A stretch of DNA of 64,000 nucleotides from Ferroplasma acidiphilum (GTDB lineage Archaea > Thermoplasmatota > Thermoplasmata > Thermoplasmatales > Thermoplasmataceae): positions 1 through 64,000 of the forward strand of contig NZ_CP015363.1 of NCBI RefSeq assembly GCF_002078355.1, given 5' to 3'. Under the pieces are notes generated by a model. It was not told the DNA's origin. It did no database searches and saw nothing but the letters and a program-made list of their open reading frames with translations. Shown in pieces: positions 1 through 64,000 of this stretch. Every line of letters begins with the position of its first letter. Positions within the stretch are counted from its first letter, which is position 1. Made by a program: the position numbers and the translations under genes.

Positions 1-29
1 TTTATTACCGGAATGGGACTTCATATAAA

Positions 30-1118
30 ATGATAGTCGCAAATCCAGCACCGCTTGACACTTCTTATGTTCCGGAAAAATTATTTTTTAGAGATGATAA
101 GATAGCAGCTATCAGATCTGCAGTCCTGGCGCCAGCAGGAAATGGCATATCAAATAATATAATAATTCACGGGGACTCAGGCACAGGCAAAACTTCAACA
201 GTAAAATTCCTTATGAGGGAGAATAAATCTATAATTTATGAAAATGCATTATCATTCAGGAATGTAAAAAATCTGCTTGAACATGTTATTTCGAGGCTTG
301 GAAAGCCAGTCTCCTATCACGGTCTTTCATATTCTGAAATCTTTTCTATGCTCAATTCTATAATATCATTCCGTGGCGACATAGTTCTTGTAATAGATGA
401 AGCTACCGGCTTTTTAAAGGGCGATACCGCAGGATTGTACAATCTGTTCAGGGCATCTGAAATCTACGGGGCCGGATTAAGTACTATACTTATTTCCATA
501 GAAAGCCCATTCATGTATATGGAAAGAAAATACGGGACAATTGTGGAACTCAAATTCAATAAATATAGCAGCGATGAGATCCAACGGATTATAACAGATC
601 GGGCATCTATGGCACTGGAGCCCGGAACATGCACAGATTCTATACTTGGATACATATCAGAAATTTCAGGGAAGTTCGGGAGTGCACGGTTTGCCATAGA
701 ACTCCTGCAAAAAGCTGCATATATGGCAGAATACCGCCTTTCAAAAACAATTGAGAACGATGATGTCCGGTCAGCTGTTTCACTCATAAATCCATATATA
801 ACGGAAAGCAAACTTTCACTGCTAGATAGAAGGGAACTTGTAATACTCCTTGCAATATGCATTCTGCTTCCCGATACACTTTATGTGGACGTACCATCAA
901 TAGAAAAAGAGGTTCAATTGCAGGGAGAAGAATATGGCATTCAATACAAAAAAACCGAAATATACCGGGTAATACGCAAACTTGAAAGCCTTGACATTAT
1001 TTCATCATCCCTGAAGAGCAGCGGAAACCGGTCAAGTGTATCAAAGCTGGTATCTATAAACGATGTACCTGTTTCTATACTTTCAATAAAGATCAGGGAT
1101 CTTATTAGCAGACTCTGA
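30..1118 (+). CDS. cdc6: Orc1/Cdc6 family replication initiator
   Basis: AAA+ ATPase that binds origin DNA and loads the MCM helicase. A Walker A motif GDSGTGKT lies at residues 48-55 and a Walker B VLVIDEA at about 119-125. The opening (PLDTSYVPEKLFFRDDKI) matches the usual start of archaeal Orc1/Cdc6 proteins, and the last ~90 residues look like the winged-helix DNA-binding domain. The ATG at 30 gives a 362-residue protein, slightly short for the family. The frame stays open to the left window edge, so an upstream start cannot be excluded. The gene converges on the DNA polymerase gene and their 3' ends overlap by 36 nt. No origin repeats can be judged because the upstream region is outside the window. 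Confidence 0.93.
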   Translation: MIVANPAPLDTSYVPEKLFFRDDKIAAIRSAVLAPAGNGISNNIIIHGDSGTGKTSTVKFLMRENKSIIYENALSFRNVKNLLEHVISRLGKPVSYHGLSYSEIFSMLNSIISFRGDIVLVIDEATGFLKGDTAGLYNLFRASEIYGAGLSTILISIESPFMYMERKYGTIVELKFNKYSSDEIQRIITDRASMALEPGTCTDSILGYISEISGKFGSARFAIELLQKAAYMAEYRLSKTIENDDVRSAVSLINPYITESKLSLLDRRELVILLAICILLPDTLYVDVPSIEKEVQLQGEEYGIQYKKTEIYRVIRKLESLDIISSSLKSSGNRSSVSKLVSINDVPVSILSIKIRDLISRL

Positions 1119-2996
1119 AATAATAAAATCAAATGGCTTAAACGATCTCTTCAAAAGATTTTCATAATATTTCCTGTCGAAAAATTCGGAGTGGCTTTTT
1201 ATAATGTTATGTTTTTTATCAACTACGATTCCGGAAATAACCATACCAGGATATATCATTTTTTCCCTGCCAAGGCTTTTCATCAGATAATACGTACTAT
1301 TTCTGGTTTTATAATCATCAATGTGCCTGTTTATACCGAATTCTATCCTGAAATCTTCAATAGGGAAGTTTTCAAGTTTCATATACCTGTTTTTCAGGTC
1401 ATCCAGCTTTTCTTTTTTTAATGGTAATTCATCAAAACTGCAGTTTAACGCATCAAGTGCCTGCTCCTGGAACTTCCTGACCAGTGGTGGTGAATCCCTT
1501 CTCCTGAGTTCTATGCCTCTTACCTTAAACGTTCCATCTTTCCTTAATCCTATATATCTGTTTGCGGAACCTATGCCATTGGCCTGGGGCATAAAAGCAA
1601 TCCATCTATAATTTGAATCCAGAACTATAGGTATGCCTGTTTTATCATATATCTCTTTAAGTGTTTTATCTATATCACCGTTTCCTGATAGCCAGAGTGA
1701 ATCAACAACACCATGTAAAACGGTGAAACCATTTTCTTCTGAAATTCTCATGGAATCTGCTATTATTTTTCTCCCTATGCCTGTTATTTTTTCATGCACA
1801 TCTATCCTTCCAAATTTTGCATTTTTATAACCGGTATACCCGAAGGAATTGAGAAGGAGGATTTTCAATGCCTTATTTCTGCTTGCATAGATATCCGACC
1901 TGCCGTTGACATATTTATACAGTAGCCTCCTGTCCAGCAATCCTCTGAGGAACTGTGATAAATAGGCAGTATTTCCTCCAGAAATGCTCTCCGGTGATAT
2001 GCCATATTCAACTATTATTCCAGGATACATGGATGAAAAATCAATTTCATATACATCCGAATAAATTCCCGGCTCCGGATTAAAAACTATTCCACCTGCG
2101 TCTGCACTGAATAATTCAGCAGGATTTTTTGCAATCTCATAATCATCTTTTCTAAATGGCACAAGTATTTTTCTTTTTAATGCTTCTTTTTCCTCAATAG
2201 AAGAAACAACGGTGCCAGGAGTTATACTGGAAACTATTTCAACAGGAAGGGATGAAACCCTTGATAGCTCAAACAGCCCTGAGATTCCAGATTCCCTGTA
2301 TACAAAGGAATCATAATCTATGCATATTCTATCCCTTATTTTTACAGCCCCGGGCATATACGAATGCCTGCCATAGGATTCAAAGGTTCTTTCCCTGTAA
2401 AATCTGGCATTAATATAATATCCATGTTTTTTCATCTGGTCAAGCAAAATGCTGAATTCATTTTGATAGTTTCTATATATTATAATGATGTTTTCCTCTA
2501 TAGCCCTTTTTGTTTCTTCATAGATATTGCTGGAATATATATTGCCATTTATGGCAACATATTTTATCCTGCCACGTGTGGATACAGGTTCTATTACTGC
2601 TGCAGGCAAACTTATATCCTCCTCATATGGGTTTTCCAGGCTATAGAATTCCATTCCCCTGCTTACCATAAACCGTAAAATATTATTTATGTCAGCATTA
2701 TAAATTTTCAACCGGGAACCAAATGATTCCTCTATCCTGGATCCCATATCACTTGATTTAGATGGGCTAAGATATATCTGTATTCCATTTTGCAATCCAT
2801 AAATATCGTTCATTGTAGTATAACGGTAGATATAATTTGTCGCGTCCAGGCTCTTCTCAAGCATGGTTAAATAGTATGGTTCGCCTGAAACAAATATCCA
2901 TGTCCTGTTATTGAAGTATTTTTTAATGATCTTTCCGTTCCGGTATATCCACAGTTCTATTACATCAGAACCAGTGGCGTTTATTATCTTCTCCAT
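1083..2996 (-). CDS. polB2: Family B DNA polymerase, PolB2-like, with altered motif C and degenerate exonuclease
   Basis: The palm core is recognisable. Motif A is DFSSMYPGI (D319 from the chosen start), motif B is KALKILLLNSFGYTGY (N383), and motif C reads HGVVDSLW where canonical enzymes have YGDTDS, so the first catalytic Asp is Val430 and only D432 remains. The exonuclease domain keeps its shape but ExoI (DIE) reads VIE and ExoII (NFD) reads NEF. At about 637 residues it is shorter than replicative PolB (~780). Loss of these residues is what defines the PolB2 clade, some members of which are reported to work in damage tolerance. I chose ATG 2996 (ATG 3002 is an alternative). The start lies 32 nt inside the upstream small gene, implying translational coupling. 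Confidence 0.85.
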   Translation of the reverse strand: MEKIINATGSDVIELWIYRNGKIIKKYFNNRTWIFVSGEPYYLTMLEKSLDATNYIYRYTTMNDIYGLQNGIQIYLSPSKSSDMGSRIEESFGSRLKIYNADINNILRFMVSRGMEFYSLENPYEEDISLPAAVIEPVSTRGRIKYVAINGNIYSSNIYEETKRAIEENIIIIYRNYQNEFSILLDQMKKHGYYINARFYRERTFESYGRHSYMPGAVKIRDRICIDYDSFVYRESGISGLFELSRVSSLPVEIVSSITPGTVVSSIEEKEALKRKILVPFRKDDYEIAKNPAELFSADAGGIVFNPEPGIYSDVYEIDFSSMYPGIIVEYGISPESISGGNTAYLSQFLRGLLDRRLLYKYVNGRSDIYASRNKALKILLLNSFGYTGYKNAKFGRIDVHEKITGIGRKIIADSMRISEENGFTVLHGVVDSLWLSGNGDIDKTLKEIYDKTGIPIVLDSNYRWIAFMPQANGIGSANRYIGLRKDGTFKVRGIELRRRDSPPLVRKFQEQALDALNCSFDELPLKKEKLDDLKNRYMKLENFPIEDFRIEFGINRHIDDYKTRNSTYYLMKSLGREKMIYPGMVISGIVVDKKHNIIKSHSEFFDRKYYENLLKRSFKPFDFIISESANKIPDLY

Positions 2997-3201
2997 ATCC
3001 ATCCAGCTTTTTATATAATTCCAGAATAATAGCAGCAAAAAACTGGTTAAAATTTGAAATCTCATTTGAATGTTTCTCTGCCATGGATATAATAACTTTC
3101 AGAATTTCAATATCTTCTTTTTTCATATATGTGCGCATGGATAAAATTTCTTCTTCCATAGATTTCACATATTCCCTTGACGACTGTGTGTTCCTTCCCA
3201 T
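2965..3201 (-). CDS. Small helical protein of the PolB2 cassette
   Basis: A 78-residue, charged, mostly helical protein without recognisable motifs, between the RecA-fold-like gene and the polymerase. The ATG at 3201 follows the preceding stop by one base and has GGGATGG about five bases upstream. An earlier in-frame ATG at 3225 would overlap the upstream gene. Its end overlaps the polymerase start by 32 nt. Its size and position suggest a regulatory or adaptor subunit of the polymerase. I recall small genes also accompanying crenarchaeal polB2, but cannot show homology here. Function unknown. Confidence 0.6.
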   Translation of the reverse strand: MGRNTQSSREYVKSMEEEILSMRTYMKKEDIEILKVIISMAEKHSNEISNFNQFFAAIILELYKKLDGYGEDNKRHWF

Positions 3202-3202
3202 T

Positions 3203-3553
3203 TTACCATCCCATAAATTCTTCATTCACTGTTTTTGAACCCACAATATCAAATATTACCGCACTGCCATTATATACTGATTGTTCCATCACATAATTTA
3301 TCTCACCAATAACAGAAAGGCCCCATGAATCAAGCACAAACGATGAGATCAATATAAGGTATTTTTCAATGCCGCTCTCTATAACTATTCTATTCAGCTG
3401 ATATGGAGTCATAATTCTCTGGATTTTTACATTAAAATTTAAAATATTCTTTTCAAGCATAATTCCATCAGATATCAATAGTTTTGTGGGCATGTAATGT
3501 GTTATTTCCCGTAAAATATCAAAACTTCCGCTTCTAATGCTGAACTCTCCCAT
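3203..3553 (-). CDS. Small protein with a degenerate RecA-like fold, first gene of the PolB2 cassette
   Basis: A 116-residue protein starting at an ATG (3553) 46 nt downstream of a T-rich stretch. Its strand pattern resembles a minimal RecA/RadA core: TKLLISDGIML sits where a P-loop strand would be but has no GxxxxGKT. KYLILISSFVLD looks like a Walker B strand, and GSAVIFDIVGS like the following strand. If this reading is right the protein cannot bind ATP in the usual way, as proposed for the RecA-like ImuA partners of bacterial mutagenic polymerases. The ORF also opens further upstream, but residues before this Met look non-coding. The fold assignment is inference. Confidence 0.5.
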   Translation of the reverse strand: MGEFSIRSGSFDILREITHYMPTKLLISDGIMLEKNILNFNVKIQRIMTPYQLNRIVIESGIEKYLILISSFVLDSWGLSVIGEINYVMEQSVYNGSAVIFDIVGSKTVNEEFMGW

Positions 3554-3626
3554 AAAAATTAAAATAGCAATTTTAAGAAATAGTTTCTGCAATGGTTAAA
3601 AAAATGAGAAAATGAGATGTATAATT

Positions 3627-4082
3627 TTATTTTATAAATGCTTTTTTTATTACAATTTTTTCAAGGGGCTTATCGTTCCTGTCTCTCTTTGCCTTGCTTA
3701 TTTTATCTGCAACATCGAGACCCTTTACAACTTTGCCGAATACGGGGTGCATTTTATCAAGATAGTTGTTATTCACCACATTTATAAAGAACTGGGATCC
3801 GCCAGTATTAGGCCCGGCATTTGCCATTGCTATGGTTCCCCTATCATTTCTATTGTTTTTTGTAAATTCATCTTTTATTTTGTATCCAGGGCCACCCATT
3901 CCTGTTCCTGTCGGGTCTCCACCCTGTATCATGAAATCGGGTATAACCCTGTGAAATATTGTGTTATTGTAGAATCCCTGCTCAACAAGCTTTCTGAAAT
4001 TGCCCGCTGTAACAGGCATATCTTTCTCAAACAATTCTATTTCTATATCTCCCATGCTGGTTTCAAGTACTGCTGTTGCCAT
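3627..4082 (-). CDS. Cyclophilin-type peptidyl-prolyl cis-trans isomerase
   Basis: A cytosolic prolyl isomerase of 151 residues, the usual length of a single-domain cyclophilin. Active-site elements are clear: [15 protein letters not shown] (R45, F50, Q53), [15 protein letters not shown] (Q97, F99) and [10 protein letters not shown] (H112). The position of the cyclosporin-binding Trp is not Trp. There is no signal peptide. It is monocistronic, with a 3' end close to the PolB2 cassette on the same strand and a divergent MFS gene upstream. Confidence 0.95.
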
Positions 4083-4252
4083 ATCATCGGATAATATCTA
4101 CAATTATATACTTTTCCAGATAACACAGTCTGTAAATATTAATTTCCAATAGCTAAATATTATAATAGATTAAATATAACACAGAGAAAAAATTAAAAAA
4201 TTACCATACTTATTATTATATTACAGAATTATTTTTTAATAATATGCTTAAT

Positions 4253-4305
4253 TATTCTTCATTATATTAAAGAATATGTAAAAAAATAAGTTATCTTTAA
4301 ATATA
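4253..4305 (+). promoter_or_regulatory. Promoter and AT-rich inverted repeat upstream of the MFS gene
   Basis: TTTAAATATA at 4296-4305 is a TATA-like box about 24 nt before the ATG at 4324, consistent with a leaderless transcript. Just upstream, TATTCTT (4253-4259) and AAGAATA (4270-4276) form a 7-bp inverted repeat with a 10-nt spacer. This could be an operator, but repeats of this composition arise easily in such AT-rich DNA. Confidence 0.45.
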
Positions 4306-4323
4306 ATGACGTAATATAATTTT

Positions 4324-5736
4324 ATGGTCGAAAATGATGCTTATTCTGTACTTGATAATGCAAAAGTAGGAAAGTTCCAGAGAAGGCTGGCTGTAACGGC
4401 CGCACTTGGCCCATTTACAGACGCTTTCAATGAATTTGGTGCATCAATATCGCTTATAGCTGTTGGGATACTTTTCCACCTGCCTCCAGTACTGGTTGCA
4501 GCAGCAACAGCAGCTTACTGGGTAGGTGTGGCGGCGGGTGCAATATTAGGCGGTATAGCATCAGATGCAATAGGAAGAAAGCAGATATTTTTATACGATA
4601 CAATAGGCATGGCTGTGTTTGCAGTTATCAGTGCCATCGCCACTGGATATATCTCATATTTCCTGGCACGGCTTGCACTGGGTATATTCATAGGGATGGA
4701 TTATGCAGCCGCAGTCCCACTGCTTTCAGAATATTCTCCATCAAAGAAAAGAGGCGGGCTCCTTTCCACTGAAAAACTGTTTTTTATGTTCGGCACAATT
4801 GCCACAGTTGTCATAGGCATGGCTTTCACATATTATGTGGGCGTGCTTCTGGCATGGAGATATGATTTCCTGATAGCAGCAATACCGGCAATAATACTAT
4901 TCGGATTAAGGTTTGATATGCCCGCATCGCTCAGATGGGCAAAAGCTTCCGGAAGAAAAGATCTGATACCAAAAATATTAAAGAAACTCCACAAGGAAGG
5001 GATAGATATAGATCCTGAAACAGTAAAAGTGGATAAACCCCAGTCTATAAAGGAAAACATACACGAATTCTTTAACTCAAAGAATAAAAAAACAGTTGCA
5101 TACATATTCTGGATTGGCGCAGCATATGCATTGACAGTAAACCTTGTAAGTGTGTATGCCAGCACTGTTCTGGAAAACCTTGGAGCAACATCATTTTTTG
5201 CAGAGGAAGGAACATTGATAATTGATATAGTGGGGACATTTGGCGTTATACTGACACTGATTGTTGTTGACAGGATAGGAAGGAGGCTTATGGGGCTCTT
5301 CGGCTTTGTCCTTGGTGCCATACCACTTACCGTCCTTATAGTGGCAGATGTATACCACGCAATGACAATACCGCTTGTAATATCCATGTTCGGGCTATTC
5401 TTCTTCATAAACGTTGGCCTGGTCGGCACACTTCAATACCTCCCGGCCGCAGAAGTTTCAACTACAAAATCCAGGGGACTTGCTGTAGGTTGGGAGAAAC
5501 TTTTTGAGTTCGGACTCGCATTACCGGCGCTCACATTGTACGCATATATAGGGCTGTTCTACTCCTTCATATACGATGCTATAATGGTAATAATTGGCGG
5601 TATAGTTCTTTATTTCCTGTCATTTGAAACAAAAAACCGGTCTCTGGAGAGAAATGCAATGGAAGCAGAGAAAAAGCATACAAAATCCAGGGAGGGCAAA
5701 TCAAAGACAGTACAGGAAACAAAACGTATTGATTGA
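4324..5736 (+). CDS. MFS transporter, sugar-porter-like
   Basis: A 470-residue polytopic membrane protein with about 12 hydrophobic segments. The MFS signature after TM2 is visible (GGIASDAIGRKQIFLYD) and its second-half counterpart is VVDRIGRRLMGL. A central cytoplasmic loop around residues 200-245 and a lysine-rich C-terminal tail are typical. It resembles the sugar/organic-acid porters that are numerous in Thermoplasmatales. Substrate cannot be read from sequence. Transcribed alone from a leaderless promoter; the downstream dehydrogenase has its own start 45 nt later. Confidence 0.85.
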   Translation: MVENDAYSVLDNAKVGKFQRRLAVTAALGPFTDAFNEFGASISLIAVGILFHLPPVLVAAATAAYWVGVAAGAILGGIASDAIGRKQIFLYDTIGMAVFAVISAIATGYISYFLARLALGIFIGMDYAAAVPLLSEYSPSKKRGGLLSTEKLFFMFGTIATVVIGMAFTYYVGVLLAWRYDFLIAAIPAIILFGLRFDMPASLRWAKASGRKDLIPKILKKLHKEGIDIDPETVKVDKPQSIKENIHEFFNSKNKKTVAYIFWIGAAYALTVNLVSVYASTVLENLGATSFFAEEGTLIIDIVGTFGVILTLIVVDRIGRRLMGLFGFVLGAIPLTVLIVADVYHAMTIPLVISMFGLFFFINVGLVGTLQYLPAAEVSTTKSRGLAVGWEKLFEFGLALPALTLYAYIGLFYSFIYDAIMVIIGGIVLYFLSFETKNRSLERNAMEAEKKHTKSREGKSKTVQETKRID

Positions 5737-5781
5737 ATGGAACATTAACAATTTTTAAATATTTATTTAATATTTTAATTG

Positions 5782-6792
5782 ATGCAAGCTGGATTTCTTA
5801 ATAAATTAAATTCTGAAATAATTTTAGAAGATTATGAGCCACCGGAACCGAGGGATAATGAGGTAACAATAGAACAGAAATATACCGGGGTATGTTTCAG
5901 GGATATACTCACACAGCAGGGATTCTTTCCCAGGGTTTCACTTCCAGTAATACCCGGCCATGAAATAGGGGGCATTATAATAAAAAAAGGCAAAAATATC
6001 ACAAATTTCAATATAGGAGATAGGGTTTCAAGCCTTATCTACGTGCCATGTGGAAAATGTGAATTCTGTTTATCAGGAAATGAAAATCTATGCCCTAATA
6101 AAGTTGCGTATGGCGAGGGAAGAAATGGCGGTTATTCCAGATATGTAAACGCAGATGAGAGGTCTCTGGTTAAAGTTCCCCCTGAAGTTCCGGAGGAAAC
6201 AGTCCCTATTGCAGCATGTGTCATAGCAATGCTTTATCATGCGATAGGGAGGGTAGGAAAAATAAAAAAGGGTGATTATGTTTTAATCACCGGTGCAGGC
6301 GGTGGCGTTGGTGTACATGCAGTGCAGATGGTAAAGGCACTTGGAGGCCATCCCATAGCCGAAACCGGATCTAAATGGAAAGAAGAGGAATTGTATAAAC
6401 TCGGTGCGGAATATGTTGTATCCCCGGAAAGGGAATATAATAAGGACGTTAAGGAAATTACAGGCCAGGGGGCAGATATTGTACTTGAAGATGTGGGAAT
6501 TGCAACATTTTCGAAAAGCCTGAGAAGCCTTAAAACAGGGGGCAGGCTGGTAGTTATAGGGAATTTGAAGCCAGAGCCTGTTGAACTACCTCTCGGGCTT
6601 ATTATCCTCAAGGGCAATAGCATAAAAGGGAGCATAAGTTCCACAAGAGAGGATTTGAAAAAAGCCCTGGAACTGTCAAAATCGCAGATATCTCCTGTAA
6701 TAGGCAATAAAATAGAACTTCAGGATATAAATAATGGTTATGCAAACATGCTTGATAGGAAAGTACTGGGCAGGCTGCTGATAAAATTTTAG
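5782..6792 (+). CDS. Zinc-binding medium-chain dehydrogenase, acryloyl-CoA-reductase-like
   Basis: MDR-superfamily NAD(P)H oxidoreductase, 336 residues from ATG 5782 (a TTG precedes it directly). The catalytic-domain motif GVCFRDIL carries C38 and is followed by GHE at 59-61. The four structural-zinc cysteines are C90, C93, C96 and C104. The Rossmann motif TGAGGGVGVHAVQ lies near residue 170. The overall pattern, including CFRDILTQQGFFP and a late LPLGLIILKGNSIKGSIS segment, resembles archaeal acryloyl-CoA reductases more than simple alcohol dehydrogenases. Substrate remains uncertain. Confidence 0.82.
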   Translation: MQAGFLNKLNSEIILEDYEPPEPRDNEVTIEQKYTGVCFRDILTQQGFFPRVSLPVIPGHEIGGIIIKKGKNITNFNIGDRVSSLIYVPCGKCEFCLSGNENLCPNKVAYGEGRNGGYSRYVNADERSLVKVPPEVPEETVPIAACVIAMLYHAIGRVGKIKKGDYVLITGAGGGVGVHAVQMVKALGGHPIAETGSKWKEEELYKLGAEYVVSPEREYNKDVKEITGQGADIVLEDVGIATFSKSLRSLKTGGRLVVIGNLKPEPVELPLGLIILKGNSIKGSISSTREDLKKALELSKSQISPVIGNKIELQDINNGYANMLDRKVLGRLLIKF

Positions 6793-6868
6793 CATCATTT
6801 GTTCCATGTTAAAATTTAATTTAACAAAAACCTTTTTTAAAAGTTAATAATGGAGTATAGATAATAAA

Positions 6869-7732
6869 ATGTATATTGTGCCCTCATCTACCGCTTATAA
6901 TGTATCCAGGAAACTGGCAAGTATTTTTTCATGCAACGTTTCCGGGGTTGTCAGGAAAAGATTTCCGGACAATGAAATGTATTTGAAGATTATTGACGAT
7001 GTTAAAGGAGAGGATGTACTTCTTGTGGGAAACACAAGGAGTGATCAGGATATAATTGAATACCTCCTGCTTCTGGATGCTATAAAGGAGGAAGAGCCGA
7101 AAAGTATAACTGCAGTGGTGCCGTTTTTCGGGTATGCAAGGCAGCATATGAGATATAATAACGGTGAACCGGTGTCTTCAAAGGTTTTTACACAGGCAAT
7201 AAATCAGTATGCTGACAGGATTATAACTGTTGAACTTCACGATGAGCAGACACTGAATTATTCTAAAGTTCCATTTACCGATATTAAAATTATAAATCCA
7301 ATATATAAATATTTTATGGATAAAAACATAGATTTTGTTATATCCCCTGACGATGGCGGATATGAACGCGTTAAACTGATGGGTTCAAAACTGGGCATTC
7401 CTGCATATTATATTGATAAAAAAAGGATTGATTCAACCACGGTAAAAATGACCCTTCCGGAAGAAGACTATAAAGATAAGAACATTCTTATTCTGGATGA
7501 TATAATTTCAACAGGGGGCACAATAATCAAAGCCTCCAGGATGTTAAAGGACAAAGGTGTCAGAAACATATACGCCTGCGCAATACATGGTGTATTTGCA
7601 AATAACAGCAATGAGAAAATAGAGAGATATGTAAATGAACTCACTGTAACAGATACCATAGAAACAAAATATAGCAATATAACAATTTCAGGGGAAATCG
7701 CAGAATCCCTGAAAGACAAGATAAGCATATGA
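6869..7732 (+). CDS. prs: Ribose-phosphate pyrophosphokinase
   Basis: Makes PRPP from ribose 5-phosphate and ATP for nucleotide, His and Trp synthesis. The 287-residue protein has the N-terminal KRFPDNEMY segment, the catalytic flexible loop region YARQHMRYNNGEPVSSK, and the PRPP-binding loop ILILDDIISTGGTI. The length fits the shorter archaeal (class III-like) enzymes. The stop overlaps the DUF99 start by 4 nt (ATGA), a conserved type of coupling that suggests linked expression. Confidence 0.95.
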   Translation: MYIVPSSTAYNVSRKLASIFSCNVSGVVRKRFPDNEMYLKIIDDVKGEDVLLVGNTRSDQDIIEYLLLLDAIKEEEPKSITAVVPFFGYARQHMRYNNGEPVSSKVFTQAINQYADRIITVELHDEQTLNYSKVPFTDIKIINPIYKYFMDKNIDFVISPDDGGYERVKLMGSKLGIPAYYIDKKRIDSTTVKMTLPEEDYKDKNILILDDIISTGGTIIKASRMLKDKGVRNIYACAIHGVFANNSNEKIERYVNELTVTDTIETKYSNITISGEIAESLKDKISI

Positions 7733-8301
7733 AAAGTGGTCTCAGGGTTCTCGGGCTAGATGATGGCCCGTTTAACCGGAATTCCGATACAAAAACTGTT
7801 ATGGTAGGAGTTTTAATGAGGTTAAACTCCTATGTTGAGGGAATCTCAACAGGAACTATAAAGGTTGATGGCATGGATTCCACGGAAACTATAATGTCTA
7901 TGCTAAATGGGAGATTCAGCAAAGATATAGATTTTATAATGTCAAATGGGATAACATTTGGCGGTTTCAATATTATGGATATCAGGATGATAAACCGGTT
8001 AACAGGAATCCCCATAATCTCAATAACAAGAAAAAAACCGGATATGGATTCTATGTTTTCCGCACTTAAATTGCATTTTTCAGATTATATGCAAAGAATA
8101 GAACTTTTAAAAAACAGTTCAATAAATAAAATTGAGTACTCTGGAAAGGCACTGTATGTAAACTGTTGCGGGATATCTGTGAATGATGCCCTTTATCTTA
8201 TAAAGAAAACCACTATAATGGGTAATATACCTGAACCTGTGAGAATGGCGCATCTCATAGCAACAGCTATTGTAAGTGGAGAAAGCTATGGAAAAACATA
8301 A
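7729..8301 (+). CDS. DUF99 family protein (endonuclease V-related fold)
   Basis: A 190-residue member of DUF99, an archaeal family related in fold to endonuclease V. The conserved opening LRVLGLDDGPF, the FIMSNGITFGGFNIMD block and the PIISITRKKPD strand are all present. The start is coupled to prs by a 4-nt overlap. No biochemical role is established as far as I know. The LGLDDG aspartates could form the metal site by analogy with EndoV. Confidence 0.85.
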   Translation: MKSGLRVLGLDDGPFNRNSDTKTVMVGVLMRLNSYVEGISTGTIKVDGMDSTETIMSMLNGRFSKDIDFIMSNGITFGGFNIMDIRMINRLTGIPIISITRKKPDMDSMFSALKLHFSDYMQRIELLKNSSINKIEYSGKALYVNCCGISVNDALYLIKKTTIMGNIPEPVRMAHLIATAIVSGESYGKT

Positions 8302-8447
8302 AACATCTGAAAAATAAAAAATTTAATTTATTTGCTGCTAGAAATACAACCAGTATGCACTTTACGTTATCCACAGTTTCCCACATTAATCATTAATATC
8401 CTAATTCATAGCATAACATTTAAGATCAAAATAAATGGCAATATGAA

Positions 8448-9275
8448 TCAGGTGAATTTATATTTCTCTGACGGAATCCCGGAAATTTCATTTTTAATTT
8501 TATAAAGATTTCCACCATCTCCATTTTCATCTATAGCTGTTGTAATATAGAGCGTTTTTAAATCATCCCCTCCAAACACGCAGGAATCAACATTTTTTGC
8601 ACTCACATAAATTTTTTTTATAACCTTTCCATTGCTGTCAAAAGCTATTACGGACGAACCACCATGGAAGGCTACGTATAAATTGCCCATTGAATCTATT
8701 GTCATTCCATCCGGTACACCAGGAAATACTGAAACATCTATACTTTCCATTTCATCAAGAATAGCCGAATTTCTATTATCATAATTGAAAACTCTTATTT
8801 TTCTTGTTGGGGAGTCTATATAATACATAATTTTTTTATCGTAATTCCATATTGTTCCATTTGATATGGTGATCCTGTCAAGTACTTTACTCTCTTTACT
8901 GTCAAATCTATATAGTGCACCAAGTGGGTCTTTTTCATTCATATCCATAGTCCCGGCGAAAAGAACTCCATTCATATCGCATTTGCCATCATTTAATCTA
9001 ATATTCTCATCTAATTTCATCTTGAAAATAGTTTCAACTTTTCCACTCTTTAAAATTAAATGTTTTATAGATTCCTTTGTGGCAAAAATCAGCCCATCAT
9101 CGCATGGGACTATGAAAGGTATAATACTGTCAGTATGCAGCTGAGTTATATTCTCACCGTAAGAGTATATTTTTCCGTTTAATATATCAACATAATATAG
9201 CAACCCATCTCTCCATATTGGGGATTCCCCCAGTTTTAACTGTGGCGACTCATGTATTAATTTAGCTTTTAACAT
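8448..9275 (-). CDS. SMP-30/gluconolactonase-family six-bladed propeller
   Basis: A 275-residue protein of the SMP-30/gluconolaconase/LRE family. The first-blade motif LGESPIWRDGLLYYVDI carries the metal-ligand Glu, IWNYDKKIMYYIDSPTRKI the central Asn/Asp, and FPGVPDGMTIDSMGNLYVAFHGG the late GxPDG motif. Members hydrolyse aldonolactones in non-phosphorylative Entner-Doudoroff pathways, known in Thermoplasmatales. There is no signal peptide. It is monocistronic and divergent from the Rieske/Etf operon; the shared intergenic region holds an IS605-like relic. Confidence 0.88.
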   Translation of the reverse strand: MLKAKLIHESPQLKLGESPIWRDGLLYYVDILNGKIYSYGENITQLHTDSIIPFIVPCDDGLIFATKESIKHLILKSGKVETIFKMKLDENIRLNDGKCDMNGVLFAGTMDMNEKDPLGALYRFDSKESKVLDRITISNGTIWNYDKKIMYYIDSPTRKIRVFNYDNRNSAILDEMESIDVSVFPGVPDGMTIDSMGNLYVAFHGGSSVIAFDSNGKVIKKIYVSAKNVDSCVFGGDDLKTLYITTAIDENGDGGNLYKIKNEISGIPSEKYKFT

Positions 9276-9348
9276 GTAAACATTATTACATTAATGCTAT
9301 ATATTCTTAGCAGATAATTTTTATCCCGGTAATTATTATTCACGATCA

Positions 9349-9390
9349 GGTGGCAAGGAAGCCCACGTGCTCTAGCCACGGGTAGTTGAC
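9349..9390 (+). mobile_element. Relic right end of an IS200/IS605 (TnpB) element
   Basis: The 42 bases contain GAAGCCCACG, then CTCTAGCCACGGG, then TAGTTGAC. This is the signature I recognise from right ends of TnpB-encoding IS605-family elements, where GAAGCCC is followed by a GC-rich hairpin with a CTCTAG or TTTAG loop and then GTTGAC. A stem CCC-GTG/CAC-GGG can form with a two-base bulge on the left arm. It is much more GC-rich than the surrounding DNA. No TnpA or TnpB coding remains nearby, so this would be a solo end left by decay or excision. Recognition is from memory of family ends, not a search. Confidence 0.5.
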
Positions 9391-9439
9391 CTGCAATATC
9401 CCAGAAAAGTTATAATACCTATAATCATTCATAAATATT

Positions 9440-9757
9440 ATGTGGGAAACTCTGTTTAAAATGGATAAAATTGAGGACAATGCCTTGAAGGATATTACAG
9501 TAAAAGGGGTTCCTTTGCTTGTATCAAGGATAGATGGGAAAATATATGTCACAGATCTGTACTGCACACACGAGCAAACCTCCCTTTCTGAAGGATTCAT
9601 AGAAGGTTGCAGTGTTGTATGTTCCGCCCATTTTGCTTCGTTTAACCTGAAAGATGGGAAGGTTATTTCAGGGCCTGAAGGTGAGACCGGAACAATTAAA
9701 GATTTGAAGTCATACAATACAAAGATAGAGAATGGGATGATAATGGCGGATATATAA
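9440..9757 (+). CDS. Rieske-type [2Fe-2S] ferredoxin
   Basis: A soluble 105-residue Rieske domain. The cluster-binding motifs are YCTHEQ (C-x-H) and CSAHFASF (C-x2-H), 17 residues apart as in the ferredoxin-like subclass that lacks the disulfide of respiratory Rieske proteins. There is no membrane anchor. The TAA stop overlaps the ATG of etfBA by one base, so the two are almost certainly co-translated. It may pass electrons to or from the flavoprotein. The ATG is probably leaderless, with a TTATAATAC element about 27 nt upstream. Confidence 0.9.
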   Translation: MWETLFKMDKIEDNALKDITVKGVPLLVSRIDGKIYVTDLYCTHEQTSLSEGFIEGCSVVCSAHFASFNLKDGKVISGPEGETGTIKDLKSYNTKIENGMIMADI

Positions 9758-11430
9758 TGAAAATCATAGTTCTGGTTAAACAGGTACCTGATGTCAATGC
9801 AATACGATTTGACGAAAAGACTAAAAGGATAATAAGGGCAGGGGTAAAATTATCATTTAACTCCTATGATAAAAAGGCAGTTGAAGCAGCAGTAAGGCTG
9901 TCAGAAAAATATAAATGTGAAACATACGTTGTTTCTATGGGCCCCGGGGATGCCAGAGATGTACTGAACGATTCAATGAAAATGGGAATTAACCATGCTA
10001 TACTGTTAAACGATCCAAATTTTGCAGGTTCAGATACCTATGTAACATCCAGGATTCTATCCTCATTAATAATGCACATTAGCCCGGACATAGTTTTATC
10101 CGGCAAATCTTCACTGGATGGCGAAACATCCCAGGTTCCTCCGGAAACAGCAGAGATGGCAGGATACAACTTTGTTTCAAACGTATCATCAATAGAAATA
10201 GCCGAAAATAGGGTAATAGTGGCCAGGGATGAAGATAATGGCATAAGGAAACTGGAAGTTTCATTTCCGGTATTCCTCTCAGTCAGCGAGAAAATTAACA
10301 GGGCAAGGCAAATAGACCCATCTGCAAAGGTTGAAAATATTGATATATATGACTCCAGATTTACCGCATGGAAGGGAAGTGATTCGCCCACAAGTGTGGT
10401 TGATACATTTTCAATGGCCAATACAAGGAATAATAAATTTATTACTTTTCAGGAATTTCTGGGAATACTTAACTCCTCGGGAGAAGTAAAACAGGATCCA
10501 GACTATAAGATTCTGGATGACCCGGCAACAGAGGAAATTTTTCTGGGGTTAGCAGTGGACGATCCAGGGACATCCCTTGAAATTTCTTCTAAAATAGCAG
10601 AGATTGGAGGCCATAGAATAGTTGTAATAGGGAATATAAACCCATCCAGGCTGAATGGCATGGCATGCCACAAATACATATATCTTGATAACTCAGACTA
10701 TGTTTCATTTTCTGAATATGTTGCGGAATTTATAAGGAAAAATAAAGTGCGCCACGTTCTCGCACCCTCAAATCTTAACGGAAGGGACATATCATCACAC
10801 ATAGCTGCATCTATTGGCCTTGGCCTCACTGCAGATTGTGTGGATATAAAATTTGAATCAGGAAAAATGGTCCAGTATAAACCCTCTTTTGGAGGTGGCA
10901 TAATAGCAGTCATTAAATCAAAAACTGAACCTGATATGGCAACTGTGAGAAAAGGCATGTTTCCTATTAAATTCAGGAGCAAATCATATGATGTGCAGAC
11001 CGTAAATCTGGAAAAAAATGAAAATTTCCACGAAATTGATAACACACCCATTGACAGCAATCTACATCCCCTTGATACCCCTGTGATATTTGGAATCGGC
11101 ACAGGCGTGCATGCTGAAGATATCCCGCACATTCTGGAAATAGCGGAAAAAATAAACGCTTCTGTTGGTGCAACAAGAAGGGTGGTAGATATGGGAAGAA
11201 TTCCCAGGCAATTCCAGATTGGCCTTACCGGAATGTCAATATCACCTTCCTTATATGTTGCTCTGGGCATATCGGGATCTGATAACCATATAGTTGGCAT
11301 CCGATACGCAGGCAAGGTAATGGCTGTTAACAACAATCCTGATGCAGATATATTTAAACATTCAGATTTTGGCATGATTATGGATACGCATGAATTTATT
11401 GAAAACCTCTATACGTTTGTTAATAAATAA
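9757..11430 (+). CDS. etfBA: Electron transfer flavoprotein, fused beta and alpha subunits
   Basis: One 557-residue chain combines EtfB (residues 1 to ~235: MKIIVLVKQVPDVNAIRFD, VSMGPGDARD, LSGKSSLDGETSQVPPETAE) and EtfA (from ~250, with the FAD-binding C-terminal domain containing VGATRRVVDMG, QIGLTGMSISPSLYVALGISG and VNNNPDADIF). Such fusions are known in Sulfolobales and Thermoplasmatales. It shuttles electrons from acyl-CoA or other dehydrogenases to an Etf:quinone oxidoreductase. No FixC/X-like gene is adjacent; the partner here is the upstream Rieske ferredoxin. Confidence 0.93.
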   Translation: MKIIVLVKQVPDVNAIRFDEKTKRIIRAGVKLSFNSYDKKAVEAAVRLSEKYKCETYVVSMGPGDARDVLNDSMKMGINHAILLNDPNFAGSDTYVTSRILSSLIMHISPDIVLSGKSSLDGETSQVPPETAEMAGYNFVSNVSSIEIAENRVIVARDEDNGIRKLEVSFPVFLSVSEKINRARQIDPSAKVENIDIYDSRFTAWKGSDSPTSVVDTFSMANTRNNKFITFQEFLGILNSSGEVKQDPDYKILDDPATEEIFLGLAVDDPGTSLEISSKIAEIGGHRIVVIGNINPSRLNGMACHKYIYLDNSDYVSFSEYVAEFIRKNKVRHVLAPSNLNGRDISSHIAASIGLGLTADCVDIKFESGKMVQYKPSFGGGIIAVIKSKTEPDMATVRKGMFPIKFRSKSYDVQTVNLEKNENFHEIDNTPIDSNLHPLDTPVIFGIGTGVHAEDIPHILEIAEKINASVGATRRVVDMGRIPRQFQIGLTGMSISPSLYVALGISGSDNHIVGIRYAGKVMAVNNNPDADIFKHSDFGMIMDTHEFIENLYTFVNK

Positions 11431-11777
11431 TAGGGGAACTTTTAGATTCTTACAGATAATTTATTTTTCAATACGTCTGTCATTTTGATCAGAAATACTT
11501 ACCGATGATATAACGGTAAAGAAGCAATAAAAAACTCTTATGTAATCATCATTTCGCAAATTTGTCCGGTTGTTTTCGAGCTCGGTCCTCATATAATCAA
11601 ATGGCTATGCACCTTTCTGATTGTACATTAAATAAATATTTTCTGGATTGCCAGCAATATTTAGCATCATTGTAACTATGGAAACATGGGAATAATAAAG
11701 AGTAGAATGTATGTTCCCTGTAAATTTGTGGAGTTGAGGTTTAGAAATAATAATTTACTACCCCGGTATTAACTATA
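11431..11777. other. Intergenic stretch with one inverted repeat
   Basis: About 350 bases without a convincing gene. TTACCG (11499-11504) and CGGTAA (11514-11519) form a perfect 6-bp inverted repeat with a 9-nt loop, 70 nt after the etfBA stop. It could be a termination or processing hairpin or an operator. The rest is AT-rich with no tRNA-like fold or strong reading frame. The last ~30 nt must hold the promoter of the next gene. Confidence 0.35.
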
Positions 11778-12359
11778 ATGGATATGCATAATGTCACCAT
11801 AAATTTTCCAAAAAATATAGTTCTTGAAAATGGGGAAAGTATACATATTGAAAGGGATAAAATTACTGACGAGTCATTGTTTTCAATGCTATTTCCGGAG
11901 AAATCTACCGATCGTATTGCAATAAATCTCATAAAAAATGGATTCCACGACGCAACTCCGAGTTTTTTCAAAGGCGAGAAATACAGTATGGCTAAAGAAA
12001 TAGCGTTTCCATGGGAACTGCACATCAGGCTCTTTAATTATGGTAAGCAATATGGAAAAATGTTTGCGCACGTTGAAATATCAAGAAAATACTTTGAACA
12101 TCTTTTTATAATACAACCCTCCGTGTTTGAGCCCTTTGAATTTTATAAGAGTATATACCGTGAATTCAACGTTATGTATGAACCATCCGGAAAAAAAGTT
12201 AAAGAATTCAAGAATTATTATAAAGTTAAGCTCATACCACCGGAAAATCTTATAGAGTGGATGCCACTTGTTTTAAATTTATATAGCAATTTCTCCCAGT
12301 ACAAGGAAAAAATCAGGGAAATTATTGATGTAATAGATTTTGAATTGCACCGTAAATAA
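11778..12359 (+). CDS. Hypothetical protein
   Basis: A 193-residue soluble protein that I do not recognise. It is rich in aromatic and charged residues, has no signal peptide, membrane segment or Cys clusters, and ends in a helical segment (ENLIEWMPLVLNLYSNFSQYKEKIREII). The ATG at 11778 is the natural start, with a second ATG two codons later. It is isolated by a 347-base upstream gap and converges on nob1, so context gives no functional hint. Codon use resembles the neighbours, and the long frame supports a real gene. Confidence 0.6.
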   Translation: MDMHNVTINFPKNIVLENGESIHIERDKITDESLFSMLFPEKSTDRIAINLIKNGFHDATPSFFKGEKYSMAKEIAFPWELHIRLFNYGKQYGKMFAHVEISRKYFEHLFIIQPSVFEPFEFYKSIYREFNVMYEPSGKKVKEFKNYYKVKLIPPENLIEWMPLVLNLYSNFSQYKEKIREIIDVIDFELHRK

Positions 12360-12361
12360 AT

Positions 12362-12835
12362 CTATTTTTTTGAATAGCGCTTCACATCATGCCCGCATAT
12401 GGGGCATGTTTTAATATATTCATCATATATTTTATGGCAGCCGGTACACCTGTATTTCCATATTATGCCCTTTTTTATGCCAGATATCCCGCCTCCTGAA
12501 TAGGCAATCCCACAATATTTTGCAACATTCTGTATGGCATAATCGTCTGTGATTATTATCCCATTTAATTCAATTGCAAGTGCGAGCACATCAATATCAG
12601 TGGCACTTAGCGCATTGTAATCCCCGGTACTTAAAGCTGCTTCACGGGCTTTTGCAATATACTCCTTTCCAGGGCTGCGTGTCGTTATATTCGCTACTTC
12701 AAGGATCTTTTCAAGTGACCCTTTTTTTATTTCATTGATAACAGACTCAGGGTAAACATAACCATCCTCTGAAATATTGAGATTCCCAGATAACATTGCT
12801 GAGGTATCTATAATATATTTTTTCTTCCCTTCCAC
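12362..12835 (-). CDS. nob1: Ribosome maturation endonuclease Nob1 (PIN domain plus zinc ribbon)
   Basis: Processes the 3' end of pre-16S rRNA. The PIN domain (residues 1 to ~115) has the acidic residues in IIDTSAML, TDIDVLALA and ITDDYAIQN. A C-terminal zinc ribbon follows with CTGC and CPIC. I chose the GTG at 12835, immediately before EGKKKYIIDTSAM, because the PIN strand normally starts within a few residues of the N terminus. A TTG 42 nt upstream also keeps the frame open, but its residues look non-coding. The gene ends two bases from the convergent hypothetical gene. Confidence 0.9.
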   Translation of the reverse strand: MEGKKKYIIDTSAMLSGNLNISEDGYVYPESVINEIKKGSLEKILEVANITTRSPGKEYIAKAREAALSTGDYNALSATDIDVLALAIELNGIIITDDYAIQNVAKYCGIAYSGGGISGIKKGIIWKYRCTGCHKIYDEYIKTCPICGHDVKRYSKK

Positions 12836-12936
12836 ATGGCAAAATATTATTATTAGTAATAAATCTACCTTAAACAATACATAAATGATTTTCCATTTTT
12901 AATAGCATATTTTAACTTCTGTGTAATTTCGATCCC

Positions 12937-13707
12937 ATGTTACTGGTATACATTATTATGCTCATTATAGGAATAGCCGTTGGCGCCCTGACAGGAATTA
13001 CCGGTAGCAGTGGCGTGCTTGTTGTTGTTCCTGTCCTTTCATATATGGGAATCAATTTTAAAACATCTGTAGGTACAAGCCTGCTGGTAGACGTGGTAAC
13101 TACAACAATTGTGATATATGTATATCTCAGGAAAAAAACCCTTAATCCCGGAATAGGTATAGTACTTGGAATCGGTGCAATAATTGGTGCACAGCTTGGC
13201 TCCCTTATTGCAGGAATATTGCCTGTGCTTCCACTGGAAATCATTTTTACTGCCATGGCAGCATATATGAGCTATTATGTGATTAAAAAATCGTACAACA
13301 TCGATAGCCATGGGGTCAGAAAGATGGAATTAAGCCGTAATTTAGCGTTGATAATCGGTTTTGCCCTGAGCATCCCGGTTGGCATTCTCACAGGGGTTAT
13401 AGGAACCAGTGGTGGAATTATGTTTGTTTTAATTATCATGGTATTTTTCTCAATGAAGGCACAGAATATGGTAGGTACCGCAACACTTGCAATGTTTCTG
13501 TCCGCAGCAAGTGGTTCTATAGGTTATTATGACATAGGGCATATTGACTTCCTGGCAGCAATACTTATAGGTGTTGTGGCACTGGTTTCCGGCTATTATT
13601 TCTCAATATTTGCACATAAAATTAAGCAGAAATATATATACCGGTTTATAGGCGTTGTCTTCATAATTGTGGTCATAAGTGAAATTGTGAAGATTGTTGT
13701 CCTATAG
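12937..13707 (+). CDS. TauE/SafE family membrane permease
   Basis: A 256-residue integral membrane protein with about eight hydrophobic segments. It shows the duplicated TauE signature: GALTGITGSSGVLVVVPVLSYMG in the first half and VGILTGVIGTSGGIMFVLIIMVFFSM in the second. Members are proposed to export sulfite, sulfoacetate or related anions, which would fit an acidophile exposed to sulfur compounds, but the substrate is unknown. It overlaps the 3' end of the convergent ThiF/MoeB gene by 6 nt. Confidence 0.88.
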   Translation: MLLVYIIMLIIGIAVGALTGITGSSGVLVVVPVLSYMGINFKTSVGTSLLVDVVTTTIVIYVYLRKKTLNPGIGIVLGIGAIIGAQLGSLIAGILPVLPLEIIFTAMAAYMSYYVIKKSYNIDSHGVRKMELSRNLALIIGFALSIPVGILTGVIGTSGGIMFVLIIMVFFSMKAQNMVGTATLAMFLSAASGSIGYYDIGHIDFLAAILIGVVALVSGYYFSIFAHKIKQKYIYRFIGVVFIIVVISEIVKIVVL

Positions 13708-14475
13708 AAGAATTGATTTTCCTATGCCCGAATATTCTTTACCGAGGTACTTATAATCCTTATCATGGCAACACCTGCATTTACTGTTTCTCTCAACATT
13801 TATTTTATTAATTTCAAAATTGAAGGCATCTATAAAATAAATGCTGCCATCTATTCCATAATCCAGTAAAATTTTCACGGCAAGGTTGACACCATATGAT
13901 GCGATTAGGGCCGGCACAGTATTCAATACACCGGTTACTTCACATGATGGCAATTCAGCAGGTTCACTGTTAAAGCAGGCATAGCATGACGTTTTTCCCG
14001 GTATTATAGCTTTAAATTCACCATACATTTCTATAGCGGATGTAAACACCCATGGTATTCCGTATTTGTCACAGGCATCATTTATTATAAATCTGGTGGT
14101 CATATTGTCTGTTCCATCAAAAACCAGGTCTGCTGAATTTACCATATAAGCCAGAGAGGAATCAAAAGCACTATTATGGAACTCAACCTCCACATCAGGA
14201 TTAATTTTCTGCAATTTTTTTGCTGCTGTTTCCGCTTTGTACTCTTTCAAATCATCCATATCATAAAGTATCTGCCTGTGAAGGTTTGTAATCTCTATCC
14301 TGTCCCTGTCCACAAGTATTAACTTCTTAACTCCTAATCGTGAAAACATCTCTGCCGCAGCACTCCCGGTGCCACCAAGGCCAATTATGAGAATAGTTTT
14401 TTCGAGAAGCTTTTTCTGGTTAGCTTCTCCAATTTGCTTTAAAACAATTTGCCGCGAATACCTTTTCATGTCCAT
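13702..14475 (-). CDS. E1-like adenylyltransferase, ThiF/MoeB/HesA family
   Basis: Activates the C terminus of a ubiquitin-like sulfur carrier (MoaD, ThiS or SAMP) by adenylation. The 257-residue protein begins with RYSRQIVLKQIG, has the nucleotide motif IIGLGGTGSAAAEMFSRLG, the VDRDRIEITNLHRQILY block and DGTDNMTTRF. Zinc cysteines appear as CYAC and CRCC. A Cys in LPSCEVTGVLNTVP occupies the region of the catalytic loop. It may serve molybdopterin synthesis for the sulfite-oxidase-like enzyme at 29.5 kb, tRNA thiolation, or archaeal sampylation; sequence alone does not decide. Confidence 0.9.
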   Translation of the reverse strand: MDMKRYSRQIVLKQIGEANQKKLLEKTILIIGLGGTGSAAAEMFSRLGVKKLILVDRDRIEITNLHRQILYDMDDLKEYKAETAAKKLQKINPDVEVEFHNSAFDSSLAYMVNSADLVFDGTDNMTTRFIINDACDKYGIPWVFTSAIEMYGEFKAIIPGKTSCYACFNSEPAELPSCEVTGVLNTVPALIASYGVNLAVKILLDYGIDGSIYFIDAFNFEINKINVERNSKCRCCHDKDYKYLGKEYSGIGKSILL

Positions 14476-14619
14476 TGGTACTTATTATAACAATAACTTA
14501 AATATTTTCAGGTTCAATAAATCGATGCCACTCATAGTTTATAATATTAATCTATAATTAATATATGTGTTCTATAATATATAGAGCAAAATTTAAATAT
14601 GTAACTATTATAGTCTAAT

Positions 14620-15150
14620 ATGGGAAAGGCAGGTTTGGGGGCAAAGGCCGGCGTTGTTGCAGGCCTTGTATATGGTATTTTAGATGGCATATTTGCATAT
14701 GTAGTGCTGGTAATATTTAAAACGGACGTAATGAAAGTTATGTCTACCTTAGCAGCAAAGGAAACTTCACTGGGCATAAAAGTCACAGGTGCACAACTAT
14801 ATTCTACAGACCTTACACTTGCACCTGTAGAGGGTATAGTAGGAGGCCTTATTATCGGTATCATCCTTGGCATAATATTTGCTTATACACATAATAAAAT
14901 ACCGGGCAAGAATATGATTATAAAAGGTGAGATTTTTGGTCTTATTTTATGGATTATATTTGATGTGCTTATCGGCGCAGTAGATATCAGTACATACGGA
15001 CTTACATATTATATTGCATCCATTGCATTTGATATTATTCCTCTGGTGGTATTTGGATTTATCCTGGGCACACTATATAATAAATGGGAAGTTAAAGATA
15101 CACCGGTGACAGATGAGGAATTTAATAAAATGAATTCAGGAAATCTTTAA
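14620..15150 (+). CDS. Four-helix integral membrane protein, unknown
   Basis: A 176-residue protein with about four membrane segments and a short charged C-terminal tail. It opens with GAKAGVVAGLVYGILDGIFAYVV. ATTTAAATA about 27 nt upstream of ATG 14620 indicates a leaderless promoter. The pattern (Gly-rich first helix, an IIGIILGIIF..HNKIPGK segment, a closing GFILGTLYNKW) parallels the 158-residue protein at 49988-50464, suggesting paralogy. Function unknown. Confidence 0.7.
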   Translation: MGKAGLGAKAGVVAGLVYGILDGIFAYVVLVIFKTDVMKVMSTLAAKETSLGIKVTGAQLYSTDLTLAPVEGIVGGLIIGIILGIIFAYTHNKIPGKNMIIKGEIFGLILWIIFDVLIGAVDISTYGLTYYIASIAFDIIPLVVFGFILGTLYNKWEVKDTPVTDEEFNKMNSGNL

Positions 15151-15202
15151 TATTTTCCTAAGATAACTTAATGCCGGATAAAGAAATAAATGTAAGATAT
15201 TT

Positions 15203-16078
15203 ATGGATGCCGATGTAAAAAATAAATATATTCTCGCCGGCAAAATAGGCAGAGATGCACTGGAATACGCTCAAACACTCATAGAGCCAGGCGCATTATT
15301 CTATGATGTTGCAGAAAAAGCAGAGCAATTTATCCGGGATAAGGGTGCTGTACCATCATTTCCGGTCAATTTATCCATTAACAATGAAGCCGCACATTAT
15401 ACACCATATGAGGGGGACAAAAAGAAATTCAAGACCGGTGACCTTGTTAAAGTCGACCTCGGAGCTATGGTAGATGGCTATATGTCGGATAACGCCGCTA
15501 CTATTGAAGTTGGAAACACCGGGAATTACAGCGATCTGATAGATGCAACAAGGGATGCCTTAAACTCCGCCATAAAAATACTGCGCCCACTTATTAATAT
15601 ATATAGAATCGGAGAAGAAATAGGGAATGTCATAACATCCCGTGGATTCAACCCCATAAAAAACCTCGGTGGACATGGAATTAACCGCTATGATCTGCAC
15701 TCTGAAATTTTTATACCAAATTATGATGATGGGAACGATGAAACAATAAAAACGGACAAGGTTATTGCAATTGAACCATTTGCCAGCACAGGCATAGGAA
15801 TGATACATAGCGGGCAGATGGGGAATATTTACATTATTGACAAGCCGGGAGTAAGGGACAGGGATGAGATTTTATATAAAAATTTCAATACGGCTCCATT
15901 CGCCGAAAGATGGGTTTCCAGGCTGATGAAAAATGATCAGGAGTACATAAGGAAGAAAATGTCAACAAAATATGTTTCAGGATTCCCTGTATTGAAAGAA
16001 CACAGCAAGTCGATGATAGCCCAGTCAGAACATACTATAATGGTACTGGGAGACGAAATAATTGTTACAACAAAATAA
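15203..16078 (+). CDS. map: Methionine aminopeptidase, type II
   Basis: Removes initiator methionine. The 291-residue protein has the five metal ligands in order: VDLGAMVDGYMSDNAAT (two Asp), LGGHGI (His), AIEPFA (Glu) and AQSEHTIMV (Glu). A ~60-residue insertion before the last ligand (ERWVSRLMKND onward) and the absence of an N-terminal extension mark the archaeal type II form. A conserved His lies in NEAAHYTPYEGD. It converges on tmk with stop codons directly adjacent. Confidence 0.95.
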   Translation: MDADVKNKYILAGKIGRDALEYAQTLIEPGALFYDVAEKAEQFIRDKGAVPSFPVNLSINNEAAHYTPYEGDKKKFKTGDLVKVDLGAMVDGYMSDNAATIEVGNTGNYSDLIDATRDALNSAIKILRPLINIYRIGEEIGNVITSRGFNPIKNLGGHGINRYDLHSEIFIPNYDDGNDETIKTDKVIAIEPFASTGIGMIHSGQMGNIYIIDKPGVRDRDEILYKNFNTAPFAERWVSRLMKNDQEYIRKKMSTKYVSGFPVLKEHSKSMIAQSEHTIMVLGDEIIVTTK

Positions 16079-16699
16079 TTATTTTTCAATAGTTTTATTT
16101 ATTATATTTTCGGCCTTATAAAGGACATCTTCCATTGAACTGTTTGCATCTATTTTTTCAATTTTTATCTGTTTTTGAGTAAACATTTTCATGTTACCCA
16201 GGAAGTATTCATAGTAATCCTGTATCGCTTTCAACCCTTCCCTCTCCTCCAGAATTGATAATTGCTTTCCCCTGAAATTCAAATTTTTCCTGCTATTCCT
16301 TATTCTTTCCAGGGCAACATCCAGATTGGCATCAAGATAAATTATCATATCTGGCAATTTTAGCATTTTTGATACTTCCATCATCCAGAGTACCGTTTCC
16401 TTCCTATCCCCAAAAAGTCCCTCAATCATGGGCCCTTCATAGGCAATGGACGATGCAAGATACCTGTCGCATATAACATTTTTATATCCATTTATTTCTT
16501 CCTGGTGCTCCAGCCTGTCATATGTGAACAGGAAAAAATTATAAAATGAATTGGAAGGGGTACTGAGGGTTTTCAGGTTTGCCAGCTGGAATTTATCAGT
16601 CGGCTCCCTGGTGAAGTGAATGTTATTAAATATTTTCCTGAGTGAATTTACAAGTGTTGTTTTTCCTGACCCGTCAATGCCTTCTATAGTGATAAACAT
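16079..16699 (-). CDS. tmk: Thymidylate kinase
   Basis: Phosphorylates dTMP to dTDP. The 206-residue protein begins FITIEGIDGSGKTTL (P-loop), has the FTREPTD motif, the CDRYLASSIAYEG segment equivalent to the DRYxxS motif, and IIYLDANLDVALERIRNSRK. It is monocistronic, divergent from the HTH-CBS gene. A thymidine kinase encoded at 51.7 kb supplies the salvage route to dTMP. Confidence 0.93.
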   Translation of the reverse strand: MFITIEGIDGSGKTTLVNSLRKIFNNIHFTREPTDKFQLANLKTLSTPSNSFYNFFLFTYDRLEHQEEINGYKNVICDRYLASSIAYEGPMIEGLFGDRKETVLWMMEVSKMLKLPDMIIYLDANLDVALERIRNSRKNLNFRGKQLSILEEREGLKAIQDYYEYFLGNMKMFTQKQIKIEKIDANSSMEDVLYKAENIINKTIEK

Positions 16700-16795
16700 T
16701 AAATGGTTATAATTAACGGTTATAAATTATTATTTATGTACCATGTCCATGGAAATTTAAAATAATTATTAATAGTAATTAATTATAACATATAA

Positions 16796-17374
16796 ATGCT
16801 TCCTAGTATTGAAGAATTAAGAAAAATGCGAAAATCACTGGGTATAAGCCAGAAAGAACTGGCCCGTATCAGTGGGGTCAGCCAATCTTATATCGCAAGG
16901 CTGGAGAAGGGTGAAATCAATCCTGCATACGATAAGGTAAGAAAAATTTTTGAGTATCTCAACAATTCTGGAAACCGTGCCAAGGATATAGACATAAAGG
17001 CTGAACTTATAATGACAAAAGACGTTGACACATGCGAGATGAACGATTCCATAATATCAGCACTTAACAGGATGAGAGAAAAAGGATATTCACAGCTTCC
17101 TGTCGTAACATCGGATAAGAGGATTATAGGAACTATTACAGAATCCAATATTAATGACATGTTAATAAAAGGGACAAGCATAGAATCGCTGAAACATCTC
17201 ATAATAAAGAAAGTTATGGGCAGTGTTCTACCGCAACTTGACAAGAATAGCCCTATATCCATGATATACCCCCTTTTAAAATACTCCAATGCAGTTTTAA
17301 TAGTTGATGGGACAGAACTTAAAGGAATAATAACCAAAGCAGATGTGCTTAAAGCGGTTGAAACATATGGGTAA
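16796..17374 (+). CDS. XRE-type HTH regulator with two CBS domains
   Basis: A 192-residue protein with an N-terminal helix-turn-helix (KSLGISQKELARISGVSQSYIARLEKGE, residues ~13-40) followed by a CBS pair (residues ~70-190: MTKDVDTCEMNDSIISALNRM, VVTSDKRIIGTITESN, ILIVDGTELKGIITKAD). CBS pairs usually sense adenine nucleotides or SAM, so this is probably a ligand-responsive transcription factor. Its end overlaps carS by 8 nt, placing the regulator in front of a lipid-synthesis gene. Its targets are unknown. Confidence 0.9.
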   Translation: MLPSIEELRKMRKSLGISQKELARISGVSQSYIARLEKGEINPAYDKVRKIFEYLNNSGNRAKDIDIKAELIMTKDVDTCEMNDSIISALNRMREKGYSQLPVVTSDKRIIGTITESNINDMLIKGTSIESLKHLIIKKVMGSVLPQLDKNSPISMIYPLLKYSNAVLIVDGTELKGIITKADVLKAVETYG

Positions 17375-17924
17375 TATAGTACTTTTTACATTATATGCAA
17401 TAATTCTATTTGCTCCTGCGTTCATAGCCAATCCCGGTGCTGTAATAACCGGCGGGCACTGGGTAATAGACCGGGGAAAAACATACAAAGGCAAACGTAT
17501 ACTCGGAGATGGGAAATCATGGTCCGGATTTATAGGAGGATCTCTTATAGGAATATTATCAGGAATAATAATTTACTATATTGTTATAGTGCTGAGAATT
17601 CCATATCCTGATTACGGAAAAAACATTATAGACGCTATACTTGTCCTCATACCAATGAGTTTTGGCTCACTTCTGGGGGATATGTCCGGGTCCTTCATAA
17701 AGAGAAGAATAGGGATGAAGCGTGGAGCCCGCGGCTCAATACTGGACCAGTGGCCATTTGTTATAGTATCTTTCCTGCTGGTATTCATATTTGCAAGGGG
17801 ATTCTTTATGCAGCTCTATGGAGACCTTATACCTGTTGCTGTAATATTGATTATAACGCCGCCAATACACAGGGGCGTAAATATACTGGCATACAAATTT
17901 AAAATGAAGGATGTTCCATGGTAA
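17367..17924 (+). CDS. carS: CDP-archaeol synthase
   Basis: Membrane enzyme that transfers CMP from CTP to unsaturated archaetidic acid, an essential step in archaeal ether-lipid synthesis. From ATG 17367 it has 185 residues and about five membrane segments. Signature regions are IANPGAVITGGHWVIDRG, GKRILGDGKSWSGFIGG and SLLGDMSGSFIKRRIGMKRGARGSILDQWPF. Two Asp-containing loops resemble the CdsA active site. The start lies inside the HTH-CBS gene and the end overlaps pth2 by 7 nt, forming a tight trio. Confidence 0.92.
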   Translation: MGNIVLFTLYAIILFAPAFIANPGAVITGGHWVIDRGKTYKGKRILGDGKSWSGFIGGSLIGILSGIIIYYIVIVLRIPYPDYGKNIIDAILVLIPMSFGSLLGDMSGSFIKRRIGMKRGARGSILDQWPFVIVSFLLVFIFARGFFMQLYGDLIPVAVILIITPPIHRGVNILAYKFKMKDVPW

Positions 17925-18268
17925 AAATGGTGATTGCTGTAAGAAAAGACCTCGCAATGGGGAAAGGGAAGATAGCTGCCCAGGTGGCACACGCAGCGGT
18001 AGCATGCACACTTATATCTATGAAAAAGAATAAAAAAACTTTTAATGAGTGGTATGAAACCGGACAGAAGAAAGTAGTTGTAAAGGTAGATAACCTGCAG
18101 GAAATTTATAAAATCAAGGAAGAGTGCAAAATTCTTGGAGTTATAAGTGAAACAATAACCGATGCAGGATTTACGCAGATTATCCCCGGCACAGTAACAT
18201 GCATAGGCTTAGGCCCTGATGAAGACGACCTTCTCGATCAGATTACAGGGAGTTATGGATTGCTTTAG
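17918..18268 (+). CDS. pth2: Peptidyl-tRNA hydrolase, archaeal/eukaryotic type
   Basis: Releases tRNA from prematurely dropped peptidyl-tRNA. The 116-residue protein matches the Pth2 family: MVIAVRKDLAMGKGKIAAQVAHAAV, GQKKVVVKVDN, ITDAGFTQIIPGTVTCIGLGP. The conserved Lys, Asp and Gln residues of this fold are present. ATG 17918 overlaps carS by 7 nt; a second ATG three codons later is equally plausible. Last gene of the trio. Confidence 0.95.
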   Translation: MVKMVIAVRKDLAMGKGKIAAQVAHAAVACTLISMKKNKKTFNEWYETGQKKVVVKVDNLQEIYKIKEECKILGVISETITDAGFTQIIPGTVTCIGLGPDEDDLLDQITGSYGLL

Positions 18269-18376
18269 CCATGCATTCTGTTCATGCAATTTCAAATACC
18301 ATGCTAAATTTCTCAGTTATATAAAATAATCTCAGGAAATAAAAAACTAAATACATTTTATGCTTGATGCTATATT

Positions 18377-19435
18377 ATGCAAAATCATGGTTCTTCAATA
18401 ATGCCATTGCATTACGGGCATCCCCCGGAATACCTCTATAAAAGAATGGTAAAACTTGGTGGGATTATTTCAGATCTTATGATTCAGAATTACAGTGAAA
18501 ACTTCTTCCTGGAAAAAATTGCAGATCCGTTCTGGTTCCATTCATTATCATTAGCTATTGGATTTGACTGGAATTCCAGCGGAACAACAACTGCCACACT
18601 GAGTGCATTAAAAGACCATATCAATAGGGGTGACAGCTTAAGAATTATCGGAGGAAAAGGGAAGCACATGGGAAATATAGGGCAGGAGATCGCCATGATA
18701 GAATCTGAAGGAAATATTGAGGATAAATATCTCTACCGGATAAAGAAGGATGCGAAATCAATAGCAAAGGTGGATGAAAAGCTGCTCCAGGACGGATTTA
18801 ACCTTTATATGCAATTTATTCTGATGGATTATAAAGGAAATTATACAATAGTCAACCAGGGCATGAATACTGTTTCAAGCCTTGCCAGGCGGTACCACTG
18901 GAAAAATAATGATATTTCTTTATATGATGATAAAAGGAATGGCATTTCCGGCTACGAAGAAAATATTGCACTTGACCTTTCAACCAGAAAAAGTGAAAAA
19001 AATAGGGAAGGAATAATAAATATAATACAGGACAACCCTATAAAATACAGCAAACAACGTTCACTGGACAATTTTATGGAATCGGCCCCTGTTCTTGACC
19101 TGAATTATAAGATCAACTGGCAGAAAATGAAAGAACTTTATGAGTATAATCCCGGCAAGTTCGATGAATTGATGGACATGCCTGGAATTTCAAAATCAAC
19201 AATAAGGGCACTTTCATATCTTGCTGAAATTGTTTATGGGGATAAGCCATCATTTGCAGACCCGGTTAAATATTCTTTTTGCCTTGGTGGGAAGGACGGC
19301 GTTCCAAAGCCGGTAAATGTAAACGATTATGATGAAGCTATAAAATTTTATAAGGAAATACTGAATGGAAACAGCAACTATGCAGAAATATCAAAACGCC
19401 TGGCCAGAATGAGTTATAGAATTTCCAGCAGATAG
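18377..19435 (+). CDS. DUF763 family protein
   Basis: A 352-residue member of DUF763, a family of archaea and some bacteria with no established function that I know of. Diagnostic stretches are MPLHYGHPPEYLYKRMVKLG, DPFWFHSLSLAIGFDWNSSG followed by TTATLSALKDH, and MPGISKSTIRALSYLAEIVYG, a helix-hairpin-helix-like segment that suggests nucleic-acid binding. YQFILMDY-like text (MQFILMDYKGNYTIVNQGMN) is typical of the family core. It is monocistronic with a leaderless-looking start. Confidence 0.85.
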   Translation: MQNHGSSIMPLHYGHPPEYLYKRMVKLGGIISDLMIQNYSENFFLEKIADPFWFHSLSLAIGFDWNSSGTTTATLSALKDHINRGDSLRIIGGKGKHMGNIGQEIAMIESEGNIEDKYLYRIKKDAKSIAKVDEKLLQDGFNLYMQFILMDYKGNYTIVNQGMNTVSSLARRYHWKNNDISLYDDKRNGISGYEENIALDLSTRKSEKNREGIINIIQDNPIKYSKQRSLDNFMESAPVLDLNYKINWQKMKELYEYNPGKFDELMDMPGISKSTIRALSYLAEIVYGDKPSFADPVKYSFCLGGKDGVPKPVNVNDYDEAIKFYKEILNGNSNYAEISKRLARMSYRISSR

Positions 19436-19837
19436 AAAATCAATTTTCTTTCTGGGTGTTATTTATATAATATATTATAAATATTATTATAAACATTGTT
19501 GAAACTAAATGATCCTGTCCATAATTTGGGGTAAATATAGGCCAACACTCTCAATGAAGTTAATAATTAAATGGAAGGGAATATTTTCCCTTTTGAAATT
19601 TATTTAAATAGTAAATAATATATCGCCCCGTAAATATTCCCTATATATACCATCTAAAAATACAATAAAAGAATATAAGCCCAGAATGAAGTTAAATAAG
19701 AATAAGTTTATTCACGAATTAATTTCTATATATTACTACTATATAGTATAACGAAGAAAGTAAATTATATAGTAAGGCAATCTTGATGTATGTATTTATA
19801 GAAATATTTAAATAAATGTTATGTATCTATATATATT
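19436..19837. promoter_or_regulatory. Long AT-rich upstream region and promoter of the peptide/protease operon
   Basis: About 400 bases with no convincing gene, markedly AT-rich. TATTTAAAT at about 19805-19813 lies ~29 nt before the ATG at 19838, so the operon probably starts with a leaderless mRNA. The stretch ACTACTATATAGTATAACG near 19735 contains a short TATA-rich palindrome. The unusual length for this compact genome is consistent with regulation or with inserted DNA. Confidence 0.45.
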
Positions 19838-20311
19838 ATGTTTGAAATAAACATAGTTGAGAGCAGTGTTCTCTACCGTAAAAGAAAGGGGTTATCTTCG
19901 AACATGGCAATTGGCTCCATGCAAAAAGATAACAGGGAGCACTACAAGAGAGTTGCAAAAGCTATTGTGATGGTATCACTCTTCTGTATGATATCGGGAG
20001 CAGGATACTTAAGTATTGCAGGAGTTCCTATTATTGAAGACGCAAGTCATATGCTTCCCGGGGCGCTAATTAATACTGGCACATCACATGGAAATTTTCT
20101 ATACTACTACTTCACACATGGCCATTTCCCGACAGCGTCTACTTGGTTTAATTGGCTAACTGTCACTATGGGACTGGAACCCAGCGTAGCCATTCTTGTC
20201 GCTGACGCATTAGGGGCTGCTGGATGGATTACAGAAGCGACCGCAGATGCAATTTTAGCAGCAAGTGGATATGTTGGAGCGGCCATTGGCGCTGCAATAG
20301 CTGCATATTGA
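19838..20311 (+). CDS. Candidate archaeocin precursor: leader/TM segment plus Ala/Gly-rich C-terminal core
   Basis: A 157-residue protein, probably starting at the leaderless ATG 19838 (M23 and M28 are alternatives). Residues ~1-40 are basic, 41-66 form a hydrophobic signal or anchor segment, and 84-106 are rich in His and aromatics. The last 46 residues are almost wholly Ala, Gly, Ile and Val with few charges: GLEPSVAILVADALGAAGW at 112-130, ending GAAIAAY. The composition, the AGW turn and the aromatic last residue resemble the helical cores of circular bacteriocins (AS-48 ends in Trp, circularin A in Tyr). The next gene, an M48 protease, starts 15 nt after its stop. Homology is not proven. 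Confidence 0.5.
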   Translation: MFEINIVESSVLYRKRKGLSSNMAIGSMQKDNREHYKRVAKAIVMVSLFCMISGAGYLSIAGVPIIEDASHMLPGALINTGTSHGNFLYYYFTHGHFPTASTWFNWLTVTMGLEPSVAILVADALGAAGWITEATADAILAASGYVGAAIGAAIAAY

Positions 20312-20326
20312 TTCCATAGGTGCGAT

Positions 20327-21331
20327 ATGGATAATTTTCAAAAACGCATAATAATCGGTACTTTGTATCCGATATCTATATTTTTATTTATACCTTCAAT
20401 TATTATTTATCACTTTACACTGTTGATATGGTTAATAACTCTTACGGGTTCAGAATTTGTAGCATTTATTCTTGTTTTTTTAGGATACCTTATTGACAGG
20501 AAAGATAAAGGTATAACAGCAACATTTGCTGAATATCTAAAATTCAATAGTTATGGTCCACTAATAGTGCTTATATTATTTTTTATGTTTGTTTCTGGAT
20601 ATTATATTATGACTCACACATATATTGATACTTTAATATACATAAATATAGTATTAATTATATTCATACTCCTGGTTCTATTACAGCCAATCTCTAATAT
20701 AAAATATAATAGAATTCCATCAATAGAAAACAATGAAGACACAAAAATACAGTCAATACTTAAGGTTTTTCGGGATTATAACATAACACCTCACATAAAA
20801 ATAATAGATACAAACAGCGTTAAAATAGCTAATGGATACCAATCAGATAAATATTATATTTATATTACAAGCTATCTGCTTTCAAACTTATCAGAGTCAG
20901 AATTAGAAGCTGTTGTTGCACACGAAATAGGGCATTTAGTTATGAAACATAATTTAAAACATTTTTTGATTAGCTGGTTGGCACTGGTATTTGGCATTAA
21001 CGCTTTCCTGCTTTCATTCATTGAAAAAAAATTTTATATACTGATTCCTATAGCAATTATTTTCCTTTATATTTTCGCCACATTAATACTTCCACTACTA
21101 CAGCGCAGCGATGAGGTAAAAGCCGATCTATTTGCCTGTAAAGCTGTAGGGGCAGATACTGTAAAATCAGCTCTCGTAAGTATAGATAACCTTAATAAAA
21201 CCCCGTTAAAGTTTAGCCCGAAGTATATGTATACCTTTTCTTTAACTCTCAGTCATCCATCTACCACTGTCAGAATAAAGAAAATTAATGAATGGAGTCA
21301 AAAGCATGGCGAAGACAAATTCCCAAGTTGA
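20327..21331 (+). CDS. M48-family membrane metallopeptidase (HtpX/Ste24-like)
   Basis: A 334-residue membrane protease. Four hydrophobic segments precede the catalytic part (residues ~12-120), and two follow the zinc motif. The zinc site is HEIGH (H199, E200, H203) with the third ligand in SDEVKADLFA (E263), and the family C terminus LSHPSTTVRIKKI is present. GGTG-like SD sequence AGGTGCGAT precedes ATG 20327. Unlike housekeeping HtpX it sits between a putative peptide precursor and a SpoIIM-like protein, so it probably matures or clears the peptide. Codon use is very AT-rich. Confidence 0.88.
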   Translation: MDNFQKRIIIGTLYPISIFLFIPSIIIYHFTLLIWLITLTGSEFVAFILVFLGYLIDRKDKGITATFAEYLKFNSYGPLIVLILFFMFVSGYYIMTHTYIDTLIYINIVLIIFILLVLLQPISNIKYNRIPSIENNEDTKIQSILKVFRDYNITPHIKIIDTNSVKIANGYQSDKYYIYITSYLLSNLSESELEAVVAHEIGHLVMKHNLKHFLISWLALVFGINAFLLSFIEKKFYILIPIAIIFLYIFATLILPLLQRSDEVKADLFACKAVGADTVKSALVSIDNLNKTPLKFSPKYMYTFSLTLSHPSTTVRIKKINEWSQKHGEDKFPS

Positions 21332-22328
21332 AGTAGCAACTTTCTACCAAAGGATATTTGCATATCTTATAGATTTAACTCTTTTAATTTGCATAACATC
21401 ATTTATTCTTTATCCTTTACATAAGCAGTTTGAGCTTTTTGATTTAGTGGAAGTTTATTCCTATGGCACTAAAGGAATTACCACATCATATGCTGATAAA
21501 TTACTGATTTCATCTATGATATTTGTTATTGTTTCGTTTGTATATTTCTTTTTTGAAATATATGGAAATCTCTCATTGGGGAATAGACTTGTCCATGGCA
21601 AAATAGTTTTATTGAAAACGGATAATAGCTATATAAGCAAAACACTAATTAGAACGGCTATCAAAGCGTTTCCTATAACAAATATAGTAGACTCCCTGAG
21701 TTTGCTAAGAAAAAGAGAAAGACCACAAAAATTTACTGAACAGGCATTACATATATTTTATATTGATAATGCTAAAAAGAAGCATCTATATGATTATATA
21801 CTTATATCGGCAATATTGTATTACCTTCCATTATTCACCATATCTATCATAACTTTAATGATTGGTAAAACGTATTTTTCAGGTGGTTCTGGCTCCATAG
21901 CACCCTATCACAACCCCACATTTAATCAATTAAATAATATATTAATTGGGAATAACACGTCGTATGATCTCCAATTAGAACTTGGCGGGCTTTTCTTATT
22001 AATACCTACGATTTTTGTATTATACACCTCCTCACTACTGGAAGGGTCTGTAATGGGTATGGCACTTCTTGGAAATAAATACACTTTTGTGGATAAAGTT
22101 CTTCCACAATTTTTTCCGGAGACCTTTGCATATGTTTTAGGAATAGCATTTGCAATGTGTGTGGTTACAATTGTAACAAGTTTTATAGAGAATTATACCA
22201 AAGGAATTAGTTATAAAGAGTTTCAAAATATTTTAAAAGCAGAGACATCAATGTTTGTATTTTACTTTGCCACTTCTATGTTTCTCATATTTATTGCTGC
22301 TAATATAGAATCTTACGTGTTAGGTTAA
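21306..22328 (+). CDS. RDD domain fused to a SpoIIM/DUF95-like membrane domain
   Basis: From ATG 21306 (preceded by GGAG, inside the end of the M48 gene) this is a 340-residue membrane protein. Residues ~8-150 are an RDD domain: FYQRIFAYLIDLTLL, then SLGNRLVHGKIV. Residues ~160-340 have four or more membrane segments in a SpoIIM-like order: FNQLNNILIGN, LEGSVMGMALLGNKY, FFPETFAYVLGIAFAMC. SpoIIM/DUF95 proteins are standard partners in circular-bacteriocin clusters (maturation, transport or immunity). The SpoIIM assignment is by pattern and less certain than RDD. Confidence 0.65.
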   Translation: MAKTNSQVEVATFYQRIFAYLIDLTLLICITSFILYPLHKQFELFDLVEVYSYGTKGITTSYADKLLISSMIFVIVSFVYFFFEIYGNLSLGNRLVHGKIVLLKTDNSYISKTLIRTAIKAFPITNIVDSLSLLRKRERPQKFTEQALHIFYIDNAKKKHLYDYILISAILYYLPLFTISIITLMIGKTYFSGGSGSIAPYHNPTFNQLNNILIGNNTSYDLQLELGGLFLLIPTIFVLYTSSLLEGSVMGMALLGNKYTFVDKVLPQFFPETFAYVLGIAFAMCVVTIVTSFIENYTKGISYKEFQNILKAETSMFVFYFATSMFLIFIAANIESYVLG

Positions 22329-22631
22329 CGCAAACGCATTAACTATATTCTCTTCAATGAATCCCATTGTGCATATATATGGTAAATCGGGGTCTTCTAA
22401 TTTTTAAGTTACTATTGGAGTTATATATTCTCTGTATACTACAATTGTTGTACATAAGAAAATGAGATAAAAATTATGGAATTCTGGCAGTGTATATGAA
22501 TTGCTGTAATTTCAAAAGTCATGCACAACTCTAACCTATATCTACGTAATAAACGATAAAAACCACAAAATATTGCATAAATTTAAAGTTTCCGTGAAAA
22601 TATTAATAATGTAAAAGCTAATCCCAAGTAT
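22329..22631. other. Intergenic region before hyuA
   Basis: About 300 AT-rich bases with no gene or RNA that I can support. The segment AAAATATTAATAATG around 22597-22612 may include the hyuA promoter. The boundary between the AT-rich peptide operon and ordinary-composition hyuAB lies here. Confidence 0.3.
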
Positions 22632-24587
22632 ATGGTTACAGTATCAATTGATATAGGTGGGACCTTCACTGATATTATTGTAATAGATGAGGAAATACAC
22701 TATTATAAAGTTCCAACAACGCCTGCCAACCCTGAACAGGCCGTCATGGACGGATTAAGCAAATATCTTAATAAAAATATTGATGAGTTTGTACATGCAA
22801 CAACAATCGCAACAAACTCATTGCTGGGGCAGTATGGCCTTGAATTGCCAAAAACTGCACTTCTTACCACAAAGGGTTTTAAGGATGTAATAGAGATAGG
22901 AAGGCAGAACAGGCCTGAGCTTTATAATCTTGATTTTCACAGGCCCAGATCACTTATACCATCAAAATTGCGCTATGAGTTAGATGAACGTACCGATGTT
23001 AATGGGCATATAATTAAAAAGGCTGAAACATCTGATCTTGAATCCATAAAAACATCTATGGCTAAGAATAACGTAAAATCCCTTGCAATATGCTTTTTGC
23101 ATTCCTATTTAAGGCCTGAAAATGAAATGAATATTAAGAATTATTTATCAAAATACTTTGATAATATTTCCATATCATACGATGTTTCACCCGAACCCAG
23201 GGAATATGAAAGGACATCAACTACAGTTGTTAATGCCGTCCTTATGCCTGTGGTTTCGGGCTATCTAAAAAGATTGAAGTCTGTACTGGATAAATTCGGT
23301 TCGCCGGAAATCAATATGATGTCCAATGCAGGAGGCCTGGTTTCTGTTGATGAAGTTATTAAAAAGCCAGTCAACATAATAGAATCAGGACCAGCAGCGG
23401 GGGTAATTGCCGCCAGTGAATTTGCAAGCATTCTGGGCATTGACCATGTAATAAGTTTTGATATGGGTGGAACGACATCCAAGGCAGGTACAGTTATTAA
23501 CTATAATGTGGACATCACCGCAGAATACGAGGTTGGCGGTTCTTCACACCACGGGCGTATAGTGAAAGGATCTGGCTATCCTGTGAGATTTCCATTTATA
23601 GACCTTTCAGAAGTATCGTCAGGTGGTGGCACAGTTATATGGAAAGATAAAACAGGCGCACTTAATATAGGGCCTATGAGCGCAGGATCGGAACCTGGGC
23701 CTGTTGCATATAACAGGGGTGGAAAAGAGCCTACACTTACAGATTCAAACCTTGTTATGGGCATTATAAATGATAAAATGTCAGGTTCTGACAAAATATT
23801 AAGGAAAGACTTGGCTTTAAAAGCACTCCAGAAGCTGGGTGATCCATATGAGGTGGCTGAATCAGCCATTAAGCTGGCAAACCTTGAAATGGCAAGGGCA
23901 ATAAGGCTCGTTACCGTTGAAAGGGGGTTGGACCCAACTGAATTTACATTATTTGGCTTTGGCGGTGCGGGGCCGCAGGTTACCATGCCTGTTGCTGATG
24001 AGCTGGGAATCAAAAATGTTATAATACCTCCAGAGCCCGGTGTATTCAGTGCTCTCGGTCTGATGCTTGCAAATATAAAATATGAAGCCAGAATGTCATA
24101 TCCTGAGGATCTGAAAGCCGGATTCAATGAACTGGAACAGAGGCTCATGTACCAGGTAAAAAACCCGGAATTTATAAAATATGCCGATTGCAGGTACGTT
24201 GGCCAGGGATCAGAGCTTACAATACCTGTTGAAATAGTAGACAGGGATGAGATCATCAAATCCTTTACCGATACCCATAACAGGACTTTTGGCTTTACAC
24301 TGGATCGCCCGGTTGAAATACTTACTATCCGGGTTTTTGCAATAAAGAAAAGGGTAAAACCTGATATACACAGTGTAACAAATAAGGAACTGGCTCCGCA
24401 GAAGAGAAATGTATACATAAATGGCAAATGGGAAAACGTTGAGGTTTACCAGCGGAATGCATTGCCAGTAAAGAAGGAGATAAAGGGGCCATCTGTAATT
24501 GAAGAAGATGGGTCAAGCACCTTTGTTCCACCGGGATGGACAATATTCCGCGGAGAAAACGATGAATTAAGGGCGGTGAGATTATGA
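22632..24587 (+). CDS. hyuA: Hydantoinase/5-oxoprolinase A subunit (HyuA family)
   Basis: ATPase subunit of the HyuAB/acetone carboxylase/oxoprolinase family, 651 residues. The actin-like fold starts with VSIDIGGTFTDIIVID. HATTIATNSLLG, NIIESGPAAGVIAA, ISFDMGGTTSKAG and LFGFGGAGPQ are the family blocks. Members open cyclic amides (hydantoins, 5-oxoproline) or carboxylate acetone with ATP. Coupled to hyuB by a 4-nt overlap. Substrate cannot be assigned; 5-oxoproline is plausible. Confidence 0.92.
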   Translation: MVTVSIDIGGTFTDIIVIDEEIHYYKVPTTPANPEQAVMDGLSKYLNKNIDEFVHATTIATNSLLGQYGLELPKTALLTTKGFKDVIEIGRQNRPELYNLDFHRPRSLIPSKLRYELDERTDVNGHIIKKAETSDLESIKTSMAKNNVKSLAICFLHSYLRPENEMNIKNYLSKYFDNISISYDVSPEPREYERTSTTVVNAVLMPVVSGYLKRLKSVLDKFGSPEINMMSNAGGLVSVDEVIKKPVNIIESGPAAGVIAASEFASILGIDHVISFDMGGTTSKAGTVINYNVDITAEYEVGGSSHHGRIVKGSGYPVRFPFIDLSEVSSGGGTVIWKDKTGALNIGPMSAGSEPGPVAYNRGGKEPTLTDSNLVMGIINDKMSGSDKILRKDLALKALQKLGDPYEVAESAIKLANLEMARAIRLVTVERGLDPTEFTLFGFGGAGPQVTMPVADELGIKNVIIPPEPGVFSALGLMLANIKYEARMSYPEDLKAGFNELEQRLMYQVKNPEFIKYADCRYVGQGSELTIPVEIVDRDEIIKSFTDTHNRTFGFTLDRPVEILTIRVFAIKKRVKPDIHSVTNKELAPQKRNVYINGKWENVEVYQRNALPVKKEIKGPSVIEEDGSSTFVPPGWTIFRGENDELRAVRL

Positions 24588-26116
24588 CTGATTGGGAAAT
24601 AGTTGGAAAGGCTACACAGTTTATAGCAGAGGAAATGGGAGTTGCGTTAAAGAGATCGGCCATATCGCCTAACATAAGGGAAAGAATGGACCACAGCTGT
24701 GCGGTGCTTGATTCAGAAGGGCGCATAATAGCACAGGCTGAACACATACCTGTACATCTAGGGTCATTTAAAATCGGTTCAAGAAACATTATAAATTATA
24801 TGAGAGAAAAGAGCATCACATTGAAAGAAAATGAAATGCTCATAACAAATGATCCATATATTTCTGGCACACACCTGAACGATGTTACAATTATAGCTCC
24901 AGTATACGATAATGATAAATTATTCTGTTATGTGATTAATAAAGCACATAATGTAGATGTGGGCGGCCCTGTTTTTGGCAGCCTTAACCCGGAGGCACGC
25001 AATCTATACCAGGAAGGGCTTATAATACCGCCGGTGGTTATAACACCTGACATTATCAGAATGATACTTGCTAATTTTAAGGATCCGGAAACAGCCAATG
25101 GAGACCTTAATGCCCAGATATCCGCCAACAGGATGGGGATAAATAGAATAAAGGAGTTAATGGCCAAATACGGGCCAGATGAGATAAAATCATCATGGAA
25201 CTCACTTATAGACCATTCCAGGGAACTCTCATTAATGGCACTCAAGGAATGGGAAGCAGGTGAATATAAGGCAATAGATTATCTTGAAAAGGGAATTGAG
25301 AAAATAAATATAAATATAAATCTAAAAATAAGTGCAGGTGGCGTGGTAGCTGATTTTGAAGGCACGCATGGGGAAATTGAGTATCCACTGAATGCAGTAG
25401 AAGGTGTAACTTTCTCTGCTGTAGCATATGCAATAAGAAGTGCAATGCAATATTCTATACCCACAAATGATGGCTTTTATTCCGTGATTACTATTAAGGC
25501 GCCGGAACGTTCCCTGGTAAATCCTGAAAGAAATTACCCTGTCTCAGGAGGAAATGTTGAAACAACCCAGAGAATAGCCGATGTTACGTTAAGGGCATTA
25601 AGCGAGTTTCTATATTATATCCCGGCTGCTTCATCAGGGACAATGATGAATCTTATGCTGGGCGGGAAATATGGAAACAAATACTGGTCTTACTATGAAA
25701 CAATAGGCGGTGGCAATGGTGGGAGGTACGATTCCAATGGAGAATCCGGGATACATAGCAATATGACAAATACTTTGAACACTCCAGTTGAAATAGCTGA
25801 AAAGGAATATCCATTCTTTTTTACAAAAAATAACCTGAGAAAGAATAGTTATGGCAAAGGAAAGTATCACGGCGGAGAAGGTATTGTAAGGTCATTCAAG
25901 GTACGCAGCAGAACCTATATATCGGTTATTGCAGACAGGTTTATAATACCACCATGGGGGCTTCATGGAGGTTTCCCTGGAAAAACCGGAAAAATTTATA
26001 TACTCAGCAATGGTCGCAAGAAGTCCATGCCGAGTAAATTTTCCACCGTACTTGAGGAAAACGATGAAGTAGTAATTGAAACCCCGGGTGGAGCAGCATA
26101 CGGGGAGAAACAATAA
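24584..26116 (+). CDS. hyuB: Hydantoinase/5-oxoprolinase B subunit (HyuB family)
   Basis: A 510-residue metal-binding partner of HyuA. The diagnostic N terminus is MGVALKRSAISPNIRERMDHSCAVLD, followed by HIPVHLGS, NDPYISGTHLNDVTII and GGNVETTQRI. The C-terminal part has GGGNGGRYDSNGESGIHSNM and YHGGEGIVRSFKV. These carry conserved His and Asp ligands. It ends at 26116; no transporter or regulator follows on this strand. Confidence 0.92.
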   Translation: MTDWEIVGKATQFIAEEMGVALKRSAISPNIRERMDHSCAVLDSEGRIIAQAEHIPVHLGSFKIGSRNIINYMREKSITLKENEMLITNDPYISGTHLNDVTIIAPVYDNDKLFCYVINKAHNVDVGGPVFGSLNPEARNLYQEGLIIPPVVITPDIIRMILANFKDPETANGDLNAQISANRMGINRIKELMAKYGPDEIKSSWNSLIDHSRELSLMALKEWEAGEYKAIDYLEKGIEKINININLKISAGGVVADFEGTHGEIEYPLNAVEGVTFSAVAYAIRSAMQYSIPTNDGFYSVITIKAPERSLVNPERNYPVSGGNVETTQRIADVTLRALSEFLYYIPAASSGTMMNLMLGGKYGNKYWSYYETIGGGNGGRYDSNGESGIHSNMTNTLNTPVEIAEKEYPFFFTKNNLRKNSYGKGKYHGGEGIVRSFKVRSRTYISVIADRFIIPPWGLHGGFPGKTGKIYILSNGRKKSMPSKFSTVLEENDEVVIETPGGAAYGEKQ

Positions 26117-26229
26117 CTTCCTTATATTCCACGTTCTGCTAAAATTTATCTATATTTCCACTATTTAATATTATTATAAGTATATCTGTTGTAGATACAC
26201 CTGATGATAGGCAAAACAAATCAGTATAT

Positions 26230-26814
26230 CTATTTAAAATTCATATTTATATTTTTTATTATGGTATTTATATTATGAACCCTGATGGACGAAATGGTGG
26301 TGAATACTATTACTGATAAAATAAAAACAGCCAGGAAGGAATATAGCATGCCAAAAATAAACTGGCCATGTATTTCCATATATCTGCTAAATCTGTAAAA
26401 ATAGTATATCTGGTATAAACTGATTATTACAATACCATACCAGACAAAAAAATATTTGACCCACTGGAAATTTTCTATGACAGCAACAAATTTTTTTGTT
26501 AGATCATCCTTTTTGCCAAGGAATTTGTAGATGCTTGTTATTGCATTTTCGGCGTCCGGAATAATATTTTCAAATAAAGAATCCACCGAGTCCAATTTTC
26601 CATCATTAAGATTTTCTATTATCAAGTCCATGTTATTGAGTAATTTATCATTGTAAATGAAAACTATAAATGACTTTATAAATTCCATATCTAAAATATT
26701 TTCAACATTCTTAATTCTGTTATCCATGGCATTTAATAGATGCTTTATGTACATGGTTAGTAAAATATACGAAACTCCAAAAACCAGGATCAATGTAATA
26801 TCTAATACATACAC
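26230..26814 (-). CDS. Hypothetical membrane protein
   Basis: A 194-residue protein with an N-terminal membrane segment (~4-25), a soluble helical middle (~30-115) and two C-terminal membrane segments (~120-142 and ~150-175). I recognise no family. It is AT-rich and lies beside the winged-helix gene and IS element on the same strand, with a 66-nt gap, so it belongs to the accessory patch. The winged-helix protein could regulate it, which is only a guess from position. Confidence 0.6.
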   Translation of the reverse strand: MYVLDITLILVFGVSYILLTMYIKHLLNAMDNRIKNVENILDMEFIKSFIVFIYNDKLLNNMDLIIENLNDGKLDSVDSLFENIIPDAENAITSIYKFLGKKDDLTKKFVAVIENFQWVKYFFVWYGIVIISLYQIYYFYRFSRYMEIHGQFIFGMLYSFLAVFILSVIVFTTISSIRVHNINTIIKNINMNFK

Positions 26815-26880
26815 AATAAATTAGATATGCCGATTACTTATGCACTATGTAAAATTAATATGTACCACTGATATTTTTAA

Positions 26881-27408
26881 TTACATGTTTCTTATGCTCT
26901 CCAGTTTGTGCATATATTCTATGCCATAACTGGTTATTTTATACCTAATTGTTTTGTCCTGTTCAGTCGCCTCAATAATTTTTTTCTCAATCATTGAGTC
27001 TATCAAATCAATGCAATATTTGTAGTTCAAATTACATCTGTATACAATATTTGTAATATTTAGGTCTGTCTCCCTAATTGTTTCAAGTATGTTTAATATA
27101 ATTTCATCTTTATTCCTTCTCCTATTTTTGTCTACACTGTTCTCCATCAGCCAATTCTTATGGACCTTAATGCTTATTTCTAAATCTCCGTTTAAGAGTT
27201 TAATAGTTTTCATGAGGCTAATAGAATATGTGTTGCAATAATATTTTATCTTTTGATCAATAATTCCAGAATAAAGTGCTATTTTCTTAACAGTATTATT
27301 TTTATAAAAATTATTCACTTCCGATAAAATTTTCAGTTTATTATTTGTGTTGCCTGATAGATTAATCAGGACCAATTTTATATCTCCATCAAATACAAAT
27401 ACAGACAT
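26881..27408 (-). CDS. Winged-helix protein, 5' end adjoining an IS insertion
   Basis: From ATG 27408 the protein has 175 residues. Its C-terminal ~75 residues (KDEIILNILETIRETDLNITNIVYRCNLNY, then DLIDSMIEKKIIEATEQDKTIRYKITSYG) are a winged helix like those of small archaeal regulators. The N-terminal part is beta-rich. The frame stays open upstream for 24 more codons, reading a plausible strand pattern (GNFIFTLEKISEG), right to the TA at 27481-27482 where the IS5-like element begins, and contains no ATG, GTG or TTG. So either the IS removed the true 5' end or it sits just upstream of the start. The gene may be expressed from the IS or be inactive. Confidence 0.6.
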   Translation of the reverse strand: MSVFVFDGDIKLVLINLSGNTNNKLKILSEVNNFYKNNTVKKIALYSGIIDQKIKYYCNTYSISLMKTIKLLNGDLEISIKVHKNWLMENSVDKNRRRNKDEIILNILETIRETDLNITNIVYRCNLNYKYCIDLIDSMIEKKIIEATEQDKTIRYKITSYGIEYMHKLESIRNM

Positions 27409-27482
27409 ACCCTCTGAAATCTTCTCCAGCGTAAAAATGAAATTCCCACTATTGTTATTTATAAAAATATCTCCCAGTGTTA

Positions 27483-27497
27483 GTGTGTTGCATAATT
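27483..27497 (+). repeat. Left terminal inverted repeat of the IS
   Basis: GTGTGTTGCATAATT, the exact reverse complement of 28508-28522, preceded by TA. Confidence 0.9.
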
Positions 27498-27549
27498 CAT
27501 TTCAATTTAATAATTATTCCATAATAAATTTAAAACTTAAAAGGAAAAC

Positions 27550-27573
27550 CCCCTATATAGTGAAATATAGGGG
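27550..27573 (+). promoter_or_regulatory. Hairpin masking the transposase Shine-Dalgarno sequence
   Basis: CCCCTATAT (27550-27558) and ATATAGGGG (27565-27573) make a perfect 9-bp stem with loop AGTGAA. The right arm runs into GGGGTGAT, a strong match to the Shine-Dalgarno consensus, about 8 nt before the TTG start at 27583. Readthrough transcripts from outside would fold the SD into the stem, whereas a transcript starting within the stem would not. This is a known way for IS elements (IS10, IS50, IS200) to limit transposase synthesis. Confidence 0.6.
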
Positions 27574-27582
27574 TGATTTGCT

Positions 27583-28509
27583 TTGACTCCACAAATCAAT
27601 AATAAAATAAATAGAAGTATAAAAAGGTACTGGATTGGATCAAACAGGAGATGGGAAAAGTATAATGAATCACTTGCAGATAGAATAGAATACCTTGCAG
27701 ATCTATCATTCATAAGGGATTATGATTCTCTATTGGAGGAAAATAATAATGGTAAAATAGGACATCCATACAAAGTACCCGATGCATTGATAATGTATTT
27801 AGCTAGATTAAGATCTATATTCAATGTTCCATTCAGGTCACTTGAAGGCATGTTAAGGTCCTTAGCAATTATAGCTAATATAAAATCAATATCATATAGT
27901 GAAATATTCAGGAGGATAAGGAGAATTAAGCCAGATCTGAATAGCAATATTAACAGTAAGCTGGATTGCATTATAGATTCTACTGGCTCTAAGATAACAA
28001 TAAGGGGAGACTATTTAAGGCATAAATGGCATAGGAAAAGGAATGGATGGCTCAAATTACATGTAATAATATCATTAAAAGATGTTACTGTATTATCATT
28101 CACAATTACAGATGAGCATACACATGATTCTAAAGCTGCTAGAAAACTATTGAGTAAAATGAAAAATAATATTCTAAGAATATTTGGAGATAGGGGATAT
28201 GATTCAAAGTATATTTACAATATGTTCGGATATAATGCAATAATACCTCCCAGGAAAAATGCTTCTACCAAATCCAGAGGTTCATCCACAAGGGCCAGGA
28301 TTGTAAGATATATTAAAAAGAATTCTATGGAACAGTTGAAAGAGAACAATAGCTATGGCAAAAGGTGGATTGTAGAAATATATTTTTCAGGATTAAAAAG
28401 AGTAATGACAGAGATAATTAAAGCTAAGAAAATAGAGTATATTATACAGGAATTAGCTCTTAAGGTAGTCAATTACAATATTATGAGGGGGATGACACAT
28501 GCCTATTAA
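27583..28509 (+). CDS. IS5-family DDE transposase
   Basis: A 308-residue transposase. The catalytic acids are D132 (IIDSTGSK), D203 (IFGDRGYDSKY) and E265 (RWIVEIYFSGLKRVM, the YREK-type region). The N-terminal part (IGHPYKVPDALIMYLARLRSIFNVPFRSLEGML) is the usual IS5-group helical domain. The frame starts at TTG 27583; no ATG precedes it within the IS in frame. No frameshift or stop is present. Confidence 0.93.
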   Translation: MTPQINNKINRSIKRYWIGSNRRWEKYNESLADRIEYLADLSFIRDYDSLLEENNNGKIGHPYKVPDALIMYLARLRSIFNVPFRSLEGMLRSLAIIANIKSISYSEIFRRIRRIKPDLNSNINSKLDCIIDSTGSKITIRGDYLRHKWHRKRNGWLKLHVIISLKDVTVLSFTITDEHTHDSKAARKLLSKMKNNILRIFGDRGYDSKYIYNMFGYNAIIPPRKNASTKSRGSSTRARIVRYIKKNSMEQLKENNSYGKRWIVEIYFSGLKRVMTEIIKAKKIEYIIQELALKVVNYNIMRGMTHAY

Positions 28510-28522
28510 TTATGCAACACAC
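28508..28522 (+). repeat. Right terminal inverted repeat of the IS
   Basis: AATTATGCAACACAC, the exact reverse complement of 27483-27497, followed by TA. It overlaps the last two bases of the transposase stop region. Confidence 0.9.
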
Positions 28523-28704
28523 TACATTTTATGAATAACATTTATGTTTCATTTATTTCTCGAACTTACTGTGTAACCAGTAGCTTTATTTATCCATATT
28601 TCCATAGCATATTACAGATCTTGCAATTTATCCGGATAGGAAAGTTTTGTAATTTTGATAAATTCCACACCCTGCTTTATATATAACATAATTATTACAA
28701 TAAT

Positions 28705-29463
28705 ATGAAAATACTGTCGTGGAATGTAAACGGAATCAGGGCTGCGGTTAAGAATGGAATAATAAAAACTCTTGAAAATGAAAATCCTGATATAATACTT
28801 CTGCAGGAAGCGAAAGCCGATAAAATGGACATACCTGAAGAATTGCACCATACTGGATATAAAATATATGTAAATCCGGCAGATAAAAAAGGATACAGTG
28901 GCACAATGGCCATGGCAAAACAGGAACCATTAAGTTACACCACAGGAACAGGTGAAAATAATAAAGATGTGGAAGGAAGAATACAAACACTGGAATACGA
29001 TAATTTTTATTTAATCAATTCATATTTCCCGAACTCACAGCACGGGCTCACCAGGCTTGACTACAAAATTCAGTTTAACAGGGAGATACTGGAATATATG
29101 GATAAGCTGAAAGCTAAAAAACCTGTAATCATTACAGGCGATTTCAACGTTGCACATGAAGAAATAGATATAGCAAGGCCAAAGGGGAACGAAAAAAATG
29201 CTGGATTTACTATTGAGGAACGGGATTCTATGACTGAAATTTTATCACACGGCTATGTAGACACATACCGTTATTTCCACAAGGAACCCGGGCACTATTC
29301 ATGGTGGTCATACAGGTTCAATGCCCGTGAAAAGAATATTGGCTGGCGCATAGATTATTTTCTTGTAAGTGATAATTTTATTGGGAAAGTTGAGGATTCA
29401 TTGATTCTGGAGAATGTTACAGGTTCAGACCACGCACCACTTGAACTTATATTAAAACAGTGA
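28705..29463 (+). CDS. xthA: Exodeoxyribonuclease III / AP endonuclease
   Basis: Base-excision-repair nuclease of 252 residues. Motifs in order: KILSWNVNGIRAA (Asn ligand), PDIILLQEAK (catalytic Glu), YFPNSQHG, VIITGDFNVAHEEID (Asp/Asn), WWSYRFNAREKNIGWRIDYFLVS and GSDHAPLEL (catalytic Asp-His). It is complete, has no fused domain, and stands alone 180 nt downstream of the IS with a leaderless-type start. Confidence 0.95.
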   Translation: MKILSWNVNGIRAAVKNGIIKTLENENPDIILLQEAKADKMDIPEELHHTGYKIYVNPADKKGYSGTMAMAKQEPLSYTTGTGENNKDVEGRIQTLEYDNFYLINSYFPNSQHGLTRLDYKIQFNREILEYMDKLKAKKPVIITGDFNVAHEEIDIARPKGNEKNAGFTIEERDSMTEILSHGYVDTYRYFHKEPGHYSWWSYRFNAREKNIGWRIDYFLVSDNFIGKVEDSLILENVTGSDHAPLELILKQ

Positions 29464-29545
29464 TTGGACAATTCTCTTTTTCCATTATATATTAAAGTAT
29501 TATTTTGAAAATTTTTGGAAGTGGCCTGGTTTTTACTAAATCTTT

Positions 29546-30154
29546 CTATTTATCTATTTCAGAATGCCTTTTTATTTTCTTCCATCCGAAACCTTTGAAC
29601 CGTTCCTCATCTTCCACTTTGCCTCTTTCGTGGTATCCATATGCTTCCCAGTACCCATCCTCATATTTCTCCATTAATTTAATTTCGGTGACCCATTTTG
29701 CACTTTTCCACCCATAAAGGGATGGCATAAATGGCCTTGCAGGAAATCCATGCTTAACTCCAAGGGGCTTGTCATCTATTCTAAGTGCCAGTATGCTCTT
29801 TTCATCCACTGCATCATCAAATGGAATAGGTGTATCATAACCATCTGCACAGACAAACATTACCCATTCGGCCTCAGGTAAAGGTTCAGATTTCATTATA
29901 AGATCCTTCAATGACGGCCCGCTAAATTTTGCATCTTTAATTGACCATTTTGTGACACAGTTGAAGTCTGAAATATATTCAATTCCATCCATTTTATTTA
30001 ATTCCTGATATGTATATTCTGCAGGTTTTTTTACAAGCCCGGTAACCTTTAAAGACCATTTATTTTCATCTATTGCAGGACCTCCCAGTGCATCATATAT
30101 AATCCAGCTGTTAACATAATACTGGCCGGGGTTTTTAATCTCAATTTTTTCCAT
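29546..30154 (-). CDS. Sulfite-oxidase-like molybdopterin oxidoreductase
   Basis: A 202-residue molybdopterin-binding domain of the SUOX/YedY fold. The Mo-coordinating cysteine is in SDFNCVTKWSIKDAKFSG, followed by VMFVCADGYDTPIPFDDAV, KPLGVKHGFPARPFMPSLYGWKSAKWVTEI, and WEAYGYHERG. There is no Tat signal peptide and no dimerisation domain, so it is probably cytosolic, like many stand-alone archaeal members. The electron partner is not adjacent. It is divergent from the membrane-protein genes that follow. Confidence 0.9.
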   Translation of the reverse strand: MEKIEIKNPGQYYVNSWIIYDALGGPAIDENKWSLKVTGLVKKPAEYTYQELNKMDGIEYISDFNCVTKWSIKDAKFSGPSLKDLIMKSEPLPEAEWVMFVCADGYDTPIPFDDAVDEKSILALRIDDKPLGVKHGFPARPFMPSLYGWKSAKWVTEIKLMEKYEDGYWEAYGYHERGKVEDEERFKGFGWKKIKRHSEIDK

Positions 30155-30230
30155 TGGTCAATCATATTTATTTACTATTTAACAATTTTTTAAGCTATTT
30201 TTAAAATATATTGTATTATCCAATCTGATC

Positions 30231-30872
30231 ATGGCTATAAATTATTATATTATGGAATTATCACATTTCATGCTCATGATTTATATTTTGCTTCCAGTGG
30301 CTATTGTTGGCCTAACTATCCTTATTGCCGGGCTACACATGGTAGCACCAGACCACTGGACACCCATACTATCATATTCCCTCCAGAAGAAATTCAGAAC
30401 AGGAAAGATTGGCACAATGTCATTCAGCTTAGGCCTTATTCATGGAATCTTTTCATCTATTTTATCATTTGGAATAGCCATACTTGGGATGTACTTTTTG
30501 CCAGAGTTCTACTTAAAAATATTTGCTGTGGCGCTGCTTGTCTTTGTTGCTCTGTATATAATCCTGAACGCAATGCATGAGAAGAAGTCAGAGGATTCCA
30601 GGGGCGGTGAAATAGAGAAATCCATATTGCTGGTAAGCATAATACCTGACCCTGCTATAGTCCCGATCATATTGATTGCTGTAGTTTATGGCATCCACTT
30701 TGTATATATAACGCTGATAATATTTGTTCTGGCTTCTGCCCTGGCACTTCTTCTGGTGACATTGCTTCTGAGCAAAATACTGATGAAAAAACTTGCTACC
30801 TTCACACCACAGAAAATAGATTATCTTGTTGCAATTATACTGTTATTAACAACTCTATTTGTATTATTTTAA
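30231..30872 (+). CDS. NiCoT/UreH-like metal transporter family membrane protein
   Basis: A 213-residue protein with six hydrophobic segments. The second segment contains AGLHMVAPDHWTPI, resembling the HxxxxDH signature of NiCoT/RcnA nickel-cobalt carriers, and SLGLIHGIFSSILS matches a second His motif of that superfamily. A hydrophilic loop at ~110-130 divides the halves. Transport of a divalent metal is inferred from these motifs. The following small membrane gene is 37 nt downstream on the same strand. Confidence 0.6.
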   Translation: MAINYYIMELSHFMLMIYILLPVAIVGLTILIAGLHMVAPDHWTPILSYSLQKKFRTGKIGTMSFSLGLIHGIFSSILSFGIAILGMYFLPEFYLKIFAVALLVFVALYIILNAMHEKKSEDSRGGEIEKSILLVSIIPDPAIVPIILIAVVYGIHFVYITLIIFVLASALALLLVTLLLSKILMKKLATFTPQKIDYLVAIILLLTTLFVLF

Positions 30873-30909
30873 TTCATAAATAACATTTACTATTATAATA
30901 TCAGGTATT

Positions 30910-31152
30910 ATGTTGTTAAGCCTTTTGACAATTTATGGTTCAGTAGTACTGACCATGATGATGATTTTTTATCTGCTGGAATCACGTTCTCCCCTGTATT
31001 CGCTTTTCTTCGGCATTACCTGTTTTGGCTCAGCTATTTATGGAATTCTAGCAGGCGTGTATCCATTTGGTGCTATAGAATCGGTATGGGGGATATTTTC
31101 CATTAACAGATATGTAAAAAGAGTAGGCAAAGCTAAAAACAGTGAACAATAA
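30910..31152 (+). CDS. Small two-helix membrane protein
   Basis: An 80-residue protein with two or three membrane helices (residues ~3-22, 28-48) ending AIESVWGIFSINRYVKRVG. This ending resembles the CBU_0592-like family of small membrane proteins, whose role is unknown. It lies between the metal-transporter-like gene and the OFA carrier with short gaps and is probably co-transcribed with at least one. Confidence 0.6.
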   Translation: MLLSLLTIYGSVVLTMMMIFYLLESRSPLYSLFFGITCFGSAIYGILAGVYPFGAIESVWGIFSINRYVKRVGKAKNSEQ

Positions 31153-31185
31153 TAATATTTATATTATTCCGATAAATTTTAAAAA

Positions 31186-32298
31186 ATGAAAAAGGGCTAC
31201 ATTATAATAGGCATTGTGATAATGTCCTTTAATTCCCTGTATCAATATTCATGGGATGTTTTCGAACCCCTGCTTAAAACCGGCCTGAACGTTACCCTGG
31301 TCCAGGTTGAAGTTGCCTTTACACTCTTTGCCATATTCTCTACAGGTTTCCAGGGTATTGGCGGCTATTTTGCCGATAAAAATGGACCTAGAAACATTGG
31401 CATATTATCTGCCATTCTGTCATCCATTGGCTTTTTAGGAACATCATTTATACATAACCTGTATTTATTCTATATACTGTGGTCCCTCGGAAGCATAGGG
31501 GAAGGCATACTCTATGGCATATCCACCAATTTAGCGGTTAAGTGGTTCAAAGGCAGGAGGGGCTTTGCAGTAGGGCTTGTCTCCCTTGGTTTTGGCCTCG
31601 GTGCAGCAGTTGCAAATATATTCATAGCAAAGGCCGTTTCATTCAGGACACCAATGCTGATAATTGGTGTTGCTGAAATAATCATCCTGCCAGCCCTGCT
31701 TATGAAGGCCAGATACCCGGAAACCGCCACGCTGACAGGTGAAAAGACATCAAAAAACCTTAAAAATACAAGATTCTGGATACTTTATATCTCATTTATC
31801 CTTGGTGCTGTCCCATTAATAGTGATTTCAGCTTCATTTGGATATCTGGGCGAAGCATTGCCCCTTGTAGAATTCACCATTCTTGTATCACTGTTCCCGT
31901 TGCTCAGCGGTGTAAGCAGGCCCATACTGGGTTATGTATCTGACATCATAGGGAGGGTAAAGGTTGTGATGCTGATAGATTCATTCCTGATACTGGGTTC
32001 AATATTCCTGATTCTCAGGTTATATGTTTTCGCCATAATCTTTATCGGATTCTTTGGAGGAGCCATGATTTCAATGTACTTTTCACTTGTTGGTGATATT
32101 TTTGGCACCAGGTTTTCAACTGCAAACAATGGTGTATTCTATACGGGAAAAGCAATATCCGGGTTCATGGGAAGTACAATTTTTGCAGCACTATTCCTAT
32201 TCGACCATGAAATATCCTTCATATTTGTCCTCATATCCAGCATAGCTGCAATAATGTTCCTTCTTGCATCGGTACCGAAGAAAAAGCCAAATGTATAA
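31186..32298 (+). CDS. MFS transporter, oxalate/formate antiporter (OFA) type
   Basis: A 370-residue MFS carrier with about 12 membrane segments. The first segment (YSWDVFEPLLKTGLNVTLVQVEVAFTLF) and the GYFADKNGPRNIGILSA loop match the OFA branch, as does LGFGLGAAVANIF. Monocarboxylate transport is the usual role. No substrate-specific enzyme is adjacent. Confidence 0.82.
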   Translation: MKKGYIIIGIVIMSFNSLYQYSWDVFEPLLKTGLNVTLVQVEVAFTLFAIFSTGFQGIGGYFADKNGPRNIGILSAILSSIGFLGTSFIHNLYLFYILWSLGSIGEGILYGISTNLAVKWFKGRRGFAVGLVSLGFGLGAAVANIFIAKAVSFRTPMLIIGVAEIIILPALLMKARYPETATLTGEKTSKNLKNTRFWILYISFILGAVPLIVISASFGYLGEALPLVEFTILVSLFPLLSGVSRPILGYVSDIIGRVKVVMLIDSFLILGSIFLILRLYVFAIIFIGFFGGAMISMYFSLVGDIFGTRFSTANNGVFYTGKAISGFMGSTIFAALFLFDHEISFIFVLISSIAAIMFLLASVPKKKPNV

Positions 32299-32327
32299 TT
32301 TTTTATTTAAATAAATGATTATCAACA

Positions 32328-33020
32328 ATGGTAAATACAGACGAGGCGGTTATAGCAAGATTCGAATATGACAGTTATAAATTTGAAATCCTTGTTGACC
32401 CTGATGCAGCTTCCCGTATACGGGCGGGAAAAATAGATATTGAAAACGATCTGGCACTTCCTGAAATATTTAAGGATGCCAAAAAAGGGGAAAGGACAAA
32501 CGAGGAAATACTTAAACGGGTTTTTAAAACTACAGATATAGGGCAGATAGCTATAGAGATAGTAAAAAGAGGGCAGATACAGCTTACCACAGAACAGAGA
32601 AAAGAAATGCTGGAACTCAAAAGGAAACAGGTTATTAACGAAATAGTTCGGGAAGCTATAAATCCCCAGACAAATACGCCTATTCCCGTGACCAGGATTG
32701 AGGCGGCCATGGAAGAAGCAAAGGTAAGGATCGATCCTTTTAAAAGCGTGGACGAACAGGTACAGGCAGTGCTCAAGGCAATAAGGCCATTGATACCCAT
32801 AAGGATGGAAAAGGCAAGGATGGCTATCAGGCTGACCGGAGATGCCTACGGGCGCCTTTACGGTGATATTTCGAGAATGGGTACAATACTTAAGGAAGAG
32901 TGGTCCAATGCCGGTGATTATATATGTGTCATAGAAATTCCAGCTGGCATGCAGGGGGACCTCATAGACCTTATCAATAGAAAAACCAGCGGGGATGCAG
33001 ATGTTAAATTATTGAAATGA
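32328..33020 (+). CDS. sbds: Ribosome maturation protein SBDS/Sdo1
   Basis: A 230-residue orthologue of the Shwachman-Bodian-Diamond protein, which with EFL-type GTPase releases aIF6 from the 50S subunit. The N-terminal FYSH-like domain ([22 protein letters not shown]), the central helical domain ([24 protein letters not shown]) and the ferredoxin-like C-terminal domain ([14 protein letters not shown] onward) are present. It precedes the exosome genes, the classical archaeal arrangement. aIF6 is encoded at 60.5 kb. Confidence 0.95.
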
Positions 33021-33127
33021 TTTTTAAAAGTTGGCATTATTAAAATTATTTATATAATATTTTAAAATTAATCACAAAGATAAATATATTACGAAGGTAT
33101 ATTTCATAAAGTAAAAGGTGTATTCAA

Positions 33128-33796
33128 TTGGAAACAAAAAAAATAGTTTATCCGGGGGACAAAATAGAAATAGCTGAATTGAAACCCCGAAATGGCATGT
33201 ATGAATATAATTCGGAATTCTTCTCTGAATACTTTGGAGTAATTCAGGAAAGCGAGAAATTTATTGACGTTGCTCCATTTAACAGTCCATATTTGCCAAG
33301 GGCAAACGACAAGATAATAGGGAAAATAATGGATATAGGGCCCACTATGTGGACAGTTGATATTAACTCGCCATATTATTCCCTACTGCATATGAATGAT
33401 ACCCCATGGCATGTTTCATCCGGGGACCTCGAGCGTTATCTGAACGTGGGCGATTATATATATGCCAGAATATCGGTATCCAATGAAATTAAGGAAAGCT
33501 GGATTTCGTTAAGGGATAATGGAATGAGAAAACTTGAGTCTGGCAGGATAATATCGGTAAAACCTCCGAAGGTTCCACGTGTTATCGGGAGAGGAGGAAA
33601 TATGATAAATATCATTAAAAACTATACCGATACAAAAATAATTGTAGGCCAGAACGGATTTATATGGCTGGATGGCAATGTAGAAAATGTGAAAAAGGCC
33701 ATAGATGCAATAAGGCTTGTGGAAAAAGAAGCACATACAATAGGATTAACAGACCGGATGGAAGAATACCTCAAGAATATGAAAGGTGAAAATTGA
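33128..33796 (+). CDS. rrp4: Exosome RNA-binding subunit Rrp4
   Basis: Cap subunit of the archaeal exosome, 222 residues: an N-terminal domain, an S1 domain (IGKIMDIGPTMWTVDINSPYYSLLHM) and a KH domain with GRGGNMINIIKNYTDTKIIVGQNGFIWL. The start is TTG at 33128, with AAGGTG about 8 nt upstream; no ATG fits. The stop is adjacent to the ATG of rrp41. A 107-nt gap separates it from SBDS, so a promoter of its own is likely. Confidence 0.95.
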   Translation: METKKIVYPGDKIEIAELKPRNGMYEYNSEFFSEYFGVIQESEKFIDVAPFNSPYLPRANDKIIGKIMDIGPTMWTVDINSPYYSLLHMNDTPWHVSSGDLERYLNVGDYIYARISVSNEIKESWISLRDNGMRKLESGRIISVKPPKVPRVIGRGGNMINIIKNYTDTKIIVGQNGFIWLDGNVENVKKAIDAIRLVEKEAHTIGLTDRMEEYLKNMKGEN

Positions 33797-34519
33797 ATGG
33801 AAGGAAATATAAAATTGATGAGAGAAGATGGGCTCAGGCTTGATGGGAGATCATTGAATGAAATGCGTCCCATAAAGATCCAGACAGGAGTTGTGGACCG
33901 TGCAGATGGTTCAGCGTTTATAGAATGGGGTGCCAATAAAATCATTGTTGCCGTATATGTAAGGGAAGCCTATCCAAAACATGCCCAGAATATTGACAGG
34001 GCTATAGTCAAGGCAAGGTATAATATGTCAGGATATTCCGTAGAGGAAAGAAAACGCCCTGGCCCGGACAGAAGGACAATGGAAATATCAAAGGTTGTTT
34101 CGGAAGCATTATCTTCTGCAATTGTCCTTGAAAAACTCCCAAGGGCTGAAATTGATGTGTTTATCCAGGTTCTGGAAGCGGATGCAGGCACAAGAATAGC
34201 CAGCCTTACAGCTTCATCAGTGGCTGTTGCAGATGCCGGGGTTCCCATGAGAGACCTCGTTGTAGGCTGTACAGCAGGAAAGGCAGATGGGAAGATTGTA
34301 CTTGACCTCTCAAAGGATGAGGACAATTTCGGCCAGGCAGATATACCGATGGCTATTTTGCCCAGAACTGGAAAAGTAGTATTATTACAGCTTGACGGGG
34401 ATGTTACAGAGGAAGAGTTTAATGAAGCTACATCGATGATGATGGATGCAATGCCAAGAATTTCGGAATTGCAGAGAAACGCTTTGATGAGCAAATACAG
34501 TATAGAGGATGGTGAATAA
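33797..34519 (+). CDS. rrp41: Exosome catalytic subunit Rrp41
   Basis: RNase PH-type phosphorolytic subunit of 240 residues. Signatures: GLRLDGRSLNEMRPI, then YNMSGYSVEERKRPGPDRRTMEISK (phosphate/RNA-binding Arg), IQVLEADAGTRIASLTA, and DLSKDEDNFGQADIPMA, where Asp residues contribute to catalysis. It forms the hexameric ring with Rrp42. The stop is 2 nt from the rrp42 start. Confidence 0.97.
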   Translation: MEGNIKLMREDGLRLDGRSLNEMRPIKIQTGVVDRADGSAFIEWGANKIIVAVYVREAYPKHAQNIDRAIVKARYNMSGYSVEERKRPGPDRRTMEISKVVSEALSSAIVLEKLPRAEIDVFIQVLEADAGTRIASLTASSVAVADAGVPMRDLVVGCTAGKADGKIVLDLSKDEDNFGQADIPMAILPRTGKVVLLQLDGDVTEEEFNEATSMMMDAMPRISELQRNALMSKYSIEDGE

Positions 34520-34521
34520 AA

Positions 34522-35304
34522 ATGCCTATGGATTCAAGTGCAGTATTATCTGAAATTAGAAAAGGATTTATCCTGGAAAGCATAAAAACAGGGAAACGCC
34601 TGGATGGAAGGGGGCTTCAGGATTACCGTGAAATCAAAATCACGGAAAATTTTGTCCCCAAGGCAGCAGGTTCTGCCATGGTTGAAATTGGAAAAACAAA
34701 GGTTGTAGCCGGCATAAAAGTAGAAGAAGGAGACCCGTTTGAGGATTCTCCTGATAGCGGTGTGATGGCACTGAACATAGAATTGCTGCCAATGGCATTT
34801 CCAACCTTTGAATCAGGCCCACCCAGTGAGCAGGCTATAGAGTACTCCCGTGTGGTTGACCGTGGAATAAGGGAAAGCAAAATGGTTGATACATCAAAGC
34901 TTGTAATAGAATCCGGAAAAAGAGTCTGGATGATATTTGTGGATATCGATGTCCTGAACTATGATGGGAATATAATAGATGCTGCAACACTCGCTGCTGT
35001 GACAGCTTTGAAAAACACTGTTGTCCCGGCATCGAAAATCGGGCAGAAAGATTATAGCCTTCCTATCAACGCAACTCCTGTATCAATTACAATGGTTAAG
35101 ATAGGAGATGAAATAGTATGTGATCCAGACCTCGAGGAGGAGCAGGTTTCCAATGGAAGGATAACGGTAACAATAGCCGAAGACCATAATATCCATGCTA
35201 TGCAGAAAGGTGATATAGGAGAATTTTCGCTTGATGAAATAAGAAAAGCTATAAAAACATCAAGTGATATAGGTAATAGATTAAGAGAATCATATTTGAG
35301 GTAA
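34522..35304 (+). CDS. rrp42: Exosome structural subunit Rrp42
   Basis: RNase PH-fold partner of Rrp41, 260 residues. It begins with a helix ([23 protein letters not shown]), has [18 protein letters not shown], and [21 protein letters not shown]. As usual it lacks some catalytic acids of Rrp41. GGTGA lies before the ATG at 34522. L37Ae follows 4 nt downstream. Confidence 0.96.
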
Positions 35305-35308
35305 TTAT

Positions 35309-35566
35309 ATGACAAAACACACAGTAAAAGTAGGGGCTTCAGGACGTTTTGGGCCAAGGTATGGTGTTACCGTAAGGAAAGCATGGAATAAAATATATAA
35401 ACAGAAAATCAGTTTCTACACATGCCCTTCCTGCAAACAGAAAAAGGTAAAGAGAGTGGCAAATGGAATATGGGAGTGCAGGCACTGCAGCTATAAGTTC
35501 GCAGGCGGTTCATATACTCCGGAATACAGCAGTGAAATTGTTAAGGAGATAAACAACCATGTATAA
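35309..35566 (+). CDS. rpl37ae: 50S ribosomal protein L37Ae
   Basis: An 85-residue zinc-ribbon ribosomal protein. It starts with a basic tail ([16 protein letters not shown]) and has CPSC (from [11 protein letters not shown]) and CRHC as the zinc pairs. Its end overlaps the Rpo12 gene by 8 nt. Confidence 0.96.
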
Positions 35567-35690
35567 ATGTATCAGATGTGGAAGGCAGCTTGAAAAAACT
35601 TTCGGAACCACAGATATAGAATGTGAATGTGGTTCCAGGGTATTTATAAAAGAAAGGCCTAGCGTCGAAAAAATAGTGAAAGCAAGATAA
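35559..35690 (+). CDS. rpo12: DNA-directed RNA polymerase subunit Rpo12 (RpoP)
   Basis: A 43-residue gene too short for routine ORF calls: [16 protein letters not shown] at the start, then [15 protein letters not shown] and VKAR at the end. The zinc ligands are C4, C7, C22 and C24. An SD-like AAGGAGAT lies 10 nt before ATG 35559. It follows L37Ae with an 8-nt overlap, the conserved archaeal order. Confidence 0.95.
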
Positions 35691-35697
35691 TTTTTTT

Positions 35698-36840
35698 ATG
35701 GACGATTTTATAAATTTATTTTCACACAACCTGTGCATCAGATGTACAGGGCGTATTTTTGCAAATATTGATACCGGAATGACGGATTATCAGAGAGGCA
35801 CTATGCTTGCATTTGCCTATAAATCATTTTATGGAACATATAATGCCCCGGATACCTGCTGGCTCTGCAATGGAATTTTTAATGAATTTGATAAATACTT
35901 TAACATGGTAAAAGATGCTATAGGAACAAAGGAATACACAACTTTCTTAATCGGGTCAAAATTTGATCCCGCAACGTTGCTGGAAGAAGAAAAAATACAG
36001 AATAAATACGGCAATAATGGAGAGAGCATTAAAAAAGAATTTAACAGGGAATTTGGAAAATATTTTTCCAGCATTTCCGGAAAAGAATTCTCAAAGGATG
36101 CCGATATAGTTATTGAGATAAATACAATTTATGATAATGTAAATTTAATCATAAGGCCACTTTATATTTACGGTACATATAAAAAGGAACGCAGGGATAT
36201 ACCGCAGACAAGATGGATTAATGGCAGCGGTGATTCCATTGAATCGCTTATAGGCGAAAAGCTATTGAAATTCACCGGTGGAAAGAATTACAAATTGCAC
36301 GGCTCCGGAAGGGAAGATGTTGATGTGATGATGCTTGGCAATGGAAGGGAGTTTATCATGGAGGTAGACGAACCTGAAGTCAGAAACTTTCCTGTAAAAG
36401 AATTCATGGAAGAAGTCAATAACTCCGGAAACGGCATATCAATTTCAAATCTCGAATTTACGGGCAAGAAAAGGGTAAAGGAGATAAAGGAAGCCACATA
36501 CGATAAAATATACCGGGCAGTGGTTGAATGCAATACGCCCATAAACGAAAATACATTGCTTATGGCTGTTAATACGTTCAGGAATTTTACAATATCACAG
36601 AGGACACCTACGAGAGTTATAGGAAATAGATCTGACCTTATTAGAAAAAAAGAAATAAAATATATAAATATAGAAGATATACATGATAAGGAAGCAGTAG
36701 TTAAAATTAGGTCTCAATCCGGCACATATATAAAGGAGCTGATTAATGGGGACGGAGGAAGAACCACACCCAGTCTCTCTTCTGTCTATGGATATGAATT
36801 AAAGGTAAAATGCCTGGATGTATTGAAAATAGAGAGGTGA
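35698..36840 (+). CDS. pus10: tRNA pseudouridine synthase Pus10
   Basis: Makes pseudouridine 54 (and 55) in archaeal tRNA. The 380-residue protein has an N-terminal zinc-binding/THUMP-like part with LCIRCTGRIF and CWLCNGIF, then the catalytic domain with KLHGSGREDVDVMMLGNG (catalytic Asp) and EFIMEVDEP, and the late RSQSGTYIKELINGDGGRTTPS motif. The ATG is 8 nt after the rpo12 stop. L21e follows 6 nt downstream with a GAGGTGA SD. Confidence 0.95.
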   Translation: MDDFINLFSHNLCIRCTGRIFANIDTGMTDYQRGTMLAFAYKSFYGTYNAPDTCWLCNGIFNEFDKYFNMVKDAIGTKEYTTFLIGSKFDPATLLEEEKIQNKYGNNGESIKKEFNREFGKYFSSISGKEFSKDADIVIEINTIYDNVNLIIRPLYIYGTYKKERRDIPQTRWINGSGDSIESLIGEKLLKFTGGKNYKLHGSGREDVDVMMLGNGREFIMEVDEPEVRNFPVKEFMEEVNNSGNGISISNLEFTGKKRVKEIKEATYDKIYRAVVECNTPINENTLLMAVNTFRNFTISQRTPTRVIGNRSDLIRKKEIKYINIEDIHDKEAVVKIRSQSGTYIKELINGDGGRTTPSLSSVYGYELKVKCLDVLKIER

Positions 36841-36846
36841 ATAAAC

Positions 36847-37143
36847 ATGACACGAATGTCTAATGGAACCAGATCAGGTTCAAGAAGTAAGTTAACGAAG
36901 AAGATAAAGCAAAGAGGAATGCCAAAGGTTAATAGCCTTTTAAAGAAATTTGAAATAGGCGAGACGGTTGCTGTTGTAATAGAACCGGCTATACAGAAAG
37001 GGATGCCATTTCACAACTTTCAGGGAAGAACAGGAAAAATAACAGGGATGCAGGGTAGTTGCTATATCCTGAAAATAAAAATTGGAAATACAGAAAGAAA
37101 AATAATATCAGCACCTGTTCATCTCAAGAGGTTGCCCCAATGA
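36847..37143 (+). CDS. rpl21e: 50S ribosomal protein L21e
   Basis: A 98-residue basic protein with MSNGTRSGSRSKLTKKIKQRGMP and PFHNFQGRTGKITGMQG, typical of L21e. GAGGTGA lies 7 nt before the ATG. The stop overlaps the rpo4 start by 4 nt. Confidence 0.96.
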   Translation: MTRMSNGTRSGSRSKLTKKIKQRGMPKVNSLLKKFEIGETVAVVIEPAIQKGMPFHNFQGRTGKITGMQGSCYILKIKIGNTERKIISAPVHLKRLPQ

Positions 37144-37448
37144 AAATAACCTATAAAACAAATAACGAAGTTTTTAATATGCTCAGTAACGTTGAAGAAC
37201 GTACTCCGAGCGAAAACGATACACTGGCATACGTTGAAAAATTTTTAAAATACGACAAAGATGCTGATTTAAAGCAGCTTTATAATGATATAAGCAAGGT
37301 ACACAAGCTTCCACGGGAAGCAATAGTAAAAATTATAGACATTAAACCTTCTTCCACTGAAGAGCTAATGGCAATATTAAACTCATATAATGTTGCTGCT
37401 GATAACAAAGTTTTAGATAGTATATTGGATATACTTCGGGTTTTATAA
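37140..37448 (+). CDS. rpo4: RNA polymerase subunit Rpo4 (RpoF)
   Basis: A 102-residue Rpb4 homologue that pairs with Rpo7 as the polymerase stalk. The start is ATG 37140, which overlaps the L21e stop. Helical HRDC-like content: ENDTLAYVEKFLKY, EAIVKIIDIKPSSTEELMAIL, and a C-terminal VLDSILDILRVL. Its placement between L21e and DUF655 is conserved in archaea and supports the call. Confidence 0.92.
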   Translation: MKITYKTNNEVFNMLSNVEERTPSENDTLAYVEKFLKYDKDADLKQLYNDISKVHKLPREAIVKIIDIKPSSTEELMAILNSYNVAADNKVLDSILDILRVL

Positions 37449-37997
37449 ATGGAAGAGTACGCTTATATCATAGATTTTCTACCCCAGGGCAGGGCAGACG
37501 ATAAAAATTTCCGCAAATCGCCCCTTATACTTGCAATAGGTGAAAGTGAATTCAAATTACTGGAGATTATTCCGAAGGTGGACGCCGTAGTTACTGTAGG
37601 CGATAAGATTTATATTGGAAAATCACCTGAAAAGAGAGATAAAATAATTTCAATCAAGAGGCGGATAACCTATAAAGATCTAACCAGTGCAGCTATAAGT
37701 GAGCTTCCATACACAATAGAGAATATAATAGACGACAATCCACAGAGATTCGTTGATTTTTTCAATAACGCAGAAGCAATTAACACCAGGATGCATACAC
37801 TTGAACTTTTGCCGGGACTTGGAAATAAGAGTATGTGGTCTGTTCTTGACGAAAGAAAAAAGGGGCCTTTCAAATCATTTGAAGATATAAGTGAAAGGGT
37901 AAAAAGCGTACATAATCCAAAGAAAATGGTTGTGAACAGAATAATGGATGAACTGCAGAACAGATATGAAAAATATAAGCTGTTTGTTGCAAAATGA
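37449..37997 (+). CDS. DUF655 family protein, predicted nucleic-acid binding
   Basis: A 182-residue DUF655 protein starting directly after the rpo4 stop. The N-terminal half is an OB-like barrel (AYIIDFLPQGR, GDKIYIGKSPEKRDKI). The C-terminal half has helix-hairpin-helix motifs (LELLPGLGNKSMWSVLDERKKGPFKSFEDISERV). It is a constant neighbour of rpo4 and ksgA in archaea, implying a role in rRNA or transcription, but it is uncharacterised. The 4-nt overlap with ksgA indicates coupling. Confidence 0.9.
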   Translation: MEEYAYIIDFLPQGRADDKNFRKSPLILAIGESEFKLLEIIPKVDAVVTVGDKIYIGKSPEKRDKIISIKRRITYKDLTSAAISELPYTIENIIDDNPQRFVDFFNNAEAINTRMHTLELLPGLGNKSMWSVLDERKKGPFKSFEDISERVKSVHNPKKMVVNRIMDELQNRYEKYKLFVAK

Positions 37998-38713
37998 CTG
38001 TTAACTTTTCAAAAAAATACGGGCAGGTATTTTTAAATGATAAAAATATTGCCGCAAAAGAGGTCCGGCTCCTTGGAATTGAACCCGGAGACCATGTTCT
38101 TGAAATAGGCCCGGGTCATGGAATACTTACCGGAATACTGCTCTCTGAACCGGTAAAGCTAACTGCCATAGAACCAGACCATAGATTTTATGAGAGTTTA
38201 AAAATAAGTTATCACGATCATATAGCATCAGGAAAATTTAATATTATTAAAGAAAGTTTTCTGGATACGGAACCATCCTATTTTGACCATATTATAGGCA
38301 ATATCCCGTACAATATTTCTTCACCCATCCTGTTTAAAATTCTGGATTTTAACTTTAAATCTTCCATACTCATGGTCCAGAAGGAATTTGCCCGGAGGCT
38401 GGTAGCAAAGCCGGGCACAAAGGAATACTCCAGAATAACCATCAATACCTCCGTGAGATCAACAATTAAAATTCTTTTTAATGTCACAAGGAAGGTATTT
38501 TCTCCAGTTCCAGATGTAGATTCTGCAGTAATTTCTATCATAAAAAAAGATGTTGACATAGATCTGGCAAATTTTGATAAATTCATAGCAAAAATATTTT
38601 CCATGAGAAGAAAAAAATTATCAACAATATTAAATTATAATGGGCCATTAAGTGAAAAAAGGCCGGAAGAACTGGACTTAAGCCAGTTGCTTACTCTTTA
38701 CTCCCGGAATTAG
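37994..38713 (+). CDS. ksgA: 16S rRNA dimethyladenosine transferase
   Basis: Dimethylates the two adenosines of the helix-45 loop of 16S rRNA. The 239-residue protein has KYGQVFLNDKNIA, the SAM motif VLEIGPGHGILTGIL, the NIPYNISSPILFK catalytic motif and the MVQKEFARRLVAKPGTKEYSRI block, plus a short C-terminal helical domain. Its 3' end overlaps the convergent SPFH gene by 23 nt. Confidence 0.96.
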   Translation: MTVNFSKKYGQVFLNDKNIAAKEVRLLGIEPGDHVLEIGPGHGILTGILLSEPVKLTAIEPDHRFYESLKISYHDHIASGKFNIIKESFLDTEPSYFDHIIGNIPYNISSPILFKILDFNFKSSILMVQKEFARRLVAKPGTKEYSRITINTSVRSTIKILFNVTRKVFSPVPDVDSAVISIIKKDVDIDLANFDKFIAKIFSMRRKKLSTILNYNGPLSEKRPEELDLSQLLTLYSRN

Positions 38714-39536
38714 TGCTGTTACCAACATTGCCGGTACTTTTGCTCAATATATTGTTTAACGCAGTTGCTGTGAAGAACTGTGAAGTATCGCCTACTGTTG
38801 GTACATTCTGTGGTATCATTATAAGTGAACCTTTTCCTTCAAGCCCTATCTGATAAACTATATCCATCCATCTTAACTGGAAAGCAGTAGGGTTGTTTGC
38901 ATACTGTTTTGCAGCATCCACCATCTTTCCTGCCGCTTCAACTTCTGCGAGGGCAAGTGTAACCCTGGACCTTCTCTCCCTCTCTGCAGCTGCCTGCCTT
39001 GACATTGCATCCTGCAATGTTTGTGGAACAAGCACATCCCTGATTTCAACGGATGATACCTTTACTCCCCAGTGTTCTGTTTTCTCATCAATTATCTGCC
39101 TTGCTGATTCACCTATCTTTTCCCTTTCTGACAGTATTTCATCAAATGATGATTTTCCAAGAACTTCCCTTAAGGTTGTCTGTGCTGCGAGCTGTGTTGC
39201 AGCCGCATAATTTTCAACATTTAACACTGCTTTGTCCGGGTCAATGATCTGAAAATACATAACTGCATCGACATTTACTGGAACATTATCCTGTGTAAAT
39301 GTAGATTCTGTTTTAAAAGCCACGGCCTGTATCCTCGTGGAAAGCACTACAGTAATTTTACTTATAATAGGCGTCACATAAACAAGCCCCGGCCCTTTCA
39401 ATCCTGTATATCTTCCCAGTGTTAAAACCGGGGCCCTCTGCCATTCTTTCAATATATGAATTCCCGATAGTATAATTGCTACAATTATAATCAGTACAAG
39501 AATTAAAATAACTTCTCCAACATCAATAGCTACCAT
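38691..39536 (-). CDS. SPFH/band 7 (stomatin-like) membrane protein
   Basis: A 281-residue protein with one N-terminal membrane helix (~6-26) and an SPFH domain: GLKGPGLVYVTPIISKITVVLSTR, VDAVMYFQIIDPDKAVLNVENY, TTLREVLGKSSFDEILSER, WGVKVSSVEIRDVLVPQTLQDAMSRQAAAERERR. A Ser/Asn-rich tail follows. Stomatins often work with an NfeD protein and a membrane protease, but none is adjacent here. Confidence 0.93.
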   Translation of the reverse strand: MVAIDVGEVILILVLIIIVAIILSGIHILKEWQRAPVLTLGRYTGLKGPGLVYVTPIISKITVVLSTRIQAVAFKTESTFTQDNVPVNVDAVMYFQIIDPDKAVLNVENYAAATQLAAQTTLREVLGKSSFDEILSEREKIGESARQIIDEKTEHWGVKVSSVEIRDVLVPQTLQDAMSRQAAAERERRSRVTLALAEVEAAGKMVDAAKQYANNPTAFQLRWMDIVYQIGLEGKGSLIMIPQNVPTVGDTSQFFTATALNNILSKSTGNVGNSTNSGSKE

Positions 39537-39800
39537 GATATAACAATGATATATTATATATAAACATTTTTAAATGTCATGATCGCCAATTTCCCTTAAA
39601 TATATTGGGATATTACAGAAATTCGGTTTAAATGATTTTATATAAAATTAGCAAACTTCAAATTTTTGCCGTTAAATTTACCTTTTCCAGTAGAGAGAAA
39701 TCAGCAAACCAACAGAACTTTTAAAATATGAAGAATTACACAGGTAATAATTTATGTGGTATTACACCGATTGCCGAAATATTAAACGTGAATTTTTATA

Positions 39801-39817
39801 TATAGTATAATACTATA
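39801..39817. promoter_or_regulatory. Perfect palindrome between TATA box and start of HMG-CoA synthase
   Basis: TATAGTAT (39801-39808), A, ATACTATA (39810-39817): a perfect 8-1-8 palindrome ending 5 nt before the ATG at 39823. TTTTTATATA just upstream (39792-39801) is the likely TATA box. The palindrome would cover the start site of a leaderless transcript, a position suited to a repressor. The remaining ~260 bases to the SPFH gene show no gene. Confidence 0.45.
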
Positions 39818-39822
39818 CAACT

Positions 39823-40878
39823 ATGTCTGGAATTGTAAGTTACGGGTCATATGTTCCAATATACAGGATAAAACCAGAGGAAATTGCCAGGATATGGGGC
39901 GACGATCCGGAAAAAATGAAGAATAATCTATTTATATTAAGCAAATCGGTACCTTCACCGGATGAAGATGTTGCTTCTATTTCTGTGGAAGCGGCAAGAA
40001 ATGCCCTTAAAAGAATAAATATAAATCCGGGAGATATTGGCGCTATTTATGTTGGTTCAGAGTCACATCCATATGCCGTTAAACCGACAGCCACCATAGT
40101 GGCAGCTGCAATAGGGATGCCGCTTGAATACTTTGCCGCAGATTATGAATTTGCATGCAAAGCAGGTACTGCCGGAATGCAGAATGTTAAGGCAATGGTT
40201 GATTCCGGTTATATCAAATATGGCATTGCTATTGGGTCAGATACATCACAGGGTGCTCCAGGGGATGCTCTGGAATACAGTGCATCTGCGGGCGGAACAG
40301 CAATGATTATCGGAAAGGATAATGTAATTGCAGAAATAAACGATACATTGTCAGTATCAACAGATACCCCTGATTTCTGGAGGAGGGAAGGAGAACCATA
40401 TCCCCGTCATGGAGAAAGGTTTACAGGCGATCCCGGATACTTCAAGCACGTTTTAGCTGCCTCAAAGGCAATGATGGAAAGAATGGGAACAAAAAGCAGC
40501 GATTATGATTATGTTGTATTTCACCAGCCAAATGGAAAATTCCCCACAAGGGCGGCAAAGATGCTTAATTTTACAGAAGAACAGTATAAAACTGGCCTTT
40601 TGACACCCTATATAGGGAATACATATTCAGGTTCTACAATGACCGGCCTATCAGCCATACTGGATGAAGCAAAACCGGGTGACAGGATTCTTGCAGTATC
40701 ATTTGGTTCCGGTGCAGGCTCCGATGCCTTTGATATAACAATAACAGAAAATATGAAAAATTACCATCGTGAAAACGCTCCAGGTGTAAGAAAAATGATT
40801 GAAAATGTGAAATTCATAGATTATGCCATATATACAAAGTTTAGGAAAATACTGGTTATGGGTGATAGCCTTGAGTAA
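39823..40878 (+). CDS. hmgB: Hydroxymethylglutaryl-CoA synthase
   Basis: Condenses acetyl-CoA with acetoacetyl-CoA in the mevalonate pathway. The 351-residue archaeal form has E80 in [15 protein letters not shown], the nucleophile C112 in [13 protein letters not shown], and the catalytic His in [27 protein letters not shown] and [10 protein letters not shown] close the active site. Its stop overlaps the thiolase start, the arrangement of the archaeal thiolase/HMGCS/DUF35 complex. Confidence 0.96.
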
Positions 40879-42034
40879 TGAAGTTTATATTATCGGCGCA
40901 GGTGAAACAAAGTTCGGTGAATTATGGGACAAATCGTTGAGAAATCTGGCAGTTGAAGCTGGATTGAAGGCAGTTGAGGATGCAGGGATTTATTCAAAAG
41001 ATATCGATGCAATTTATGGTGCAAATTCACTTGCCGGAATCATAAACATGCAGGAAAATATAGGTGCCCTGATCGCTGACTTTTCAGGTTTATCCACTGA
41101 AGGAATACCTTCCTTAAGGGTAGAGTCATCTACAGCTTCCGGAGGCGCAGCGTTGAGGGACGCATACCTCTCCATAAAATCTGGAGAATATGACGTAGTT
41201 GTAGTTGGTGGCGTAGAAAAAATGACAGATATACACGGAAGTGACATACTTGAAAAATCGTCATCCATTCTGGATCGGGAATGGGAAGCCTTTTTTGGGG
41301 CTACGCCTGCAGCAATGGCAGCGCTTATAGCCAGGAAATATATGCACGATTTTGGAGTTGAGAAAGAAGCACTATCAATGTTTTCCGTAAACGACCATCT
41401 TAATGGTTCAAAAAACCCGGACGCACAGTTCAGGAATAAATTAACCATACAGCAGGCTATGAATTCAACTGCAGTTGCTGACCCACTGAATATGATGGAT
41501 TGCTCTCCAATGAGCGATGGTGCAGCTGCAGTGGTTCTGGCTTCCGAGAGCTTCATTAAGAAGAACAAACGCGAGGGAGTACGCATTTTGAGCTCAGCCG
41601 TAGCAGAAGATTATCTCTCTGTCGGATCAAGAAAATCTATATACACATTGAACTCCACAAAGCTTGCAGTTGAAAAGGCATTGCGGAAATCTGGGATAAA
41701 AAGGAACGATATATCATTTATGGAGGTTCATGATTCATTTTCAATATTTGGCTTGCTGGAACTTGAAGACCTTGGATTCGCAGAAAAGGGCAAAGCAAAA
41801 GATCTTGTATACGATGAAATAAAGCTTAATGGCAGCATTCCTGTAAATCCCTCAGGCGGATTGAAAGCAAAGGGTGACCCATATGGTGCCGTTGGTGTTG
41901 GCCAGGCTGTAGATGCATACAGGCAGTTAAAGGGCAAGGCAGGCGATAACCAGATTAAGGATGCAAAATATGCACTTCTGCATAATATGGCTGGAACCGG
42001 GACATCGTCAATAATACATATACTGGGTGAATAA
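40871..42034 (+). CDS. Acetoacetyl-CoA thiolase (HMG-CoA synthase partner)
   Basis: Archaeal thiolase-family protein, about 387 residues. I prefer TTG 40871, giving [19 protein letters not shown] at the N terminus, because GGGTGAT lies just upstream; GTG 40862 is possible. It shows [16 protein letters not shown] (nucleophilic-Cys region, where Ser-Thr-Ala-Ser replaces the usual Cys context), [38 protein letters not shown] and [13 protein letters not shown]. In methanogens this protein, HMGCS and DUF35 form one complex that channels acetoacetyl-CoA. Confidence 0.9.
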
Positions 42035-42035
42035 A

Positions 42036-42440
42036 ATGACAGAGTTATCGAGAATCTGGAGAGAAACAGAGTATAGATACAATCTTATCGGATTTAAATG
42101 CAAAAATTGCGGGAATTCATATTTCCCACCGAGGGATGTATGCCCTGTATGCCATAGGGAATCTATAGGAAAAATGGAAAAAGTAAAATTCAGTGGCAAT
42201 GGAGAAGTAATATCTTACACAGTTGTGCATGATGCACCTCCAAGCTTTAAAAGGCAGGTACCCTATGTACTTGCGCTCATAAAGTTGTCAGAAGGCCCTG
42301 TAATTACTGCCCAGATAGTGGACTGTGATCCCGCAGATGTTGATATAGGGAAGAAGGTACATTCCGTTTTCAGGAAAATCAGGCAGGACGGGGACAGCGG
42401 TATAATAGAATATGGATATAAATTTGTATTAAATCTTTAA
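42036..42440 (+). CDS. DUF35 zinc-ribbon/OB-fold protein of the thiolase-HMGCS complex
   Basis: A 134-residue protein with a rubredoxin-like zinc ribbon (CKNCGNSYFPPRDVCPVCH) and an OB fold (GEVISYTVVHDAPPSF). In the archaeal acetoacetyl-CoA thiolase/HMGCS complex, DUF35 bridges the enzymes. ATG 42036 directly follows the thiolase stop; a GTG 9 nt earlier is in frame. Confidence 0.93.
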   Translation: MTELSRIWRETEYRYNLIGFKCKNCGNSYFPPRDVCPVCHRESIGKMEKVKFSGNGEVISYTVVHDAPPSFKRQVPYVLALIKLSEGPVITAQIVDCDPADVDIGKKVHSVFRKIRQDGDSGIIEYGYKFVLNL

Positions 42441-42615
42441 TACACTATTTTACTATTTTGATTAAGTACATAGAGGCATTCTGTTCATTTTAAACTATAT
42501 GGCTTCATAGATTCATATTTATATAGCAACCTTCTACGAGGTAATTTTTCATTCCTGAATTTTAAATTCCCCAAAGATTTTGTGTTATAAAAAATACTTT
42601 TAACCTTATTGTAAT

Positions 42616-43440
42616 ATGACAGGTATGAAAATGTTGATAGCACACACACCGGATCCGGATGACGCCTTTATGTTTTACGCCATGTTTGAGCATAAAATCA
42701 AGACATCATTTGAATATGACCAGGTAGTAAAAGATATAGAAACACTGAACAAGGAATCTGTAGATTTAAAGTACGACGTCACTGCAATATCTGCGAATGG
42801 ATATATGCATGTTTCTGATAAATATGACCTGACAACTTCTGGAGCAAGTTTTGGTATAAGTTATGGGCCACAGGTAATAGCCAAAAAAAATATTGACCTG
42901 AAAGGAAAGACTATAGCAAGCCCAGGAAAATACACTTCCGCAGAATTGCTGTACAGGATGTTTGCACCGGAAGCAGGCACATTAAAAGAGATACGCTTTG
43001 ATAAAATCGTAAACGCAATTATGGAAAATGAAGTAGATGCTGGAATACTTATACATGATGAACAGTTGACTTATCAGGATAAGGGGCTTGTACCTGTTCT
43101 GAACCTTTACGATGAATGGAAAAAATATGCAGGGGACCTCCCCATACCTTTAGGATTTAATGCAATACGCAAGGATATGCCCATAGAGGATAAACTGAAA
43201 TACAAAGCGGACTTTGAAAATTCAATAAAATATGCATTTGAACACGAAACTGACGCGGTAAAATACGCAATGAAATATTCAAGATACGATGACTTTGAGC
43301 TTGAAAGAAAGTTTATTTTAATGTATGTAAATGAACTCTCGGTAGATTTCGGTGAAAAGGGCCGGAAGGCACTGGACCTCTATTATAAAAGGGCTGCAGA
43401 AAAAAATATAATTAAGCCATTTAAACCTACCATAGTTTAA
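42616..43440 (+). CDS. mqnD: 1,4-dihydroxy-6-naphthoate synthase-like protein (futalosine menaquinone pathway)
   Basis: A 274-residue periplasmic-binding-protein-fold enzyme of the MqnA/MqnD family. It opens AHTPDPDDAFMFYAMFEHKI, has DVTAISANGYMHVSDKY and GPQVIAKK, and the late DAGILIHDEQLTYQDKGL and DLPIPLGFNAIRKD blocks characteristic of MqnD. TTATAAAAAATAC about 27 nt upstream suggests a leaderless start. It lies 135 nt upstream of the cytochrome bd genes, which use the menaquinol made by this pathway. Confidence 0.88.
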   Translation: MTGMKMLIAHTPDPDDAFMFYAMFEHKIKTSFEYDQVVKDIETLNKESVDLKYDVTAISANGYMHVSDKYDLTTSGASFGISYGPQVIAKKNIDLKGKTIASPGKYTSAELLYRMFAPEAGTLKEIRFDKIVNAIMENEVDAGILIHDEQLTYQDKGLVPVLNLYDEWKKYAGDLPIPLGFNAIRKDMPIEDKLKYKADFENSIKYAFEHETDAVKYAMKYSRYDDFELERKFILMYVNELSVDFGEKGRKALDLYYKRAAEKNIIKPFKPTIV

Positions 43441-43483
43441 ATATATAAAATATATTTTTTATAAGAATCAAAAACTACAATAT

Positions 43484-43503
43484 TTGTGATAAAAATATCA
43501 CAA
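43484..43503. promoter_or_regulatory. Palindrome 1 upstream of cytochrome bd genes
   Basis: TTGTGATA (43484-43491), AAAA, TATCACAA (43496-43503): a perfect 8-bp inverted repeat about 50 nt upstream of the TATA-like TTTAAATATTA (43550-43560). It resembles a CRP/FNR-type site but with N8 rather than N6 between TGTGA and TCACA. Position upstream of the TATA box suits an activator. Confidence 0.55.
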
Positions 43504-43525
43504 CAAGGATTTTTTAATAACAATT

Positions 43526-43550
43526 AGTTAATTTGTGAATTAAATTAACT
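43526..43550. promoter_or_regulatory. Palindrome 2 abutting the TATA box of cytochrome bd genes
   Basis: AGTTAATTT (43526-43534) and AAATTAACT (43542-43550) form a perfect 9-bp inverted repeat with spacer GTGAATT. It ends where the TATA-like box begins, so a bound protein would touch the BRE/TATA region. ATG 43576 lies ~22 nt from the box, consistent with a leaderless or short-leader mRNA. Confidence 0.5.
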
Positions 43551-43575
43551 TTAAATATTATTTTGTAATCGCAAA

Positions 43576-45090
43576 ATGATAAACATGTTCAACATATCAT
43601 ACCCGGTTTGGGATAGTGCAATGTTTGCTTACACTATATCCGCTCATATCTTGCTGGTATCGCTGAGTATGGGTCTGGCAATAACAGTAACTATAGCAGA
43701 ATTCCTTGCACTGAAAAAGAAGGATAAATATTATGATACACTTGCATACAAACTTTCAAAGGCTCTTGTGATATTCTTTGCAGTAGGAACTGCTTCAGGA
43801 ACTGTAATGGCTATGGAATTATTCCTCTTCTGGCCATCCTTTATGAAGCTGGTTGGAGAAGTGGCCATGGGGCCATTCTATGTCGAAGTTTTCTCTTTCC
43901 TGCTTGAGGCTATAGCCCTTCCAATGTATGTATATTTCTGGAAAGATTTCAAAAACAGGTGGGAACACTGGGGATTAAGCCTCGCAGTTACAATAGGCAC
44001 ATACCTATCCGCATTCACAGTTACTGAAATAAATGCATGGATGAATACGCCTAATGGATTTGACGTGGCTAAATTTGTTTCCTCAAATGGAACTGTAATA
44101 ACAAATGTTAATCCATTTGCCCCATTTATCACAGCTTCGACGGCAGCGGAGGAACTACACATGTCAGGTGCTGTATACTACGCCGGTATAGCTATGATTC
44201 TTGGGTATCTTATATACAAATATTTGAAGACAACTAATATGTCTGAAAAAATGATCTACCGGAGAGGAATAAATATAACAGCAGTTTTCATGATTCTAGA
44301 TATTATATATTTAGGAGCAACCGGTTCAAATGAACTTTCAACTTTAATGGTTATAGAACCTATAAAATACACAGCACTGGAACTTGACCTACATGCCACA
44401 ATAGGGACATCATTCGCTACCATGGCACCGGAGCATATATTCGGAGTATTAATAAATCATAAGCTTGCATATGCTCCTTCATTTCCATATGCCCAGTCAT
44501 TGCTGGCATTTCCTTTAACATTCGGCAAAGGGTCTATACCCGGGCTTATACCTCTAACAACATACAAGGGTGTTACAGATTACGGAGTATGGCCACCTTA
44601 TGTAGTGCACGATACCCTTGACCTTATGGTAGGATTCGGTGTTTTAATGGGATTATACTGGCTCTATGTAGTGGTACAGTATTTCAGGAAGAAAGACCCG
44701 TTAAGCCACAGGTTTACACTCCTTGGTGGAATAGTTGTTGCAATAATGGGCGTATTTACCATGGAAGATGGGTGGTACACAGCCGAAGTTGGCAGAGTTC
44801 CATTCATAATAAAGTCACCTGTTCCTGGTGGTTTTGTTGTCGATGGTACCAAATATTACGGTACAATGACAATTGCTCATGCCGCCTCAACATCACCTCT
44901 TGTGTTCCCACTTGGAATTGCAATTATAATATTTTATCTTGCATTATTCCCATTAACGTTCTATTTCGCGGGAAAAGTAATGAAATTATCAAACGTGGAC
45001 GAAGATCTTAAATTGGGTGAAGATGACATAAAAATGGAAGACGAAAGAAAGGCAAGGAAATCTGTTTCAGCAAAGGCAGGGATGAGGTGA
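43576..45090 (+). CDS. cydA: Cytochrome bd-type quinol oxidase subunit I
   Basis: A 504-residue heme-bearing subunit with about nine membrane segments. Likely heme ligands are H24 (SAHILLVSLSMG), H195 (AEELHMSGAV) and M351 in DLMVGFG. The Q-loop signature GWxxAExGRxP is present as GWYTAEVGRVPF (399-410), with Val-Pro-Phe where bacterial enzymes have Gln-Pro-Trp. The quinol-oxidising loop is short. Promoter with two palindromes upstream; SD GAGGTGA leads into subunit II. Confidence 0.9.
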   Translation: MINMFNISYPVWDSAMFAYTISAHILLVSLSMGLAITVTIAEFLALKKKDKYYDTLAYKLSKALVIFFAVGTASGTVMAMELFLFWPSFMKLVGEVAMGPFYVEVFSFLLEAIALPMYVYFWKDFKNRWEHWGLSLAVTIGTYLSAFTVTEINAWMNTPNGFDVAKFVSSNGTVITNVNPFAPFITASTAAEELHMSGAVYYAGIAMILGYLIYKYLKTTNMSEKMIYRRGINITAVFMILDIIYLGATGSNELSTLMVIEPIKYTALELDLHATIGTSFATMAPEHIFGVLINHKLAYAPSFPYAQSLLAFPLTFGKGSIPGLIPLTTYKGVTDYGVWPPYVVHDTLDLMVGFGVLMGLYWLYVVVQYFRKKDPLSHRFTLLGGIVVAIMGVFTMEDGWYTAEVGRVPFIIKSPVPGGFVVDGTKYYGTMTIAHAASTSPLVFPLGIAIIIFYLALFPLTFYFAGKVMKLSNVDEDLKLGEDDIKMEDERKARKSVSAKAGMR

Positions 45091-45095
45091 AATAA

Positions 45096-46169
45096 ATGGC
45101 AAACTTAATTTATGGCATAAATTTCGATGTACTATTTTTAATTGTGGTCATAGCATCCATGGTTACAATGTTTGCGACGGAATTAATGGCTGTAGTTCCA
45201 ATAGCAACACGTTTCAAGGATAATAAAACAAGGGTAAATGTTCTATCCTATATTGTTCCTGTGTGGGAAGTTGTGGGTACATTTTTTGTTCTCTGGCTGG
45301 TAGATATGGAGAATGTTATACCTGTGCTGATGCCTTCAATTGCATACGCCCTATTCCCATTATTTGCAGTATTCATATTTTTCCTGGTGGTAAGAAACTC
45401 CTTTATTATATATGCAGAATTCGTATGGCATGAAAACAAATATTTTGATGAGAGAAAATTATATGCTGTATATTCGATAGCAACATTTATCATGGGAATA
45501 ATGGCCTTGTCAGTACTTGCTGCCATAACCAGCGGGTATGGTGTGCATATTTACGGATTCGTTAAAGGTTCATCTACGAGCTATGCAAGTAGTTACACAA
45601 ATTTTGGAGTTTTCTATTCACATCTTGGAGTTATAGGATTTATTATCGGTGCACTTATACTTGCAAATGGGATCGGAATGGTATTTTACAGGTTAACAGA
45701 TATAAAAACAGCAATGGGGAAATACCTTCCATTAATACTGGTTATAATAGGCCTGGCAATATTCATGCCCTCTTATTATTCTATCAGTGCCAAGGATTAT
45801 TCAGTCAATAATGCCTTTATAGTAATACCCATAGTGCTCGCCCTGGTAATACCTATACTGTATGCATTTAAGGGAACAACCCACCTTGCATCATATAAGC
45901 CGTTTATTGTTATTCTTACTATAATATCTATAACTTTCCTTGAACTGAAGGCTTACCCCTATGTATTCGGGAACGCCAATATGGTAGCAAATATACCCGC
46001 AGTTACTACAGATTCCGCTATGGAATACCTTGCTTTTATAATTTCTGTAGTAGGTGGAATATGGCTTGTACTTATGATGATATACTATGCATATGTATCC
46101 AATCATAGAATAGCCAGGCTAATACCTGAACACAAGCCAACTGCAAAAGCTCCAGAACCAAAACATTAG
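45096..46169 (+). CDS. cydB: Cytochrome bd-type quinol oxidase subunit II
   Basis: A 357-residue membrane subunit with nine or more hydrophobic segments. The N terminus (NFDVLFLIVVIASMVTMFATELMAVVPIAT) and LSYIVPVWEVVGTFFVLWLVD correspond to the CydB segments around bacterial Asp29 and Asp58, here with Glu in VWEV. A basic tail closes it. Overall divergence from bacterial CydB is large, as expected of archaeal bd-type oxidases. It starts 5 nt after cydA with a strong SD. Confidence 0.85.
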   Translation: MANLIYGINFDVLFLIVVIASMVTMFATELMAVVPIATRFKDNKTRVNVLSYIVPVWEVVGTFFVLWLVDMENVIPVLMPSIAYALFPLFAVFIFFLVVRNSFIIYAEFVWHENKYFDERKLYAVYSIATFIMGIMALSVLAAITSGYGVHIYGFVKGSSTSYASSYTNFGVFYSHLGVIGFIIGALILANGIGMVFYRLTDIKTAMGKYLPLILVIIGLAIFMPSYYSISAKDYSVNNAFIVIPIVLALVIPILYAFKGTTHLASYKPFIVILTIISITFLELKAYPYVFGNANMVANIPAVTTDSAMEYLAFIISVVGGIWLVLMMIYYAYVSNHRIARLIPEHKPTAKAPEPKH

Positions 46170-46177
46170 ATAAAAAT

Positions 46178-46187
46178 TTTATATACC
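46178..46187 (+). promoter_or_regulatory. TATA box of tRNA-Pro
   Basis: TTTATATACC is centred about 26 nt before the first tRNA base, the standard archaeal spacing. Confidence 0.6.
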
Positions 46188-46207
46188 TTTTTAAACTGTA
46201 GTTGTGA

Positions 46208-46280
46208 GGGGCTGTGGGGTAGCTTGGCATCCTACGGGCTTTGGGAGCCTGAGACTCCGATTCAAATTCGGGCAGCCCCA
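46208..46280 (+). tRNA. trnP: tRNA-Pro (anticodon TGG)
   Basis: A 73-nt cloverleaf. The acceptor stem GGGGCTG pairs with CAGCCCC (46273-46279), with A46280 as discriminator. The anticodon stem CGGGC/GCCTG (46235-46239 and 46247-46251) encloses loop TTTGGGA with anticodon TGG at 46242-46244, reading CCA. The T arm has TTCAAAT in its loop. No intron, CCA not encoded; a T-run after the gene can act as terminator. Confidence 0.95.
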
Positions 46281-46407
46281 TTTTTATTTAACAAAAGTGT
46301 ATAGTTTTGCCGACATGATTTTAAAATACAATATCTGGAAGGCCTAGAACTTCCGCCGCATGAGTAAGTCAGAATGTTCTCAGTTTTGTATCGCAGTTTG
46401 TGATTAC

Positions 46408-46818
46408 TCAATGCATTGAACTTCTGTGTTCTTTCTTTCCAATAATTATACGCCTTATAGAATTTGCAATAGCAATTAAAACGATCAGTGCGATCTGAAC
46501 ATAAACAAGGATAGTTATCAGAGCATGAAAGCCGGCAAAGTAAAGCCACAACTCAATTTCTATCAGTAAGGCCAACAAAACTGTAACTATAGCCATAAAA
46601 TCTATGTTTCTGGTAAAGCCATAATGTTGCTTTTTTCCTCCCATGAAACCAAGACTATAAAGAAAACTGAGGAAAAAACAAAGAAATAGTATCAGAAATA
46701 GCCCAGATATTTCCCACTTCAATTGCCCTAATGAACTTAAAAACTGATATAGTATTGATATGCTCGCAGCACCTGCTGTAATGGTATAAAATTTATTAAA
46801 TCTTTTACCGGTATTCAT
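46408..46818 (-). CDS. Hypothetical four-helix membrane protein
   Basis: From ATG 46818 a 136-residue protein with four membrane segments (about residues 12-30, 37-58, 72-92, 98-118) and basic ends (IRRIIIGKKEHRS). An in-frame TTG 33 nt upstream is possible. GGAGG lies ~15 nt before the ATG. I recognise no family. It is isolated between tRNA-Pro and the CDGSH gene, with 283 bases of AT-rich, apparently gene-free DNA upstream. Confidence 0.55.
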   Translation of the reverse strand: MNTGKRFNKFYTITAGAASISILYQFLSSLGQLKWEISGLFLILFLCFFLSFLYSLGFMGGKKQHYGFTRNIDFMAIVTVLLALLIEIELWLYFAGFHALITILVYVQIALIVLIAIANSIRRIIIGKKEHRSSMH

Positions 46819-47134
46819 TTCAATTCTCTTTGTCCTCCGGTATTTGGTCAATTGTTTTTTCTATTATTACTTACATTGCCAATATTTCCTATTGGAAAAA
46901 GTCATTATCGACTATTATTCCCTCTTGCTTATGATAATATTAACATATCAGTATATATACTTAACTTCATAGCTATCTGAATCCACATTATTATTTAACC
47001 TCAAAAAAATAGTGATATACACATCTTATAAATTTAATATACAATAAAATCATAAAGATATACCGCTATGATGATATTTACAAATAAATGATTTGATGAT
47101 TAATGACGGGCAAGCTGAGCGGTATAAAATTTAT

Positions 47135-47344
47135 TTATTCTTTTTTATAGAATGAACTTACTTCTAATCTGTCCCCATTGTGGTCATAAACATACAATTT
47201 ACCATCTTCGTCCACGGTCTTCATATGGTGTCCATCACAATATGGTTTATTTTCCGACAGGCCACATGCACATATATGAACCTCTTTATCGCCTACCTTT
47301 ACCATATATGGTTTGTCTCTTTCATGCAAAACAATTCTAGACAT
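47135..47344 (-). CDS. CDGSH iron-sulfur protein
   Basis: A 69-residue protein with one CDGSH motif, CACGLSENKPYCDGHH, where three Cys and one His bind a redox-active [2Fe-2S] cluster. It begins with a short strand region (RIVLHERDKPYMV) and has no membrane anchor. It is monocistronic and divergent from the NAD(P)HX repair gene. Confidence 0.93.
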   Translation of the reverse strand: MSRIVLHERDKPYMVKVGDKEVHICACGLSENKPYCDGHHMKTVDEDGKLYVYDHNGDRLEVSSFYKKE

Positions 47345-47428
47345 GATTAAACATAATGAATTAATATATATGTTTAACGTTTCAACTCTAATCAGTCATA
47401 TTTAAGTAGAACTGTATAATGTTTTTGC

Positions 47429-48802
47429 ATGGATTATCTCGATGAAAAATCTATGGATATTAATTATGCCAGTACCTATGGTAATACATATAAACTGATG
47501 AAACAGGCAGGCAAATCCATATCAGATTTTGTGGAACGTACAATCCAACCGGGCAAATCCATAGCAATAATATGTGGCACGGGCAATAATGCCGGGGATG
47601 GCATATGTTGCGGCGAATATCTTCTTGAAAAGTATAATGTTTCTGTTCTGCTAATTAAAGATGTGAAAGGATTAAAAACACAGGAAACCAGGAGAGCTAT
47701 AAATGATTACAATGGAGCATACTACCCATTATCTTCCCTTGATGAGGTTATATCCAGATCCGATATAATAATAGATGCAATTTTTGGAGTTGGGATCAAT
47801 GGTGATCCTCGAAAGCCATACAGTGAAGTAATACAAAATATCAATAATAGTGGAAAAACTATAATCTCTGTGGATGTACCATCTGGATTCCCGACAAATA
47901 TACAGGTAAAACCGGATTATACGGTTACATTTACAGATATTAAATCTGGCATGAACAGTGAAAATAGTGGCAAAATTATAGTTTCAGACATAGGAATACC
48001 GGAACAGATAAAATCTACTGTAGGGCCAGGTGACATGGTTTACATGCCCATTTCACCCTCTGAATCCCATAAAGGCATGAACGGAATAGTTGGAATACTT
48101 GCTGGCTGGGAATTTCCAGGTGCAGCTGTGATGTCATCGCTTTCTGCGTATAATGTGGGCCCTGACCTTGTTAAAGTATTTACAAATGAGGTTAACAGGC
48201 CCATAATAATGTCGTATAATCCAGGTATAATGTTTTATCCTGTGAATGGAAAGAATTTTCCTGATATAACGGGCTTGAATTCTATGCTTATAGGCCCGGG
48301 AATGGGGAGAAGTAAGGAAGCAGAGGATTTAATAAAGTACGCAATAAAAAATTATAATGGGCAGTTAATACTGGATGCTGACGCATTAAAACTTATAACC
48401 CCGCCGGAAGTTAAGGGCAGAAATGCAATAATTACCCCGCATTCAATGGAATTCAAAGCATTTACTGGCCTGGAACCCACAGAAGAAAACGCAGTTGAAA
48501 CGGCTAAAAAATATGGCCTTATAATTTTATTGAAGGGAAGTAAGGATATAATCACCGATGGTGTTAACATCCGTTATTCATATGGTGGCAATAGCCGCAT
48601 GACAATGGGCGGGACCGGCGATGTACTGGCTGGAATAGTTGCTGGCATTGCATCAAGAAAGGTAAGCCCATTGAGGTCAGCAAGCCTCGGGTCTTTTATA
48701 AACAAAAAATGTGGTGACATAGCTTTTGAAAAATTTGGCTCTTATTACGGCATAATGGATATGATAGATAATATTAAAATCATCATGCATAATAAATTTT
48801 AA
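47429..48802 (+). CDS. nnr: Bifunctional NAD(P)H-hydrate epimerase/dehydratase
   Basis: Repairs hydrated NAD(P)H. The 457-residue protein combines an N-terminal YjeF_N epimerase (residues ~1-205: IICGTGNNAGDGICCGEYL, IIDAIFGVGINGDPRKPY, SVDVPSGFP) and a C-terminal ADP-dependent dehydratase of ribokinase fold (~215-457: IGPGMGRSKEAEDLI, LILDADALKLI, MTMGGTGDVLAGIVAGI). The fused arrangement is usual for archaea. Confidence 0.94.
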   Translation: MDYLDEKSMDINYASTYGNTYKLMKQAGKSISDFVERTIQPGKSIAIICGTGNNAGDGICCGEYLLEKYNVSVLLIKDVKGLKTQETRRAINDYNGAYYPLSSLDEVISRSDIIIDAIFGVGINGDPRKPYSEVIQNINNSGKTIISVDVPSGFPTNIQVKPDYTVTFTDIKSGMNSENSGKIIVSDIGIPEQIKSTVGPGDMVYMPISPSESHKGMNGIVGILAGWEFPGAAVMSSLSAYNVGPDLVKVFTNEVNRPIIMSYNPGIMFYPVNGKNFPDITGLNSMLIGPGMGRSKEAEDLIKYAIKNYNGQLILDADALKLITPPEVKGRNAIITPHSMEFKAFTGLEPTEENAVETAKKYGLIILLKGSKDIITDGVNIRYSYGGNSRMTMGGTGDVLAGIVAGIASRKVSPLRSASLGSFINKKCGDIAFEKFGSYYGIMDMIDNIKIIMHNKF

Positions 48803-48827
48803 ATCTGTTTAATGATTATATATAACA

Positions 48828-50000
48828 ATGATCGAGGCAATAAATAGCCATGTTAACATCCCGGACATTTCAATGTATTCACTTTTGCTGAGAAATGCCG
48901 AAGTAAATGGAAGCAGGCCAATAATAATATTTTATGACAAGTATATTACATATTCAAAATTACTTAAATATGTGGATTCTATGGCATATCAGCTTGAACA
49001 TAGGCTGAACGTCAGAACGGGAGAAACAATAGCTATCATAATGGACTTTTCACCACCATATATTATCTCCATAATTTCATCTATAAAAATAGGTGCACGC
49101 ATTTTGATAATTGATGGGAAAACAGATGATAGTACTATTAATGGATATATTGATAAATATGGCATAAAGGTAATGATCATATGCAAGAAGTTTGCAGAAA
49201 AAGCAAAAAATGAGCGGATAAAATATATTGTATCGGACCCGAACGATTTCCTCACGCTTGGGAAAGCCTTGATTAACAATATCCGCAACCGTTCATATGT
49301 TAAATACGGAAATAATGTCTTAAAATTTTATGAGTTTATTTATAGTGATAACGTTCCGGATCTGCCTGAGGCACATGAACCTTCATGTATTATGTTCCAT
49401 ATTGAAAATGAGCTGTTAGTATTTAATATGAAGAGCATCATAGGAGAAACATTCATAATCAATTACTGGTTGCCAAAATTTGACGGAAAACCTGTATTTT
49501 ATTCGGGTATAGACCATTCAACACCTCTTGGTTTAATCTACTCAATAACACTTCCTATATCATTTTCAGGGACCATTGTCATAAACAGCCCAGCTTCCAT
49601 CTCCCGGAATGCCTGTGATTTTGTAGTGGGGCCCCCTTCATTTTACTCACAAATAATTGAGAAAAAAATAAATATTTCCGGCGTAAAATACTGTATAATG
49701 CCATTTTACGATAGAGAAATAGAAAATGCTTTCCATCAATATACAGATATTCCCCTGATTACGGGTAGATCTGACCAGTTCACACTTACAACACATATGA
49801 ACCCATTTGATGATATACGTGCGGGGTCATTTGGTATGCCAGTCAATTATGTGGAATGCATGATAAACCCTGAAAATGAGTTATTAATTAAAACACCTTA
49901 TCTTCCAGTAATCTATGAAAATAATAAGAAAAAGGAATATGAATGGTACAACTTACACACAAAAGTAAAAGTTGTGGATAATTATTATTATTCACTTTGA
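48828..50000 (+). CDS. Degenerate AMP-binding (ANL superfamily) protein lacking ATP motif and C-terminal domain
   Basis: A 390-residue protein whose layout follows acyl-CoA synthetases: ITYSKLLKYVDSMAYQL, GETIAIIMDFSPPYIISIISSIKIGARILIID, and near the end DDIRAGSFGMPVNYVECMINPENELLIKTP, then WYNLHTKVKVVDNYYY in place of WFHTGD. The P-loop YTSGTTGxPKG is replaced by CIMFHIENELLVFN, the GxTE motif by GRSDQF, and the mobile C-terminal domain is absent. No frameshift is evident, so this looks like a maintained pseudoenzyme. It follows nnr by 25 nt. Its own 3' end overlaps the convergent membrane-protein gene. Confidence 0.7.
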   Translation: MIEAINSHVNIPDISMYSLLLRNAEVNGSRPIIIFYDKYITYSKLLKYVDSMAYQLEHRLNVRTGETIAIIMDFSPPYIISIISSIKIGARILIIDGKTDDSTINGYIDKYGIKVMIICKKFAEKAKNERIKYIVSDPNDFLTLGKALINNIRNRSYVKYGNNVLKFYEFIYSDNVPDLPEAHEPSCIMFHIENELLVFNMKSIIGETFIINYWLPKFDGKPVFYSGIDHSTPLGLIYSITLPISFSGTIVINSPASISRNACDFVVGPPSFYSQIIEKKINISGVKYCIMPFYDREIENAFHQYTDIPLITGRSDQFTLTTHMNPFDDIRAGSFGMPVNYVECMINPENELLIKTPYLPVIYENNKKKEYEWYNLHTKVKVVDNYYYSL

Positions 50001-50464
50001 GTTAAATATCTCGAGTTATATTTTTTAAGCAATGACCCGAATAATAATGAGAGGAAGAAATTTGCTACTATGTATGTTATGAAGTAAAATATTAAATCGT
50101 ATATACCTAACAGGCCAAGGCTATAAACCGTTATTATCACAAAAAAGACGAGCCAGTAGGCTATTACCATAAACTTTATTTTGCCATCCAGTGTATTTCT
50201 CGGGATAATATCAAAGTATTTTGCCAGCAGAATGGAGTAAAACACACCAAAAACCAGCCCAAGTATCAATAAATCACGTACCTGCGAAACCAATAGCACA
50301 GTGAATAAAAGTGACAGATTTTTGGATGTAATGGTATATCCATAGGCAAATGCAAATTCTGCAGAAAATATGTAGAGTATAATAACATTCACTATTGAGG
50401 CAATAATAAAATAAATAAACCCGGATTTCAGGCCTGCAATAATTCCATCCTTGAACGAAGACAT
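49988..50464 (-). CDS. Four-helix integral membrane protein, possible paralogue of the 14.6 kb protein
   Basis: A 158-residue protein with four membrane segments, opening FKDGIIAGLKSGFIYFIIASI and ending LLFGSLLKKYN. Its helix spacing and glycine positions parallel those of the 176-residue protein at 14620-15150. Function unknown. The gene overlaps the ANL-like gene by 13 nt at its 3' end and lies 52 nt downstream of a wHTH gene on the same strand. Confidence 0.65.
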   Translation of the reverse strand: MSSFKDGIIAGLKSGFIYFIIASIVNVIILYIFSAEFAFAYGYTITSKNLSLLFTVLLVSQVRDLLILGLVFGVFYSILLAKYFDIIPRNTLDGKIKFMVIAYWLVFFVIITVYSLGLLGIYDLIFYFITYIVANFFLSLLFGSLLKKYNSRYLTQSE

Positions 50465-50516
50465 ATTTCTACATGCCTATATACAATTAATATTTTTATA
50501 TATTAAAAAAATAGTT

Positions 50517-50873
50517 TTAGTTTTTAAAATTTTTTAACTGGTTTATGGTACTGTTTATCTCATCTATTTTCTTTTCACGTTCATTTATTATTTCCTCAAG
50601 TATTTCATTGAAATCCTTGGATAATTTATATCCGTGCACGGGCCGTCCCTTTCCCTCTTTTTTCATATTCCTTTTTGCAATCCAGTTTTTTCTACGCAAC
50701 CATTGCATGGCAATAGATACTTCAGGCTGCCTTAATCCTGTTTCCCTCTCAACCTCAACAGAGGTAATTTCACCCTTGTCTTTTATATATACCAGTGTGT
50801 ATGCCACACTTCTGGGGATGTCCGACACCATTAGGTATTTCGCCAGCTTGTTAACTTCTTCTGAAAGCGCCAT
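50517..50873 (-). CDS. Winged-helix transcriptional regulator
   Basis: A 118-residue DNA-binding protein: KYLMVSDIPRSVAYTLVYIKDKG, then ITSVEVERETGLRQPEVSIAMQWLRRKNWI (recognition helix region) and a wing KEGKGRPVHGYKLS, followed by a coiled-coil tail (EEIINEREKKIDEINSTINQLKNF) for dimerisation. It belongs to the archaeal predicted-regulator group related to TrmB and ArsR. Targets are unknown; the downstream membrane gene is a candidate by position. Confidence 0.85.
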   Translation of the reverse strand: MALSEEVNKLAKYLMVSDIPRSVAYTLVYIKDKGEITSVEVERETGLRQPEVSIAMQWLRRKNWIAKRNMKKEGKGRPVHGYKLSKDFNEILEEIINEREKKIDEINSTINQLKNFKN

Positions 50874-50977
50874 TTTTAATCGGATAATAATATTATAATG
50901 TTATATATATTTAACTATACAAAAAAAAATTAATATATTATAAAATGCTTATTTTCTATGTTTAATTTATAATAAAC

Positions 50978-51235
50978 TCATGATTTTGAGAGTGCTTCCA
51001 GTTTGCTGATTATAGTATATATGGCTGCCCTCCCATGTGACGGCACATTCGGGTCATTGGAGATATCATCCAGTTCAGATATGACAGTGGCACACCTTAA
51101 ATCAAGGCTTTCCTTGCCATCTTTCATTTTTTCTTTTGCTTCGGAAGACGTTTTTCTTACATTCCTCGGTATGGATGAATCATCTTCCAGATCATCCATC
51201 AAGGCTAGAACCTCGTTAAACAAATTCTCATCCAT
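50978..51235 (-). CDS. UPF0147 family protein
   Basis: An 85-residue helical protein of UPF0147: ALMDDLEDDSSIPRNVRKTSSEAKEKM and ISNDPNVPSHGRAAIYTIISKLEAL. It is an uncharacterised archaeal family. It follows the RAM-domain gene by 4 nt, with a GAGGTGA-type SD, so they form an operon. Confidence 0.9.
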   Translation of the reverse strand: MDENLFNEVLALMDDLEDDSSIPRNVRKTSSEAKEKMKDGKESLDLRCATVISELDDISNDPNVPSHGRAAIYTIISKLEALSKS

Positions 51236-51239
51236 TCTA

Positions 51240-51578
51240 TCACCTCATATACATATCCTTAATGATGGATAATACCATCATTGTTTTGGATTTTCTTATA
51301 CCCTGTATCGAATTAAGGTTATTAACTATAAACTTTTCAAGGGCTATGTAATCGGGAAATCTGACCTTTATTATAAGATCATATTCTCCGGTAACAACAA
51401 AGACCTCTTCGACATTTTTATGTTCTCCTATTATCCTTCCAATTGCATCAACGTTGTTAATCTCGGCTTCTATTCCGATCAACGCTGTGATAATTTTATT
51501 ATCATAATATTCCCTAAAATTTGTAATTTCTGCTTCCATTAATTCACCCAGGTTATTCATAATCATCTCTATATTCAT
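51240..51578 (-). CDS. Stand-alone Lrp/AsnC ligand-binding (RAM) domain protein
   Basis: A 112-residue protein with the RAM domain of Lrp regulators (TALIGIEAEINNVDAIGRIIGEHKNVEEVFVVTGEYDLIIKVRF) and no N-terminal HTH. Such proteins bind amino acids or modulate full-length Lrp proteins. The first ~28 residues are helical and may start later (M14). First gene of the pair with UPF0147. Confidence 0.82.
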   Translation of the reverse strand: MNIEMIMNNLGELMEAEITNFREYYDNKIITALIGIEAEINNVDAIGRIIGEHKNVEEVFVVTGEYDLIIKVRFPDYIALEKFIVNNLNSIQGIRKSKTMMVLSIIKDMYMR

Positions 51579-51680
51579 AATATTTTCTAATACATCATAA
51601 CTTAATTGTATGCATGACAGTCATTATTATAAAGTGCCATGCTGGTTAAAAACTTATATGAGTTAATAATACTAACAATA

Positions 51681-52289
51681 ATGAAAAATATCATTATAGG
51701 AAAACTAACAGTTATCACCGGTCCTATGTTTTCAGGCAAAACTTCAAGATTAATTGAACTGTTAGAACGGGAAATTCTGGCAGGGCGAAATACTTTATTA
51801 TTTAAGCCAGAAATGGACAAAAGATATGATACGACATTTGTGACCACCCATAAGGGCATGAGGCTTCCAGCAATAGTGTTAAATACAGATAATGAGGGCG
51901 TGGAGAAAATGTACAACCTGTCTAAAAATGTGGATGTGATAGGCATAGACGAAGCCCAGTTCTGGAATCACGGATCCATATTGCCCGAGATAGCAGATAA
52001 AATTGCCAGTGAAAATAAAATTGTTTATGCAGCTGCCCTGAACAAAAACCATCTTGGAAACCCTTTTAAAACTTCTATGGATATTATATCAAGGGCGGAC
52101 CAGGTTTATTCATTGACCGCAGTATGTGCAAAATGCGGTGAAGATGCGACATTTTCTCAGAGAATTTTGAATGGCAAAGAAATATTCGGCGAGCAGATAA
52201 AAATAGGCGGCATGGAGAGTTATGAACCGCGATGCAGAAAATGTTTTGTTTACCCTGATGTATCTGAAGTTCAAAGGCTTGAAGAGTAA
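51681..52289 (+). CDS. tdk: Thymidine kinase, type II
   Basis: Salvages thymidine. From ATG 51681 the protein has 202 residues, starting MKNIIIGKLTVITGPMFSGK (P-loop GPMFSGKT). VIGIDEAQFW is Walker B, and the lasso zinc site uses VCAKCGEDA and RCRKCF. The upstream in-frame ATG adds a poor 14-residue extension. It complements tmk at 16 kb. Confidence 0.95.
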   Translation: MKNIIIGKLTVITGPMFSGKTSRLIELLEREILAGRNTLLFKPEMDKRYDTTFVTTHKGMRLPAIVLNTDNEGVEKMYNLSKNVDVIGIDEAQFWNHGSILPEIADKIASENKIVYAAALNKNHLGNPFKTSMDIISRADQVYSLTAVCAKCGEDATFSQRILNGKEIFGEQIKIGGMESYEPRCRKCFVYPDVSEVQRLEE

Positions 52290-52334
52290 TACTGCAATTT
52301 CCTGCAATAAACTTTGAAATAACTACAACCGGAA

Positions 52335-53096
52335 TCATGGAATAAGTGTAATTACATTATCCATACCAGTTGACATTAATATTGCTTTTTTCCCGCCCTT
52401 GGAGATGAAATCCAGCATGGCCTTTACCTTTTTGCCAGCGATGTTATCCTTAAATTTCCCTCTTTTATAGATATCCATCAGGGCATCAAATGTTATATTA
52501 TTCAATAATTCCTGGCTATTTACGATGCCTTTAAATTCATCCCTATGCCCGGATATAATTATTAACTCATCCGCCTCAATAAGCGTTCCGAGAAGTGACG
52601 AGGAAGAATAATTATTAACCATTCCATGGCAATTATTATAATACTGCAACTCTCTCACCACAGGAAAACCTGCACCAATAATTATGGGTAAATATCCATC
52701 GGACATAAGCGTCATAATTGCCGATTTTTCTGGTATATCTATCGGCTCAAGGAATTCTTCCGTTTTCCCATTCTCAGGAATTCCACTTTCTGTATAATTA
52801 TCTCCTGTTTGTACTGAAGGATTAGAAATTTTCCTGATTTCCACCCTGGTAAAAACTGCAATAATCTCCTTTGAATATCCATATTTGTATTTAACACGAT
52901 CATAGGCATTGATGATATTCACCGGATAAAAAGTATCTGCATTTTCAGGATAACTATCTCCGCATGTCATTACAATTTCATTTTCTGATATCAGTTTACC
53001 TGATTTAGCGAATATATCATCAATTAATCCAGGGCTTCCGCATTTCTCGTTATAGTCCGGATAATTGTTGCCAATTGCCATTACAATTCTTTTCAT
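52335..53096 (-). CDS. Amino-acid-kinase-fold protein, divergent carbamate-kinase-like
   Basis: A 253-residue protein from ATG 53096. It retains the carbamate kinase layout: an opening strand IVMAIGNNYPDYNEKCGSPG (GNN instead of GGN), a PIIIGAGFPVV stretch, LIEADELIIISGHRDEF, ALMDIYKRGKFKDNIAGKKVKAMLDFISKGGKKAIL. The usual acid IVEE/DKDLA and GxMGPKV features are altered (GKFKDNIAGKKVKA). Carbamate kinase is normally ~310 residues. It could be an acid kinase of unknown substrate or a regulatory homologue. Confidence 0.65.
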   Translation of the reverse strand: MKRIVMAIGNNYPDYNEKCGSPGLIDDIFAKSGKLISENEIVMTCGDSYPENADTFYPVNIINAYDRVKYKYGYSKEIIAVFTRVEIRKISNPSVQTGDNYTESGIPENGKTEEFLEPIDIPEKSAIMTLMSDGYLPIIIGAGFPVVRELQYYNNCHGMVNNYSSSSLLGTLIEADELIIISGHRDEFKGIVNSQELLNNITFDALMDIYKRGKFKDNIAGKKVKAMLDFISKGGKKAILMSTGMDNVITLIP

Positions 53097-53158
53097 CAAA
53101 TCCCATCAATAATTATGGATATATGATAAGATTATTAAATTATTTACAATCAACCTAT

Positions 53159-53641
53159 ATGGGAAAAAGAGTTAGCGAATCGGATGTAACATCCGAAATC
53201 ATTGTACTTCCCGGAGACACCAATATGTTCGGTGACCTGTATGGCGGGAGGCTTGTTGAATGGATGGATAACATAGGGAGCATAACGGCTTTTAAGCATA
53301 GCCGGAAGAAAGTGGTCACGGGCAGCATAGATAACCTGTTCTTTCTTTCACCAATAAAACTTGGATATATAGTGCATCTGCATTCATTTGTTACCTATAC
53401 AACAAAATCAACAATGGAAATTGAGATAGATGTATCTTCTGAAAATGTCACTACCAGCAAGAGCAATGTTACAACAAGGGCGTTTTTTACATATGTTGCA
53501 CTGGACGAAAACGGCCATGCAACAGAGATACCTGAGATAATACCGGAGAATGATATTGAACGTAAAAGATTCGTGGATGGCGAAAAGAGATTAGAACTCC
53601 GGCTTCAAGCCTTAAAATCTGTTAAAGCAGATTTGAAATAA
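53159..53641 (+). CDS. Acyl-CoA thioesterase, hot-dog fold
   Basis: A 160-residue protein from ATG 53159 with the YciA/BACH signature LPGDTNMFGDLYGGRLVEWMDNIG, where the Asp (in GDLYGG context) is catalytic, and RKKVVTGSIDNLFFLSPIKLG. Hydrolyses acyl-CoA. The ORF extends 28 residues further up, but those residues overlap the divergent kinase-like gene and look non-coding. Confidence 0.9.
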   Translation: MGKRVSESDVTSEIIVLPGDTNMFGDLYGGRLVEWMDNIGSITAFKHSRKKVVTGSIDNLFFLSPIKLGYIVHLHSFVTYTTKSTMEIEIDVSSENVTTSKSNVTTRAFFTYVALDENGHATEIPEIIPENDIERKRFVDGEKRLELRLQALKSVKADLK

Positions 53642-53650
53642 GTGGTATAA

Positions 53651-54166
53651 GTGAATGGCAGCATCTACGAAAGGGAGTTAATGAATATACTCATAGGTAC
53701 GAAAAACACACTGGATAGGATAACGAAAAATCTTGACCCCGTTTCAAAGGATGTGGTATATACAATGATGGATAAGCCATTTTACGTTGCCCGGGCAGCA
53801 GGTTCATTTGGTGCAGATCTTGTGGCACTGCGCGATGATTATTCTCTCGTAATTGAAGTAAAATCGTCTTCCAGATCACAATTAACATTCAGTGAAGCCT
53901 CCGGGACAAAACAGGACCAGGCCTTAAAACTCCATAACAGGTGTATTCTATCCGGGCTTTTCATAACATATGCCTACAGGTTAAAAAATTATAAAGGGGA
54001 TTTCTGGAGATTTTTTTCAATAGAGAGCGATTACCAGTACAGGGGAAAAATGCGCGGACTTTATGAACTTCTCCCAAAGCAGGAAATAACTAGAACAGGA
54101 AATTATATACTGAGATGGGAGGGCGGATTGCCGCTCACCACCCTTGTCAATTATTTAAATTCATAA
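53651..54166 (+). CDS. hjc: Holliday junction resolvase Hjc-like protein
   Basis: A 171-residue PD-(D/E)XK nuclease. It starts at GTG 53651 (NGSIYERELMNIL) with GTGGTATAA upstream; the active site reads FGADLVALRDDYSLVIEVKSSSR (Asp, Glu, Lys), followed by SGTKQDQALKLHNRCILSGLFITYAYRL. It is longer than minimal Hjc (~130), with a loop at residues 25-45 and a C-terminal extension. It resolves recombination junctions. It converges on the aminotransferase with a 6-nt overlap. Confidence 0.88.
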   Translation: MNGSIYERELMNILIGTKNTLDRITKNLDPVSKDVVYTMMDKPFYVARAAGSFGADLVALRDDYSLVIEVKSSSRSQLTFSEASGTKQDQALKLHNRCILSGLFITYAYRLKNYKGDFWRFFSIESDYQYRGKMRGLYELLPKQEITRTGNYILRWEGGLPLTTLVNYLNS

Positions 54167-55513
54167 GGCTTTTTTTATTGAGTTATCAAGTATATCTATA
54201 GCCTCGTCAATCTGTTTCTCACTCACGATCAATGGAGGTATAAACCTTATGGCGCTCTCACCGGCACCCAGCAATATGAGCCCGTTTTTATAGGCATTCT
54301 CTATAGTTTTATCCCTGAGCCCACGGAAATGGGCTTTTGTCTTTCTATTTTTCACAAAGTCTATTGCCTGCATTAACCCGAGCCCCCGGACGTCCCCTAT
54401 GCTATCATATTTTTCCTGCAATTCATGCAGCCTCTTATTAAGGTAATCTCCAACCTTTCTCGCGTTTTCAACCATATTTTTATTTTTTATTTCTTCTATG
54501 GTCGCACGGCTCGAAACAGAGGCAAGAAGGTTTCCGCCAAATGTGTTGGAATGCAACCCTGATTTCTCAAAATCATATTTGCTCTTTACAACAGATGCAC
54601 CCATAGGTATTCCTGAGGCTATAGATTTGGCCACAGACATAATGTCAGGGTCAACACCAAAGTGTTCAGAAGCAAAGAAACGCCCGGTTCTGCCGAATCC
54701 AGTCTGTACCTCATCCATTATGTACAGTATTTCATTTTCATGGGCTAGCTCCATGAGTTTTTTGTGGAAATCCATGGGCGGCACAATATATCCGCCTTCA
54801 CCCTGTATTGGCTCTACAAGTATAGCTGCAACAGAATTGGATGGTAAAAACTTTCCAAACACATAATCTTCCAGATAATCGATGGCTGCATTTGTCAGGT
54901 CTTCAGGCTCTTCATAGCCATCTATGTTGAATGGATTTCTATATGGGTCTGGAAATGGTATATGTGTAACACCACCCATTTCAGGGAAGAAACCCTCATG
55001 GTGCACGGGTTGTGATGCCGTAAATGACAGTGCCCCCATTGTTCTTCCATGGAATCCGCCTATGAATCCGATAAACTGTGGCCTTTTTGTATAGCTCCTT
55101 GCCAGTTTCAGTGATGCTTCATTGCTCTCGGCACCGCTGTTTGCATAAAAAACCTTTTTGTCATGGCTGCCAGGGGATACTCCTATCAGTGCCTTTGCTG
55201 CTTCTACCTGTTCTTCATAGTAAAAATCTGTTCCTGCAAAGTGCCACAATTTATGCAGCTGTTCCTGGACTTTTGAAATAACATATTCGTTGCCATAGCC
55301 TATATTTGTTGTACTTATTCCGCTGGAAAAGTCAAGAAAAACATTATCATCAACATCTTCAATATAACACCCCTGACCCCTGTATGCAACTACAGGCAAT
55401 GACTTTGTGGACGTTGTCAGATATTTTTCATCCTCTGCCATAATTTTTTTTGCATTAGGCCCTGGTAGTTCAGTTGTTATTCTAACACCATTTAACAATA
55501 CATCCTTTTCCAT
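54161..55513 (-). CDS. Class III PLP aminotransferase (4-aminobutyrate/ornithine type)
   Basis: A 450-residue fold-type I aminotransferase. FLDFSSGISTTNIGYGNEYVI, YANSGAESNEASLKLARSYT, GFHGRTMGALSFT, EPIQGEGGYIVPP, MDEVQTGFGRTGRFFASEHFGVDPDI, then SVAKSIASGIPMGASV with the PLP-binding Lys. The length and motif set fit 4-aminobutyrate or related omega-aminotransferases more than acetylornithine ones (~390). Substrate is not certain. Confidence 0.88.
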   Translation of the reverse strand: MEKDVLLNGVRITTELPGPNAKKIMAEDEKYLTTSTKSLPVVAYRGQGCYIEDVDDNVFLDFSSGISTTNIGYGNEYVISKVQEQLHKLWHFAGTDFYYEEQVEAAKALIGVSPGSHDKKVFYANSGAESNEASLKLARSYTKRPQFIGFIGGFHGRTMGALSFTASQPVHHEGFFPEMGGVTHIPFPDPYRNPFNIDGYEEPEDLTNAAIDYLEDYVFGKFLPSNSVAAILVEPIQGEGGYIVPPMDFHKKLMELAHENEILYIMDEVQTGFGRTGRFFASEHFGVDPDIMSVAKSIASGIPMGASVVKSKYDFEKSGLHSNTFGGNLLASVSSRATIEEIKNKNMVENARKVGDYLNKRLHELQEKYDSIGDVRGLGLMQAIDFVKNRKTKAHFRGLRDKTIENAYKNGLILLGAGESAIRFIPPLIVSEKQIDEAIDILDNSIKKAL

Positions 55514-55665
55514 AAAATTATAATATTTAGACAGTTATATACTTTATCATGTGTACATTTTGTGCTATTTCTAATTAACAGAATAAAAAAATATAAAACT
55601 CCTTCGATTTAGGCTGTCATAATTTATATGTAGAAGATTCAAAAGTAAATACTAAAAATTTCATA

Positions 55666-55673
55666 GGTTAACC
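55666..55673. promoter_or_regulatory. GGTTAACC palindrome upstream of the iron protein
   Basis: Perfect 8-bp palindrome about 18 nt upstream of the likely TATA box TTTTATATAA (55691-55700) of the gene at 55718. It matches the half-site pattern (AGGTTA..TAACCT) of DtxR/IdeR iron regulators, an attractive link to an iron-handling gene but only a short match. Confidence 0.35.
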
Positions 55674-55717
55674 AAAATTATCAAAAGAAGTTTTATATAA
55701 TTGATCTATAAAGATAT

Positions 55718-56707
55718 ATGGTTGGTACTTCAAATTCCCGGTATCAAATAAAATTTCTCCGCGATGAACTTACGGACATGATTTTCTATACTTATATGTA
55801 TAGAAATACAGAAGATCCGGAACTTAAGGAGAACTTTAAGCAACTGGCTACTATAGAAAATGAACATGCAAATTTCTGGGGACAGTCATTGAAATCATCA
55901 AATGTAGACATAAATAAAATAACATACAGAAAAACCAAATATTTTTTTATGAAAATTATCCGGGCTATAGTGGGAAAAAATCTCATAATCAATCTCCTTG
56001 AACACGGTGAATATCAGTCTATCAGGAAATATAAAACCTATCTTGAAAGTTATAAGCAGGAAGATGATTATAAAAAAAAGGTAAATGACCTCATATCCTC
56101 TGAAATGCAGCATGAGGAGATATTTGCAAATAAAATATCAAAAAGTGTTAAAAACATTCAAAAAAGCAGGGATTTTTTATATGGCATGAGTGATGGCCTT
56201 GTTGAGGTCCTTGCAACCCTGGTCGGTTTGTCCGCAATAATCACAAGCCATATAGACATTGCATTGAGCGGGGTAGTTGTGGGTATAAGTGGAACATTCA
56301 GCATGACCCTGGGGGCATATCTTGCACAGAAATCTGAATCAGAATATAAAATTGCCATGCTTAACAGGAAACACATATTTTCCAGAAGCAAGGGTGTGGA
56401 AAACATGATCAATCAATACTCTTCAGAAGCCACAATTTCTGCACTCAATACAGCAATTTCCTATATAACAGGGGCGGTGATTCCCATATTGCCTTTTGTT
56501 TTTTTTCAAAAGTACATGGCGGTAGCACTTTCAGTAATACTTGTTTTCATAGCACAGATGATTTCCAATTCTATTGTGGCACTTTCACTCAACACACCTA
56601 TTCTTAAATCCGGGCTCAGGGCCTCATTGTTAGCTCTCGGTGCTGCTGCAGCAACCTTTGCCGCTGGAGAAATATTCCATATAATATTCCACATTTCACT
56701 GCTGTGA
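55718..56707 (+). CDS. Ferritin-like domain fused to VIT1/CCC1 iron transporter
   Basis: A 329-residue membrane protein. Residues ~10-145 are a rubrerythrin-like domain with diiron ligands in ATIENEHANFW, LLEHGEYQSIRKYK and ISSEMQHEEIF. Residues ~150-329 form the VIT1/CCC1 domain: DGLVEVLATLVGLSAIITSHIDIALSGVVVGISGTFSMTLGAYLAQKSE. It belongs to the Er-VIT1 (MbfA-like) group, which exports or detoxifies ferrous iron. This suits an iron-rich acidic habitat. Confidence 0.92.
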   Translation: MVGTSNSRYQIKFLRDELTDMIFYTYMYRNTEDPELKENFKQLATIENEHANFWGQSLKSSNVDINKITYRKTKYFFMKIIRAIVGKNLIINLLEHGEYQSIRKYKTYLESYKQEDDYKKKVNDLISSEMQHEEIFANKISKSVKNIQKSRDFLYGMSDGLVEVLATLVGLSAIITSHIDIALSGVVVGISGTFSMTLGAYLAQKSESEYKIAMLNRKHIFSRSKGVENMINQYSSEATISALNTAISYITGAVIPILPFVFFQKYMAVALSVILVFIAQMISNSIVALSLNTPILKSGLRASLLALGAAAATFAAGEIFHIIFHISLL

Positions 56708-56790
56708 TAATGGATACTGGCAGGGGCCTGTTGCAAATAATATATGCATTGCAACAAAAATATTTATAATAGATATGACTATTAAAATCG

Positions 56791-57564
56791 TTGAACACAA
56801 TAGAAGTAACGAATCTGTACAAACGTTATGGAACCACCACAGCACTTAATGGTATCAATTTATCTATTGCCGGCGGTCAGATATATGGCATTCTTGGACC
56901 CAATGGCTCCGGCAAAACAACATTATTGAAAATACTTGCAGGAATATTGCCACCTTCTTCAGGGGAAGTTGTGATTGATGGCATGAATCTTACCGGCAAC
57001 TCAGACAATATAAAATCCATAACAGGGTATATACCGGAAACACCTGCATTATACGAATCACTCACCCCAATAGAATATTTCAACTTTCTTGCATCTGTGT
57101 TTAAAATCGATGATTCCGTTTTGAAAGAGCGGATAAATGCATTTTCCAATGCCCTTGAAATAGGGAAATACCTTAATGAATTCATAGGCTCATTATCGTT
57201 CGGGACAAAGCAAAAAGTGGCTATTATCGGATCTTTAATACACGATCCGAAAATAATTGTCATGGATGAAGGCATGAATGGTCTTGACCCGAAATCATCA
57301 AAAATTATTAAGGAACTATTAAAAGATATGACAGCAAAGGGCAAAACAGTAATTTTTTCCACTCATATAATGGAAATAGCGGAAACCGTCTGCGATACCA
57401 TTTCTATATTATATAACGGGAACATAGCCGGAACAGGCAATCTTGATCAATTAAAAAGTGAAGCAGGGTCAAACAACAGTGATCTTGAGGGGGTATTCCT
57501 TAAACTGACCGGAGACGAGGACCTTGACAATCTGCTTGACTCTCTGAGGGAATCTATAAAATGA
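56791..57564 (+). CDS. ABC transporter ATP-binding protein
   Basis: A 257-residue ATPase starting at TTG 56791 (NTIEVTNLYKRYG). Walker A is GPNGSGKTTLLK; the signature loop is LSFGTKQK (LSFGT in place of LSGGQ); Walker B is IIVMDEGMNGLDP; and the H-loop is STHIME. The overall form is of the CcmA/NatA exporter type. It overlaps the permease by 4 nt. Confidence 0.95.
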   Translation: MNTIEVTNLYKRYGTTTALNGINLSIAGGQIYGILGPNGSGKTTLLKILAGILPPSSGEVVIDGMNLTGNSDNIKSITGYIPETPALYESLTPIEYFNFLASVFKIDDSVLKERINAFSNALEIGKYLNEFIGSLSFGTKQKVAIIGSLIHDPKIIVMDEGMNGLDPKSSKIIKELLKDMTAKGKTVIFSTHIMEIAETVCDTISILYNGNIAGTGNLDQLKSEAGSNNSDLEGVFLKLTGDEDLDNLLDSLRESIK

Positions 57565-59153
57565 AAAACCAGACATTATTCTTAAGCAAATTAATAATGG
57601 TTGAGCAACGGTATCTTGCTTTAAAAGATACCCCAAAATTTCAGCGGAGCGTAAATACCATAAATAAACAATCATACTTCACAAGAAATATATTGATGAC
57701 ATATATCGCAAATGCAATACTTTTTACAATGATTTTTGTGCTTCTTGATTCTGTTTATTTTGAAGAGAAGGATACAGCAGCGCTAGCTTCCTTCGGACTT
57801 ATAGTATTTCTATATCTCTTCATAATAGGCATTTATAATTCCATCGTTTTTTTTAACTCTGTATATAGCAACAATATAATGGCCCCCCTGAAGTCAATTC
57901 CGATCAATGTCAATGTCAACGTCCCGTTTATATCATGGTTTATTTACAATTCATCATCATATATTTTTGTTGTTTTCCCATCTGCCATATTTTTTTATCT
58001 TCTCACAGATGACTATGAAACTATATTCCTGGCCATAATTTACGCTTTCCTTGTGCTCATGGTCAGTTTTATTATCTCATCCCTACTGTTTATATATTCC
58101 GGGAAAAAGGCAAAAACACACACATCAATTAAAAATGTAATTAAAATTCTGGTACTTTTCCTTTTCCTGGGGGCATTTTACCTTCTGATCGAAGACCCAT
58201 CTTATTTTGGCTATGTTAGCAGTGCAATTGCCTCTCTTCCATATTATGTCAGAATATTTGCATTTCCAATAAATTTAGAATATATTGTATATTTAAATTA
58301 TACCCTTCCTCTAATCTACAGGATAATAGAGATACTTTTATCACTTTTATTTCTTGTAATAGTGGTTTTCATATATTTTGCTTTAAGGGAGAAAATATAC
58401 AATATTCTCATGACATCCGAGGAAAACGAATCAAGTGAAAAGGTATACTCAAACATAAAAGGGAATAAAATGCTTGCAGCTTTCCTTAAAAAGGATGCAA
58501 AAAGTACCTTCAGAAAACCCCAGAACCTATCATACATATTTCTGCCTGTACTATTTGTAATTCCATTTTTCCTTGGAGTTGGCATAGGAGATGGCTTCAG
58601 TTCTTCATTTTTTACCCTGCTTTACCTGGTAGAGTTTGTATCCTCATTTTACGCAATTTTTCTGCTTGTTGTTGAGGGAAAGGGTATTGAAGTTCTAAAT
58701 TCATTGCCTATTAAGAAGCAGTCTATTGCCTTTTATAAGAGTATCTTTGGTTTAATTATATTCTCGGTTATTGCAATAGCATTCACGGTTGTGACCATAG
58801 TGATCAGCCACAAAATCGGGTTAATAGATCTTTTCGAACTCATTGATGCTATAACCCTGTTCTATATTATACTCACGGTAAACATAAATCGCCTCCTGAA
58901 AAAACTTCCGCCGGGAACATCAAACCTTAATTACTATTCCTTTGGAACCTATCCGATGCTATTTATATTTATTTTATCTATAATTTTACTTGGAATATCT
59001 GTCGGCCTGGCTCTGGGCCTATCATTTTTATTATTCCAAAGCATTCTTTATTATGCTTATACAGACCTGATTATAAATATCATTATGTTATTATTTTTTA
59101 TTGCAAAGCCAAAAATTTTTAAAAATAACGAAAATGTTATAAATAGTTTATAA
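57561..59153 (+). CDS. ABC transporter permease
   Basis: A 530-residue membrane protein with about 12 hydrophobic segments in two halves, separated by a cytoplasmic region (~285-330, KGNKMLAAFLKKDAKSTFRKP). No substrate-binding protein is nearby, so an exporter is likely. Substrate unknown. Coupled to the ATPase by ATGA; the ribosomal cluster begins 21 nt later. Confidence 0.82.
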   Translation: MKNQTLFLSKLIMVEQRYLALKDTPKFQRSVNTINKQSYFTRNILMTYIANAILFTMIFVLLDSVYFEEKDTAALASFGLIVFLYLFIIGIYNSIVFFNSVYSNNIMAPLKSIPINVNVNVPFISWFIYNSSSYIFVVFPSAIFFYLLTDDYETIFLAIIYAFLVLMVSFIISSLLFIYSGKKAKTHTSIKNVIKILVLFLFLGAFYLLIEDPSYFGYVSSAIASLPYYVRIFAFPINLEYIVYLNYTLPLIYRIIEILLSLLFLVIVVFIYFALREKIYNILMTSEENESSEKVYSNIKGNKMLAAFLKKDAKSTFRKPQNLSYIFLPVLFVIPFFLGVGIGDGFSSSFFTLLYLVEFVSSFYAIFLLVVEGKGIEVLNSLPIKKQSIAFYKSIFGLIIFSVIAIAFTVVTIVISHKIGLIDLFELIDAITLFYIILTVNINRLLKKLPPGTSNLNYYSFGTYPMLFIFILSIILLGISVGLALGLSFLLFQSILYYAYTDLIINIIMLLFFIAKPKIFKNNENVINSL

Positions 59154-59174
59154 ATAAACCTGCATCGTGATAAT

Positions 59175-59627
59175 ATGGTAGATGTTAAAGAAGTTCCTGC
59201 AGATTTATTGTTAAATAAGCTTGCATCAGAATTTAAAGAGAAAAATGTTGAGATACCGGACTGGGTAAATTACCTTAAGGATGGTATAGGGAAGGAACGT
59301 GCGTGGGTACAGGATGACTGGTACTATACAAGGCTAGCTTCCATTATGAGGAAGGTATATCTTAATACAAATATAGGAATATCAAGGCTTAGTCAGGAAT
59401 ATGGCAGCCGCCAGGATAGGGGCACCAAGAGATACCATCCCGTGCAGGGAAGCAGATTTATAATCAGGAATATACTTCAGTCCCTTGAGGCGCTAGGATA
59501 TCTCAAGAAAGACACAAGGACAGGCAGGTCACTTACACCTGCAGGCCAGTCAATGCTTGATAAGGCAGCGAAGGAAGTAATGAAAAGCCTTGCCGAAAAG
59601 GATAAGGTTTTTGAAAAATACCTTTAA
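59175..59627 (+). CDS. rps19e: 30S ribosomal protein S19e
   Basis: A 150-residue protein: VKEVPADLLLNKLASEFK, then WVQDDWYYTRLASIMRKVY, YGSRQDRGTKRYHPVQGSRFIIRNILQSLE and TRTGRSLTPAGQSMLDKAA. This is the full S19e pattern. First gene of a translation cluster with PDCD5, L39e, L31e and aIF6. Confidence 0.97.
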   Translation: MVDVKEVPADLLLNKLASEFKEKNVEIPDWVNYLKDGIGKERAWVQDDWYYTRLASIMRKVYLNTNIGISRLSQEYGSRQDRGTKRYHPVQGSRFIIRNILQSLEALGYLKKDTRTGRSLTPAGQSMLDKAAKEVMKSLAEKDKVFEKYL

Positions 59628-59675
59628 TAAAAAATCTTATGAATATTGTATTAATATCTGGTAATGGTGTTGTAA

Positions 59676-60017
59676 ATGGATAATGATGACGAGTTAAACA
59701 GGATAAGGCAAAGAAAACTCGAAGAAATGCAGAGAAATCAGCAGCAAGGCCAGTATGACGAGGAAAATAGGAAGCAGATCCAGGAGGAAGAAGCCAGAAG
59801 GCAACAGATATTACGCCAGATATTATCAACAGAAGCACGTGAAAGATTGAGCACACTTAAGCTTGTAAGGCCTGATCTGGTAAGCAATGTTGAAAATCAA
59901 CTAATCCAGCTTGCCGGTATGGGCAGAATCAACAGGGTTATAGGCGATGAAGAATTAAAGGGAATACTTTCAAGATTGATAGGCAACACAAGGGAAACAA
60001 AGATCGAGAGGAGATGA
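59676..60017 (+). CDS. PDCD5-family DNA-binding protein
   Basis: A 113-residue helical protein of the PDCD5/TFAR19 family: [52 protein letters not shown] and the closing [11 protein letters not shown]. It lies between S19e and L39e, its conserved archaeal place. The role is unclear; a ribosome-linked or DNA-binding function has been suggested. Confidence 0.94.
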
Positions 60018-60019
60018 AT

Positions 60020-60175
60020 ATGAGTAAAAACAAGCCACTTGGCAAGAAAATTAGATTAATGAAGCATGTAAATTCAAACAGGAGGGTTCCTGGATGGGTT
60101 ATGATGAAAACCGACAGGAAAATGACACAGAACCCTAAAAGGAAGAACTGGAGAAGGTCCAACTTAAAACTATAG
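60020..60175 (+). CDS. rpl39e: 50S ribosomal protein L39e
   Basis: A 51-residue very basic protein below the usual size cut-off: [20 protein letters not shown] at the N terminus, then [20 protein letters not shown], ending WRRSNLKL. It lines the exit tunnel. GAGAGGAGATGA upstream provides an SD. ATG 60014 in frame is an alternative start. Confidence 0.96.
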
Positions 60176-60184
60176 GTGTAAAAG

Positions 60185-60457
60185 ATGGCAGAGAATAATG
60201 AATTATCAACAGAAGAGCTCATAACAGTATCACTCAGGGGCGCAAGGTCATCCTCAAGGCGCAGGAGAGCTGACACTGCTATAGGCATAATAAAAGAAGC
60301 AGTTTCAAGATATACAAAGTCAGAAGCAGAGAAGATATGGATAGATAATAAGGTAAATGAACTCATATGGGACAGAGGGAGAGAGCATATACCCACAAAG
60401 ATAAGCCTGAAAATCATTAAACTGGAAGATGGCACAACAGAAATAATTCTCCCGTAA
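60185..60457 (+). CDS. rpl31e: 50S ribosomal protein L31e
   Basis: A 90-residue protein with ELITVSLRGARSSSRRRRADTAIGIIKEAVSRYTKSEAEKIWID and GREHIPTKISLKI, typical of L31e. TAGGTGT lies 8 nt before the ATG. aIF6 follows 4 nt downstream. Confidence 0.97.
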   Translation: MAENNELSTEELITVSLRGARSSSRRRRADTAIGIIKEAVSRYTKSEAEKIWIDNKVNELIWDRGREHIPTKISLKIIKLEDGTTEIILP

Positions 60458-60461
60458 TATT

Positions 60462-61118
60462 ATGATTAAAAAATTATCCATATTCGAAAGTGATTTTATT
60501 GGCGTATACGCAAAGGTATTCAATGATTTTGCCTTTTTACCCAGAAATATACCGGAAGAAACGCGCCTCTCAATAGAGGAAACACTAAAGGTAAAAACCG
60601 CCGGCGTAATAGTTGATAACTTCAGCCTTATAGGCACAATGCTTGTCTTCAATTCAAATGGAATTGTAGTTTCAGGTCTCTCCAGCAAAGAGGATTTTTC
60701 AGGACTCGACCTTGGGGGGCGGAGACTGTTTTTTCTAAAAGACCGGTTAAACGCAATTGGAAATAATATTATAACCAGCGACAGGGCCGCAGTAATACAC
60801 CCATCATTTACTGAATCTTCCGAGAAGGCAATAGCCGATACACTTGGCGTTGAGGTAATAAAAACAACAATTGCTGGAGTCAGTACAGTTGGAAGCGTCG
60901 CTGTTCTCAATAATAAAGGAATGCTTGTTTCTCCAGAAGCAAGCGAAGAAGAAATAAAAAATTTAAGCGATATATTTCATCTGCCTGTAAAAACAGGAAC
61001 TGCTAATTATGGGAGTTATTACATCGGTGCATCAATTCTGGCAAATTCCAGCGGCATACTGGTTGGAAATGCTACTACATCAATAGAACTTGGAAGAATA
61101 GACGATATATTTTCATAA
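60462..61118 (+). CDS. eif6: Translation initiation factor 6
   Basis: Anti-association factor that binds the 50S subunit; released by SBDS (encoded at 32.3 kb). The 218-residue pentein protein shows the internal repeats with conserved Gly and Asn residues (FNSNGIVVSGLSSKEDF, LNNKGMLVSPEASEEEIKNL, LANSSGILVGNATTSIELGRI). Its end overlaps the convergent pyrE by 6 nt. Confidence 0.95.
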   Translation: MIKKLSIFESDFIGVYAKVFNDFAFLPRNIPEETRLSIEETLKVKTAGVIVDNFSLIGTMLVFNSNGIVVSGLSSKEDFSGLDLGGRRLFFLKDRLNAIGNNIITSDRAAVIHPSFTESSEKAIADTLGVEVIKTTIAGVSTVGSVAVLNNKGMLVSPEASEEEIKNLSDIFHLPVKTGTANYGSYYIGASILANSSGILVGNATTSIELGRIDDIFS

Positions 61119-61613
61119 TAGTTCAGATATTTTCGCCACAGATTCCAGTTTTATTCCATTTTCTTTTAAAAGCTCTTCTCCACCGGATTCCCTATCAACA
61201 ACACATACAGCGTGGTCTACTATGGCCCCATTCTCTCTGAGTATCTTTGCAGTCTTTAATAATGAGTTTCCGGTAGTAACAACGTCTTCTATAAGGTCTA
61301 CTCTGCTTCCAGAAATTATATTCCCCACTATCTGCTTTTTTGTACCATGCTCCCTTTCTCCCTTTCTTATTATTATATACGGTTTTCCGGTTTTTAATGA
61401 TATTCCTACTATTAATGGGACAGCTCCAAGCTCCATTCCTGCAACAGTCCCGTATATGGTTTTCCCTGCCAGATCATCACAAATTTCAGACAATGTTGCA
61501 GGGTCTGTGCATGCTTCCTTGATATCCACATAATATGTTGATTTCTTTCCTGATGTCAGGGTAAAATCACCGAATTTTATCATCCCTGACTGTATAAATT
61601 TTTCCCTATCCAT
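61113..61613 (-). CDS. pyrE: Orotate phosphoribosyltransferase
   Basis: Fifth step of pyrimidine synthesis. A 166-residue type I PRTase: GDFTLTSGKKSTYYVDIKEA, TVAGMELGAVPLIVGIS, YIIIRKGEREHGTKKQIVG (flexible catalytic loop) and the PRPP motif VDLIEDVVTTGNSLLKTA. It is divergent from pyrF across a 79-nt shared promoter region, so the last two steps of UMP synthesis are probably regulated together. Confidence 0.96.
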   Translation of the reverse strand: MDREKFIQSGMIKFGDFTLTSGKKSTYYVDIKEACTDPATLSEICDDLAGKTIYGTVAGMELGAVPLIVGISLKTGKPYIIIRKGEREHGTKKQIVGNIISGSRVDLIEDVVTTGNSLLKTAKILRENGAIVDHAVCVVDRESGGEELLKENGIKLESVAKISELL

Positions 61614-61692
61614 AGCTTCTGATTAAAACTGTTTATTTAATTATATGCCTGCCCTCGCATATCTATTATATATGCATAATAAATATACAACA

Positions 61693-62328
61693 ATGGAGAG
61701 TAAGATTATATTTGCGCTGGATGTTTATGATTACAATACAGCTGTGGATCTGGCAAGAACTGTTGGAGAAAAGGTATTTGCAATAAAAATTAACTGGCCT
61801 GTAATTCTGGAAAATGGCATAAAAATTGTCCGGGACCTTTCTAAATATGCAAATATAATATGTGATTTTAAACTCGCAGATATAGATAATACTGTGAGCA
61901 TGATCACAACAAAGGTAAAGGAATATGGCGGGTATGGTATAATCAGCCATTCATTTACCGGGTTAAATTCCTTGAAAGCTGTGGTTAAAAGCGCCGGAAA
62001 TATGAAAGTATTTTCCGTTGTTTCAATGTCACAGGAGTCATATCTCGACAATATTACAGAGGAACTCATAAAAATATCAATGGAGGCTGGCGTGTACGGG
62101 CTGGTTGCACCCGGAAACCGCCCCTATTACCTTAAAAAAGTCAAAGAACTTTCAGAAGGATTAAAAATAATTTCCCCGGGTGTAGGTGCCCAGGGCGGTG
62201 ATATAGTAAATGCAATGCTTTTGGGGTCTGACTATGTAATAATAGGAAGATCTATTTACAACTCCCCTGACCCGTTGGAAACCCTTGAAGGTTTTTCCAG
62301 CAGTATTAACAATAAATTAAATAAATAG
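61693..62328 (+). CDS. pyrF: Orotidine 5'-phosphate decarboxylase
   Basis: Final step of UMP synthesis. From ATG 61693 a 211-residue TIM barrel: SKIIFALDVYDYNTAVDL, CDFKLADIDNT (catalytic Lys-Asp network DxKxxD), VAPGNRPYYLKKVKEL, IISPGVGAQGGDI and YVIIGRSIYNSPDP. Earlier in-frame ATG codons give an implausible extension. Confidence 0.95.
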   Translation: MESKIIFALDVYDYNTAVDLARTVGEKVFAIKINWPVILENGIKIVRDLSKYANIICDFKLADIDNTVSMITTKVKEYGGYGIISHSFTGLNSLKAVVKSAGNMKVFSVVSMSQESYLDNITEELIKISMEAGVYGLVAPGNRPYYLKKVKELSEGLKIISPGVGAQGGDIVNAMLLGSDYVIIGRSIYNSPDPLETLEGFSSSINNKLNK

Positions 62329-62344
62329 AGTCACATATTATTAT

Positions 62345-63064
62345 ATGTATATTGGCGTTTTAAATTTCAAAGGCACAATAACAGGGAGTTCGCCGGGCAC
62401 CTATATGCCTGCCCTGCGTTATATAGAAAGGAAAAACAAGGTAAAAGCATTGCTTATTGTTATAAACTCCGGAGGCGGGGATGCCAACGCCACAGAAATA
62501 CTCTATAATCAATTAATGAAAATATCCAGTAAAAAACCGGTTTATGCCCTGATAGAGGGAATAGGCGCATCCGGAGCCTACTGGCTTGCATGTTCAGCAG
62601 AAAAAATATTTGCTATGCGGACATCGCTTGTGGGTTCAATCGGCGTTATAAGCATGTCACCTGACTTTTCAGAATTCCTTGATACCCTGGGCATAAAAAT
62701 GAGGATAAATAAGGTTGGAAAATATAAGGATATAAATTCTCCATTCAGGCCAATGACGGAGGAGGAAAATACCATTTATAACAATATTATGAAGGACGTT
62801 TACTCAGTATTCAGGGAAGAGGTCAAGAAGAGAAGAAACCTTGGTGAAGATATCATGGAAGATATTGCAACCGGGCTTGTATTTTCTGCAGAACAGGCAA
62901 AGAAAAATGGGCTAATAGATGGAATAGCCAATCTGGAAACTGTGGTTGATGAATTAAAAGCAAAAACAGGAACAAATTCTATAAAAAATCTCACACCAAA
63001 AAGGCCATTTATTTCCCGTTTAATGTCCATGTCTTTCGAGGCTATATATAACGTTATAAAATAA
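62345..63064 (+). CDS. sppA: S49 signal-peptide-peptidase-like protease without membrane anchor
   Basis: A 239-residue S49 protease: LLIVINSGGGDANATEIL, the nucleophile S76 in IEGIGASGAYWLACSA, RTSLVGSIGVI, and the general-base Lys K128 in GKYKDINSPFRPMT. Archaeal SppA usually has an N-terminal transmembrane helix, but this one begins with the first beta strand (YIGVLNFKG), as in the shorter cytosolic members. It starts 16 nt after pyrF. Confidence 0.9.
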   Translation: MYIGVLNFKGTITGSSPGTYMPALRYIERKNKVKALLIVINSGGGDANATEILYNQLMKISSKKPVYALIEGIGASGAYWLACSAEKIFAMRTSLVGSIGVISMSPDFSEFLDTLGIKMRINKVGKYKDINSPFRPMTEEENTIYNNIMKDVYSVFREEVKKRRNLGEDIMEDIATGLVFSAEQAKKNGLIDGIANLETVVDELKAKTGTNSIKNLTPKRPFISRLMSMSFEAIYNVIK

Positions 63065-63105
63065 ATTTCCTGGAATTAGCTAGTGAATTCCATATTGCAA
63101 TAATA

Positions 63106-64000
63106 TCATTTCAGGAAGGACCTGTACACTTTTTTTATATTGCTGTATACTGGTGCAGTATTGCCGCCAAGGAGGTATGATATTCCGAAAGCCGCACCGA
63201 ATCCAGTGCCTTCTTTTACATATCCTTCATCGTAATATTTCAATCCAGTTATCCCGGAAAAATTCATGTTTGCATATAATACGCTTTGCCCGGCAAGCTT
63301 TCTCATAAGTTTTTCCTTATCTTTCATAATATAGCCTGTTGTGAAGACATACCGGTTATTATTGCCATTTATCAACCTGTCAAGGTAAAAAACTGTTGCC
63401 ATCTGGGTACCTCCTGCATAAAATAATGTTGATTTATTAATAACACTGCCAATACCCAGGGAAATTGCCATCATATAATCGCCGAATTCAGCCACGCTAT
63501 CATTATAACCTGGCAACTTTCCAGTCCTCTCCAGTGCACGGGCTGTAAATGATTCTTTTATTGCATCTGGAGAATTTTTCATTGAACTGCTTGTCATTTC
63601 ACCAATGCCAATAGAGGAAAGTACAGTGTGGGCAGTTGTGGTACCTCCAGGAACACTTTCTGCAAGAAATATAAATTTATACTTTCCATCAAGCAAATTC
63701 CCGAGATAACTCCCATAAGCCTTTGCCCTTTCATAAAATTGCAATGCCTTTTCCTTTGAGCCGTCACCCGCACTTCCCAGTGATGTTTTTATGAATGGAA
63801 CTGCAGGATCCTGGATAAATCCAGCATCCATAATTAAGGTATTTATGCCCGATATTTCATTGGCCCCCCTTGTTATTATTGATGGTGTAGGAATGCCCTC
63901 TTCTGTCATTGGAACAACATCATAGCTTATGCATTTCCCTGCTGATATTATTTCAGAATCCAGTACCGGTGTCAGTTTGGTAAGCTCCGGAGACGCACCT
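63106..64000 (-). CDS. CobT-like nicotinate-nucleotide phosphoribosyltransferase family protein, 5' end cut by window
   Basis: Archaeal member of the TIGR00303/UPF0284 family related to nicotinate-nucleotide:dimethylbenzimidazole phosphoribosyltransferase. Visible blocks: GASPELTKLTPVLD at the window edge, GIPTPSIITRGANEI, DPAVPFIKTSLGSAGDGS, FIFLAESVPGGTTTAHTVL, FYAGGTQMATVFYL and EGTGFGAAFGISYLLGG. The reading frame runs without stop to base 64000, and the first Met in frame (63909) is internal to the family, so the start lies outside. Role in cobamide synthesis is presumed. Confidence 0.9.
   Translation of the reverse strand, partial: GASPELTKLTPVLDSEIISAGKCISYDVVPMTEEGIPTPSIITRGANEISGINTLIMDAGFIQDPAVPFIKTSLGSAGDGSKEKALQFYERAKAYGSYLGNLLDGKYKFIFLAESVPGGTTTAHTVLSSIGIGEMTSSSMKNSPDAIKESFTARALERTGKLPGYNDSVAEFGDYMMAISLGIGSVINKSTLFYAGGTQMATVFYLDRLINGNNNRYVFTTGYIMKDKEKLMRKLAGQSVLYANMNFSGITGLKYYDEGYVKEGTGFGAAFGISYLLGGNTAPVYSNIKKVYRSFLK

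Follow-up and report, generated by a model that had tools for sequence, protein, structure and literature searches.

Do three tightly spaced genes of the acidophilic archaeon Ferroplasma acidiphilum form a peptide antimicrobial system, and if so how would it relate to the known bacteriocins? To our knowledge, peptide antagonism in archaea has hardly been described outside the haloarchaea and Sulfolobales. The trio lies at positions 19838–22328 of the stretch of DNA that we analyzed (the window; 64,000 nucleotides, positions 1 to 64,000 of contig NZ_CP015363.1), part of a genome of 1,826,943 bases. An earlier interpretation made from the letters alone (the sequence-only reading) had proposed a protease-matured antimicrobial peptide system. 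We found no description of this archaeal system in the open-access literature that we searched.

Organization of the three-gene locus

All three open reading frames are on the + strand. Gene 1 (19838–20311) encodes a candidate peptide precursor of 157 aa, gene 2 (20327–21331) an M48 membrane metalloprotease of 334 aa, and gene 3 (21288–22328) an RDD-SpoIIM fusion, kept in homologues, of 346 aa, or of 340 aa from the alternative start 21306. The start at 21306 is better supported than that at 21288, based on a GGAG motif at 21294–21297. The reported gap of 15 nt and overlap of 26 nt between the genes were confirmed, the 26 nt holding for the start at 21306. A leaderless promoter for gene 1 and Shine-Dalgarno (SD) motifs for the other two genes had also been predicted, and sequences of both kinds were located. 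The TATA-box-like element ATTTAAATAA (19806–19815, + strand), found 22–32 nt 5' of the gene 1 ATG, represents a putative leaderless promoter, and an SD-like AGGTG (20318–20322, + strand) precedes gene 2, in addition to the GGAG of gene 3. The TTTAAATA box is also present 5' of the gene 1 homologue in Fer1 (Ferroplasma acidarmanus, NC_021592.1). The trio is arranged as a single operon, and a transcript directed by the box at 19806–19815 would probably be leaderless.

The trio lies in an interval (19436–22631, + strand) flanked by the DUF763 gene and the hydantoinase A gene, its neighbors in the window being CarS, PTH2, DUF763, and hydantoinase A/B. In G005 and G006, which represent two further species of the genus, the genes are arranged as PTH2-DUF763-hydantoinase A-hydantoinase B and just about 110–130 bp occupy the site of the trio; this empty site indicates that the trio was gained or lost as one unit. 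The sequence-only reading had instead suggested transfer, from the whole block being more AT-rich than its surroundings. This suggestion could not be retained as stated: genes 2 and 3 have a GC content of 30.0%, but that of gene 1 is 44.3%, above its surroundings, with a window mean of 36.7%. The empty site in relatives is better evidence for gain or loss than base composition.

The M48 protease and the RDD-SpoIIM protein

The assignment of gene 2 as a membrane M48 protease with an intact HEIGH site is borne out by our analysis. The product matches the M48 family (PF01435, E 2.6e-21) and contains both HExxH and a downstream Glu, the zinc-binding/catalytic motif HEIGH being found at residue 199 (20921–20935, + strand) and the motif EVKAD, whose Glu is the probable third zinc ligand, at residue 263 (21113–21127, + strand). 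Gene 2 shares its family and the HExxH motif with HtpX-type M48 proteases, but scores far below the HtpX equivalog cut-offs. At a homologous locus (L048:3364-4368), an M48-like protein with HExxH degenerated to QQVGL is encoded, flanked on one side by a precursor and on the other by an M48 whose motif is intact, and is a possible pseudoprotease partner.

Gene 3 had been read as a fusion of RDD to SpoIIM/DUF95, and both domains score above the curated Pfam cut-offs. The RDD domain extends over 21333–21695 (+ strand; PF06271, E 5.4e-8) and the SpoIIM/DUF95 domain, with a conserved LPQFFPET motif, over 21933–22319 (+ strand; PF01944, E 2.2e-7). Comparison of the gene 3 profile with the SpoIIM of the AS-48 cluster by hhalign gave a probability of 93%. 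No gene 3 relatives were found in the viral contigs and plasmids searched, and sequence searches of the PDB with the precursor and RDD-SpoIIM profiles as queries returned no significant match. The genome's second RDD-SpoIIM gene was considered as a pseudogene, a possibility ruled out by its intact 348-aa ORF.

M48 proteases often perform membrane quality control. The trio could on this basis be a membrane quality-control or remodelling module, in which an HtpX-like protease and a SpoIIM-like scaffold are combined with a small membrane protein that serves as their substrate or regulator, and a function in membrane remodelling has been proposed for archaeal SpoIIM homologues (PMC5898192). The genome, however, has a separate M48 gene elsewhere (G000:C1:203317), distinct from gene 2, and also has another SpoIIM gene elsewhere.

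Leader and core of the candidate precursor

Gene 1 was expected to encode a hydrophobic leader-like segment and an Ala/Gly-rich tail, and both are present. Hydropathy analysis identified a single strongly hydrophobic leader segment at residues 42–60 (19961–20017, + strand), and every Lys/Arg of the protein is found at residues 14–41, before this segment. Based on a conserved junction motif and on the divergence between leader and core, we place the putative core peptide at approximately residues 85–157 (20090–20308, + strand). This putative core has zero Lys/Arg and a pI of 4.3. Gene 1 matched no Pfam or NCBIfam family, and the bacteriocin models of Pfam/NCBIfam matched none of 16 precursors.

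The homologous precursors have in common a Lys/Arg-rich start, one hydrophobic segment, a GVP motif in most, and a junction motif approximating G-[DN]-[IFL]-x-x-[YF]-[EY]-x-x-H-W-G-x-x-P, beyond which the sequences diverge. Lys and Arg account for 23 of 2328 residues in the cores compared to 163 of 2108 in the leaders. The cores are 70–95 residues in length, strongly hydrophobic, and have a pI of about 4; at the pH outside the cells of an acidophile, most of their few Asp/Glu would be expected to carry a proton. The C-terminus conforms to [IVL]-x-[AGST]-[YFWAME] in all precursors (28/28), with the last residue aromatic in 15 and Ala in 11, and this conserved C-terminus sits on an otherwise variable core. 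Paralogues at locus L074 include two precursors whose leaders are 98% identical and whose cores are 25% identical, each with its own M48. Sequence comparison reveals a conserved leader, a hypervariable core, and a candidate cognate processing enzyme, the features that characterize RiPP-type systems, and at this level the precursors behave like RiPP precursors.

We also examined predicted structures. AlphaFold2 modeled the window core (residues 81–157) as five short helices of 8–14 residues, with a mean pLDDT of 79.5 and a pTM of 0.69; a Foldseek comparison of this model with the PDB gave no significant fold match. The helices are too short to span a membrane, which makes it unlikely that gene 1 encodes an ordinary multi-pass membrane protein. 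A model of the whole precursor (pLDDT 48.6) was too poor for use.

Distribution and selection

Fer1, which is assigned together with the window genome to one species, contains the same trio with 85–91% protein identity. Comparison with Fer1 yielded dN/dS values of approximately 0.10–0.17 for all three genes (about 0.1 for gene 1), indicating that the genes are maintained as proteins, a pattern of substitution that points to purifying selection within the species. Synonymous divergence was 0.37–0.47 for the trio compared to 0.12–0.34 for six neighbors tested.

Within the family, the precursor is found in 20 of 77 genomes and in 10 of 19 genera; among 400 genomes of the class, none outside the family contained it. 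Homologous loci were gathered with gene 3 and its profile, near-duplicates such as Fer1/UBA567 and YP3/E-plasma being counted separately. Co-occurrence of the trio in other Thermoplasmata, which the sequence-only reading had proposed as a check, was observed: of the 20 full-length RDD-SpoIIM loci, 17 have a gene 1 homologue together with an adjoining M48. The three findings that it had named as refuting (gene 1 modeled as an ordinary membrane protein, absence of the trio from relatives, and no SpoIIM similarity in gene 3) did not occur. The remaining three loci consist of one that begins at a contig edge inside the M48 gene (L042) and two without M48 (L043 and L056). At the latter two, a signal-peptidase-like membrane protein with the motifs GSSMNP/GTSMLP and HRV...KGDN is found beside RDD-SpoIIM, the Pfam S24/S26 scores being below the cut-off. 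The same two genomes contain precursor-like sequences, spotted by eye, with the same junction motif as the precursors (YYFTDGHN and YYYATNGHN); one has a frame-shifted leader and the other lies at a distance of about 5 kb, beyond genes for transposases.

Several additional features of these loci were observed. The L042 locus (L042:19-1829) is from another family of the order and holds an M48 and RDD-SpoIIM pair, any precursor being off the contig, which indicates that the protease-SpoIIM pairing reaches beyond the family of the window. L043:168-2699 and L056:1441-3959 each hold a small hydrophobic protein of 71–74 aa with a basic tail that, judged from its sequence, could be an immunity protein. 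In two genera (L040 and L041) the precursor gene is divergent from M48 and RDD-SpoIIM, so that the three are not in one operon. A second trio of the window's genome, likewise intact, lies at about G000:C1:1355.6-1358.1 kb, and close to it are an additional M48 gene and a third precursor that has decayed and contains stops (G000:C1:1352454-1353463). At this second locus the window's strain has a complete set, while the second RDD-SpoIIM gene of Fer1 (L068 and L147) is truncated, lies beside transposase genes, and has no adjoining precursor or M48.

Pairing of protease and core

At L074 there are four precursors, each followed by its own M48, together with one full-length RDD-SpoIIM gene and a 65-aa remnant. 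RDD-SpoIIM remnants are likewise found 3' of other cassettes (L045, L138, and L144). This arrangement of genes suggests that the trio was duplicated and the redundant RDD-SpoIIM then lost, with each precursor-M48 pair being kept. M48 distance correlates with core distance across 28 precursor-M48 pairs, and for the 24 pairs with intact leaders core and M48 are correlated once leader distance is taken into account (partial Mantel r=0.41, p=0.00025). Leader distance also tracks M48 (partial r 0.49), indicating that part of the covariation is due to co-inheritance. The core-M48 covariation is the pattern that would be expected of a protease reading its own core, with shared descent explaining part of it.

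These data also bear upon the quality-control or remodelling module considered above. Tandem cassettes with swapped cores and the exchange of protease type would be unexpected of a housekeeping module, and the module is patchy, being absent from most relatives. We consider this explanation very improbable.

Proposed function of the system

The proposal of a protease-matured antimicrobial peptide system held in part. Co-occurrence of the genes, the leader and core organization, the covariation, and the empty site strongly support a peptide system that is SpoIIM-linked and matured by a protease, but no match to a known circular bacteriocin family was found. In our judgment the trio probably encodes a bacteriocin-type system for a ribosomally made peptide. 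It is best read as a bacteriocin-like system that is associated with SpoIIM, specific to this archaeal lineage, and equipped with a cognate protease. For such a system we infer the steps of cleavage, export, immunity, and killing. An N-terminal leader of about 84 residues, with its Lys/Arg-rich start and hydrophobic segment, would anchor the gene 1 precursor in the membrane. The adjacent M48 would recognize its own core, remove the leader, and possibly join the ends, and RDD-SpoIIM may help to export the product and/or protect the producer. The released product would be a compact, acidic, Lys/Arg-free peptide of five helices and about 70–75 residues, which most likely would permeabilize the membranes of competing strains. 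Head-to-tail cyclization of the product is possible, although we are inclined to doubt it. In a more ambitious version, M48 is both leader protease and cyclase specific for its own core, and yields head-to-tail cyclized antimicrobial peptides in Thermoplasmatales. These would be the first circular bacteriocins from archaea and also the first for which a maturation enzyme is identified, a version that must be considered speculative and rather unlikely.

The same machinery could alternatively release a peptide signal (pheromone) or a component of the surface/biofilm, in which case the diversity of the cores would reflect strain-specific recognition. The leader, core, and protease features would all be equally expected of such a system, no dedicated immunity gene was identified in the window, and purifying selection within the species is compatible with such a role. 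Hydrophobic, Lys/Arg-poor, multi-helical cores of 70–95 residues are, however, large for pheromones, no receptor or regulator gene adjoins the trio, and SpoIIM is a hallmark of bacteriocin clusters. We regard a signalling or surface role as unlikely, and prefer the bacteriocin-like system.

Comparison with known systems

SpoIIM has been termed class-defining for circular bacteriocin clusters (PMC13289728), and a SpoIIM/DUF95 protein is required for export of leucocyclicin Q in bacteria according to work cited in PMC7132975. SpoIIM/DUF95 is encoded near the precursor both in the archaeal system (17/20 loci) and for the circular bacteriocins, as exemplified by enterocin AS-48 (pPD1, NZ_KT290268.1) and the acidic group ii members gassericin A/acidocin B. 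Both also have a hydrophobic, cysteine-free core of similar size, helical (by prediction in the archaeal system) and with a hydrophobic C-terminal residue, and several precursor copies occur in some circular bacteriocin clusters as they do in the archaeal system (PMC8659200). The archaeal system differs in its host, in the fusion of SpoIIM to RDD and the long membrane-anchored leader, neither of which is present in the AS-48 cluster examined, in having no ABC transporter nearby, and in the dedicated protease beside nearly every precursor.

These similarities raise the possibility that the product of the trio, acquired from bacteria, is a true member of the known class of circular bacteriocins, with cyclization and the ABC ATPase encoded elsewhere in the genome. 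SpoIIM is homologous by profile to that of the AS-48 cluster, the five helices predicted for the core compare with the four or five of the saposin fold reported for circular bacteriocins (PMC6131525), and the C-terminus is hydrophobic/aromatic, with three homologues ending in VIAW, identical to AS-48. The core profile, however, showed no detectable homology to the AS-48 precursor (0.5% probability), and lacking a match to AS-48 or bacteriocin families the product, although it would work in a similar way, is not classifiable as a known circular bacteriocin. A motif scan detected no ABC ATPase signature near any locus examined, while the same scan found one in the AS-48 control; export must therefore differ, and is perhaps of the Sec type by way of the leader. 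Confinement to one archaeal family also argues against a circular bacteriocin of the known class, which we consider improbable.

Halocins and sulfolobicins are archaeocins, peptide or protein antimicrobials of archaea, as is proposed here for the product of the trio, a comparison made by description rather than by sequence. We know of no SpoIIM-RDD and M48 arrangement for either group. A published screen that used antiSMASH/BACTIBASE listed no bacteriocin loci for E-plasma (PMC10354927), a genome with two loci of the present kind (L062 and L066).

A close parallel to the protease is found among those circular bacteriocin clusters of bacteria that encode an M48 or M50 peptidase, where, as here, M48 occurs in a SpoIIM-containing peptide cluster (PMC8659200). 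No leader-cleaving or cyclizing enzyme is known for circular bacteriocins, and the M48 peptidase of the few bacterial clusters has been noted as a possible maturase (PMC8659200). In bacteria M48 is present in few clusters and lies three genes from the precursor, whereas the archaeal M48 is adjacent, nearly universal, and covaries with the core. Nearly all precursors have the archaeal M48 as a neighbor, its variation follows the core as well as the leader, and at two loci a protease of unrelated type takes its place; this M48 thus represents a directly testable candidate for a circular-bacteriocin maturation enzyme.
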